Assembly: GCA_021806885.1 (NCBI GenBank) | Contig: JAKAPT010000004.1 | Coordinates: forward strand, 1-49,662 | Reading direction: 5' to 3' | Source of the DNA: a bacterium | Lineage (GTDB): Bacteria; SZUA-79; Acidulodesulfobacterales; Acidulodesulfobacteraceae | DNA: 49,662 nucleotides | Shown: positions 1 to 49,662 of the stretch, piece after piece | Layout of the letters: every line of letters starts with the position of its first letter | Numbering within the stretch: position 1 is the stretch's first letter | Made by a program: the position numbers and the translations under genes | The notes under the pieces: generated by a model | The model's input: only the letters and a program-made list of their open reading frames with translations | Told to the model about the DNA's origin: nothing | The model's database searches: none

Positions 1-1
1 G

Positions 2-3229
<3,228 letters not shown>

Positions 3230-3297
3230 TTTACACCTCAAATTAATTATATTACAATAAGATAAGAATATCAAACCGAACTGTGGCGAGCTAAGCA

Positions 3298-3343
3298 AGG
3301 CTAAACCGAGCGGCGGGCGGCACGGCCCGCGAAGCAATAGCCT
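3298..3343 (+). promoter_or_regulatory. Candidate structured 5' element upstream of queE (nested inverted repeats)
   Basis: Perfect 6-bp GC stem gcgggc(3313-3318)/gcccgc(3325-3330) enclosed by perfect 6-bp aggcta(3298-3303)/tagcct(3338-3343), about 35 bp upstream of the queE ATG. Confidence 0.35.
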
Positions 3344-3378
3344 AGATTAAAAGAACATCAGGCAAAGGAGTTGCAGGC

Positions 3379-4011
3379 ATGCTTTTTGTTAACGACATAT
3401 TTTACAGCATACAGGGCGAATCCTCCTTTGCCGGATACCCCTGCCTTTTTATAAGGCTGGCCGGATGCAATATAAACTGTTCTTATTGCGATACGCCTGA
3501 CGCCCTTTCCATAGAAGATTCCCGCCAGATGAAGACAGAAGAGATTATGTGCGAACTCACGGGGCTTTCAAAAAACATAAAACTTGTGGAAATTACGGGG
3601 GGAGAGCCGCTTATGCAGGAAGGGGTCCATGATTTATTCAAGGTCCTTATCGGTTCAGGCTATAAGATTCTCCTTGAAACAAACGGGACCATCGTTTTAA
3701 GGGATGTTCCGCAGGAGGTCGTGAAAATAGTGGATATAAAATGTCCTTCGAGCGGCTTTTCGGGATACGTCGATTATAAAAACCTGGAATATATCAAGGA
3801 AGACGACGAAATAAAATTTGTCATAGGAACCGAAGAGGATTATAATTTCGCTAAAAATTTTCTTCTGGAGCAACCCCTTAAAACACAAAAAATTATTTTT
3901 TCACCTGTTGCGGGCAGGATTGCCCCGGGCGAGCTTGCCTTAAAGATTTTAAAAGACGAAATAAGCGTTAGGCTGGGACTTCAGATACACAAGGTTATAA
4001 ACCTTAAATAG
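3379..4011 (+). CDS. queE: 7-carboxy-7-deazaguanine synthase (radical SAM)
   Basis: FYSIQGESSFAGYPCLFIRLAGCNINCSYCDTPDA (Cx3Cx2C), EITGGEPLMQ, LLETNGT, DIKCPSSG. Confidence 0.95.
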   Translation: MLFVNDIFYSIQGESSFAGYPCLFIRLAGCNINCSYCDTPDALSIEDSRQMKTEEIMCELTGLSKNIKLVEITGGEPLMQEGVHDLFKVLIGSGYKILLETNGTIVLRDVPQEVVKIVDIKCPSSGFSGYVDYKNLEYIKEDDEIKFVIGTEEDYNFAKNFLLEQPLKTQKIIFSPVAGRIAPGELALKILKDEISVRLGLQIHKVINLK

Positions 4012-4014
4012 GGA

Positions 4015-4440
4015 TCAATCCTGCGCCATCCTTCCGCCCTTTCCCGAAAGGGTCATGATGTTATTGAATATAAATATAAAAATGCCTGTAAACTCCGCTG
4101 CTGCAAACACAGACAGAGACAACACCTGTATCAACCTGTATGGGGCGTCATCCGAGACTATCCAGGTGAACGACATGCCCAGGAGTCCGATATTGGTAAG
4201 AAAAAATTGGATAGTTATTAATTTTTCGCTGTATAAATTAAACCCGCTAAACCTCGGGAGTACGTGATACCCCACCGAGTATATCATCATCGCCACGAAG
4301 CCGAGAAGAAGGAGGTGAACATGGGTTAAAAGGAGATATGACGCGGAATATGGGTAAATTGCCATGATAAGCCCTATGAAGGCGCCTAAAAGCAGGTATG
4401 TTAAAGAAGCGATCGTAAAATATTTGACTATGGGATTCAT
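4015..4440 (-). CDS. Small membrane protein resembling a fragment of heme-copper (cbb3-like) oxidase subunit I
   Basis: 141 aa, about 4 hydrophobic segments; THVHLLLLGFVAMMIYSVGYHVLPRF resembles the HVHxxLLGW...YHxxPR region of CcoN-type proteins. Confidence 0.6.
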   Translation of the reverse strand: MNPIVKYFTIASLTYLLLGAFIGLIMAIYPYSASYLLLTHVHLLLLGFVAMMIYSVGYHVLPRFSGFNLYSEKLITIQFFLTNIGLLGMSFTWIVSDDAPYRLIQVLSLSVFAAAEFTGIFIFIFNNIMTLSGKGGRMAQD

Positions 4441-4535
4441 ATAATTATCAAGAGATTTTACATGCGTTTAAAGAATTAATAAATGATAAAAGTCACCAAA
4501 CCAAAACCGCAAAGCCCCTGCGCCGTAAATGGGGA

Positions 4536-5189
4536 CTACGACATTCTTTTTCCCTTGTAATAAAGGCAGTACGGATTTATGAAGCATTCAGGGCATTTCG
4601 GGTTTCTTGCGGCGCAAAGCGTCCTTCCATGATAAACAAGCCACCTGTGCATTTTCATCCATAATTGCTTTGGAATGACGGAGGTTAGATCTTCCTCAGT
4701 TTTTTCGGGGGTATTTGAATTCGCAAGGCCTATCCTGTTTGATACCCGGAAGACATGTGTGTCGACAGGAAACCTGTCCTCGTTAAAGTATGTTCCAAGA
4801 ATGACATTGGCGGATTTTCTTCCAACCCCTGGAAGACCGGTCAGGGCGTCGAAATCATTAGGGACGCTATTTTTATAATTCCTTGAGAGAATTTGGGAGG
4901 TCGCTATAAGATTTTTTGCCTTGTTATGGTACATCCCGCATGTTTTGATTTCTTCCTCAAAATCACTTAAGGGCACATTAGCCAGGTCGGAGGGTTTTGA
5001 ATATTTTTTAAATAATTTTTCTGTTATTATGTTGACCCTTTTATCGGTGCACTGAGCGGACAAAACGACGGCGATGAGGAGCTGGAAGGAGTTGTTAAAA
5101 TTTAAAAACGGCTTTATCTCACCGTAATTCTTTTCAAATAGATTTATTATTTTATCTATTTCTGCTGCTTTTAGCCTTGAGGGTCCCAT
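4536..5189 (-). CDS. nth: Endonuclease III
   Basis: LLIAVVLSAQCTDKRVN, LPGVGRKSANVILG, VDTHVFRVSNRIG, C-x6-C-x2-C-x5-C 4Fe4S (CAARNPKCPECFINPYC). Confidence 0.97.
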   Translation of the reverse strand: MGPSRLKAAEIDKIINLFEKNYGEIKPFLNFNNSFQLLIAVVLSAQCTDKRVNIITEKLFKKYSKPSDLANVPLSDFEEEIKTCGMYHNKAKNLIATSQILSRNYKNSVPNDFDALTGLPGVGRKSANVILGTYFNEDRFPVDTHVFRVSNRIGLANSNTPEKTEEDLTSVIPKQLWMKMHRWLVYHGRTLCAARNPKCPECFINPYCLYYKGKRMS

Positions 5190-5199
5190 ATTTTAAAAA

Positions 5200-5625
5200 C
5201 TAAAGGATTTCGAAAACATTGAAAAAATAGGGGATTTCAAACCGGGCGGATTCGGGGGAATCCGACCCATGGACTACATTTCTTTCAATGCTTTCCGCAA
5301 ACATCTTTCTTATGGTGCCCTCTTTTGCGTCCTTTGGATTTGTGGCTCCCATTATCTCCCTGTTTCCTGCTATAGCGTTTTCTCCGGAAAGGACCATCAG
5401 GACAACCGGACCTTCGGTCATAAAGGAAACAAGGCTGTTAAAAAAAGGTCTTTCCCTGTGTACGTAATAAAAACCCTCGGCCTGGCTTTTTGTAAGATGG
5501 ACCTTTTTTATGGATTTTATTTCGAATCCTTTTTCTTCAAATATTTGAATTATTTTACCGGTGTGGCCCGCTTTCACGCCGTCCGGCTTGATTATGGACA
5601 AGGTTTTTTCTATCATTTCAGGCAT
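5200..5625 (-). CDS. ndk: Nucleoside diphosphate kinase
   Basis: [63 protein letters not shown]. Confidence 0.97.
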
Positions 5626-5639
5626 ATTCCTTATTTAGT

Positions 5640-6188
5640 TTATTTTTTTATTTTCCCTGCGAGCTCAAAGCCGATTTCAAGGGCCTTTTTATTATAGTCC
5701 TCAAACCCCTTTGGCACCCTTTTAAGGAGGGCTTTTTCAATTGAGTCATGCGAAACGATGCCCGATAATTCAACAAGGACCCCTAAGGCAATTATGTTGA
5801 GCCCTAATAGCTTGCCCAATCCTTCCCTTGCGGACTTAACCAGGTCAAGCGAGTAAAGCTTTCCCTTCGCTTTTGAATGGTCGCTGACAAGTTCGCTGTC
5901 GACAATTATAACCCCGTCGTCTTTTACGTCCCCCGCATATTTTGAAAACGACTCCTGGGTGAGGGCGACCATGTAATCTACCCTGGTAGCCTTTGGGTAT
6001 TCGATATTTTCATCGGAAATAATTACCTCCGATTTGCTTGAGCCCCCCCTTGCCTCCGGTCCGTATGACTGGGTTTGAACGGCGTTTTTATTTTCATAGC
6101 TTATTGCGGCATCAGCAAGTATTATTCCCGCGAGAATAAGGCCCTGCCCGCCTGAACCCGCAAACCTGAACTCGGTCCTGCTATTCAT
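5640..6188 (-). CDS. korC: 2-oxoacid:ferredoxin oxidoreductase gamma subunit
   Basis: FAGSGGQGLILAGIILADAA...QTQSYGPEARGGSSKSEVIISDE: POR/KOR gamma signature. Confidence 0.92.
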   Translation of the reverse strand: MNSRTEFRFAGSGGQGLILAGIILADAAISYENKNAVQTQSYGPEARGGSSKSEVIISDENIEYPKATRVDYMVALTQESFSKYAGDVKDDGVIIVDSELVSDHSKAKGKLYSLDLVKSAREGLGKLLGLNIIALGVLVELSGIVSHDSIEKALLKRVPKGFEDYNKKALEIGFELAGKIKK

Positions 6189-6227
6189 TATAATGACCCC
6201 TTTTATTGTTATTGATTTTGAAAGTTA

Positions 6228-7055
6228 TTATTTTGCCTTAACCGATTCCAGAACCCTGTAGTATTCCTCAGAAAATTCAGGGGCATCTTTTTTATTGTAC
6301 AAAACCCCGGTTTTAAACTTGCCTTCCATGGCTTCAGGGGCCAAATTTTCCGCGGCCCTCACGTTCACGGCCCTTTCCTTCTGGTATTTAATCATTTCGG
6401 CTGGGGATTTCATTTTGTTCCTTCTTCCATAGGAAATATGGCAGTTGGTAATAATATCCAGAACGGAAAATCCCTTGTGGTTCATCGCCTCCGAGATGAA
6501 TTTCTCGAGCTGAACAGCATGGTAAGACGTTGACCTCCCTACCCAGGTAGCCCCTGCAGCCTGGGCGAGCGCGCAAACGTCAAAAGGCTGGTCTATGCTT
6601 CCAAACGGCGTGGTCGTTGAAAAACTGCCTTTTGGCTGAGTAGGCGATGCCTGCCCGCCGGTCATGCCGTATGTGTAGTTGTTGAAAACAATCAGGGTTA
6701 TATCTATGTTCCTTCTTGCGGCGTGGATAAAATGGTTTCCCCCGATAGCAAGGGCGTCCCCGTCCCCTGAAATCGTAATAACCTTAAGGCGGGGCTTAAA
6801 CATCTTTATTCCTATGGAAAATGTAAGCGCCCTGCCATGTGTGGTATGAATCGTATTGAAATCAACATATCCCGGAAGCCTCGAGGCGCAGCCGATTCCG
6901 GATGCTATAACCACATCGTCCTTCGCGTATCCGTTTTTATGTATAGCCCTTATGAGGGACTTAAGGATTATCCCGTCACCGCATCCCGGGCACCAGATAT
7001 GGGGAAGCGTATTTTTTCTCAGGTATTTTTCGTAATCAAATTTTGTTTTTTCCAT
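6228..7055 (-). CDS. korB: 2-oxoacid:ferredoxin oxidoreductase beta subunit (TPP-binding)
   Basis: HIWCPGCGDGIILKSLIRAI, SGIGCASRLPGYVDFNTIHTTHGRALTFSIGIK, ISGDGDALAIGGNHFIHAARRNIDITLIVFNN. Confidence 0.95.
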   Translation of the reverse strand: MEKTKFDYEKYLRKNTLPHIWCPGCGDGIILKSLIRAIHKNGYAKDDVVIASGIGCASRLPGYVDFNTIHTTHGRALTFSIGIKMFKPRLKVITISGDGDALAIGGNHFIHAARRNIDITLIVFNNYTYGMTGGQASPTQPKGSFSTTTPFGSIDQPFDVCALAQAAGATWVGRSTSYHAVQLEKFISEAMNHKGFSVLDIITNCHISYGRRNKMKSPAEMIKYQKERAVNVRAAENLAPEAMEGKFKTGVLYNKKDAPEFSEEYYRVLESVKAK

Positions 7056-7074
7056 AATAATTGTCTCCTTGGTT

Positions 7075-8211
7075 TCAGAGGCTTGAAATTTCTTTTATGC
7101 TGGCATATATCATGTCGGGGGTGATGGGCTCTCCATTTACAACGTTAAGGCCGCGGACATAGCTTCCACAGGCATTGCGCTCCACCTCGAGGATTACCTG
7201 TCCCATATTCATTTCAGGGACGAGGATTTTTTTTGCCCTTTTCGCAAGCCTTGAAACCTGTTCGTCCGGAAAGGGCCAGATGGTTATGGGCCTGAACATG
7301 CCGGCTTTTATTCCGTCCTCCCTCGCCATGGAAATAGCCTGCCTTGCGGAACGGGAGGTAGAGCCATAGGCAACGACAAGTATTTCCGCGTCCCCGGTCA
7401 AGAATTCCTCAAATTTCTCTATATCCTTTATGTTTTTATATATCTTGTCGTAAAGCCATTTCTGGGCATCCTGTATAATGTCGATTTTTTGTGAAGGAAA
7501 TCCGGTTTCACTGTGGATAAGGCCTGTTACATGATAACGGTATCCCTCTCCCATCGGGGCAAGCGGGGTTACCTTGCCGCTTTTGAAATTATAGGGCTTG
7601 TATTCCTCCGGAGGAATATCCGGAAGGGCGGTATCTATGATTTCAACATCCTTTTTTTCGGGTATGACAACCTTTTCCCTCATATGGCCGATAATTTCGT
7701 CTGTAAGTATCATCACGGGAGTTCTGTATTTTAAGGCAAGATTAAATGCCCTTATGGTCTCGTAAAATGATTCGTTGACGCTGGACGGGGTAATGGCGAT
7801 AATGGCATGGTCTCCATGCGTGCCCCACCTTGCCTGCATTATATCGCTCTGGGCGGGAAGGGTCGGTAAGCCCGTAGAGGGCCCCCCCCTCATAACGTTA
7901 ATTATTACGCAGGGGATTTCGCACATTGAGGCATAGCCTATATGTTCCTGCTTCAGGGATATTCCCGGTCCCGATGAGGCGGTAAGGGCCTTTGCGCCGG
8001 CCAATGAGGCCCCGAGCACCGCGCCAAGGGCGGCAATTTCATCCTCCATCTGGATACACACGCCTCCAATCCTGACAAGCCTGCTCGAAAGGATTTCTAT
8101 CACCTCGGAAGATGGCGTTATAGGATATCCTGCCATAAAATTGCAGCCGGCAAGAAGGGCTCCCTCAGCTATGGCTTCGTTTCCCTGCATCAGCCTGATA
8201 TTTTGTGCCAT
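7075..8211 (-). CDS. korA: 2-oxoacid:ferredoxin oxidoreductase alpha subunit
   Basis: RLMQGNEAIAEGALLAGCNFMAGYPITPSSEVIE, TASSGPGISLKQEHIGYASMCEIPCVIINVMRGGPSTGLPT. Confidence 0.95.
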   Translation of the reverse strand: MAQNIRLMQGNEAIAEGALLAGCNFMAGYPITPSSEVIEILSSRLVRIGGVCIQMEDEIAALGAVLGASLAGAKALTASSGPGISLKQEHIGYASMCEIPCVIINVMRGGPSTGLPTLPAQSDIMQARWGTHGDHAIIAITPSSVNESFYETIRAFNLALKYRTPVMILTDEIIGHMREKVVIPEKKDVEIIDTALPDIPPEEYKPYNFKSGKVTPLAPMGEGYRYHVTGLIHSETGFPSQKIDIIQDAQKWLYDKIYKNIKDIEKFEEFLTGDAEILVVAYGSTSRSARQAISMAREDGIKAGMFRPITIWPFPDEQVSRLAKRAKKILVPEMNMGQVILEVERNACGSYVRGLNVVNGEPITPDMIYASIKEISSL

Positions 8212-8224
8212 TTATTTTTCCTCC

Positions 8225-8566
8225 TTATTCGACGCTTATTGAAAAATCTGGACAGAGAAATTCACATATATTGCATTTGGTGCATTTTGAGATGTCAACG
8301 ACCCTGGCCACTTCCCTTTCCATGATAAGGACCTTTTCGGGGCAGAACTGGACGCAGATTTCGCAGCCCTTGCAATAGTTTATGATAATATCTATTTTTA
8401 CCTGCCCCTTTTTCCCTTCTCCTTTGACCTCTTTTATCCTGAGATTATCCTTTACCCTTATTTGGGATGATGCCTGGGCCTGGTTTTCCGTTTCAACCTC
8501 GCAGGCCTTGAAATTTGTTATGACTACGGTTGACTGATTTGAATTACTGTTTTCTTTTTCAGTCAC
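8225..8566 (-). CDS. korD: 2x[4Fe-4S] ferredoxin subunit of the 2-oxoacid oxidoreductase, with low-complexity N-terminal extension
   Basis: CKGCEICVQFCP and CTKCNICEFLCP clusters; located immediately 5' of korA in the same direction. Confidence 0.9.
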   Translation of the reverse strand: MTEKENSNSNQSTVVITNFKACEVETENQAQASSQIRVKDNLRIKEVKGEGKKGQVKIDIIINYCKGCEICVQFCPEKVLIMEREVARVVDISKCTKCNICEFLCPDFSISVE

Positions 8567-8598
8567 TTTTACCTCCAGAAGAAATTAATTTTATAATG

Positions 8599-9477
8599 TT
8601 ATGATAATTTTAACGCTTTTTTTGCGGTATCCCCGATGACGGACGGGTTATCGGCGATGTATACGCCATTTTTTTCAAGCGTTTTGAGTTTGTCGGAGGC
8701 GGTACCTTTCCCGCCTGAAATTATTGCCCCCGCATGTCCCATCCTTTTGCCCTCGGGCGCGGTCTTTCCCGCTATAAAGCCTATCACCGGTTTTTTCATA
8801 TTTTTCTTTATGAATTCGGAGGCTTCTTCTTCAGCTGTTCCGCCTATTTCCCCTATCATGACAACCGCACTGGTTTCCGGATCGTCTTCAAACATTTTTA
8901 AAAGAGGGATAAAGGGGGTTCCTATTATAGGGTCCCCGCCTATTCCTATGCATGTTGTTTCCCCGAGTCCTGCCTTTGTAAGCTGGTCCACCGCTTCATA
9001 GGTAAGGGTTCCGCTTCTCGAAAGCACCCCTATTTTTCCTTTTTTATGTATGAAGCCGGGCATTATTCCAATTTTACATTCATCCGCGGTGATAACCCCC
9101 GGACAGTTAGGCCCTATCATGATGGAATTGGACGAGTTAAGGGCGGCCTTGACATTGAGCATGTCCATAACGGGTATACCTTCGGTTATACAAACAATCA
9201 AGGGAATTTCGGCTTCTATTGCCTCGATTATGCCGGAAGCGGCAAAACCTGCGGGGACAAAAACCATGGTGGCATCAATCCTGTGGGTTTTTTTTGCCTC
9301 GTCTATTGTATTATACACGGGGACGGAATTGTTAAACCTTGACCCTCCTTTGAAAGGCGTTACCCCGGCCACGATTTTTGTTCCGTATTCAAGGCATTTT
9401 GTAGCATGGAAGGAGCCCTCCTTTCCCGTTATACCCTGAACAAGGACGTTGGTATTTTTGTTAACAAGAATGCTCAT
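8599..9477 (-). CDS. sucD: Succinyl-CoA ligase (ADP/GDP-forming) alpha subunit
   Basis: [70 protein letters not shown]-like motif ([17 protein letters not shown]). Confidence 0.97.
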
Positions 9478-9517
9478 CGATACTTTACCTTGTAATTTAT
9501 AAAAAGTCGGTTAATGT

Positions 9518-10681
9518 TTATTTTTTGACTATTTCGGATATTTTTTTTGCCCCGTCGGCAAGGCTTCTGCCGACGATGAAATTCATTCCCGAGTTTTCGA
9601 TCAGCCTTGCGGCCTCTTCGGCGTTTGTGCCCTCAAGCCTCACGACGACGGGAAGCGTAAGCCCGATATTTTTTGCGGCTGTAACCACCCCTTCGGCAAC
9701 CATGTCGCATTTGACTATCCCGCCGAATATGTTTATGAATATCCCCTTGACCTTTTTATCGGACAGGAGAATATTGAAAGCCGTTTCGACCCTTTTTGAA
9801 TCTGCCGTCCCTCCGACGTCAAGAAAGTTCGCGGGGGATGCGCCGAATTCCTTTATCGTATCCATGGTGGCCATCGCGAGGCCTGCCCCGTTCACCATGC
9901 AACCGACGTTACCGTCGAGCTTTATATAATTAAGACCCGCGTTTTTTGCCTTAACCTCAAGCGGGTTTTCTTCTCCCTCGTCTATATAATCATTAAAATA
10001 GGGATGCCTGAAAATGGAATTGTCGTCAAGAATAATCTTGGCATCGAGGGGGATAAACTCGTTGGAGGAGGTAAGTATCAAAGGATTTATCTCCAGCATG
10101 GACATGTCTTCCCTGATGAAGGCGTCATAAAGATGGAACAGAAGGCCTGAAAGGTCCCCAAGAAATGTTTTATCAAGGCCGAGAAATAAAAGTATTTTTA
10201 AAACATGATGGGACCTCAAACCGTGGAAAGGTTTAATTGAAATGGTCAGTATCTTTTCGGGGTGGGATTTTGAAACCTCTTCGATTTCCATTCCCCCTTC
10301 GGCGCTGACTACAAATGCTACCGCGGCATTTTTCCTGTCAACGGTAAGGGAAAGGTAAAATTCCTTTGATATCTGGGCGCCGGATTCAACAAGGACTTTT
10401 CTTACTATCTTGCCCTCCTTTCCCGTCTGCGCGGTCACGAGGGTCATGCCGAGCATTTTTTCGGCTATTGACCTTGCCTCATCCCCGGATTTAGCAATTT
10501 TTACCCCTCCTCCCTTTCCCCTTCCGCCCGCGTGAACCTGCGCCTTTACTACGACGATAGGGGACAAGAGGGTCTGGTAAGCCCTGTAGACTTCCTCCGG
10601 GCTGTGGCAGAGGATGGAGCCCAGGGTTTTTATCCCGTGCTTGTTTAAAATTTCTTTTGCCTGGTATTCATGAATATCCAT
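9518..10681 (-). CDS. sucC: Succinyl-CoA ligase beta subunit
   Basis: MDIHEYQAKEILNKHGI, VVKAQVHAGGRGKGGGVK, LDGNVGCMVNGAGLAMATMD, GIFINIFGGIVKCDMVAEGVV, VRLEGTNAEEAARLIENSG. Confidence 0.97.
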   Translation of the reverse strand: MDIHEYQAKEILNKHGIKTLGSILCHSPEEVYRAYQTLLSPIVVVKAQVHAGGRGKGGGVKIAKSGDEARSIAEKMLGMTLVTAQTGKEGKIVRKVLVESGAQISKEFYLSLTVDRKNAAVAFVVSAEGGMEIEEVSKSHPEKILTISIKPFHGLRSHHVLKILLFLGLDKTFLGDLSGLLFHLYDAFIREDMSMLEINPLILTSSNEFIPLDAKIILDDNSIFRHPYFNDYIDEGEENPLEVKAKNAGLNYIKLDGNVGCMVNGAGLAMATMDTIKEFGASPANFLDVGGTADSKRVETAFNILLSDKKVKGIFINIFGGIVKCDMVAEGVVTAAKNIGLTLPVVVRLEGTNAEEAARLIENSGMNFIVGRSLADGAKKISEIVKK

Positions 10682-10715
10682 AAAAATCCCTTTATGTTTG
10701 GCTATTTAAAAAAGG

Positions 10716-11267
10716 TTAAATTTTATTTTCAAAATCCAGCCTGCCCTTTTCGTAAAGGTCTCCCCCATACATGTCGTTCACCACGTAGGCGGGAAAGTCC
10801 TTAACCACAAGCTCCCTTACGGCTTCGGATAAAAGATCCTCATAAGCGATAATCCTGCTGGATCTAATCGACTTTGAAATTAATGCCCCGGCCCCCCCTA
10901 TTGCCCCAAAGTATACGGCCTTATATTTCTTAAGGGCATCTTTTACTTCCTGGGATCTTTTTCCCTTGCCTATCATTCCCTTTAGCCCCAGGGCTATTAA
11001 GGCAGGGGCATATTTGTCCATTCTGTAGCTTGTAGTCGGACCAGCAGATCCAATAACTTCCCCAGGTTTTGCGGGAGTAGGGCCTACATAATAAATAATT
11101 TGCCCATTTATGTCAAACGGAAGTGGTTTTGCTTCCTCTATAAGTTTTATAAGCCTGTAATGCGCCTGGTCCCTAGCAGTGTATATTTTACCGCTTATAA
11201 GAACCTGGTCTCCTGCCCTAAGGCCGGCTATAATTTCATCCGTAAGCGGAGGCGTTAATTTTTTCAT
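10716..11267 (-). CDS. Class I fumarate hydratase, beta (C-terminal) subunit
   Basis: MKKLTPPLTDEIIAGLRAGDQVLISGKIYTARDQAH, YVGPTPAKPGEVIGSAGPTTSYRMD, GAIGGAGALIS. ATG at 11267 overlaps the alpha-subunit stop by 4 bp. Confidence 0.93.
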   Translation of the reverse strand: MKKLTPPLTDEIIAGLRAGDQVLISGKIYTARDQAHYRLIKLIEEAKPLPFDINGQIIYYVGPTPAKPGEVIGSAGPTTSYRMDKYAPALIALGLKGMIGKGKRSQEVKDALKKYKAVYFGAIGGAGALISKSIRSSRIIAYEDLLSEAVRELVVKDFPAYVVNDMYGGDLYEKGRLDFENKI

Positions 11268-12103
11268 AGCGTAATCTCGCCGTGCCTGTGGGAATGGCAT
11301 TCAACGTTTACGGCGACGGGAAGGCTTGCTATATGGCATGGTTCTTTCAATATGTGAACCTCCAGGGAAGTGCAAATTCCTCCAAAACCCATCGGTCCGG
11401 TCCCTATTCGGTTAATTTTTTTCATCAGCAGGTTTTCCATTTCTTCAAGCTCCGGGTCTGGATTTTTTTCCCCGAGTTTCCTGAAAAGGGATTTTTTGGC
11501 GAGTATCGCGGAGCGTTCAAAATTTCCACCGATACCGATACCTATAATGTTTGGCGGGCAGGGATTTGGGCCCGCAAGCCGCATGGTTTCGACGGCAAAA
11601 TCAATTATTCCCTCTTTGCCGTCGGCAGGTCTCATCATATTGATCCTGCTCATGTTTTCGCTCCCACCGCCCTTGGCCGCGTACATTATTTTTATCCTGT
11701 CGCCTTCGGTGAATTCGTAGTGAATTATCGCGGGGGTATTGTCCCCTATATTTTTCCTTGTGAAAGGGTCGCAGGTTGATTTTCTTAAATACCCCTCTTC
11801 ATAGCCTCGGCGCGTGCCTTCGTTTATGGCTTCCGTAAGGGTTTTGCCGCTAACGGAAACACCGCTTCCAAGCTCCACGAAAAAGACGGCAAGTCCGGTA
11901 TCCTGGCAGAGAGGCTTATTGTCAGATTTAGCAACCCCGGCATTTAACAGTATAGCCTTTAAAACTGCCTTCCCGGATTCCGATATCTCGTTTTCAAGGG
12001 CAACTTTGAGACTTTTATATGTGTCCTCGGGCAGATTAACGCTGGAGTTAATTATTAAATTTTTAACGGCGTTTGAAATATCCTCTGACGCGATAAACCT
12101 CAT
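11264..12103 (-). CDS. Class I fumarate hydratase, alpha (N-terminal) subunit
   Basis: LCQDTGLAVFFVELG, KGGGSENMSRINMMRPADG, PCPPNIIGIGIGGNFERSAILAKKSL, NRIGTGPMGFGG. Confidence 0.94.
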   Translation of the reverse strand: MRFIASEDISNAVKNLIINSSVNLPEDTYKSLKVALENEISESGKAVLKAILLNAGVAKSDNKPLCQDTGLAVFFVELGSGVSVSGKTLTEAINEGTRRGYEEGYLRKSTCDPFTRKNIGDNTPAIIHYEFTEGDRIKIMYAAKGGGSENMSRINMMRPADGKEGIIDFAVETMRLAGPNPCPPNIIGIGIGGNFERSAILAKKSLFRKLGEKNPDPELEEMENLLMKKINRIGTGPMGFGGICTSLEVHILKEPCHIASLPVAVNVECHSHRHGEITL

Positions 12104-12204
12104 TAAGAAATCCCTTTAAATTATTAATTTTATGTATATTTTACTTATTTAAAAAATATTTTCAAGGAAAAAGTAAACCGTAAAGAAATCGTTTGAGTTA
12201 TTAA

Positions 12205-13149
12205 TCAGTGGGTGTGCCGCACGCAAAAGCTACTACCCATATCGCAGATGGTAAATTCGGGCTGGATTACGGCGTGGTTTATGTTGAATTTATTTTCGAG
12301 CATTTCCTGAAGGGTATTAATTACGCAGCACATCTCGGTTGATTTTACAACCTCCGGATTGACAAGTATATGAGCGGTGAGGAGGACGAAGGATTTTGAC
12401 ATGCTCCAGATATGAAGGTCATGGACATCTTCGACGCCGCTTATTTTGAGCATTTCGCTTTTAACGGCAGCGAAATTTACCTCTTCCGGAACAGCTTCAA
12501 GAAGTATGTTGAGGGTTTCTTTTATAACGGTGAGTGCCCCAAGCGCTATGACGGGCGATACGATCAGGCTTACTACCGGATCCACGTAATAAAATCCCGT
12601 AAAATAAATGATAAGGCCTGCCGCAATAATGGAAAGGGAGAGGGAGGCGTCCCCGATTATATGGAAGAAGGCGCTCTTGATATTTAAATTTTGTTTAATG
12701 TCCTTGTGTATTTTAAAACCTATTATGATATTTACGATAAAACTTAGCGAGGAAAATATTATCATAATTGTTGAATTTACCATCTCCGGATGGATAAGCC
12801 GCTCGTAGCTTTCATAAATTATAACCCCGGCAATTAAAAAAAGGAGCGAGGCGTTCAAAAGGGCGGCTAGAATGCCGATCCTGTGAAACCCGTATGTATT
12901 TTTTTCGGTAGGCGTTCTTTTTATCTGGACCTGGGCAAACCAGGCAAGGAGGAGGGAGGACGCGTCAACAAGTATATGCCCCGAATCGGAGTAAAGGGCC
13001 ATGCTTTTCGATATAACCCCACCCGTAAATTCGGTTACGAGGATTATAAGCGTAAGGACAAAGGCTATCTTTAGATTTTTTTCAGACCTTAAGGATTCGA
13101 CATCGGGAAAAGCGGAGTGGCTGTGAGTATGGGGCAAAGTGGCGTCCAA
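12205..13149 (-). CDS. Cation diffusion facilitator family transporter (likely Zn2+/divalent metal)
   Basis: LYSDSGHILVDASSLLLAWFAQ, HIIGDASLSLSIIAAGLIIYFTGFYYVDPVVSLIV (HxxxD), VHDLHIWSMS; His-rich termini (HTHSH; RHTH). Confidence 0.94.
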   Translation of the reverse strand: MDATLPHTHSHSAFPDVESLRSEKNLKIAFVLTLIILVTEFTGGVISKSMALYSDSGHILVDASSLLLAWFAQVQIKRTPTEKNTYGFHRIGILAALLNASLLFLIAGVIIYESYERLIHPEMVNSTIMIIFSSLSFIVNIIIGFKIHKDIKQNLNIKSAFFHIIGDASLSLSIIAAGLIIYFTGFYYVDPVVSLIVSPVIALGALTVIKETLNILLEAVPEEVNFAAVKSEMLKISGVEDVHDLHIWSMSKSFVLLTAHILVNPEVVKSTEMCCVINTLQEMLENKFNINHAVIQPEFTICDMGSSFCVRHTH

Positions 13150-13253
13150 GGCAACATTTTCCTTAAAAATTATTATGGTTTATTATAACATACGGCCCTA
13201 CCTATGTAAAATAGGCTTTTATAATTGCAAAAATTGCCCGAAAAGGGGTAAAA

Positions 13254-14495
13254 TTGCAGAAAACCATGGAAAAAGAATATAACTCCTCACAGACAACGGT
13301 TCTTCTTAGCCTTTCCCATTTCTTTTGCCATGTGGCTATTCTTACCTATCCTGCAATTCTCCTGTTAATAAAAAACAAATTTCACTCAAATTACGCGGCC
13401 CTCGGCCTCATTGCGGGGATTTACCTATTTTTTTTCGGGGCGGGCTCTCTCCCTGTCGGTTTTATAGCGGACAAGATCAGCAAAAAAGGGCTTTTAAGAA
13501 TCTATCTCGCCGGAATGGCAATTTTTTCCTTTGCGGCGGCATTATCCGGGAATTTCTATATTTTTGCCTTTTCGATAATATTAATGGGGCTCACGGGAAG
13601 CATATACCATCCTGTCGGCCTGAGCATGATGTCATTTGCCGCATCCGATAAATTAAGGGGATTTGCCATACACGGGATAGCCGGGACGGCAGGGGTTGCG
13701 ATAAGCGCCGCCTTTGCGGGAATGCTCGGATATTTCTTTGGATATAACTTCCCTTATCTTGTTCTCGGTATTATATTTTTGTTTCTTATAATTCTTTCTT
13801 ACGCCATTAATTTAGAGGGCGGGAAAACGCGGGGCCGGCCGAGGGAGGAAAACAATGCCCCGGAAACAGCAGGGACCGAAGGGCTGTCGGAGCCCTTATT
13901 TAAAGGGTTTTTTAAGGAACTATTTCATGCAAATCTTATAATTATTTTTCTGGTGGAATTCTTAAACGGCTTTGTCTTTCAAGGGGTTTTTTCTTTCCTT
14001 CCGGCCTACACAGGGCTTGAGTTGAAGAATTTTTTATTTTTCAATAACCAGGCTACGGCCGCCGGCGGTTTTTTTGTTACCCTGGCGCTTATCGTAGGGG
14101 TGATATTCCAGTATAACAGCATTAGGGTCACGAGAAACTATAAGCCCCACCATGCCTTCGCTTTTCTTGTTTTAATAAGCGCAATATTTCTTATTATAGC
14201 CGGTTTGTCCCATAATTTAGTATTATTTTTATCCATACTGGCTTTTTCAGCATTCAATTTTTCTATAAATCCTCTTTCAAACCTTATGATAAGCCAGAAT
14301 GCCCATGAAAAATACAGGGCTACCGCTTACGGGGTTTTTTTCTTTTTCGGCTTCGGAATAGGGAGCGTTGCCGCCCCCATAGGAGGGATGGTAGCCCAGG
14401 AATACTCTCTTCATTGGATATTTGTAATTTACGGCCTGACGCTCCTATTTTCTTTCGTTCTTTCGCTTTCCATCAGGAGAGGCAGATATGAATAA
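13254..14495 (+). CDS. MFS transporter (Fsr/fosmidomycin-resistance-like)
   Basis: 12 hydrophobic segments; LPVGFIADKISKKGLLRIYL, GSIYHPVGLSMMSFAA, RATAYGVFFFFGFGIGSVAAPIGG. TTG start, in-frame ATG at 13266. Confidence 0.88.
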   Translation: MQKTMEKEYNSSQTTVLLSLSHFFCHVAILTYPAILLLIKNKFHSNYAALGLIAGIYLFFFGAGSLPVGFIADKISKKGLLRIYLAGMAIFSFAAALSGNFYIFAFSIILMGLTGSIYHPVGLSMMSFAASDKLRGFAIHGIAGTAGVAISAAFAGMLGYFFGYNFPYLVLGIIFLFLIILSYAINLEGGKTRGRPREENNAPETAGTEGLSEPLFKGFFKELFHANLIIIFLVEFLNGFVFQGVFSFLPAYTGLELKNFLFFNNQATAAGGFFVTLALIVGVIFQYNSIRVTRNYKPHHAFAFLVLISAIFLIIAGLSHNLVLFLSILAFSAFNFSINPLSNLMISQNAHEKYRATAYGVFFFFGFGIGSVAAPIGGMVAQEYSLHWIFVIYGLTLLFSFVLSLSIRRGRYE

Positions 14496-15077
14496 CCCAT
14501 ATTTGCAAAGCAGGGGAACGAGTTTCTGAATGCAAAGGCCCAGGACATTTTCGAAAGAGCCATCATAGGATTCAACTATGCTGTATTTATCCTGTATTCC
14601 ATAGCCGCCGGCCTTATCATATGGCGGATGTTTTCTTATATATTCCTTTATTTGTAAGTCCGTAAGCGGTTTTATCTTAACCGTTGATACGTCATGCCTT
14701 GTTTCATAGATATTCCCGTTTTTATTAACAAGGCTCGTTCCCGTATAAACCCTGTGCGTTTTTCCTGAAAGATTTTTAATCATCTGAAAAGCCTCTTCGA
14801 AATTGGAGGGTTTTCCATAGACATTTTTCTGAAAATAAATAAGCGTGTCCGAGCCTATGATAAAATCATCGGGATATTTTTCTTCGAGGCTTTTTGCCTT
14901 GACAAGGGCAAGCTTTTTTACAAAACTTGAAATGCGGCCGTCTTTTTCCCTCCCGTAGGAAGGCTCTTTTTTAAGAATATGGGGAATAACGATAAAACGA
15001 ATTCCGGCTTTTTTAAGAAGGGAAATTCTTCTTTTTGAAGAGGACGCTAGGATTATTCCGGTTTCAGCGAGCCTCAT
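14445..15077 (-). CDS. maf: Maf-family nucleoside triphosphate pyrophosphatase
   Basis: IILASSSKRRISLLKKAGI, FIIGSDTLIYFQKNVYGKP, YDKAGGYGIQDKYSIVESYDGSFENVLGL. Confidence 0.94.
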   Translation of the reverse strand: MRLAETGIILASSSKRRISLLKKAGIRFIVIPHILKKEPSYGREKDGRISSFVKKLALVKAKSLEEKYPDDFIIGSDTLIYFQKNVYGKPSNFEEAFQMIKNLSGKTHRVYTGTSLVNKNGNIYETRHDVSTVKIKPLTDLQIKEYIRKHPPYDKAGGYGIQDKYSIVESYDGSFENVLGLCIQKLVPLLCKYGLFISASPDGKRKNERK

Positions 15078-15787
15078 TGGTTTTTCGCCTTCCCGGGCCG
15101 CTCTCCAAATATGGCTGTTCCAAGCCTTACGATAGTCGAGCCCTCCTCGATGGCAACCTCAAAATCCCCTGAAGTGCCCATAGACAGAGTCTTGAGCTCT
15201 TCCTTGTATGTATTTTTTTTATTAATTGCGAACAAAAGGTCTTTTAATTCCCTGAAATACCGCCTGTTTTCTTCCGGGGTGTTAGCGAGAGGGGGCATGG
15301 TCATTAATCCCTTAAGGCTTAAAAAATTGAAAGGGTTCAGTTTGCTTATAAAGCCAAAGACCTCATCCGCTTTTATGCCGTTTTTTGCAGGTTCGTTCGC
15401 AAGATTCACCTCGATCAGTACCTTTGTTTTGGCGTTAAGAAGCGAGGAGTTTCTGTCTATCAGGGCGCAGAGATCAACGCTGTCAATGGAATGGATTAAT
15501 TCAACCATTCCTGTTATAAACCTTGCCTTATTTTTTTGAAGATGACCTATAAAATGCCAGGAAATGCTTCTGTAATCCTTCAAATCCTCGTATTTTTGTA
15601 AAAACTCCTGGACATAATTTTCGCCGAAAACGGTGATTCCTGAATTCAAGGCCAGGGTTATCTCTTCGGGCTTCCTTGTTTTCGATGCAGCAAGAATTGT
15701 TATTTCGGATAAATTCCTGCCGATCCTTAAAGCGGCATTTTCGATCCTTTTCCTGATGTTATGAACGGCCCCTTTGATATTTTCCAA
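15074..15787 (-). CDS. YggS/PROSC-family PLP homeostasis protein
   Basis: ILAASKTRKPEEITLALNSGITVFGENYVQEF, WHFIGHLQKNKARF, GLMTMPP, LSMGTSGDFEVAIEEGSTIVRLGTAIFG. Confidence 0.96.
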   Translation of the reverse strand: MENIKGAVHNIRKRIENAALRIGRNLSEITILAASKTRKPEEITLALNSGITVFGENYVQEFLQKYEDLKDYRSISWHFIGHLQKNKARFITGMVELIHSIDSVDLCALIDRNSSLLNAKTKVLIEVNLANEPAKNGIKADEVFGFISKLNPFNFLSLKGLMTMPPLANTPEENRRYFRELKDLLFAINKKNTYKEELKTLSMGTSGDFEVAIEEGSTIVRLGTAIFGERPGKAKNQ

Positions 15788-15844
15788 TTTCTAAACAAGA
15801 CCCTTTGCCCTTAAATAAGCCGCGTTTACGGCTGAATCAATAAC

Positions 15845-16639
15845 TTACTTTATCCTCCCCTCCTCAAGTTTCGCAAGGCCGTGCGCGGTCGTGCCGCCCG
15901 GGGATGTGACCATGTCTTTTAACTCTTTAGTAGACATATTTGAAAATTCCTTGCTGTTTAAAAGCTCGGATGCTCCTAAAAGGGTTTGGACAGTAAGGGT
16001 TTTAGCGACATCCTTTGGAAGGCCAAGTTTTATTCCTGCCTCTATTAGTCCTTCGGCGATCAAAAATACATACGCGGGGCCGCTCCCGCTAAGAGCCGTA
16101 ACGGCGTCAAAATATTTTTCGTCGAGTATAAGGACTTCGGATGAAGCGCTAAGTATTGAAGAAATCTTTTCCGCGTCGTCTTTTTTTACGTTACTGTTAT
16201 AACACATGGCGCTCATACCCTTTCCCACAAGGGAATTTATATTTGGCATGATCCTGAAAATTTTTAAGGAACGTTTGTCTTTAAGATGACCATGAAAGTA
16301 TTTTTCTAATTGTTCAAGCTTTACCCCTCCGGCTATGGAGACAAAAATCGGAAGGGGTTTTTTTGAATTGCCGCCGAGCGCTTTCGAGGACTTTGTTATA
16401 ACGTCCTTGACATAATTTGGCTTTGTAGCTATGAAAATTACATCGCACGAGGAGGTCACCATTTCTTCGCTCTTTAACGGAACCGCGCCAAGGGATTTTT
16501 TTATGAAATTAACCCTTTTTTCATCGGGGTCAAAAAAATACATTTTTGTTTCGGGCCTTGCCCTTAGTAGACCCTTCATGAGTCCATATGCCATATTTCC
16601 GGCCCCTATAAAGCCTACAACATCATCCTTATTGGACAT
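15845..16639 (-). CDS. proC: Pyrroline-5-carboxylate reductase
   Basis: VGFIGAGNMAYGLMKGLL, RIMPNINSLVGKGMSAM, ALSGSGPAYVFLIAEGLIEAGIKLGLP, VTSPGGTTAHGLAKLEEGRIK. Internal ATG 16639 preceded by GGGAGGGG. Confidence 0.95.
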   Translation of the reverse strand: MSNKDDVVGFIGAGNMAYGLMKGLLRARPETKMYFFDPDEKRVNFIKKSLGAVPLKSEEMVTSSCDVIFIATKPNYVKDVITKSSKALGGNSKKPLPIFVSIAGGVKLEQLEKYFHGHLKDKRSLKIFRIMPNINSLVGKGMSAMCYNSNVKKDDAEKISSILSASSEVLILDEKYFDAVTALSGSGPAYVFLIAEGLIEAGIKLGLPKDVAKTLTVQTLLGASELLNSKEFSNMSTKELKDMVTSPGGTTAHGLAKLEEGRIK

Positions 16640-16665
16640 TTCCCCTCCCACGTTATATAATTTAG

Positions 16666-16689
16666 GTGTTATAAGCTGAATTATAACAC
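16666..16689. promoter_or_regulatory. Perfect 9-bp inverted repeat in proC/MerA-like divergent intergenic region (candidate operator)
   Basis: gtgttataa-gctgaa-ttataacac, directly before the GGGGAGG ribosome-binding site of the MerA-like gene. Confidence 0.5.
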
Positions 16690-16713
16690 AAGGGGAGGAA
16701 TGGAGGAATTAAA

Positions 16714-18198
16714 ATGAATAAAAAAGCAATAAAAACAGTGGACGAGTGTTGCAAACCCGGTTTTGACAAATCGCTAAAAGGAAACGATTACGACCTCATT
16801 ATTCTGGGCGGCGGCTCAGCCGCCTTTTCGTCTGCGATTTACGCCGCCGAAAGGAATTTGAGGGTCTGCGTTATAGAAAACCGGATAATCGGCGGAACCT
16901 GCCTTAACAGGGGATGCGTGCCGTCTAAGCATTTCATAGAAGCCGCCCGCATATTCTACGAGCCTTTGAATAATAAATATAAAGGCGTAGGTATTAAACA
17001 AACCTCTATCGATATAAAAACCCTTGTCAAGGAGAAGAATATTCTTTTAGCCGACTTAAGGCAGTTAAAATATTACAACGTTCTTCAGGGCTATCCCCGG
17101 ATAAAGTATATTGAGGGGACGGGAAGATTCATGTCTAATAGCGCGGTTGAGATAATTCCCGTAGACAAAAGCGAAAAACCTTATATTATCACATCGGAAA
17201 AATTTATTATCGCGACAGGCTCTAAGGCTAAAATATTGGATATTCCGGGTATCGAAGCCACCGGTTTTATGACGAATACAGAGTTAATGGAAATTGACTT
17301 TCTCCCTGAAGTTCTTTTAATACAGGGAACCAGGGCCCTTGCTCTCGAGTTCGCCCAGATGCTTAGAAGGTTCGGCTCAAACGTTATCATGGTTGGCAGG
17401 TCCGCCAGGATAGCGCTTAACGAGGAGCCTGAAATTTCTAGGGAACTGGAAAATATCTTGAGAAAAGAGGGAGTGGAGTTATTATTGAATTCGGTAATTA
17501 AAAAACTCTACGCGAAAAAAAATAAAAAATACGCGGAAATAGAAACGAAAGACGGCGTTAAGGTTATCAGGTTTGACGAGCTTTTAATGGCGACCGGAGT
17601 CGCCGGAAACTCAGGGGGACTTAACCTGGATTTAGCGGGAGTAAAAACGGATAGAAACGGTTTTGTTACAGTAAACGATGAATTGAAAACATCCGCGGAT
17701 AACATTTATGCGGCGGGGGACATTATCGGAAACTCGTTTTTCGTGACGACCGCGGCTTATGAAGGCAAAATTGCGGCAAGTAATCTTCTGGACGCCACGC
17801 ATTTAAAAACCGATTACTCCGCCGTTGCCCACACCACTTTTACCGACCCGGAGCTTTCCTCCGCCGGGCTTACGGAGGAAGAGGCGCTTAAAGCAGGGAT
17901 TAAATATGATAAGGCGGTTTTCCCCGTAAGCTATATACCCAAGGCCCAGGCAATATTCAAGACGGAGGGCCTCATTAAAATGATAGCCGCGAAAGACACA
18001 GGCTTGGTGCTGGGGGTGCATATCCTCGCCCATAATTCCTCGGAAACTATTCAGCAGGCGTCGGTATATCTCCAAAACAGGTATACCCTTGATGATTTTG
18101 GAAAAGAGATAGGGGTATATCCTACCATGGCCGAAGGGCTTAAACTCTGCGCCCAAAGCTTTACCAGGGATGTAAATAAACTAAGCTGTTGCGCGTAG
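16714..18198 (+). CDS. MerA-like mercuric reductase / FAD-dependent disulfide oxidoreductase without N-terminal HMA domain
   Basis: LIILGGGSAAFSSAIYAAERN, GGTCLNRGCVPSKH redox disulfide, AAGDIIG, C-terminal YPTMAEGLKLCAQSFTRDVNKLSCCA with vicinal CC as in MerA. Confidence 0.85.
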   Translation: MNKKAIKTVDECCKPGFDKSLKGNDYDLIILGGGSAAFSSAIYAAERNLRVCVIENRIIGGTCLNRGCVPSKHFIEAARIFYEPLNNKYKGVGIKQTSIDIKTLVKEKNILLADLRQLKYYNVLQGYPRIKYIEGTGRFMSNSAVEIIPVDKSEKPYIITSEKFIIATGSKAKILDIPGIEATGFMTNTELMEIDFLPEVLLIQGTRALALEFAQMLRRFGSNVIMVGRSARIALNEEPEISRELENILRKEGVELLLNSVIKKLYAKKNKKYAEIETKDGVKVIRFDELLMATGVAGNSGGLNLDLAGVKTDRNGFVTVNDELKTSADNIYAAGDIIGNSFFVTTAAYEGKIAASNLLDATHLKTDYSAVAHTTFTDPELSSAGLTEEEALKAGIKYDKAVFPVSYIPKAQAIFKTEGLIKMIAAKDTGLVLGVHILAHNSSETIQQASVYLQNRYTLDDFGKEIGVYPTMAEGLKLCAQSFTRDVNKLSCCA

Positions 18199-18204
18199 GT
18201 GATT

Positions 18205-20547
18205 TTACGGGTTAGGTAGAGACCAGGCGGCGTATTTACAGGTGGGATAGTTCGAGCAGCTGAAAAACCTTCTTCCCTTTCTGGTTCTTTTTTCGACAAG
18301 GTATCCCCCGCACCCCGTGGGGCAGTGAACCTTGGCCTTGTTGTCAAATTTTACAGGAACCGGCTTAATGTTCTTGCATGCGGGATATCCGCTGCAGGCC
18401 AGGAACTTCCCGAAGCGGCCCATTTTTATCACCATTGGTTTTCCGCATTTCTCGCAGATTTCACCCGTAGCCTCGCTTTCTCCCCGGGCCGAAGCAGGGC
18501 TCCCGGTCTCTTCCTGTTGCGCCCCCTCCTTTTGAAGTTCGCGGGTGTTCTTGCATGCGGGATATCCGCTGCAGGCCAGGAACTTCCCGAAGCGGCCCAT
18601 TTTTATCACCATTGGTTTTCCGCATTTCTCGCAAATAATATCCGTGGGCGTGGAAGTTCCCTTTATGTTTTTTATTTTAAATTTAGCATCGGAGAGGTCT
18701 TTCAAAAATTTTTCATAAAAATCGGATAAAACCTCATTTCTGGTGGTCCCGCCCTTTTCAATCTCGTCAAGTTTCTTTTCCATGTTGGCGGTAAATTTTA
18801 AGTCAAGAATATCAGAAAACCCCTCCTTTAAAATATCCGAAACTGTCATTCCAAGCTCTGTGGGCTTGAATTTTTGGACACTGCTCCCCTTCTTTGTCGT
18901 ATCGGAGGATTCGGTGGTCATGATCACGTAATCCTTGTTCTTGATATTTGATATTATTGCCTGATAGGTTGAAGGCCTGCCTATGCCGTTTTCATCCAGG
19001 GCCTTTACCAGGGTTGCCTCCGTGTAACGGGGAGGCGGGGAGGTAAAATGCTGGATGGATTCAACCTTATTGATTTCGGCCGGGTTTCCCTTAGAAAGGA
19101 AGGGGAAAACCTTCTCAACCGGGTTTTTATGTTTTTCCTCGTGAATATCCTCTGCGTCCCCTTCGCTTCTTGATTTCAGATGTTCATTTATAACCCTTTG
19201 AAAACCGTCAAAGTGCAAGACATTTTCGGTTGTCTTAAAACTGTATTCTATATCGGTTCTGCCGGAAATCCCCTCCACGTTTCCATTTATCATTATGCTG
19301 TACTGGTCATAGATGCTTTCCTTCATGAAAAACGCCGTGAAGTATGCCCAGATAAGGCTATAAAGTTTAAATTCGTCAGGGGATAGATATTCCTTGATTC
19401 TGCCCGGACTCAAGTTTATGTCGGTGGGCCTTACGGCCTCGTGGGCATCCTGGACCTTTTTTGCACCACCCTTCTTTATGGAAGGCTCGGTTCTGATGTA
19501 ATTATCCCCAAAAACCGCCGATATATAACCCCTTGCTTTACCGGAAGCCTCGTCCGATATCCTCGTCGAATCAGTCCTCATGTAGGTTATAAGGCCAAGC
19601 GGGCCAAGTGGGGCCTTACTTACTCCCTCCACGGGGCCAAGCTCTATTCCTTCATAAAGTTTTTGCGCTATGGTCATCGTTTTTTTTACGGGGAACCTGA
19701 AAAATCTGGCTGCTTCCTGCTGGAGGGTGCTCGTAATAAGAGGCAGGGGCGGCTTTTTTGCCGTCTGTTTTTTGTTGATTTCCTTGATTTTATAATTATC
19801 AATTTTTAAAAGAACGTCTTTTAATTCTTCTGCCCCATTCTCATCTTTAATTTCGGGGTTTTTGCCGTTTATTTTAAAAAGCTCGCATTCGACTTTGACA
19901 ATTCCCTCATTTTCCCTAAGGCTCTCCGCTTTTGGTATCTTTATTTCAAAAAGAGCCGTAAACGTCCAGTATTCTTCTTTTACGAAAGAGTTTATCTCTT
20001 TTTCCCTCTCCACTATAAGGTATAATGCTACTGATTGAACCCTTCCGGCCGAAAGGCCCCTCCTTATTTTTTCCCATAAAAAGGGGCTTAAGTTGTATCC
20101 GACCAGCCTGTCGAGGATTCTCCTTGCCTTCTGGGATTCATACATAGGTTTGTTGAGGACGGAGGGATTTTTTATCGCGTTAATAACGGCATCTTTTGTT
20201 ATTTCGTTGAACAGGACCCTGCTTATTTCTGGTTTGGGCCCCCTGAGGGTATCTATAACCTCTTTTATGTTCCAGGCTATGGCCTCCCCCTCCCTGTCCG
20301 GGTCGGCCGCGAGAAAAACCCTCCCGGCATCCTTTGCAAGTTTTTTTATTTCGTCGACGGTTTTTTCCTTTCCGGAAATGATTTCATATTCGGGCTCAAA
20401 CCCTTTTTTAACATCGACGCCTATGGTTTTTTTAGGAAGGTCTTTAATGTGCCCGACGGTGGGTTTTACCAGGAAGTCTTTTCCCAGGTATTTATTTATG
20501 GTATGAGCCTTTGAAGGGGATTCAACTATTACTAGATTTTTCATCAA
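18205..20547 (-). CDS. topA: DNA topoisomerase I (type IA) with three C-terminal C4 zinc ribbons
   Basis: NLVIVESPSKAHTINKYLG, AADPDREGEAIAWNI, LSAGRVQSVAL, ITYMRTDSTRISDEA; Zn motifs CEKCGKPMVIKMGRFGKFLACSGYPAC x2 and CPTGCGGYLVEKRTRKGRRFFSCSNYPTC. Confidence 0.98.
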   Translation of the reverse strand: MMKNLVIVESPSKAHTINKYLGKDFLVKPTVGHIKDLPKKTIGVDVKKGFEPEYEIISGKEKTVDEIKKLAKDAGRVFLAADPDREGEAIAWNIKEVIDTLRGPKPEISRVLFNEITKDAVINAIKNPSVLNKPMYESQKARRILDRLVGYNLSPFLWEKIRRGLSAGRVQSVALYLIVEREKEINSFVKEEYWTFTALFEIKIPKAESLRENEGIVKVECELFKINGKNPEIKDENGAEELKDVLLKIDNYKIKEINKKQTAKKPPLPLITSTLQQEAARFFRFPVKKTMTIAQKLYEGIELGPVEGVSKAPLGPLGLITYMRTDSTRISDEASGKARGYISAVFGDNYIRTEPSIKKGGAKKVQDAHEAVRPTDINLSPGRIKEYLSPDEFKLYSLIWAYFTAFFMKESIYDQYSIMINGNVEGISGRTDIEYSFKTTENVLHFDGFQRVINEHLKSRSEGDAEDIHEEKHKNPVEKVFPFLSKGNPAEINKVESIQHFTSPPPRYTEATLVKALDENGIGRPSTYQAIISNIKNKDYVIMTTESSDTTKKGSSVQKFKPTELGMTVSDILKEGFSDILDLKFTANMEKKLDEIEKGGTTRNEVLSDFYEKFLKDLSDAKFKIKNIKGTSTPTDIICEKCGKPMVIKMGRFGKFLACSGYPACKNTRELQKEGAQQEETGSPASARGESEATGEICEKCGKPMVIKMGRFGKFLACSGYPACKNIKPVPVKFDNKAKVHCPTGCGGYLVEKRTRKGRRFFSCSNYPTCKYAAWSLPNP
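18369..18456. repeat. 88-bp perfect direct repeat, copy 1, within topA zinc-ribbon region
   Basis: tgttcttgcatgcgggatatccgctgcaggcc...ccgcatttctcgca, base-for-base identical to 18546-18633. Confidence 0.97.
18546..18633. repeat. 88-bp perfect direct repeat, copy 2, within topA zinc-ribbon region
   Basis: Identical to 18369-18456; offset 177 bp (59 codons, in frame). Confidence 0.97.
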
Positions 20548-21508
20548 TTTTTTTTATTAAACCGCCTGGAAGGCGGATAATTTCAGAATTTATTTCCATT
20601 ATCGAAATTGCTTTAAGGATATCGCACCGATCAACTTTATGATTAATATTGCCTACTTTGATTAAATTGTCAATAGGTATATTTTCATTGGCCGGGACTA
20701 TTTCAAGTATTAACTTTCTTATTTCATGCTGATTTATCGTGTGGGCGGAAGAGCCGGAAGAGGGTAAATTTTGAGTTCTTTTGGTATCTTCAGGCCTTTC
20801 TTTAAAAAAATCTCTATCGGACAGTAAGACTTTCACCTCCTTTCCCGCGGCTTCAAATTTATCCGTTATTCCCTTCAAGGAGCTTTTTGCGGATAAAAAT
20901 AAAATTGCCAAACCGCTCGATAAAGAAAATGCAAGGAGGTTCCTTAGCGAGAAACCATGTTTTCCCGGCTTCGAGAAGGGATCGACCGCTGAAATCCAGG
21001 GAAGACCGCCCTTAAGATAATTATTCATTATCAATTTATTGTCACTGAAAAAAGGGTTGTGAGGCAGGAGCATTACCGGAGGGCCATCCTTTTCCGCTAT
21101 TTTTATAAAATTGATTTCAGCCTGGCTGTTTATGCCCGAAAGTGAAAGGTCAAATTGATTTAAAGCTATAAGGTCTTGTAATTTTTCAATTAGATCCAGG
21201 GAAGGAACGAAAATACCCGAACCGTTATACCTCGAAGAAGTAATGAATAATATTTTTTTTCTTCGCAATAAAGACAGTTCAACCATGTTTCCCGGATTAT
21301 AAACATGAAGGAACTCGGGAATGCCCGCAGGCCTTAAGCCTTTGAATAAATCTATAGTTTTTACCGGTTTAATAGAATATTTATCGAGGGTGGAGATTTC
21401 TTCCTCCGCCCCGAGTTTGAGCCTTTCGGTATATCCGTTATTTTTACATTCATTGCCGCGTGAAGCCTTAAGGCGGATTCTATAATTAAAATATTCCATT
21501 TTTTGCAT
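20522..21508 (-). CDS. Divergent DprA/Smf-like Rossmann-fold protein with C-terminal winged helix
   Basis: Order of blocks matches DprA: LRPAGIPEFLHVYN...; KKILFITSSRYNGSG (cf. VAIVGSRxxTxYG); SLSGINSQAEINF (cf. SGLARGIDxxAH); KHGFSLRNLLAFSLSSGLAILFLSAKSSLKGI (cf. FPxRNRIIxGLS...VVEAxxxSGSL); wHTH IDNLIKVGN...SEIIRLPGGLIKK. Lies immediately upstream of topA, the usual dprA-topA order. Confidence 0.68.
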   Translation of the reverse strand: MQKMEYFNYRIRLKASRGNECKNNGYTERLKLGAEEEISTLDKYSIKPVKTIDLFKGLRPAGIPEFLHVYNPGNMVELSLLRRKKILFITSSRYNGSGIFVPSLDLIEKLQDLIALNQFDLSLSGINSQAEINFIKIAEKDGPPVMLLPHNPFFSDNKLIMNNYLKGGLPWISAVDPFSKPGKHGFSLRNLLAFSLSSGLAILFLSAKSSLKGITDKFEAAGKEVKVLLSDRDFFKERPEDTKRTQNLPSSGSSAHTINQHEIRKLILEIVPANENIPIDNLIKVGNINHKVDRCDILKAISIMEINSEIIRLPGGLIKKIDEKSSNS

Positions 21509-21577
21509 TGTCCTATGGGGTATGTAATTAATTTTGATAATATGATAAAATGTCCAAAAAAGGAACAGATATTTCCA

Positions 21578-22792
21578 ATGAGAGTTAACAAAAAATATGC
21601 CCTGGGATACTCAATCCTCGCCATTTTTTTATCATTAACTGTATTATATTTTAACAGGGCTTACGGGGGATCCCTTCCCGGAAAAAGGGGGCAGGCAAAA
21701 ATAGCGGTTCTATTGCCCACCTCAGGCAAATATTCCTATTTCTCCTGGCAATTTCTTTATGGGTTTTTCTTAAGGAAAAACATAATTAAGATCCCTAAAA
21801 TCAAGTATATAATTTTAAATCTTCCTCCAAGGTCGGGAAAAAGCGCAATACGTTCTGTTTTTGAATCCCTGCGCAAAGAACGGGCTTTTGCAATAGTCGG
21901 CCCGCTTTTCCCAGGTCAGGTGAAGTATTTTGAATTATATTCCTCGAAATTTAAAATTCCGGTTTTAACCCCATCTCCGGTTGTCTCAAATATCGGGGCA
22001 TATCCTTATATGTTTAATTATGGCATGACGTTGAAACAGGAGATTGAAACGGATTTAAGATACGCAAGGCGTAATAATATAACGCCCATTACCGTTTTGT
22101 ATCCCGATAATGCATATGGTAATATGATTGCGGGTTACATAAGGCATTTTTCGAAGAAATACATGGTCAATATCATTAAGTACAGCCCTTATCCTCCCGG
22201 TACGGTAGATTTTTTTGATAATTTTAGCTCTATTGTGCGGTTTCCCGACAATTTTAAGGAGTCATCCCCGATTGAAAATTCTTCAGGGAAAACTTCAGGG
22301 ATAAAACCTAAAATTCTATTTAAAGGGCTTCTAATTGTAGGGGACACCCCAAAATTAAAGCTCATATTGACGCAGCTGATGTATTATAATATAAAAGGTT
22401 TTCCCATTCTGGGACTAAGCGAATTTCATTCGGAAAAGTTTTTAAAAAATTATTCTTTCTACCTGCATAATGCCATTTTTCCTGATGGATTTTCCAAAAA
22501 TGACAATGACCCGGAGGTTAAAGAGTTTGTTTCCATGTATAAGAATGCCTATGGGTTGTCTCCTAACATTCTTAGCGCTGAAGGTTACGACATAGGCAGG
22601 ATATTAAGGCACATTTCCCGGTCAAATAAGGGCAGGAAGTCGTTTTATAAGGCTCTCTTGAGCACGACGAGTTTTACGGGCGCCTGCGGAATATCTCGCT
22701 TACATAAGAACAGGTTCAGAAAAGCCCTTTATCTTTTTAACTATAAAAACAACAGGATTTCGGTTCTTGAAAATCCCTTTAAAGCAAGATAA
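21578..22792 (+). CDS. Periplasmic binding protein-like (Peripla_BP_6 / LpoA-like) protein, possible PBP activator
   Basis: N-terminal hydrophobic segment, AKIAVLLPTSGKYSYFSWQFLYGFFL, FAIVGPLFPGQ, GLLIVGDTPKLKLILTQLMYYNIKGFPILGLSEF; sits directly upstream of PBP1A. Confidence 0.72.
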   Translation: MRVNKKYALGYSILAIFLSLTVLYFNRAYGGSLPGKRGQAKIAVLLPTSGKYSYFSWQFLYGFFLRKNIIKIPKIKYIILNLPPRSGKSAIRSVFESLRKERAFAIVGPLFPGQVKYFELYSSKFKIPVLTPSPVVSNIGAYPYMFNYGMTLKQEIETDLRYARRNNITPITVLYPDNAYGNMIAGYIRHFSKKYMVNIIKYSPYPPGTVDFFDNFSSIVRFPDNFKESSPIENSSGKTSGIKPKILFKGLLIVGDTPKLKLILTQLMYYNIKGFPILGLSEFHSEKFLKNYSFYLHNAIFPDGFSKNDNDPEVKEFVSMYKNAYGLSPNILSAEGYDIGRILRHISRSNKGRKSFYKALLSTTSFTGACGISRLHKNRFRKALYLFNYKNNRISVLENPFKAR

Positions 22793-22802
22793 ACCATTAA
22801 TT

Positions 22803-25151
22803 ATGAAAAAGAATAATCAAAAATCAAAAAGGGGCAAAAAATCCTTATTTGTATTTCTTCTAGTTTTTATCTCCGGTTTTATAGCAATCTCGGCAATCCT
22901 TTATTTTATCCTTGCCGCGAGTGTGCCCAATATCGTTTCGCTCCAGGATTACCAGCCCCAGGAAGTAAACTATGTTTATTCCAATAACGGAAAGCTTGTA
23001 GGCTATCTGGGATCCGTAAACAGGGAGGTCGTCCCCCTGTCGCGAATTCCGTTACGGGTAAGAGAGGCATTTCTTGCCGCGGAGGACAAAAATTTTTACA
23101 ATCAGGGCGCTATCGATTTCAAGGCTATTGTCAGGGCTTTTTTTGTAAATATTTTATCGGGACATATTGTCGAGGGAGGATCTACCATTACCCAGCAGGT
23201 AGCTAAAACCCTTCTCATCCCGTATCAGAGATCCTATATCTGGAAACTAAGGGAGGCGATACTCGCATACAGGATTGCGGGCCATCTTTCCAAAGACGAA
23301 ATACTTGATATCTATCTTAACCAGATATATTTAGGCAATAATGCGTATGGGGTTCAGGCGGCGTCCCTCACCTATTTCGATGTTCCGGTGTGGAAGCTTG
23401 ACCTCGCCCAGGCAGCCATGCTTGGCGGTCTTCCCCAGGCGCCCTCCTATCTCGACCCGTATATACATTTTAAGGATGCTAAAAGAAGACAAAAATATGT
23501 CCTTACCGAGATGGCGGCAGATGGTTTTATAACCGAAAAAGAGGCAAAGGAAGCCTACAGGGAGAAAATAACCCTTCATAATTACTTTAAATATTACGGC
23601 ATTGCCCCATATTATCTGGCATATGTCAAACAGGATATTATAGGTAAATACGGGAAAGAGATTTATAAAGAAGGCGGGCTTAAAATTTATACCGCCATGA
23701 GCGCCAGGGCGCAGAAATATGCCGATAAGGCCGTTAAGGAAGGGCTCATAAGGCTTAGCCATGAATACGGTTATTCGGGGCCTCTCAAAAAATTGTCATA
23801 TAACAAAATGCTTGACGGGATAACGCATGAAAGGTCTTTAATAAATTATCTTTATGAAGGAAGCGTATACAAGGGATTTGTGACAGGGATATCTTCGGAC
23901 GGGAAATATGCAGATGTGGCGGTTGGCCGATTCAGGGGAATCATCCCTCTTTCGGAAATGAGCTGGGCGTCCGCTTACAACCGTAATGTATATTTTTCCG
24001 AAAGGGCTATAGATAACGTTTCCGATGCCTTGGGCACGGGGGACGAGGTTTTAGTCCGCTTCCTTCGTTATAACAGGAATCACGTGCCTGTTTTTTCCCT
24101 TGAGGAAAATGATATCGTGCAGGGGGCTCTTATTTCCATAAACCCCCAAAGCGGCTATGTTATCGCCATGGTGGGCGGTTACAGTTATAAAAAAAGCCAG
24201 TTTAACAGGGCAATAGACGCCCTGAGGCAAACAGGCTCGGCCTTTAAGCCGTTTGTTTACGCTCAGGCCCTCTCCCAGGGATTTACGCCCTCATCCATAA
24301 TAAACAATACCCCCGTGGTTTATCCCACCGGCGTTCCTGGAAAATATTACAGGCCTAAGAATTTTGAGCGTAATTTCACGGGTCCTACTACTCTTATCAC
24401 AGGGCTTTCCCAATCAATCGATGTTGTCGCCATAAAGCTCCTTAAAAGGGTGGGGATTGATAATACAGTAGACCTTGCCCATAAGATGGGGCTGCATCAC
24501 CTTGTAAGGAACCTTACACTCGCCTTAGGATCCTCAAGCCTTAGCCTTCTCGATATAACCAATGCCTATACCGCATTTGCAAACGGGGGGCAGGAGTGCG
24601 AGCCCGTATTTATAACAAAAATTTTAACCCCACAGGGGAAAACGCTTTTTGAAAATACGCCGCAATGCCAGCAGGTTTTATCTCCCCAGGTGGCATTTAT
24701 CCTTACGAATATGATGGAGCGGGTTATAAGCGGGGGAACCGGCTCCACCGTTTCGAATATAAGGAATATTACTCCCGACATTGCGGGTAAGACAGGCTCT
24801 TCCAGCGATTACCGCGACGGGGTTTTCATAGGCTATACATCCACCCTCGTTACGGGCGTATGGACGGGCCTTGATAATTTCCATTCAATGGGAAAGCTCA
24901 TGGTCGGGGCGATAACGGCCGCGCCCATATGGGATTCTTACATGAGCAGCGCTCTTGCCGTATTTCCGCCGGAGCCTTTTACAATTCCTTCGGGTATAGT
25001 GTTCGTCGATGTTGATCCGTCCACGGGACTGGTGGCCCCCATGGGTTATAAAGACCCGCTTTTGATGCCATATATCAAGGGGACAGAGCCCGGTAGCGTT
25101 CCAAAGGTCAAGAAAGCCAAAAAACCATGGTCTTTTTTCAATTTGTTTTAA
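22803..25151 (+). CDS. Class A penicillin-binding protein 1A (glycosyltransferase/transpeptidase)
   Basis: VREAFLAAEDKNFYNQGAID, EGGSTITQQVAKTLL, KDEILDIYLNQIYLGNNAYGVQAA, TGSAFKPFVYAQAL (SxxK), GKTGSSSDYRDGVFIGYT. Confidence 0.96.
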   Translation: MKKNNQKSKRGKKSLFVFLLVFISGFIAISAILYFILAASVPNIVSLQDYQPQEVNYVYSNNGKLVGYLGSVNREVVPLSRIPLRVREAFLAAEDKNFYNQGAIDFKAIVRAFFVNILSGHIVEGGSTITQQVAKTLLIPYQRSYIWKLREAILAYRIAGHLSKDEILDIYLNQIYLGNNAYGVQAASLTYFDVPVWKLDLAQAAMLGGLPQAPSYLDPYIHFKDAKRRQKYVLTEMAADGFITEKEAKEAYREKITLHNYFKYYGIAPYYLAYVKQDIIGKYGKEIYKEGGLKIYTAMSARAQKYADKAVKEGLIRLSHEYGYSGPLKKLSYNKMLDGITHERSLINYLYEGSVYKGFVTGISSDGKYADVAVGRFRGIIPLSEMSWASAYNRNVYFSERAIDNVSDALGTGDEVLVRFLRYNRNHVPVFSLEENDIVQGALISINPQSGYVIAMVGGYSYKKSQFNRAIDALRQTGSAFKPFVYAQALSQGFTPSSIINNTPVVYPTGVPGKYYRPKNFERNFTGPTTLITGLSQSIDVVAIKLLKRVGIDNTVDLAHKMGLHHLVRNLTLALGSSSLSLLDITNAYTAFANGGQECEPVFITKILTPQGKTLFENTPQCQQVLSPQVAFILTNMMERVISGGTGSTVSNIRNITPDIAGKTGSSSDYRDGVFIGYTSTLVTGVWTGLDNFHSMGKLMVGAITAAPIWDSYMSSALAVFPPEPFTIPSGIVFVDVDPSTGLVAPMGYKDPLLMPYIKGTEPGSVPKVKKAKKPWSFFNLF

Positions 25152-25188
25152 TTTTTTATAATATGGAATAATTATTTTGGAGGGAATC

Positions 25189-27612
25189 TTGGAGCAAAAA
25201 AGCATCATAGACATTAACATAGAAGACGAAATGCGGCAATCCTACCTTGATTACGCCATGAGCGTAATAATCGGGAGGGCTCTTCCGGAGGTAAAAGACG
25301 GCCTTAAACCCGTTCACAGGAGAATCCTCTTTGCCATGAACGAGATAGGAAACGATTACAATAAGCCTTTCAAGAAATCAGCGAGGATAGTCGGAGACGT
25401 CATAGGTAAATATCATCCGCACGGGGATGCCGCCGTTTATGATTCGATAGTCAGAATGGCCCAGGATTTTTCCTTACGTTATCCCTTAATCAATGGCCAG
25501 GGTAATTTTGGATCGATAGACGGCGACCCTCCCGCAGCCATGAGATACACCGAGATCAGGATGACGAGGATGTCTTCTTATCTTTTGGACGACATAGATT
25601 TTGAAACGGTTGGATTTGTTCCAAACTATGACGGTTCCCTGAAAGAGCCGGCCATACTTCCTGCGAAATTTCCCAATCTTCTCGTAAACGGTTCTTCCGG
25701 CATCGCGGTTGGAATGTCATCAAATATTCCCCCCCACAATCTTACGGAGGTTACGAATGCCATTCTCTATTACTTGGACAAGGAGGATTCATCGATAGAA
25801 GAACTCAGAAAATTTATAAAAGGACCTGATTTTCCCACAGGAGGAATAATATACGGATATTCCGGCATAGACAATTATTTCAACACCGGAAGGGGGCTTG
25901 TAAGAGTAAGGGCGAGGCACCATTTTGAAAAATCGAAAATAGTTATTACAGAGATACCCTATCAGGTCAATAAATCAAAGATATTGGAAAGAATAGCCGA
26001 GCTTGTTAAGGAAAAAAAGATCGAAGGCATATCCGACCTGAGGGACGAATCGGACAGGGAAGGGCTGAGAATAGTAATAGAACTCAAGAGGGACGCCAAT
26101 GAGCATATCGTGATCAACAACCTCTTCAAACATACCCAGCTTGAAGAAACCTTTGGAGTTATTTTCCTCGCCATTGTCAACAACCAGCCTAAAATACTTA
26201 ATATAAAAGACATGATTTCCCTTTTTGTGGATTTCAGAAAAGAGATCGTGGTTAAAAGGACCCTGTTCGAACTTGCAAAAGCGGAGGCGCGCCTTCATAT
26301 ATTAGAGGCCTTTAAGACCGTTGCGGAGAAGATAGACGAGGTAATAGAACTTATAAAAAGTTCTGAATCCCCCGCTGTCGCCAAAGACCGGCTTATGAAG
26401 GGATATAATTTTACCGAGGTGCAGGCAAAGGCAATCCTTGATTTGAAACTGGAGAAAATTACAGGCCTCGAGCGGGAAAATTTAATAAAGGAATATAAAG
26501 AAATCCTGGGAAAGGTTAAAAAACTTAAGGAAATACTCGGAAGCGAAAAACTCATTAAAAACATAATTAAAGATGAACTTAAAATAATAAGGGATAAATT
26601 CGGAGACGAAAGAAAAACGGAAATTGCCAGGGAAGAAACAGAGGTTTCGCTGACCGACCTTATACCCAACGAGGCCATGATAGTCATGGTAACCGAAAAC
26701 GGATATATAAAAAGAACAAAACTTTCCACTTTCAAGGCCCAGAACAGGGGAGGCAAAGGTCAAACAGGGATAAAATCCAAGGAAGAGGATTTTGTTTCAA
26801 ATTCATTCTGCGCGAACGCCCACGACTCAATTCTTTTTATCACAAACAGGGGAAATGCCTTCAGGCTTAATGTTTATGACATTCCAGAGACATTAAAATC
26901 CTCAAAGGGCAAGCCGATAGTTAACCTCCTCGAGCTAAGGGATTCGGAAAGGGTCTCCTCCGTGCTTACCGTTACCGATTTTAATCCAATTTGTTCTATT
27001 TTCATAGCAACAAGGGACGGTCAGATAATAAGGACTTCCCTGGATAAATTCTCGAATGTAAGAAGGACAGGCATAAGGGCTATAAGGCTTAAAGACGGGG
27101 ATGAGGTTATAAGCACCCATATCGCGGAAAACAAGGATAAAAACCAGCTTATTGTAATGGCGACAAAATTTGGAAAATCTATCTGCGCGGGAATCGATGA
27201 TTTCAGGGTGCTCGGGAGGGGCGCTATGGGGGTTATAGGAATGCGACTTTCAAAAGGGGATTCGGTTGTTTCTATGGACGTCCTTTCTTCGGAGGATGAA
27301 AATCTTGTTTCGATAACGGAAAACGGCTACGGCAAAAAAACAAAAATGTCCGAATTCAGAAAGCAAAAAAAAGGCGGGAAGGGAATTATTGCAATAAAAG
27401 TTGGGGAAAGAAACGGAAACGTCGTTTCGGTCCTTAAGGCGAAAGGGGAAAACGATATCATCATAATAACCTCTAACGGGAAGATAATAAGAATAAATGA
27501 ATCAAGCCTCAGGTCGATAGGGAGAAATACCATGGGAGTTAAATTAATAAACCTGGACGAGAATGAAAGGGTTGTGAGCGCGGTTGTGGCATCCAGGGAA
27601 TTAGACGAATAA
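25189..27612 (+). CDS. gyrA: DNA gyrase subunit A (probable TTG start at 25189, alternative TTG at 25177)
   Basis: [87 protein letters not shown]; GyrA-box-like QNRGGKG. GGAGGG Shine-Dalgarno at 25179-25184. Confidence 0.97.
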
Positions 27613-27616
27613 ATAT

Positions 27617-28648
27617 ATGATAATAATCGAAAAACCCTTGGGAATAATAGGGGGCGGGAGTTTTGGAACAGCCCTCGCCGTTAATTTTTCCAGATTTATA
27701 CCGGATATTTTTCTAAAATTCAGGGATAAAAAAACCGAGGAAGAAATATCTCAAAGAAGGATAAACGATATCTATCTCCCTGGGGTTCGCATAAGGGAAA
27801 ATGTCAATATAACGTCTGATTACGAGGATATTTTTGAAAACTGCGGCATTGTTTTCCTGACCATTCCTTCCGGTTCGTTAAGAGGCGTCCTTACCGAAAT
27901 AAAGAGCTTTAGAAAAGACTTTAACCTGAATGAGTATATTTTTATAAATACGGCAAAAGGCATGGGGGATAAGTCCATGGAGCTCCCCCACAGGGTGTTT
28001 TCTGAAGTTATGGGAGGATCCCTTCTTGAAAGATACGCAATATTAAGCGGTCCAAGCTTTGCCGTAGAGGTCGCCCGGAATCTTCCCACGGCAGTTTGCG
28101 TGGCATCATTTAATAATGGGGTGCTTGAAGAACTGAGAAGGTTTTTCCAGGGGATAATGAATTTCAGGGTTTACACCCTTAATGATATTTTAGGGGTGGA
28201 GCTTGGCGGAAGCCTTAAGAATATTATTGCAATCGCCGCGGGGGTATCCGACGGGCTTAATCTTGGGAATAACGCGAGAGCCGCTCTTCTTACCAGGGGG
28301 GTTGTCGAACTTACAAGATTTGGAAAGGCTTTCGGGGCGGATAAGCAGACATTTACAGGCCTTTCAGGACTGGGGGACCTTATGCTTACCGCATCTTCCA
28401 ACCTTAGCAGGAACCGAACTGTAGGTTTAAGGATAGGAAGAGGAGAAATCCTGGAGTCTATTCTTAAATCCATGAACACAGTCGCGGAAGGGGTCGAGAC
28501 CACGAGGTCTGTTTACAGGATCGCAAAGGAAAAAGGCATATACATGCCGATTACGGGTGTCGTCTATTCCCTGCTTTTTGAGGGGCTTAAGCCAAAAGAA
28601 GCGATAATAAAGATCCTTGAAAGGGATATAAAAAATGAATTCGGTTGA
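27617..28648 (+). CDS. gpsA: Glycerol-3-phosphate dehydrogenase [NAD(P)+]
   Basis: LGIIGGGSFGTALAVNFSR, YAILSGPSFAVEVARNLPTAV, LGGSLKNIIAIAAGVSDGLNLGNNARAALLTRGVVE, TFTGLSGLGDLMLT. Confidence 0.97.
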   Translation: MIIIEKPLGIIGGGSFGTALAVNFSRFIPDIFLKFRDKKTEEEISQRRINDIYLPGVRIRENVNITSDYEDIFENCGIVFLTIPSGSLRGVLTEIKSFRKDFNLNEYIFINTAKGMGDKSMELPHRVFSEVMGGSLLERYAILSGPSFAVEVARNLPTAVCVASFNNGVLEELRRFFQGIMNFRVYTLNDILGVELGGSLKNIIAIAAGVSDGLNLGNNARAALLTRGVVELTRFGKAFGADKQTFTGLSGLGDLMLTASSNLSRNRTVGLRIGRGEILESILKSMNTVAEGVETTRSVYRIAKEKGIYMPITGVVYSLLFEGLKPKEAIIKILERDIKNEFG

Positions 28649-28662
28649 TTAAGGAGGGAGTT

Positions 28663-29082
28663 ATGGGTGTAAAAGTGGATTATCTGGAGGGGCTTCAGTT
28701 TGAGGCATATGTGGAGGGCGGAAATGGTTACAGGGTATTACTTGACACCTCCAAAGAGGCGGGTGGAAGCAATGAAGGCATAAAACCGACCGACTTGCTT
28801 CTTATAAGTCTTGCGGGTTGTACGTCCATGGATATAATCTCCATACTTAAAAAGAAAAAACAAGATATTGCGGCTTATTCCGTAAGGGTGAGCGGAGAAA
28901 GAGCAACCGAACACCCCAAGGTTTTTACTAAAATAAATATAATTTTTGAAATCAAGGGGAAAGACATCGAGGAAACCGCGGTAAAAAGGGCTATTGAACT
29001 GTCAAAGGACAGGTATTGCACCATTTGGGCAATGCTGTGCAAGGCAGCCCTCATCGAATGGACCTACAGGATTAATGAATAG
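28663..29082 (+). CDS. OsmC/Ohr-family protein
   Basis: IKPTDLLLISLAGCTSMDIISILKKKKQDI...ERATEHPKVFTKINIIFEIKGK...SKDRYCTIWAMLCKA: OsmC cysteines. AAGGAGG before ATG 28663. Confidence 0.93.
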   Translation: MGVKVDYLEGLQFEAYVEGGNGYRVLLDTSKEAGGSNEGIKPTDLLLISLAGCTSMDIISILKKKKQDIAAYSVRVSGERATEHPKVFTKINIIFEIKGKDIEETAVKRAIELSKDRYCTIWAMLCKAALIEWTYRINE

Positions 29083-29109
29083 TTTTTAAAATTTCCTTAG
29101 TATGATAAA

Positions 29110-29688
29110 ATGAAAGTCATGAAGGTTTTTAACCTGGGTGACGAAGAAAAGGCCCTTTTACTTAAAATAGCGAAAAAGTCCATAGAAGACAGACTAAGGG
29201 GGGATGGAGAGGGTTTTTTACAATCCGATTCTCTTTCCTCCAGTCTTACTCCAAACCTAAGGGAAAGGGCTGGGGTCTTTGTAACACTCATGGCGGGGGG
29301 CAAGCATCTTCGGGGATGCATCGGAAACTTTATTTCAGACATCCCCCTTTACATTAATGTGTATAAAATGGCCAGGGAGGCGGCTTTTGCAGATCCCAGG
29401 TTCTTTCCGCTTACCTTGGCGGAATTACACGATGTAAAACTTGAAATATCCGTACTTTCCCCCCTTGAAAAAATAGACAATCTTGAAAATATCGAAATAG
29501 GAAAGCACGGCCTTTATATTATAAAAGGGCCATGTCACGGGGTTTTGCTCCCCCAGGTCGCCACGGAATGCTGCATGGACAGGAAAGGCTTTCTCGAGGC
29601 TGTCTCCTTGAAAGCGGGTCTTCCTCCCGACGGTTATAAGGATGGGGCGGATATCTGTACCTTTTCCGCCATAGTTTTCGGGGAGTAG
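29110..29688 (+). CDS. AMMECR1-domain protein (AmmeMemoRadiSam system protein A-like)
   Basis: GVFVTLMAGGKHLRGCIGNF, LYINVYKMAREAAFADPRFFPLTLAELHDVKLEISVLSPLEKI, KGPCHGVLLPQVATE. Confidence 0.92.
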   Translation: MKVMKVFNLGDEEKALLLKIAKKSIEDRLRGDGEGFLQSDSLSSSLTPNLRERAGVFVTLMAGGKHLRGCIGNFISDIPLYINVYKMAREAAFADPRFFPLTLAELHDVKLEISVLSPLEKIDNLENIEIGKHGLYIIKGPCHGVLLPQVATECCMDRKGFLEAVSLKAGLPPDGYKDGADICTFSAIVFGE

Positions 29689-29690
29689 AT

Positions 29691-30356
29691 ATGGGGAACA
29701 TGAGATATTACCCCATTAATCTTAACATTTACAATAGAAAGGTTCTTGTCGTAGGCGGCGGGAACATCGCGTCAAGAAAAGTGGAAAGACTTCTCGAGAG
29801 AGGGGCGGATATTACGCTCGTTTCCCCTGAATTATCGCCAAGGCTTTCCGAGCTCTATAAATCGTTCAGGTTTAAGTGGATTAAAAGGACATATAATCCA
29901 GGGGATGAAAAGGGCGCGTTCGCGGTTTTTTGTGCCATATCTCCCGGCAAAAAGAGCCTAAAAGTTGAAGAGGGGCTTTTTAAGAGATGTATTAAGAAAA
30001 ATATTTTAATAAATGTTGCCGACAAGCCCGAGTTTTGTACGTTTACTCTTCCCGCCCTTGTCTCAAGGGGAGAGTTTGACATAGCGGTATTCACCAGCGG
30101 GTCAAGTCCAAGGCTTGCGAGAAAAATCAGGGAAGACCTCGAAAAAATCTACGGAGAGGAATATGGCATATATGTCAAAATCCTGGGTTTTTTGAGGAAG
30201 GAAATAAAGGCAAAAAAATTTCCTCAGGGAAAAAATCAGGAGATTTTCAGGGAACTCGTGGATTCCGATTTGTTTGATATTTTAAGAAATAAGAATTTTT
30301 CGGAGGCGAGTCTCTTTATAAGCAACTTTCTAAAAAGGGTGTCCAGTTATGTTTAG
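29691..30356 (+). CDS. Precorrin-2 dehydrogenase / sirohydrochlorin ferrochelatase (SirC/Met8/CysG N-domain-like)
   Basis: YYPINLNIYNRKVLVVGGGNIASRKVERLLERGADITLVSPELS, NVADKPEFCTFTLPALVSRGEFDIAVFTSGSSPRLARKIREDLE. Confidence 0.93.
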   Translation: MGNMRYYPINLNIYNRKVLVVGGGNIASRKVERLLERGADITLVSPELSPRLSELYKSFRFKWIKRTYNPGDEKGAFAVFCAISPGKKSLKVEEGLFKRCIKKNILINVADKPEFCTFTLPALVSRGEFDIAVFTSGSSPRLARKIREDLEKIYGEEYGIYVKILGFLRKEIKAKKFPQGKNQEIFRELVDSDLFDILRNKNFSEASLFISNFLKRVSSYV

Positions 30357-31194
30357 GGATTTATACTTAGTCCCCTTGCTAATTTTTATTTTTTCCTACA
30401 TATTTATTTATTTAGGAAATAAAAAGGCTTACAATATATTTTTGTATTTAATCTATGGAGGGTTTGCCGCCCAATCGGCCCTTCTTTTCGGCTGGCTTTA
30501 CGTCAACGGATTTAATTTAATGCCTGTCGACAATATTGTTTTTTTTAACGCATGGCTGTTAATGGTCGTTGTCGTTTTATTTACTTTGTTCTACAGGGCC
30601 AGGTACATTCTTGTATATATAACCCCGGTCGTCGCCCTGAATCTTTTGATAGCCTTTTTCGCCCCCCATAATGCCGTAAAACCCTTAGCCTTTCAGGGTC
30701 AGGACCTTTCCGTATTGCTGCTCCATATTATCCTTGTTTTGATCGGGGATTCCATTTTTGCCCTCGCGTTTATAATATCTTTGATATATATATTGCAGGA
30801 AAGGAAAATCAAGCTTAAGAAAAATTTAAAGCTCTTTAATAAAAAGGAGATACCCTTTTACGAATTTTTCTATCTTGGAAAAGGGTACAATCTCGAGCTT
30901 TTGGACAGTATCAATTATCAGTGCCTTAAAATAGGGTTTCCCCTGATAACCCTGGGAATTGCCGTAGGCATATATCTTTCGAGCTCCATATTCAAATCGT
31001 TTATGATAGCTAAGCCCATTGAAATTATATCTCTTATAACATGGCTTATATACGCTGTTTTGCTCCATGAAAGGATCGCGAGAGGAGTAAGGGGAAAAAA
31101 AGCGGCTGTTTTCAGTATAATAGGATTTTTATTTATAGTTTCAAGTTTGAGCTTTTCATTATATTTATTCCCCAAATTTCACGGGCTAAAATAA
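30349..31194 (+). CDS. HemX/CcsA-like multi-TM cytochrome c assembly family protein
   Basis: About 8 hydrophobic segments, ...IISLITWLIYAVLLHERIARGVRGKKAAVFSIIGF..., located directly before hemA, as hemX often is. Confidence 0.78.
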   Translation: MFRDLYLVPLLIFIFSYIFIYLGNKKAYNIFLYLIYGGFAAQSALLFGWLYVNGFNLMPVDNIVFFNAWLLMVVVVLFTLFYRARYILVYITPVVALNLLIAFFAPHNAVKPLAFQGQDLSVLLLHIILVLIGDSIFALAFIISLIYILQERKIKLKKNLKLFNKKEIPFYEFFYLGKGYNLELLDSINYQCLKIGFPLITLGIAVGIYLSSSIFKSFMIAKPIEIISLITWLIYAVLLHERIARGVRGKKAAVFSIIGFLFIVSSLSFSLYLFPKFHGLK

Positions 31195-31213
31195 CGTATC
31201 TGGAATTTTAACC

Positions 31214-32605
31214 ATGGATATTTTAATTATAGGACTTAATCATAAATCTGCCGGGATTGGGGAAAGGGAGATCGTTTCAAAAAAGCTTTTAACCCCGGAA
31301 TTAAGGCTTAAGTTTTACGAATCCATTAAGGAACTCAAAGACGAGGCCGGAGGAAGGATAATAGCCGAATCCGCGGTGCTTACAACGTGCAACAGGTCCG
31401 AATTCATATTTAGTCTTTCCCCCTCGCACACCCGGAGCGGAAAAGGCCACCTGATTAAAAACTTCATATCGGATTATTTTTTCAGCCCGGACAGTGAAAA
31501 GGAAGATATTTTTTACATGTTCCTTAATAAGGACGCGGTCATGCACCTGTTTAAGGTTGCTTCGAGCCTTGATTCCATGGTCGTCGGGGAACCGCAGATT
31601 CTTGGCCAGATTAAGGACGCGTATAACGAATCCTGCGATTTTAAAATGGCCGGACCAGCATTGAACAAGCTCTTCCATAAAACATTTTATTGCGCCAAGA
31701 AGGTCAGGACCGAAACCAAAATAGCATCCTCGCCCGTATCCATCAGTTATGCCGCCGTGGAATTGTCAAGGAAGATTTTTAACAACCTCCAGGAAAAGAA
31801 AATACTTCTCCTTGGGGCGGGGGAAACGGGCAGGCTTACCCTTAGGCATTTTATAAAATTCGGGGTCAGGAATATCCACGTCGCAAACAGGACAAGGGAG
31901 AAGGCTTTCGACTTTATTGAAGAGGCATTCGAACCGGAGGAAAAAAAATGCTTAAACGTAATCGATTTTTCGGAATATTTCAGGCTTCTTCCATCCTCCG
32001 ATATCATCCTGTGTTCAACAAGCTCCGACGAATATGTTTTAAAGTATGGGGACATAATGCCAATAATCAAGCTCAGAAAACAAAAGCCGCTCTTTCTTAT
32101 AGATATTTCGGTTCCTAGAAATATAGACCCTGAGGTAAACAAGATTTCGAACGTTTACCTTTTCGACATTGACGATATAGGGAAGATGATAGAAGGAAAT
32201 ATGGAAACGAGGAAAAAGGAGTCAGAAAACGCCGAAGGTATTATTCACTCCATCGCGAAGGAATTCCTTGAATGGAAAGAATCCTTGAACGTCGTTCCCG
32301 TGATTGTTTCCTTAAGGAATAAGGTAAAAGACGTGCTTGAGAGAGAATTATCCAATTACATAGAAAAAAAAGACGAGAAGGATTTAATTATAAATTCAAT
32401 TACGAATAAAATACTTCACGAACCAGTTACACTGATTAAAAAAACGGTCAGGGACTCCGACGGTCCTTCAAAGATAGAGATGTTAAAGTCTCTTTTCAAT
32501 TTAGGTGCAGAAGGGGAAAAGGATGAAGAAGCTCCGGGAAACAGGAATAAAAAAGGCTCAAAACCCTCCAAGAATCACCCGGAAAGGATAAAGCTGATAA
32601 AATAA
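31214..32605 (+). CDS. hemA: Glutamyl-tRNA reductase with charged C-terminal tail
   Basis: ILIIGLNHKSAGIGERE, ESAVLTTCNRSEF, SSLDSMVVGEPQILGQIKDAY, LLLGAGETGRLTLRHF, HVANRTREKAF, LIDISVPRNIDP. Confidence 0.97.
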   Translation: MDILIIGLNHKSAGIGEREIVSKKLLTPELRLKFYESIKELKDEAGGRIIAESAVLTTCNRSEFIFSLSPSHTRSGKGHLIKNFISDYFFSPDSEKEDIFYMFLNKDAVMHLFKVASSLDSMVVGEPQILGQIKDAYNESCDFKMAGPALNKLFHKTFYCAKKVRTETKIASSPVSISYAAVELSRKIFNNLQEKKILLLGAGETGRLTLRHFIKFGVRNIHVANRTREKAFDFIEEAFEPEEKKCLNVIDFSEYFRLLPSSDIILCSTSSDEYVLKYGDIMPIIKLRKQKPLFLIDISVPRNIDPEVNKISNVYLFDIDDIGKMIEGNMETRKKESENAEGIIHSIAKEFLEWKESLNVVPVIVSLRNKVKDVLERELSNYIEKKDEKDLIINSITNKILHEPVTLIKKTVRDSDGPSKIEMLKSLFNLGAEGEKDEEAPGNRNKKGSKPSKNHPERIKLIK

Positions 32606-32624
32606 AAAATAACAAAGGAAAGTT

Positions 32625-33572
32625 TTGAAAATAAAAATAGGAACCCGGGGCAGCGCTCTCGCATTATATCAGGCTAATCTTGTCAGGGATTTGATAATAA
32701 AAAATGCGGTCACGGAGGACGCCCCGCTTAAAATTATAAAAACCTCGGGAGACAGGATTTTAAATGCGTCCCTCAGCAGTTTCGGGGGGAAAGGCCTATT
32801 TGTAAAAGAAATAGAAGACGCCCTGGAGTCCAATGATATCGATATCGCGGTTCATAGCCTTAAAGATGTTCCCCAGGTTATTCCTTACCGGTTCAAAATA
32901 GGAGTCGTGATTAAAAGGGACGACCCTAGGGATTGCATAATTTTTCGCGAAAAACAGGAAAATGGAGAGAAAATTGACTCTAAAAATTTTGTTTCCTTTC
33001 TAAGGTCCGGCTCAGTAATTGGAACATCGAGCTTGAGGAGGCAGGCACTCCTTTCCCGCGCGAAAGGCGGGCTCAAGTTCGAACCTCTCAGGGGAAACGT
33101 TGAAACAAGGCTAAAGAAATTAAGGGATGGGCAGTTCGACGCAATAATCCTTTCTTCAAGCGGCCTTATCAGGCTCGGGCTTTCGCAAAATATCGATGCC
33201 TATTTAAACCCTCTTTCTTTTATTCCCCAATGCGGACAGGGTGTCATAGCCATCGAATATAAAAAATCCCGTCACGACCTGGATGAAATTTTATTCCCGT
33301 TAAACGACAGGGATACCATGGTTTGCGTCTTTGCTGAGAGAGAGTGCATTAAAGCCCTGGATTGCGGTTGCGCGTCTCCCGTTGGAGCCTACGCTCATAT
33401 AAAGGGCGACGGAAGGCTTAATTTAAGGTGTTTTGTTTCAAATAATAAAGGCGAGTTCCTGGAAGAAGAGCTTGAGGGGAAAACGGAGGATTTTAAAGAG
33501 ATTGGAAAATTTCTTGCCCTGAGCCTTATTGAAAAAGGAGCTCTCGGGATTCTTTCAAAAAATTATTCTTAA
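32625..33572 (+). CDS. hemC: Porphobilinogen deaminase (hydroxymethylbilane synthase), TTG start
   Basis: KIKIGTRGSALALYQANLVRDL, KGLFVKEIEDALESNDIDIAVHSLKDVP, IGTSSLRRQALL, LRGNVETRLKKL, LDCGCASPVGAYA. Confidence 0.97.
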   Translation: MKIKIGTRGSALALYQANLVRDLIIKNAVTEDAPLKIIKTSGDRILNASLSSFGGKGLFVKEIEDALESNDIDIAVHSLKDVPQVIPYRFKIGVVIKRDDPRDCIIFREKQENGEKIDSKNFVSFLRSGSVIGTSSLRRQALLSRAKGGLKFEPLRGNVETRLKKLRDGQFDAIILSSSGLIRLGLSQNIDAYLNPLSFIPQCGQGVIAIEYKKSRHDLDEILFPLNDRDTMVCVFAERECIKALDCGCASPVGAYAHIKGDGRLNLRCFVSNNKGEFLEEELEGKTEDFKEIGKFLALSLIEKGALGILSKNYS

Positions 33573-33603
33573 TACTCAATATAAAAAGAAATAAAAGGCT
33601 AAC

Positions 33604-35250
33604 ATGGCGAATAAAGCGGACAGATCCGAAAAAGGAATGGTATATCTTACCGGTGCCGGGCCCGGAGACCCGGAGCTGCTTACCCTTAAGGCGAAAAGAG
33701 TACTTGGCGAAGCAGACGTAATAATTTATGACAGCCTGATCTTCGAGGAAATCATGTCATACGCCAAAAAGGGGGCAGAGGTAATTTATGCCGGAAAACG
33801 GTCTTCCGATCATACCCTTCCACAGTATTCCATCAATGAGCTTCTGGCGGAAAAGGCAAAGGAAAATAAAATTGTCGTGCGCCTTAAGGGCGGCGACCCG
33901 TACCTGTTCGGAAGAGGCGGGGAAGAGGCCGAAAGGCTCGCAAAAGACAACATCCCCTTCGAGGTAATTCCAGGGATATCATCCTCATTCGCAGTCCCTT
34001 CTTACGCGGGAATTCCTCTTACGCACAGGGATTACGCCTCAACCGTTGCCATAGTTACGGGGCACGAGGGAGAACATAAGGACAAAAGCACGATAGACTG
34101 GAACAGGCTGGCTGGGGCGGACACCATGGTCGTTTTAATGGGGTATAAAAACCTTGATTCAATTACCGGTAATATCATTAACGCCGGAAAAAGCAAGGAC
34201 ACGCCATGCGCGGTCATCCAGGAGGGAACGACCCTGAACCAGAAGGTAGCCACAGGCACGCTTTCGGATATTAATGAGGCTGTAAAAAAAGAGGGTTTAA
34301 AAAGCCCCCTTATTCTAATCGTCGGAAATGTCGTAAAGCTCAGGGGAACCCTTAACTGGTTTGAAAGAAGGCCGTTAAGCGGTTTAAAAGTTATGGTAAC
34401 GAGGCCCGAATCTCAGGCGGGGACATTGCCCGTACGGCTTAGAAACTTAGGGGCTTTCGTAATAAATCTTCCGCTCATAAAAACTCTAAATAAAAGCCCC
34501 GATATAGACGCGGAAAAGATATCAAGGGCCATAAACAATATAGACAAGTATGATTATCTTATTTTTACAAGCGTTAACGGTGTAAGATGTTTCCTTGAAG
34601 AAATTTTTTCAATGGGTTCGGACGTTCGCAGCTTTTCTGACAAGAAGATTATCTCCGTGGGGAAGGTCACCTCGCAGGAGCTTAATAAACATGGAATAAT
34701 CCCCGACCTGGAACCTAATGAATTTTCTCAGGCAGGAATTACAAAAACTCTTAAACAAAAAAAGATCGATTTAAAAAATAAAAGGATTCTTTTCCCCCAG
34801 GCCCTTAAAATAAACAGCGAACTCCCCGATTTCCTGGTTTCAAGCGGAGCCAGGGTTGAAAACCTTGCCGTGTACGAAACGGTTAAACCCGAGGAATCCA
34901 TAGAAAAAATGAAAGAGGTGTTCAGGCCCCTTTTTGGTTCAGATTCCCTCTTCGGTTCAAAGAAAGTTTCCAAAAATATAGGGCTTCCTGAAGATTTCGA
35001 TTTTAAATCCCTTATCATAACCTTTACAAGCTATTCGACTGTCGAAAATTTTGTTTCTCTGGCGGAGGATATTCAAAAGGGTTTTATTAAATCCATAATA
35101 GATTCGGGGGTAAAGTTTGCGAGCATCGGGCAAAAAACCGCCGAATATGCCAGGAACCTTGGAATAAATTGCCATATAATAGCGCGCAATATTTCCATCG
35201 ACTCGCTCATAGAGGGAATAAAGGAATTTTATAATAGTAATAAATATTAA
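33604..35250 (+). CDS. Fusion of uroporphyrinogen-III C-methyltransferase (CobA) and uroporphyrinogen-III synthase (HemD)
   Basis: CobA half: VYLTGAGPGDPELLTLKAKRVLGEADVIIYDSLI, VRLKGGDPYLFGRGGEEAE, MGYKNL; HemD half from about LSGLKVMVTRPESQAGTLPVRLRNLGAFVINLPLIKT, LIFTSVNGVRCFLEE. Confidence 0.96.
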   Translation: MANKADRSEKGMVYLTGAGPGDPELLTLKAKRVLGEADVIIYDSLIFEEIMSYAKKGAEVIYAGKRSSDHTLPQYSINELLAEKAKENKIVVRLKGGDPYLFGRGGEEAERLAKDNIPFEVIPGISSSFAVPSYAGIPLTHRDYASTVAIVTGHEGEHKDKSTIDWNRLAGADTMVVLMGYKNLDSITGNIINAGKSKDTPCAVIQEGTTLNQKVATGTLSDINEAVKKEGLKSPLILIVGNVVKLRGTLNWFERRPLSGLKVMVTRPESQAGTLPVRLRNLGAFVINLPLIKTLNKSPDIDAEKISRAINNIDKYDYLIFTSVNGVRCFLEEIFSMGSDVRSFSDKKIISVGKVTSQELNKHGIIPDLEPNEFSQAGITKTLKQKKIDLKNKRILFPQALKINSELPDFLVSSGARVENLAVYETVKPEESIEKMKEVFRPLFGSDSLFGSKKVSKNIGLPEDFDFKSLIITFTSYSTVENFVSLAEDIQKGFIKSIIDSGVKFASIGQKTAEYARNLGINCHIIARNISIDSLIEGIKEFYNSNKY

Positions 35251-35323
35251 ATAATAACAAATTTAAATTTTCCATGAAAAATGCTATAATGAGTAATAAA
35301 AAAAGGAGCACGCATATATTATA

Positions 35324-36514
35324 ATGATTGGAATATCTAAGCTTTATTGCGGGGGGGTTCATGCCTCGGACGCCCTGAGGTACGGACGCCTGTCCAGTAA
35401 GCTTCCCTCAAATCTTTTACAATTTTCTGCCGATAAAAAGCCTGTCATAGTATGGAACATGACAAGGACATGCAACTTAAGCTGCGTCCATTGCTATTCC
35501 CAGTCCAGAAACGTCCTTTACAATAATGAATTATCCTTGGAAGAAGGAAAGAATTTTATTGACGACGTAGCCGCTTTCGGTTCCCCCGTAATGTTGTTTT
35601 CCGGGGGAGAGCCGCTCATGCACCCAAATTTTCTCGACCTCTGTTTTTACGCTAAATCCAAAGGAATGAGGGCGGTTATATCTACCAACGGGACGCTTAT
35701 AACAAGGGAACTTGCCGTCGAGCTTAAAAAAGTGGGCCTTTCGTATGTGGGTATAAGCCTTGATGGTCTTGAGCCGGTCCATGACAGGTTCAGGGGGAAG
35801 AAAGGCGCCTTCAAAAAAGCGATAGAAGGAATAAATTACGCGAAAGAAGCGGGGATTAAGGTAGGTTTAAGGTTTACCATAAACAAGAGAAACGCGGGGG
35901 AAATTCCTGGCATTTTCAAGCTTTTAGAGGAAGAAAACATACCCAGGGTTTGTTTTTACCACCTGGTTTATGCAGGCAGGGGAACGAAGCTTATGGACGA
36001 GGACCTGTCCCTTTTGGAAACCAGGCAGACCATAGACACCATACTCGAACTTACCAAAGAAGTTTACTCGAGGGATAACCAGAAAGAGGTTCTCACTGTC
36101 GATAACCATGCCGACGGGCCATACATATACCTGAAGCTTTTAAAAGAAGGTAAGAAGGAGGAGGCCGAAAACGTTATGAGCCTTCTTAAGATGAACGGAG
36201 GAAACAGTTCCGGCGTCGGAATAGGGTGCGTGAGCTGGGACGGAGAGGTTTACGCCGATCAATTCTGGAGGCACTATTCCTTCGGCAATGTTAAGGAAAT
36301 AAAGTTCAGCGAAATCTGGACGGATACATCCAACGAGTTAATGAAAAAGCTTAAAAATAAAAAGGCTTATGTCAAGGGAAGATGCGTGAAATGCAAATGG
36401 CTCGAGGTATGCAACGGCAATTTCCGGGTTCGTTCCGAGGCTAAGGAAGGAGATTTGTGGGCCCCGGATCCGGCATGCTATCTGACGGACGAAGAAATTC
36501 ACGGTGAAAAATAG
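35324..36514 (+). CDS. ahbC: 12,18-didecarboxysiroheme deacetylase-like radical SAM protein (AhbC/NirJ family)
   Basis: MIGISKLYCGGVHASDALRYGRLSSKLPSNLLQFSADKKPVIVWNMTRTCNLSCVHCYSQS; CxxxCxxC; C-terminal Cys cluster CVKCKWLEVCNGNFRVR. Confidence 0.92.
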   Translation: MIGISKLYCGGVHASDALRYGRLSSKLPSNLLQFSADKKPVIVWNMTRTCNLSCVHCYSQSRNVLYNNELSLEEGKNFIDDVAAFGSPVMLFSGGEPLMHPNFLDLCFYAKSKGMRAVISTNGTLITRELAVELKKVGLSYVGISLDGLEPVHDRFRGKKGAFKKAIEGINYAKEAGIKVGLRFTINKRNAGEIPGIFKLLEEENIPRVCFYHLVYAGRGTKLMDEDLSLLETRQTIDTILELTKEVYSRDNQKEVLTVDNHADGPYIYLKLLKEGKKEEAENVMSLLKMNGGNSSGVGIGCVSWDGEVYADQFWRHYSFGNVKEIKFSEIWTDTSNELMKKLKNKKAYVKGRCVKCKWLEVCNGNFRVRSEAKEGDLWAPDPACYLTDEEIHGEK

Positions 36515-37634
36515 GGAAGGAATGGGACATCCAGGGCACATACATATTGGGGGTTCTCCAAAAAAGAATGATTTGAGGCTTGTTTTCTGGGAGCTTACCG
36601 CAAGGTGCAATCTTAAATGCATTCACTGCAGGGCGGAAGCCCAGACAGAAAGACAGCAGGATGAATTGACGACCGAAAAGTGTTTTGAGGTTATAGACGA
36701 CCTGTGCGGGTTCTCAAGCCCTATTCTCATTTTAACCGGAGGCGAGCCGTTATACAGGGATGATGTATTCGATATCGCGAGGTACGCGACGGGAAAAGGG
36801 CTGAGGGTTGCCCTTGCTACAAACGGAACCCTTGTCGATGGACAAACTTCTAAAAAAATATTAGAAAGCGGGATTAAGAGGGTTTCCATAAGCCTTGACG
36901 GGGCAAATCCTCAAACCCATGATACATTCAGGATGATACCCGGCTCTTTCGAAGGCGCCTGGAGAGGCATAAAAAATCTTCAGAAAGAGGGGGTAGAAGT
37001 ACAGATAAACACCACCATAGCAAGGCATAATGAGGACGAGATCGGGAATATTCTTGAACTGGCCCTTACAAACAATATAAGGGCGCTTCATATCTTTATG
37101 CTTGTTCCCGTTGGTTGCGGCGTCCAGATAGCGGATTCTCAGATGCTTGGCAAGGAGAAATATGAAAATATCCTCTCATGGTTTTATGACAAGACCATGG
37201 AGTTAAGAGGGAGGATTGAGCTCAAGGCAACCTGCGCCCCGCATTTTTTCAGAATAATGCATAAAAGAGCAAAGGACGAGGGAATAACTATTACTCCCCA
37301 AACTCACGGAATGGCCGCGGTTACCAGGGGTTGCCTTGCGGGAAGCGGGGTCATGTTCATTTCTAGAAAAGGAATAGTCCAGCCATGCGGCTACCTTCCG
37401 GTTCAGGCGGGAGACTTGACGAAGGAATCCGCCGGAAAAGTCTGGGAGAGTTCAGAGGTGTTCCTTAACCTCAGGGATACAGGGCTTTTAAAGGGAAAGT
37501 GCGGCATATGCGAATATAAAAAGGTTTGCGAGGGGTGCAGGGCAAGGGCGTACTATGAAAAAGGGGATTACATGGAGGAAGAGCCCTACTGCGTTTATGA
37601 ACCAATAAGAATGGGAAAAACCTCTATCCCTTAA
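36504..37634 (+). CDS. ahbD: Heme synthase-like radical SAM protein (Fe-coproporphyrin III decarboxylase, AhbD family); GTG start, overlaps ahbC by 11 bp
   Basis: LRLVFWELTARCNLKCIHCRAEAQ, ILTGGEPLYRDDVFDIARYATGKGLRVALATNGTLV, C-terminal CGICEYKKVCEGCRARAYYEKGDYMEEEPYC. Confidence 0.9.
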   Translation: MKNREGMGHPGHIHIGGSPKKNDLRLVFWELTARCNLKCIHCRAEAQTERQQDELTTEKCFEVIDDLCGFSSPILILTGGEPLYRDDVFDIARYATGKGLRVALATNGTLVDGQTSKKILESGIKRVSISLDGANPQTHDTFRMIPGSFEGAWRGIKNLQKEGVEVQINTTIARHNEDEIGNILELALTNNIRALHIFMLVPVGCGVQIADSQMLGKEKYENILSWFYDKTMELRGRIELKATCAPHFFRIMHKRAKDEGITITPQTHGMAAVTRGCLAGSGVMFISRKGIVQPCGYLPVQAGDLTKESAGKVWESSEVFLNLRDTGLLKGKCGICEYKKVCEGCRARAYYEKGDYMEEEPYCVYEPIRMGKTSIP

Positions 37635-37652
37635 TCATTTATTTTTCCAGGT

Positions 37653-38066
37653 ATGGATGGAAAAGCGAACATTCTCCACAGATTTATAGCAAAGGCCATA
37701 GATTTGCTTATTTTTGGTTTTTTGAGCGAGATTTTTTATCCGTTTGGGATATTAGCCGGCCTGCTCTACATTTTGATATCAGACGGATTTTTTAACGGCC
37801 AAAGCTTAGGCAAAAAACTTATAGGATTAAGGGTTATTGATGTTCCAGGGGGAAACAAAATAGAATTTAAGGAATCGATAATAAGAAACTTCTTGCTTGC
37901 GTTAGCGCTTTCATTTTCCCTTATACCCTTTATAGGTTACTTTCTTCTTTTTACCGCGGGGCTTTTTATTTACGGGTTTGAGATATATCTAATCATAAAA
38001 AACCCCGAGGGGGACCGCCTGGGAGACAGGTTTGCCTATACAAGGGTGATTGATGTCAAAAAATAG
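37653..38066 (+). CDS. RDD family membrane protein
   Basis: HRFIAKAIDLLIFGF...DGFFNGQSLGKKLIGLRVIDVPGG...RNFLLALALS...EGDRLGDRFAYTRVID. Confidence 0.88.
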   Translation: MDGKANILHRFIAKAIDLLIFGFLSEIFYPFGILAGLLYILISDGFFNGQSLGKKLIGLRVIDVPGGNKIEFKESIIRNFLLALALSFSLIPFIGYFLLFTAGLFIYGFEIYLIIKNPEGDRLGDRFAYTRVIDVKK

Positions 38067-40743
38067 CAAGGAAAAATCCTCGTTAAACATTGATGCAGAC
38101 CTCTTTCTAATAGACTCAAGTTCATATTTTTACAGGGCATATTACGCCCTGCCCCCGCTCACAAATTCAAAGGGGATGTCCACCGGGGCAAGCCTTGGCT
38201 ATACAAGGATGCTGATGAAATTGATCCGGCAGGCAGGGATAAAATACGGCGCCTGTCTTTTCGATTCCCACAAGAGCCTCAGAAAAGAATCTTACGCTGA
38301 ATACAAGGCAAACAGAAAAGGGATGCCGGAGGAGCTTCTCTCCCAGGTGGATTACCTGACCGCCATATCTCACTTCCTTGGTTTTAGCACGTTCAGGCTT
38401 GAGGGATACGAGGCGGATGATCTCATTGCCTATATAATTAGGAATGTTTCCGAAAAGGAGTCCGTCAAAACCTGCATAGTGAGCTCCGACAAGGATCTAA
38501 AGCAACTGCTTTCCCAAAACGTCCTGATATTCGATGCTTTGAAATCCAGGCTTATCACGGCCGGCGCTTTCGAAAATGAATATGATATAAAGCCCCAGCA
38601 ATTTTTATGCGTTCTTGCCCTCATGGGGGATGCCTCCGATAACATTCCCGGGGTGAAGGGCGTCGGGGAAAAGACCGCTCTCGACCTTATCCGGAGGTTT
38701 AAAACCATTGACGGGATATACGAGGGCATAAACGAGATAAAACAGCCAAAACTTAAGGAACTTCTCTTGAACCACAAGGAAGACGCCTATAAAAGCCTTG
38801 GGCTTGCTTCATTTTTTAAGGATGTGGATATAAACGGGGCCTATTTTACCCCGGACATGTTAAAAGCCGAAAAACCCCTTTCATATCATTTTAAACACCT
38901 TGAAGATTTTGCCCTCTCGGAGAGAAACGAAGAAGGTCTTTACAGGGTGTTCAAAGAGCTTGAATTCAATTCCCTTTTAAAAGAAATAAATCAGGATCCT
39001 CCTCCGGCCGGGATTCCGGCTGTCCATGATGACGTACTTTCAATTTATATAGATCTTGCCGGTAAAAAACCGGGAGAGGAAGAGGATCTGCTAAATTTTT
39101 CAGATACGCGGGACTTTCCAATTATCCATATGTACTCAAAAAGAACCGGCCTTATAGTTCAGAACATGAGGGAAATACTCGAAAACAAAGGTGCTTTAAA
39201 CCTTCTTCGCGATAAAGATGTAAAAAAAGCGGGCCTGTCCCTTGCCGGTATTAAGCGGGTTTTCGAGGAAGCAGGCGTAGAATTTAACGGCATGGATTTT
39301 GATTTAGCCATAGCCTCCTATCTTATAAATCCCATAAGGCACAGGCATGGGTTTAGCGATATTGAAGAGGAATTTTCCGGTGAAATTAATTTAAAAATCA
39401 AAGAAATGAAATCTGAAAGCGCCTTGCCCCCGGACAATTCGGACATTGCTTTCAAGGTCTTTTTATTATACGAAGTTCTCAAAAGAGAGATCGAAAAGGA
39501 TAAAAACCTGAATTTTTTGTTCTTTAATGTGGACGTGCCTCTCTCAGAGGTTTTGGCAGATATGGAAAGGATCGGGTTTTTAATTGACAAAGGAAGGCTC
39601 ATGTCTTTATCGGCGGAACTCGATTTTGAGGCAAAAAAACTTACCAATATTATCCATGAAATAGCAGGGAGGGCCTTTAATGTCAATTCCCCGAAGCAGC
39701 TTGCCGGGGTCATGTTTGAGGAGATGAAATTTAAAAGGGTAAAAAAAGAAAGTACCGACATAGACGTACTATCAACGCTTAAATCCGAGTTTGAAGCCCT
39801 CTTAAAAACGACGGATGATAAGGAAATTAAAAAGTATCTGCTGTTTCTCGAGAGTCTTATATCATATAGAAACAAGGTTAAGTTAAAAACCTCCTTTACA
39901 GATATCCTTCTCAGGGAGGCCGACAATAAGGGAAGGGTTCATACGTCTTTTTCCCAGGTTACGACCTCGACCGGCAGGCTCGCGAGCCAGAACCCGAACC
40001 TTCAGAATATCCCTGTTTCAGGGGTTGACGGGCTCAAGATAAGGCAATCTTTTATCTCAAAGGAGGGCTCCCTTTTGCTTTCCGCGGATTATTCCCAGAT
40101 AGATTTAAGGATCATAGCCTCTATTTCCGGGGATAAAGCTCTCATTAAGAGCTTTCTGGAAAATGAGGATATACACTCCCGCACCGCCTCGGAAATCTTT
40201 GGCGTGGGAATTGAAGACGTCGATCCTTCCATGAGGAGAAAGGCAAAGGTAATAAATTTTGGAATAATTTACGGAATGAGCCCTTACGGCCTTTCTAAAG
40301 AGCTTGGAATTTCAGCGGAGGAAGGAAAAACTTATATAGACAGATTTTTCCAGAACCATCCTTATATAAAGGAATACATGGATAAGGCCATGAAGGAAGC
40401 GAGGGCCTTCGGATACGTAAGGACGGCATTTGGAAGAAAATGCTTTATTCCCTATTTTGCCGAAAGGGCGGCTATTAATGCCCCCATTCAGGGGACCGCG
40501 GCCGATATTATAAAAATTGCCATGGTAAATATACACAGGGCCATTAAAAGCGACTCCTCGATGGATGCGGGGGCAAAAATGATCCTTCAGGTTCACGACG
40601 AGTTAATATTTGAAGTAAAAGAAGAATTGATACCCCCGCTTAAAGACATCGTTAGAACCCATATGACCGACAAGGCTCTTCTTAAGGATGTTCCCCTCAT
40701 TATAAATATCGGGACAGGAAAAAACTGGGCCGATGCACACTAG
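38053..40743 (+). CDS. polA: DNA polymerase I (5'-3' exonuclease + polymerase; proofreading domain degenerate)
   Basis: LFLIDSSSYFYRAYYALPPLTNSKGMSTGASLGYTRML, GDASDNIPGVKGVGEKTA; polymerase motifs TTSTGRLASQNPNLQNIP, LLSADYSQIDLRIIA, RRKAKVINFGIIYGMSPYGLS, LQVHDELIFEV. Confidence 0.97.
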   Translation: MSKNSKEKSSLNIDADLFLIDSSSYFYRAYYALPPLTNSKGMSTGASLGYTRMLMKLIRQAGIKYGACLFDSHKSLRKESYAEYKANRKGMPEELLSQVDYLTAISHFLGFSTFRLEGYEADDLIAYIIRNVSEKESVKTCIVSSDKDLKQLLSQNVLIFDALKSRLITAGAFENEYDIKPQQFLCVLALMGDASDNIPGVKGVGEKTALDLIRRFKTIDGIYEGINEIKQPKLKELLLNHKEDAYKSLGLASFFKDVDINGAYFTPDMLKAEKPLSYHFKHLEDFALSERNEEGLYRVFKELEFNSLLKEINQDPPPAGIPAVHDDVLSIYIDLAGKKPGEEEDLLNFSDTRDFPIIHMYSKRTGLIVQNMREILENKGALNLLRDKDVKKAGLSLAGIKRVFEEAGVEFNGMDFDLAIASYLINPIRHRHGFSDIEEEFSGEINLKIKEMKSESALPPDNSDIAFKVFLLYEVLKREIEKDKNLNFLFFNVDVPLSEVLADMERIGFLIDKGRLMSLSAELDFEAKKLTNIIHEIAGRAFNVNSPKQLAGVMFEEMKFKRVKKESTDIDVLSTLKSEFEALLKTTDDKEIKKYLLFLESLISYRNKVKLKTSFTDILLREADNKGRVHTSFSQVTTSTGRLASQNPNLQNIPVSGVDGLKIRQSFISKEGSLLLSADYSQIDLRIIASISGDKALIKSFLENEDIHSRTASEIFGVGIEDVDPSMRRKAKVINFGIIYGMSPYGLSKELGISAEEGKTYIDRFFQNHPYIKEYMDKAMKEARAFGYVRTAFGRKCFIPYFAERAAINAPIQGTAADIIKIAMVNIHRAIKSDSSMDAGAKMILQVHDELIFEVKEELIPPLKDIVRTHMTDKALLKDVPLIINIGTGKNWADAH

Positions 40744-40766
40744 ATAATTTTTTCTTATTTTCCTCC

Positions 40767-40795
40767 TTGACATTTATTTGTTTATGCGATATATA
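40767..40795 (+). promoter_or_regulatory. Sigma70-type promoter candidate for the orphan gene at 40839
   Basis: TTGACA (40767-40772), 17-bp spacer, TATATA (40790-40795). Confidence 0.6.
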
Positions 40796-40818
40796 GATAA
40801 ATAAGATTAAATTTATCT
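40795..40818. promoter_or_regulatory. 8-bp inverted repeat overlapping the likely transcription start (candidate operator)
   Basis: agataaat (40795-40802) / atttatct (40811-40818). Confidence 0.35.
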
Positions 40819-40838
40819 TAATTAAATACGGGGGTCGC

Positions 40839-41297
40839 ATGAAGAATTGTTTAGAAAGCAATTTAAGCGAAATAAAAGAGGTAATTCTGGCAGATTCGGG
40901 AAAAAGGTCCTATGATTTTTCATTGAATGATTTGATAAAAATATCCTATCTGATTTTAAAAGAATGTCCTTCAAGCAATCAAATTGCCGAGCCGTTCAAG
41001 AGAAAAGCGAAAGAAATGAAGGTTGAGAACAATAAAAACGTGGATAAAGAGGATATCGGGGATATTAATTTTATACCCGGGAGCGGGATTATTGCAAAAT
41101 ATTTAAATTCAAGGATTTTATTTGGAAGCGGCGGTTTTTTGCAAAAAAACGGGGTTGAAATTGACAGTGTTATTAAAAATAAGGCGTTAAAATTTGAAAA
41201 AAGCGGCCTTAAAGTCTTTTTTTTAGGAATAGAGAACTATCTTAAGTGCTTTTTTGTTATTGAAGGGGCCGCACAAGAAGCTGTTTTGACGGCATAA
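40839..41297 (+). CDS. Orphan protein resembling an isolated P1B-type ATPase nucleotide-binding (N) domain
   Basis: LNDLIKISYLILKECPSSNQIAEPFKRKAKEM...INFIPGSGIIAKYLNSRILFGSGGFLQKNGVEIDS...ALKFEKSGLKVFFLGIENYLKCFFVIEG parallels CopA-type ...ELLxLAASLExxSEHPLAxAIVxxA...FxxxxGxGVxAxVdGxxVLVGNxxLMxxxGI...GKTVVxVAxDGxLxGxIA; no DKTGT, no TM helices. Confidence 0.65.
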   Translation: MKNCLESNLSEIKEVILADSGKRSYDFSLNDLIKISYLILKECPSSNQIAEPFKRKAKEMKVENNKNVDKEDIGDINFIPGSGIIAKYLNSRILFGSGGFLQKNGVEIDSVIKNKALKFEKSGLKVFFLGIENYLKCFFVIEGAAQEAVLTA

Positions 41298-41409
41298 ACC
41301 AACCTTTTTTTGCGGATAGTTTTATTCTTCGTATGTTTAAAGCTCTTAATAAGATGGCGGCCAAGGCTGGGATCGCAACGAAGGGACATACCGCGACCCT
41401 TCCGTAAAT

Positions 41410-41437
41410 TTGACATTTTGTAAATCGGGTATATTCT
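41410..41437 (+). promoter_or_regulatory. Candidate sigma70 promoter upstream of cydA
   Basis: TTGACA at 41410-41415 followed by AT-rich TATATT/TATTCT around 41430-41437; spacing not ideal. Confidence 0.35.
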
Positions 41438-41550
41438 TGAAAATAGAGCCAACCAATTTATTAAGAATGAGCCCCATCAAAATTTTTTCGTTATTAACTA
41501 TCATATTTTATTCATTTTTTTTAATTTTTCTTTTTTAAGGAGGTGTTTTT

Positions 41551-42969
41551 ATGAATGGTTTGGCTTTATTCTTAGCTAGATTCCAGTTTGGAATCACCGC
41601 TTTTTTTCATTTCTTTTTCCCTCCCCTTACAATAGGGCTTGGAACCCTTCTTGTCATTATGGAGGGTATTTATGTTTTCTCGAAGAAAGAAGAGTATCTC
41701 AGGATGACCAGGTTTTTCATGAGGCTCTTCGCGATTAATTTTGTGGTCGGCGTGGCCGCGGGAATTGTTTTAGAATTCGAGTTCGGAACGAACTGGTCCC
41801 AGTATTCCGCGTACGTGGGCAAGATATTCGGGTCTCCCCTGGCGATTGAAGGCCTGTTTGCTTTTTTTATGGAATCCGTCTTCGTCGGGGTCATGCTCCT
41901 CGGATGGAAAAGGCTTTCCACGGGCGCCCACTGGGTTTCGACAATACTGAACGCCCTTGGCTCACCCCTGTCGGCGGTCTGGATACTGGTAGCAAATTCC
42001 TGGATGCAGACCCCTGCCGGTTACAGCATAGGCAAAGACGGCATTCCTATTATGACGCATTTCTGGCGCGTCGTTTTCAATCCGTATTTTTTATATGAAT
42101 TTTTACACGTGGTTATCGGTTCATGGGAGTACGGCGCATTTTTCATGGCCGGGGTTGCGGCCTGGTTTTTAATTAAGAACAACAAAGACATCGTAATGAG
42201 AAAGGCCCTGACCATTGCGGTGATAGCCGCTGTCATGGTCGCTGTTGGACAGATTGTTCTTGGTGATTTAAGCGCAAGGGGTGTGGTTCGATACCAGCCT
42301 ACGAAGCTTGCCATGATGGAGGCGCTGTGGCATTCCCAGAAATACGCGCCGGAGACCCTCGTAGCTTTTCCGAACAATAAAACCCAGTCCAACGGGCCGT
42401 CGGTAGGTATTCCCGGCGCCCTGAGCATGCTCTCTTATATGAATCCGTCTGCCAGGGTCATGGGTTTCGACAGCTCGATAAAATATGTAAACCAAAAATA
42501 CGACTTGAAACTCACGCCTTCCATGTTTCCTCCCGTATGGATAGTATTCTGGTCATTTCACATAATGATGTATCTTGGCTTTTATTTCGCGGTCTTAATG
42601 ATAATCGCGTTGATTTTCCTTTTTAACGGGAAACTGCTTGAAAGCCGTAAATTACTTAATGTATTGTGGTATTCGGCTTTTCTTCCGCTCCTTGCACTGG
42701 AGCTCGGGTGGTTTACGACCGAGATAGGCAGGCAGCCTTTTGCCGTTTACGGGCTTCTCACCACGGCCAATTCGGTTTCTCCCAATGTAAGCGACCTGGA
42801 AGTTGTCCTTTCCACGCTAATGTTTATTTTAATTTATATCGCGCTGGCGTGGCTGGCCATTTTCCTTTTTATGAAAGAGATGAGGGAAAGGGTCTCCGGC
42901 AAAGATGAAATAAGCGGGGTCATCACTGCCAGAAACGAAGCGGTAACCGGTAAGGAGGTGCAATCATGA
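41551..42969 (+). CDS. cydA: Cytochrome bd-type ubiquinol oxidase subunit I
   Basis: LARFQFGITAFFHFFFPPLTIGLGTLLVIMEG, PLAIEGLFAFFMESVFVGVMLLGW, YEFLHVVIGSWEYGAFFMAG, QPTKLAMMEALW, GRQPFAVYGLL. AAGGAGG before ATG. Confidence 0.95.
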   Translation: MNGLALFLARFQFGITAFFHFFFPPLTIGLGTLLVIMEGIYVFSKKEEYLRMTRFFMRLFAINFVVGVAAGIVLEFEFGTNWSQYSAYVGKIFGSPLAIEGLFAFFMESVFVGVMLLGWKRLSTGAHWVSTILNALGSPLSAVWILVANSWMQTPAGYSIGKDGIPIMTHFWRVVFNPYFLYEFLHVVIGSWEYGAFFMAGVAAWFLIKNNKDIVMRKALTIAVIAAVMVAVGQIVLGDLSARGVVRYQPTKLAMMEALWHSQKYAPETLVAFPNNKTQSNGPSVGIPGALSMLSYMNPSARVMGFDSSIKYVNQKYDLKLTPSMFPPVWIVFWSFHIMMYLGFYFAVLMIIALIFLFNGKLLESRKLLNVLWYSAFLPLLALELGWFTTEIGRQPFAVYGLLTTANSVSPNVSDLEVVLSTLMFILIYIALAWLAIFLFMKEMRERVSGKDEISGVITARNEAVTGKEVQS

Positions 42970-43988
42970 GCCTGGATTTAAATATATTGTGGTTTATCCT
43001 CGTAGGGGTACTTATATTGGGATGGTCCGTTATGGACGGATTCGACTATGGAGTAGGAGGCCTTCTCGGGTTCATAGCTAAAAACGATTCCGAAAGAAGA
43101 TATGTAATAAATTCCATCGGTCCGGTCTGGGAAGGCAACCAGGTGTGGCTTGTACTTGGAGGCGGAGCCGTTTTCGCGGCTTTTCCATTAGTGTATGCGT
43201 CTGTTTTCAGCGGATTTTACCTTGCCTTTATGCTTGTACTATGGCTAATAATATTCAGGGCTATTTCCTTTGAGTTCAGAAGCAGGGTCTCAAGCACTTC
43301 GTGGAGGGGATTCTGGGACGCGTCCATTACCGTTACGGGCCTGGGCCTTTCCCTGCTTTTTGGCGTCGCGCTGGCCAACATAATCATGGGAATACCTTTA
43401 AACGCGCAACATGTCGATTATCAGTCCCTTTTTAGCCTTCTGAACATTTTCGCTATCGTAGGAGGGCTTGTTTCGCTTTCAATGTTCATGATGCACGGTA
43501 GCGCATACCTGGTAATGAGAGCTGAGGGAGAAATCCAGGAAAGGGCGAGGAGCTTCGCGTTAGCGTTCGGGTACGCTTTTGTTGTATTTACCGTGGTTTT
43601 CCTTTTAATTTCTCCTGTTTTCGCTCCAAGGCTGTTAGGCAATAGTTTTGGGATTGCGGGAGACATTGTTCCGGTTATAATGCTTATAGGCGGCGCGGGG
43701 GTCATTCTAACCGCGAAATCCAGGAGCGAATTTTTGCCGTTTATTTTTTCCGTAATCGGAATAATAGGAGCGGTCATAAGCATTGCCGCAAGCCTTTTCC
43801 CTGATTTAGTTCCATCATCGATAAACCAGGGATACAGCCTTAATATTTACAATGCGGCATCCAATCCGCACACCCTTTTCGTGATGCTTATAGCGGTCCT
43901 TTTCGGGCTTCCTCTTGTTCTGATATATTTGTTTTATGCTTATATAAAATTTGGCTTAAAGGTAAAGATGGATGACAGCAGTTATTAG
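42966..43988 (+). CDS. cydB: Cytochrome bd-type oxidase subunit II (4-bp overlap with cydA)
   Basis: LNILWFILVGVLILGWSVMDGFDYGVGGLLGF, GPVWEGNQVWLVLGGGAVFAAFPLVYA, RAISFEFRSR. Confidence 0.95.
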   Translation: MSLDLNILWFILVGVLILGWSVMDGFDYGVGGLLGFIAKNDSERRYVINSIGPVWEGNQVWLVLGGGAVFAAFPLVYASVFSGFYLAFMLVLWLIIFRAISFEFRSRVSSTSWRGFWDASITVTGLGLSLLFGVALANIIMGIPLNAQHVDYQSLFSLLNIFAIVGGLVSLSMFMMHGSAYLVMRAEGEIQERARSFALAFGYAFVVFTVVFLLISPVFAPRLLGNSFGIAGDIVPVIMLIGGAGVILTAKSRSEFLPFIFSVIGIIGAVISIAASLFPDLVPSSINQGYSLNIYNAASNPHTLFVMLIAVLFGLPLVLIYLFYAYIKFGLKVKMDDSSY

Positions 43989-44031
43989 GATTATTACGTT
44001 TAACATGTGATTATTACCTTTATTCTCAAAG

Positions 44032-44072
44032 TGCCCTATAATTAATTAACCCCCCTTAATTTTTATAGGGCA
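44032..44072 (+). terminator. Stem-loop downstream of cydB, candidate terminator
   Basis: Perfect 10-bp stem tgccctataa (44032-44041) / ttatagggca (44063-44072), followed by a T-rich tract (ttatttta); long 21-nt loop. Confidence 0.5.
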
Positions 44073-44190
44073 TTATTTTAAAAATAAATAAGGACAATAT
44101 TTGTATTAATTTCATAAATAATTTATAATAATTACAAACGCGGTAAAATAACTGCTAAGCAACATATAAAATAATACGGAGAAAAGAATA

Positions 44191-44595
44191 ATGAAGATTT
44201 CAAGGGCGAGCGATTATGCCATAAGGGGGCTTGTGCATATGGCTGAAAAGCCTGAAGGAACGATAAGTTATATAAAGGATATAGCAAAAAAAACCGAGGT
44301 CCCCGCCTCTTTTTTATCCAAGATATTTCAGACTCTCTCAAAGGCAGGATTCGTAAACTCTTTTATAGGGACAAAGGGCGGGTTTTCATTGAATATTCCG
44401 CCGGAAAAGATTACAATTAAAATGGTTATAGAGGCCGTGGACGGGCCTCTTGCCTTGAACAGGTGCATTGCCAACAAGACCTTTTGCTCGCGCAGTTCGC
44501 ACTGCGAGGTGCATTTCATGTGGCGCGAAATCCAGAAAATGCTTAGTTCGGCCCTGAGTTCCCGCACGATCGCGGAATTCGCGCAGACAGAATAA
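44191..44595 (+). CDS. Rrf2-family transcriptional regulator, putative Fe-S sensor
   Basis: MKISRASDYAIRGLVHMAEKP...IAKKTEVPASFLSKIFQTLSKAGFVNSFIGTKGGFSLNIPPEKITIKMVIEAVDGP; CIANKTFCSRSSHC = C-x6-C-x5-C. Confidence 0.93.
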   Translation: MKISRASDYAIRGLVHMAEKPEGTISYIKDIAKKTEVPASFLSKIFQTLSKAGFVNSFIGTKGGFSLNIPPEKITIKMVIEAVDGPLALNRCIANKTFCSRSSHCEVHFMWREIQKMLSSALSSRTIAEFAQTE

Positions 44596-44630
44596 CTTAA
44601 ACTTACCCTTAGATTAAGGGATCTTACTTC

Positions 44631-45530
44631 ATGCCCATTGACCGGGGAATTAATTTCGGGATCAATACCGATTCTTTTTTCGAAATCGGCTTTGGGCTTA
44701 TACGAAGTAAAAACGTCGATCTACTTACTGAAAGGGCCGGATATTACTTCAACCTGTTAAATCGTTATGGAATAGATATAAATAATATTGAAATTAATAC
44801 CGAGATAGAACAGCTCTCCCCCGGATTTCTGGACAGGGTTATTTTTCCGCTATTCCGTTCATATGGGGTTAAATCCGCCTCGATTCATGCGCCCTACATC
44901 CAGCTTAATCCCGCAAGCCCGCTCGAGGGATACAGGAAATTTTCCTCTGACGCGATGATAAAGACAATGAAAGCCGCAGGCGGAATTGACGTAAACAGGT
45001 TTGTTATACATCTAACGTCAAGTTTTGAGGATTCGATACCCTCCCTTTCAATACCGGAAGACGACAAAAAAGCCCTCGAAAGGATTGCTGTTTCCCAGGC
45101 AAGAAAAAGCCTTGACGAAATACTTAAAAAAACCGGTGTGGAACCTGAAAGGCTCGCACTGGAAAATCTCGAGGTTTTTCCCTTCGAGATGATTTACCCT
45201 CTTGTATCGGAATTCGGGATTTCCATATGCTTCGATATGGGACACTGGGGATTAAACGGGTTCGCCCCTCAAGCCTTCATGGAAAGATTTTCTCCCGTTA
45301 GCGAGATTCATATACAGGATATGTCGGAGGAAAGGCGGGGCCTTCGGACAACCATAAGAAAGGAGCATCTTCCGCTTGGAACGGGAATATTGAAGGTAGT
45401 TGAATTTTTTAACTATCTCGGGGAAAAATTTAATAGCGAAGACCCCCTGTCTTTAATCCTCGAAAACAGGTCGCTTCCGGACCTTGTAAAATCTCTTGAT
45501 TTCCTTAAAGAAAAAGGATTCCTTTCATAA
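44631..45530 (+). CDS. Xylose isomerase-like TIM-barrel protein (sugar phosphate isomerase/epimerase family)
   Basis: SIHAPYIQLNPASP, RLALENLEVFPFEMIYPLVSEFGISICFDMGHWGLNG, SEIHIQDMSEERRG...HLPLGTGILKVVEFF. Confidence 0.85.
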   Translation: MPIDRGINFGINTDSFFEIGFGLIRSKNVDLLTERAGYYFNLLNRYGIDINNIEINTEIEQLSPGFLDRVIFPLFRSYGVKSASIHAPYIQLNPASPLEGYRKFSSDAMIKTMKAAGGIDVNRFVIHLTSSFEDSIPSLSIPEDDKKALERIAVSQARKSLDEILKKTGVEPERLALENLEVFPFEMIYPLVSEFGISICFDMGHWGLNGFAPQAFMERFSPVSEIHIQDMSEERRGLRTTIRKEHLPLGTGILKVVEFFNYLGEKFNSEDPLSLILENRSLPDLVKSLDFLKEKGFLS

Positions 45531-45536
45531 AATTAA

Positions 45537-46766
45537 ATGGAGAAAGTAATCGGAAAACCGGCGTTTAAGCCCTTGATTCTTTCTTCCGCCGGAATGTTCC
45601 TGGACGGATATTCGCTTACGATTATCGCGTTCGCCATAATCCTTATAAACCCATATTTTCATCTTTCCGCTTTAGGATCCGGCCTTGTGATAGGCTCCGT
45701 GGTGATAGGAAGCATTTTCGGGGCAATACTTATAGGATACACGGGAGACCTGTTTGGAAGGAGATGGGTATATGTCGCCAATATGGCGGTTTTTGCCGTT
45801 TCCGGGTTTATTTCGGCCGTCTCGTTGAATTTCTGGATGCTGTTCGTTTCCCGTTTAATCATGGGTGTCGCGGTGGGAGCGGATTACCCTTTGTCCAATT
45901 CGTATATAGCCGAGATTGCGCCGCGCGAGTACCGAGGGAAATACCTTGCGTTTGCCGGCGTCTCGTTCGGGATAGGCTCGCTTTTTTCAGCTTTGGTCTC
46001 CGCGGCCCTTTTTCCGTTCGGCCCCGAAATGTGGCGGATTATGCTTGGGATAGGAATAGCCCCCGCATTTATAGTAATGTATTTAAGGACAACCCTCCCC
46101 GAATCGCAAATGTGGTTAACCGCGAGGAAAAATAAAGTCCCTGAAGAAAATATAATATCATCGGTGAACAGGATTTATTTTAAGGGGATGTTTTCAAGGG
46201 AACACCTTAAAAACACTATGCTTTATTCCATCATCTGGTTTTTATACGATATAGGGGCATACGGCGTCGGGCTTTTGATTCCTATGATTTTTAATCAGAC
46301 AAAGGCGATATCCAATGTGGAAAATGCTTTAATAACATCGCTTATTCTTTTTGCCGGCCTTTTGAGCTCATGGGGAGGGCTACTGAATATCGATAGAATC
46401 GGAAGGAAAGGAATGCAGATTATTGGTCTTGCGGGAATGGGCGCGTCCCTTTTCTTTATTCCGCATTTTTATTTTAATATAGAGGGTATAATTATTTTGA
46501 TATTTTTTGCAGAGATTTTTAACTCCCTTGCCTCTCTAACCGTGGGTATATTTCCGGCAGAGCTTTCGCACACCTCTTTCAGGTCCTCGGCCTACGGTTT
46601 TTCAGCCATGATGGGCAAAATCGGCGCCATATGCGGAGTCTTGCTCATGGCATTTTTTGTAAAGGAAAATAAAAATTACGGGTTTTATATAATGTCGTTA
46701 ATCCTTTCTATCGGCTTTATCCTGTCTTTTTTCCTTCCCGAGACAAAAGACAGAGTTCTTAATTAA
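45537..46766 (+). CDS. MFS transporter (sugar/organic-acid porter type)
   Basis: AILIGYTGDLFGRRWVYVANMAVFAVSG, SRLIMGVAVGADYPLSNSYIAEIAPREYRGKYLA, DRIGRKGMQIIG, FPAELSHTSFRSSAYGFSAMMGKIGA. Confidence 0.9.
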   Translation: MEKVIGKPAFKPLILSSAGMFLDGYSLTIIAFAIILINPYFHLSALGSGLVIGSVVIGSIFGAILIGYTGDLFGRRWVYVANMAVFAVSGFISAVSLNFWMLFVSRLIMGVAVGADYPLSNSYIAEIAPREYRGKYLAFAGVSFGIGSLFSALVSAALFPFGPEMWRIMLGIGIAPAFIVMYLRTTLPESQMWLTARKNKVPEENIISSVNRIYFKGMFSREHLKNTMLYSIIWFLYDIGAYGVGLLIPMIFNQTKAISNVENALITSLILFAGLLSSWGGLLNIDRIGRKGMQIIGLAGMGASLFFIPHFYFNIEGIIILIFFAEIFNSLASLTVGIFPAELSHTSFRSSAYGFSAMMGKIGAICGVLLMAFFVKENKNYGFYIMSLILSIGFILSFFLPETKDRVLN

Positions 46767-46768
46767 AG

Positions 46769-47359
46769 ATGGAATTTAAAATCCTGTCCCCGTCATTTTT
46801 TAAAAGGAAAAATACCGGATTAATAGCAAGGCAGCTGCTCGGAAAAATTTTATGGACGAATATCAGGGGGAAACTGACCGGAGGGATTATTGTCGAAACC
46901 GAGGCCTATCTCGGCGTAGAGGACAGGGCGTGCCATGCTTACGGGGGGCTTAAGTCAAAAAGAAACGAAGCGCTTTACATGGAGGGCGGGACGGCTTACG
47001 TCCACATTTGCTACGGGATCCATACCATGTTCAATATTTCCACCGGCGTTAAAGGGGTGCCGCATGGGGTCCTTATACGAGGAATAAAGCCGGTTTACGG
47101 GACAGAAATTATGGAGAAAAGAAGGGGTACGAAAATACACCTTGCCGTCGGCCCCGGCAATCTCACAAAGGCCTTAGGGATAAAAATGAGACATAATAAA
47201 ACCAGGTTAAATTCTTTAAAAAATCATGGCCCGGAAATATTTATTACTTACGGTGGATTTAGGGTTTGCTATGAAAATATAATTATAACCCCAAGGGTCG
47301 GGATAGGCTATGCCGGGGAGTGGGCAAAAAAGCCATTGCGGTTTATGCTCAAAACCTAA
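46769..47359 (+). CDS. 3-methyladenine DNA glycosylase (AAG/MPG family)
   Basis: IARQLLGKILWTNIRGKLTGGIIVETEAYLGVEDRACHAYGGLKSKRNEALYMEGGTAYVHICYGIHTMFNIST, PHGVLIRGIKP, GPGNLTKALGI. Confidence 0.95.
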   Translation: MEFKILSPSFFKRKNTGLIARQLLGKILWTNIRGKLTGGIIVETEAYLGVEDRACHAYGGLKSKRNEALYMEGGTAYVHICYGIHTMFNISTGVKGVPHGVLIRGIKPVYGTEIMEKRRGTKIHLAVGPGNLTKALGIKMRHNKTRLNSLKNHGPEIFITYGGFRVCYENIIITPRVGIGYAGEWAKKPLRFMLKT

Positions 47360-47402
47360 AATTGTAATAATAATTTAACGTAGCTGTAATAAAATTGTAA
47401 TA
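47357..47402. repeat. 13-bp perfect direct repeat with helically spaced TGTAAT motifs
   Basis: taaaattgtaata at 47357-47369 and 47390-47402; TGTAAT at 47363, 47385 and 47396. Confidence 0.6.
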
Positions 47403-47490
47403 TTCCTGTGGTAAAATTAATGTATGGGTCAACCTTTTACCGGTAGAAAAAGGGATTGCAAATTCAATATAAAGTTTAATTTCAGAAATC

Positions 47491-48198
47491 ATGACATATT
47501 CAAAAGCCGATACCCATATACATACAAGTTACAGCGACGGAAACAACTCCCCCGAAGATATTGTTAGGGCCGCGTCCGGAAAAATGGACGTCATAGCGAT
47601 AACGGACCACAACAGGATGAAGGGCGCCCTGAAGGCAAGGGATTTCGCCGTTAAAAACCCGCATCTCGGCGTAGAGGTTATAATAGGCGAGGAGATATCC
47701 ACCAAGAACGGGCATGTCGTTGGCCTTTTCCTCGATAAAAAAATCATTCCTGGAAAAACAGCCCGGGAAACAATAGACGAAATACATGCACAGGGCGGCA
47801 TCGCGGTGGCCCCCCATCCCCATTACATTTTCTCTTACGTTCAGAAGGGCTATAAGCCAATCAGGAAGCTTTTAAAGGAGCTCGATTTTGATGCCGTTGA
47901 GGCTATTAATAATTCAGGCACTTTCTCAATGGTTTATAACGCCATAACCTGCCTTGCAAATGTCTCGATAGGGCTTCCACAGCTCGGGACAAGCGATGCC
48001 CATTCCCTGGAGTTTATAGGAAAGGGCTTTACCGGTTTTTTTGGAAAAACCGCGCAGGATTTGAGAAACCAGATGAAAGAAAGAAAGACCACCGCCCATT
48101 TCAGTCATTATTCCCTTCCCGAGATGAAGCTCAACATCTTTCAATCCGTGAAATCCCTGTACCTGTATTTTTTCCCCGGGCAAAAGGATATAGCCTGA
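47491..48198 (+). CDS. PHP-domain metal-dependent phosphoesterase
   Basis: ADTHIHTSYSDGNNSPEDIVRAA...DVIAITDHNRM...IIGEEIST...GGIAVAPHPH...LGTSDAHSLEFIG. Confidence 0.93.
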   Translation: MTYSKADTHIHTSYSDGNNSPEDIVRAASGKMDVIAITDHNRMKGALKARDFAVKNPHLGVEVIIGEEISTKNGHVVGLFLDKKIIPGKTARETIDEIHAQGGIAVAPHPHYIFSYVQKGYKPIRKLLKELDFDAVEAINNSGTFSMVYNAITCLANVSIGLPQLGTSDAHSLEFIGKGFTGFFGKTAQDLRNQMKERKTTAHFSHYSLPEMKLNIFQSVKSLYLYFFPGQKDIA

Positions 48199-48319
48199 TT
48201 TCTGCCATAAATCTAATATTTGTTGAAACGGAAAAATAAAAGTTATACAATAAAAGCAGGGAATAATTTTACCCATATTCAGTTAGTATTATTTATTAAA
48301 ACAAAAGGGGGTATCTTTT

Positions 48320-48652
48320 ATGAAAAAAGTTTTAATGATGCTGGCAGTTGTGCTGGCGTTTACAGCCTTAAACGCAACCATTAGCTTTGCGGCTTCGGGT
48401 GGGTCACTGTTTTCCAGCGAAGGCTGTATCGGTTGCCATACAATAAACGGCACAGGCGGAAGCGTCGGTCCAGACCTTTCTCACGAGGGCGGCAAAAGAA
48501 GCCTTGGCTGGATTAAAACGCAGATAAGCGATCCGGCTTCTCATTTCGCGCCCGGTTCCTCGGACGGGAGTTATGCGGCGATAATGCCAGCCACTTCGAT
48601 GTCCTCAGGAGAACTCAACGCGCTTGCGTCTTACATCGAGTCTTTGAAGTAA
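48320..48652 (+). CDS. Small secreted c-type cytochrome (class I-like, single heme)
   Basis: Signal peptide MKKVLMMLAVVLAFTALNATISFA; CIGCH heme motif; C-terminal IMPATSMSSGELNALASYIESLK with candidate Met ligand. Confidence 0.93.
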   Translation: MKKVLMMLAVVLAFTALNATISFAASGGSLFSSEGCIGCHTINGTGGSVGPDLSHEGGKRSLGWIKTQISDPASHFAPGSSDGSYAAIMPATSMSSGELNALASYIESLK

Positions 48653-48680
48653 ACAATATTCATTCCATTTTTTTATGAAT

Positions 48681-48714
48681 AAAAAGGAACGGAAATAAAT
48701 TCCGTTCCTTTTTT
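48681..48714 (+). terminator. Rho-independent terminator after cytochrome c gene
   Basis: Perfect 14-bp hairpin aaaaaggaacggaa-ataaa-ttccgttccttttt with T tract. Confidence 0.88.
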
Positions 48715-48823
48715 ATTTCCGTCCTTTTTTCTTAATTCTCCTTCTACTTCTTTTCTTTATTTAAATAGCGAATCAGGTTTGCCAGGCCCCGGTTTATTTT
48801 TGTTAACGTGGTATAATTTAACA

Positions 48824-49525
48824 ATGGAAAATAAATTGGAAAATGAAGCGGATTCTTTTTCCGGCAGGGAAATCTCGATAGGGATAGCCGGAAAAAAGCA
48901 AAATATTTACGGCAATCTTAACATCCCAAAAGGCGCGAGAGCCGTGGTTGTATTTGCTCATGGCAGCGGCAGCAGCAGGTTCAGCCCAAGAAACCGCTAC
49001 GTGGCAAATGTATTGAATAAAAATGGCCTTGGAACGCTCCTTTTCGACCTTCTTACGGAAGAGGAAGAGAAGATAGATGCCTATAGCGCCGAGTATCGTT
49101 TTAACATAGGGCTTCTTTCGGCGAGGCTCGTCATCGTAACGGACTGGCTCGTTAAAAATCCTTCCGCTAAAGACATGAAGATAGGTTACTTCGGCTCAAG
49201 CACGGGCGCCGCCGCGGCCCTTGAGGCGGCTGCCGAACAACCCGGGAGGATATACGCGGTTGTCTCAAGGGGAGGCCGCCCCGATCTTGCGATGGAAAGC
49301 CTGCCTGCCGTCAAGGCTCCGACCCTTTTAATTGTGGGGGGCGAGGATTTCCAGGTTATAGAAATGAACGAGGCCGCCTTCAAGAACCTCTCGGCCAAAA
49401 AAAAGCTCGAAATCGTGCCCGGCGCCACCCACTTATTCGAAGAACCCGGGGCGCTCAAAAAAGTTGCCTCTCTCGCCGCAAGCTGGTTTATAAAAAATTT
49501 GCCTCCCAGTGAAAATGCGAAATAA
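48824..49525 (+). CDS. Alpha/beta hydrolase (dienelactone hydrolase-like)
   Basis: VVVFAHGSGSSRFSPRNRYVANVLNKNGLGTLLFDLLTEEEE, GYFGSSTGAAAALEAAAEQP, APTLLIVGGEDFQVIEMNEAAF, EIVPGATHLFEEPGAL. ATG at 48824. Confidence 0.9.
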   Translation: MENKLENEADSFSGREISIGIAGKKQNIYGNLNIPKGARAVVVFAHGSGSSRFSPRNRYVANVLNKNGLGTLLFDLLTEEEEKIDAYSAEYRFNIGLLSARLVIVTDWLVKNPSAKDMKIGYFGSSTGAAAALEAAAEQPGRIYAVVSRGGRPDLAMESLPAVKAPTLLIVGGEDFQVIEMNEAAFKNLSAKKKLEIVPGATHLFEEPGALKKVASLAASWFIKNLPPSENAK

Positions 49526-49662
49526 AAAATAAACAGTAAAAAAGGCCGGATTTATGACACCCCCCAAAAAATAATTTGACGTATATCTTTAAATATAATA
49601 TTAATTCAATATAGTTGTTTTAATAAATAAATAATTAGCGCTCTAAACCGTACCGAGATCGG

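Follow-up and report, generated by a model that had tools for sequence, protein, structure and literature searches.

The window, which is the whole 49,662-nucleotide stretch of bacterial DNA analysed here, carries the gene run uroS, two radical SAM genes, RDD, polA, a 152-residue open reading frame (ORF), cydA, cydB and rrf2. The ORF lies on the forward strand, opens with an ATG and closes with a TAA. The features of its surroundings are the following:

38050-40743, forward strand: polA, the left-hand anchor of the locus, 61-66% identical to the polA genes of G003 and G007.
40767-40795, forward strand: promoter P1 (TTGACA-17-TATATA), aligned with the promoters that precede ccoN and cydA in relatives.
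40802-40820, forward strand: palindrome TAAGATTAAATTTATCTTA, a probable operator, single copy in the window and conserved in relatives.
40839-41297, forward strand: the 152-residue ORF, assigned as a ccoI remnant corresponding to the pump N-domain from homology, the N-domain tree, the structural model and Foldseek.
41298-41383, forward strand: a possible out-of-frame remnant of the ccoI P domain, suggested by frameshift-tolerant alignment.
41410-41437, forward strand: a promoter-like site before cydA, by consensus match only.
41551-42969, forward strand: cydA, with a cytochrome bd match and 76% identity to the cydA of G003.
42966-43988, forward strand: cydB, with an NCBIfam cydB match.
44191-44595, forward strand: an Rrf2-family regulator gene beside cydB (PF02082, E 1e-33; TIGR00738), with the same neighbour in G003 and G016.

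Searches of Pfam and NCBIfam with the 152-residue product returned zero matches, even at E = 5. Its best matches among the proteins of 61 genomes are the N-domains of full pumps in G003 (E 7.8e-23, 45% identity), G007 (E 1.7e-22, 38% identity) and G011 (E 1.0e-19, 38% identity), all three in open frames of 870-880 residues. The top phmmer sequence match in the PDB is the N-domain of HMA6/PAA1 (5lbd, E 0.002). Judged by these sequence comparisons, the homology of the ORF to P1B N-domains exceeds chance. The AlphaFold model (pLDDT 84, pTM 0.80), for which a 22-member alignment served as input, is matched by Foldseek to the N-domains of CopB, CopA, ATP7B and HMA6 at E 4e-8 to 4e-7, an agreement in fold that is not independent of homology, since the model was built with the family alignment. 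The product is thus predicted to have the P1B N-domain fold.

Laid against a full pump, the ORF starts right after (or at) the lost DKTGT phosphorylation loop, which the parent pumps possess, and ends where the P domain starts. Its product would be the soluble N-domain alone, as transmembrane helices, the CPC motif and the actuator domain are also missing, and it is predicted to be unable to pump or to become phosphorylated. The flanks of the ORF contain no pieces of the transmembrane-helix/CPC region or of the actuator domain. The initial annotation, made from the DNA letters and their translations, had described an N-domain of a P1B pump lacking the DKTGT loop, the actuator domain and the membrane helices; this description was confirmed by the matches to pump N-domains, by the tree described below and by the AlphaFold and Foldseek comparison that it had proposed. 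It had also proposed a domain detached from its pump and repurposed, as a metal or nucleotide sensor or as an assembly partner of the bd oxidase. This second proposal is not supported: a stand-alone copy of the N-domain is found in one of the 30 family genomes, the window genome itself (G000), and cydAB has no such separate N-domain next to it elsewhere in the family. Candidate “stand-alone homologues” of 144 residues in sister genomes proved to be ribosomal protein L15, located inside the ribosomal-protein operon at the three loci that were read. Scans of GTDB contigs, one with the ORF and one with polA, found no congener, and literature searches for natural stand-alone N-domains gave nothing pertinent.

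Five columns are invariant across the 22 N-domains (E42, A50, G81, G83 and G96) and all are retained in the ORF, among them the nucleotide-site glutamate (E42) and the Gly-x-Gly motif (G81, G83). At the SEHP block the ORF reads SSNQ/SNQI and His-Pro is missing, as had been observed at the outset. In G003, G007 and G011 the complete CcoI pumps carry DDRI, SDRI and ADRI, respectively, at this block, with Asp-Arg and no His-Pro. The loss therefore predates the ORF and is no sign of repurposing. The pump genes with Asp-Arg in this position are L025:9257-11866, L026:9094-11670 and L027:2909-5503; a FixI-like pump on pSymA of S. meliloti, unannotated in its record and identified by motif, has SRHP there. 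In all likelihood the ORF product does not serve as a nucleotide-binding protein.

The parent pump can be named from its surroundings. Two of the three nearest pumps were tested for domains and carry an HMA, an E1-E2 ATPase and a HAD hydrolase domain, and family matches place the pumps of G003, G007 and G011 inside ccoN-ccoO/P-ccoI-ccoG clusters. Each has a ccoN/ccoO-ccoP-like pair on one side and a ccoG-like gene on the other, which identifies it as the CcoI (FixI) pump of a cbb3 cluster, a CopA2-type P1B-ATPase of cbb3 oxidase biogenesis with a function described in PMC8475189. In the N-domain tree, the ORF and the three CcoI sequences form one clade with support of 100/99, separate from the family's remaining P1B pumps, two of which belong to the window genome. 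The homologues of the ORF are full CcoI pumps and the ORF is a truncated piece of such a pump, an outcome that the initial annotation had named as speaking against its proposal of a repurposed domain. The CcoI N-domains show a star-like divergence: two genomes from a single genus, with ccoN genes that are 91% identical, share just 56-57% identity in this domain.

The position of the ORF is that of the cbb3 cluster in relatives. In G003 the run from uroS to polA is the same as in the window; ccoN begins 453 bp after polA and is followed by ccoO/P, ccoI, ccoG and other genes, and cydA-cydB-rrf2 lies ~20 kb beyond polA. G007 has the same polA-ccoN-ccoO/P-ccoI-ccoG order, the distance from polA to ccoN being 438-453 bp in these two genomes. 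In the sister genus g6, polA and cydA are 172-555 bp apart wherever both adjoin on one contig, and four such intergenic stretches contain no pump sequence. No such ORF was found in the cydA neighbourhoods read in other family genomes, and the polA-cydA interval of G013 holds a 1.9-kb stretch of other sequence without cco pieces. In relatives (L025/L084, L087, L091-L094) the interval is variable, from ~20 kb with the cbb3 cluster and other genes (G003) through 1.9 kb (G013) to promoters only in most of g6. G000, which is 99.6% complete, lacks ccoN and any full-length COX1-family (heme-copper oxidase) protein, and a search of it for ccoG-like proteins, run without a positive control inside G000, found none. 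Because the ORF occupies the place of the relatives' cluster, and the rest of that cluster is absent from G000, we regard it as a piece of a deleted cco cluster, an origin that is well supported and nearly certain in our judgement. A separate 141-residue stand-alone protein, encoded at 4015-4440 on the reverse strand of the window, aligns with positions 305-400 of the model of COX1 (heme-copper oxidase subunit I) and contains the motif THVHLLLLGF; it is the sole COX1-family match in G000.

The leader of the ORF is shared with both oxidase operons. P1 aligns with the promoter ahead of ccoN in G003, G011 and, in diverged form, G007, and with the one ahead of cydA in G016, G020, G024 and G026; the order polA, P1, palindrome is kept in an alignment of the window, the region before ccoN and the region before cydA in g6 genomes without ccoN. 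Palindromes of 19 bp of the TAAGATTAAATTTATCTTA type occur at L025:6694, L027:455, L091:4501, L091:7143, L092:4250, L093:3867 and L094:4160, and the one at L091:7143, in G016, stands in front of rrf2, the gene beside cydB. The palindrome is probably an Rrf2 operator that controls both terminal oxidases, the neighbouring Rrf2 protein being its presumed regulator. As a common cco/cyd leader, P1 has its own reason for conservation. The promoter on which the case against decay had partly been built is real and recurs in relatives, but it is the old promoter of the cbb3 operon. In G011, P1 is found twice, after polA, where the contig end cuts it, and before ccoN, with differing sequence (L027:1-587; L060); these two copies suggest a duplication or relocation of the cco cluster or of the leader alone.

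Between the ORF and cydA there is a 253-bp spacer, which is non-repetitive in G000 save for short matches. Alignment of the sequence after the stop codon with the pump P domain sets RIVLF...ALNKMAAKAGI against KVVML...SGDNEEAVNYTASKAGI, with AVNYTASKAGI opposite ALNKMAAKAGI, and is collinear within 1 nt over 62. Under lenient frameshift penalties this extension was matched or beaten by 0-4 of 400 shuffles and by 0-13 of 400 other segments of the window; under strict penalties it is not significant. The alignment is suggestive of a pump gene that continues, broken by frameshifts, past the ORF stop. On the left, frameshift-tolerant extension of the homology beyond the ORF is weak, with 16 of 200 shuffles equally good.

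The ORF is best explained as a gene relic, probably the N-domain of ccoI left behind by a deleted cbb3 cluster between polA and cydAB, and it probably has no protein function. A “late remnant” had been offered at first as an alternative, and it is now the reading best supported by the place of the ORF, its leader and the loss of the cluster. With the directions of gain and loss that we infer, a cbb3 cluster would once have stood between polA and cydAB. Deletions would have removed the stretch that runs from the ccoN leader approximately to the ccoI codons for DKTGT, as well as the stretch from the early P domain (or the ORF stop) to a point upstream of cydA. The leftover N-domain would then have been placed behind the old cco leader, with its promoter, its possible operator and a weak ribosome site (GGGGGT). 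Given this position, the ORF is probably transcribed, and perhaps translated, as the leader of the cydAB message.

Three observations speak against a relic: the open frame of 152 codons, the retention of the five invariant columns and the rejection of omega = 1. The intact frame, at first held against simple decay, stands as a point for that view, to be read with the saturation of synonymous sites. In neutral simulations at 0.1-0.2 substitutions per site the frame stays free of stops in ~1-12% of cases; such a frame being rare under neutral drift, a fairly recent deletion or some remaining constraint has to be assumed. The branch codon model rejects an omega of 1 for the ORF branch taken as a whole (lnL -1778.4 versus -1773.6, 4.9 log units), on a branch that includes time spent inside the pump and with synonymous sites saturated and branch lengths reaching their bounds. 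A model in which neutral drift follows evolution as a pump has a flat likelihood anywhere between 0 and ~0.9 neutral changes per codon. Counted over the sites that are identical in all three pumps, differences in the ORF amount to 41%, 25% and 44% at codon positions 1, 2 and 3, as compared with ~15-22%, 7-12% and 24-41% in the pump lineages; for control genes of the window lineage the values are 18, 10 and 51% (polA) and 15, 8 and 46% (cydA). The ratio of amino-acid-changing to third-position differences is 0.75 for the ORF, 0.34-0.60 for the pump lineages and 0.27 for polA, with third positions near saturation. These values suggest a relaxed amino-acid constraint on the ORF. In the protein tree its branch measures 2.23 versus ~0.9 for the pumps (~2.5x), and polA of the window lineage is similarly stretched, so that an excess of change in the ORF branch is not demonstrated.

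The rival that survives best, unlikely in our estimate, is a protein that still folds and has been retained, perhaps to modulate something near cytochrome bd in a way linked to adenine nucleotides or copper. The open frame, the confident N-domain model, the retained glutamate and Gly-x-Gly and the branch omega below 1 are all in keeping with it, as is the fact that the tail after the stop, if it is real pump sequence, has several frameshifts and the ORF none. However, the family has no second stand-alone homologue, and none lies by any other cydA; the nucleotide-contacting His-Pro had been lost beforehand; and differences at amino-acid-changing positions are almost as frequent as those at third positions, which are near saturation. 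We think it quite unlikely that the N-domain outlived its oxidase operon, is expressed from the old cco promoter and is under selection as a protein in its own right that acts alongside cytochrome bd. Alternatively, the peptide itself may be irrelevant, and any open frame translated in the stretch from P1 to cydAB would be favoured for keeping ribosomes on the message and avoiding polarity. An ORF with apparently relaxed amino-acid constraint, behind a promoter that directly precedes cydA in other genomes, would suit such a frame, but relatives manage without an ORF there and a second promoter-like site lies between the ORF and cydA, which makes this very improbable. A fragment brought from elsewhere, by horizontal transfer or as an assembly chimera, and placed beside cydAB by chance is hardly credible: the star-like divergence of CcoI N-domains within one genus (56-57%) could mean that cco clusters are mobile, but relatives have their resident cco cluster at exactly this position and behind the same leader, and the contig is unbroken, with synteny to the left and to the right.

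As a relic of ccoI, the ORF would mark the point at which a lineage that had both a cbb3 and a bd oxidase kept only the bd enzyme, and the scar of the deletion is still legible. It also calls for caution, as a relic can inherit a good promoter, an open frame and a sequence that gives a confident domain model. If selection does keep the domain, a P-type ATPase N-domain would here exist on its own in nature, which is rare.

Compared with CcoI/FixI, the ORF shares the N-domain sequence (38-45% identity), the place after polA and the leader, but is devoid of the metal-binding domain, the transmembrane helices, the actuator domain, the DKTGT loop and a complete P domain. Its predicted fold is like that of the isolated N-domain structures of CopA (2b8e, 2voy_J), HMA6 (5lbd) and ATP7A (2kmv). 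Whereas those structures are of constructs cut by experimenters, the split in the ORF is natural, and the SEHP histidine is missing. The ORF resembles the gene relics, or pseudogene fragments, of operon deletions in being a truncated part of a deleted operon, in its ancestral place and with its ancestral promoter, and it differs from them in that its frame is open across a whole structural domain.
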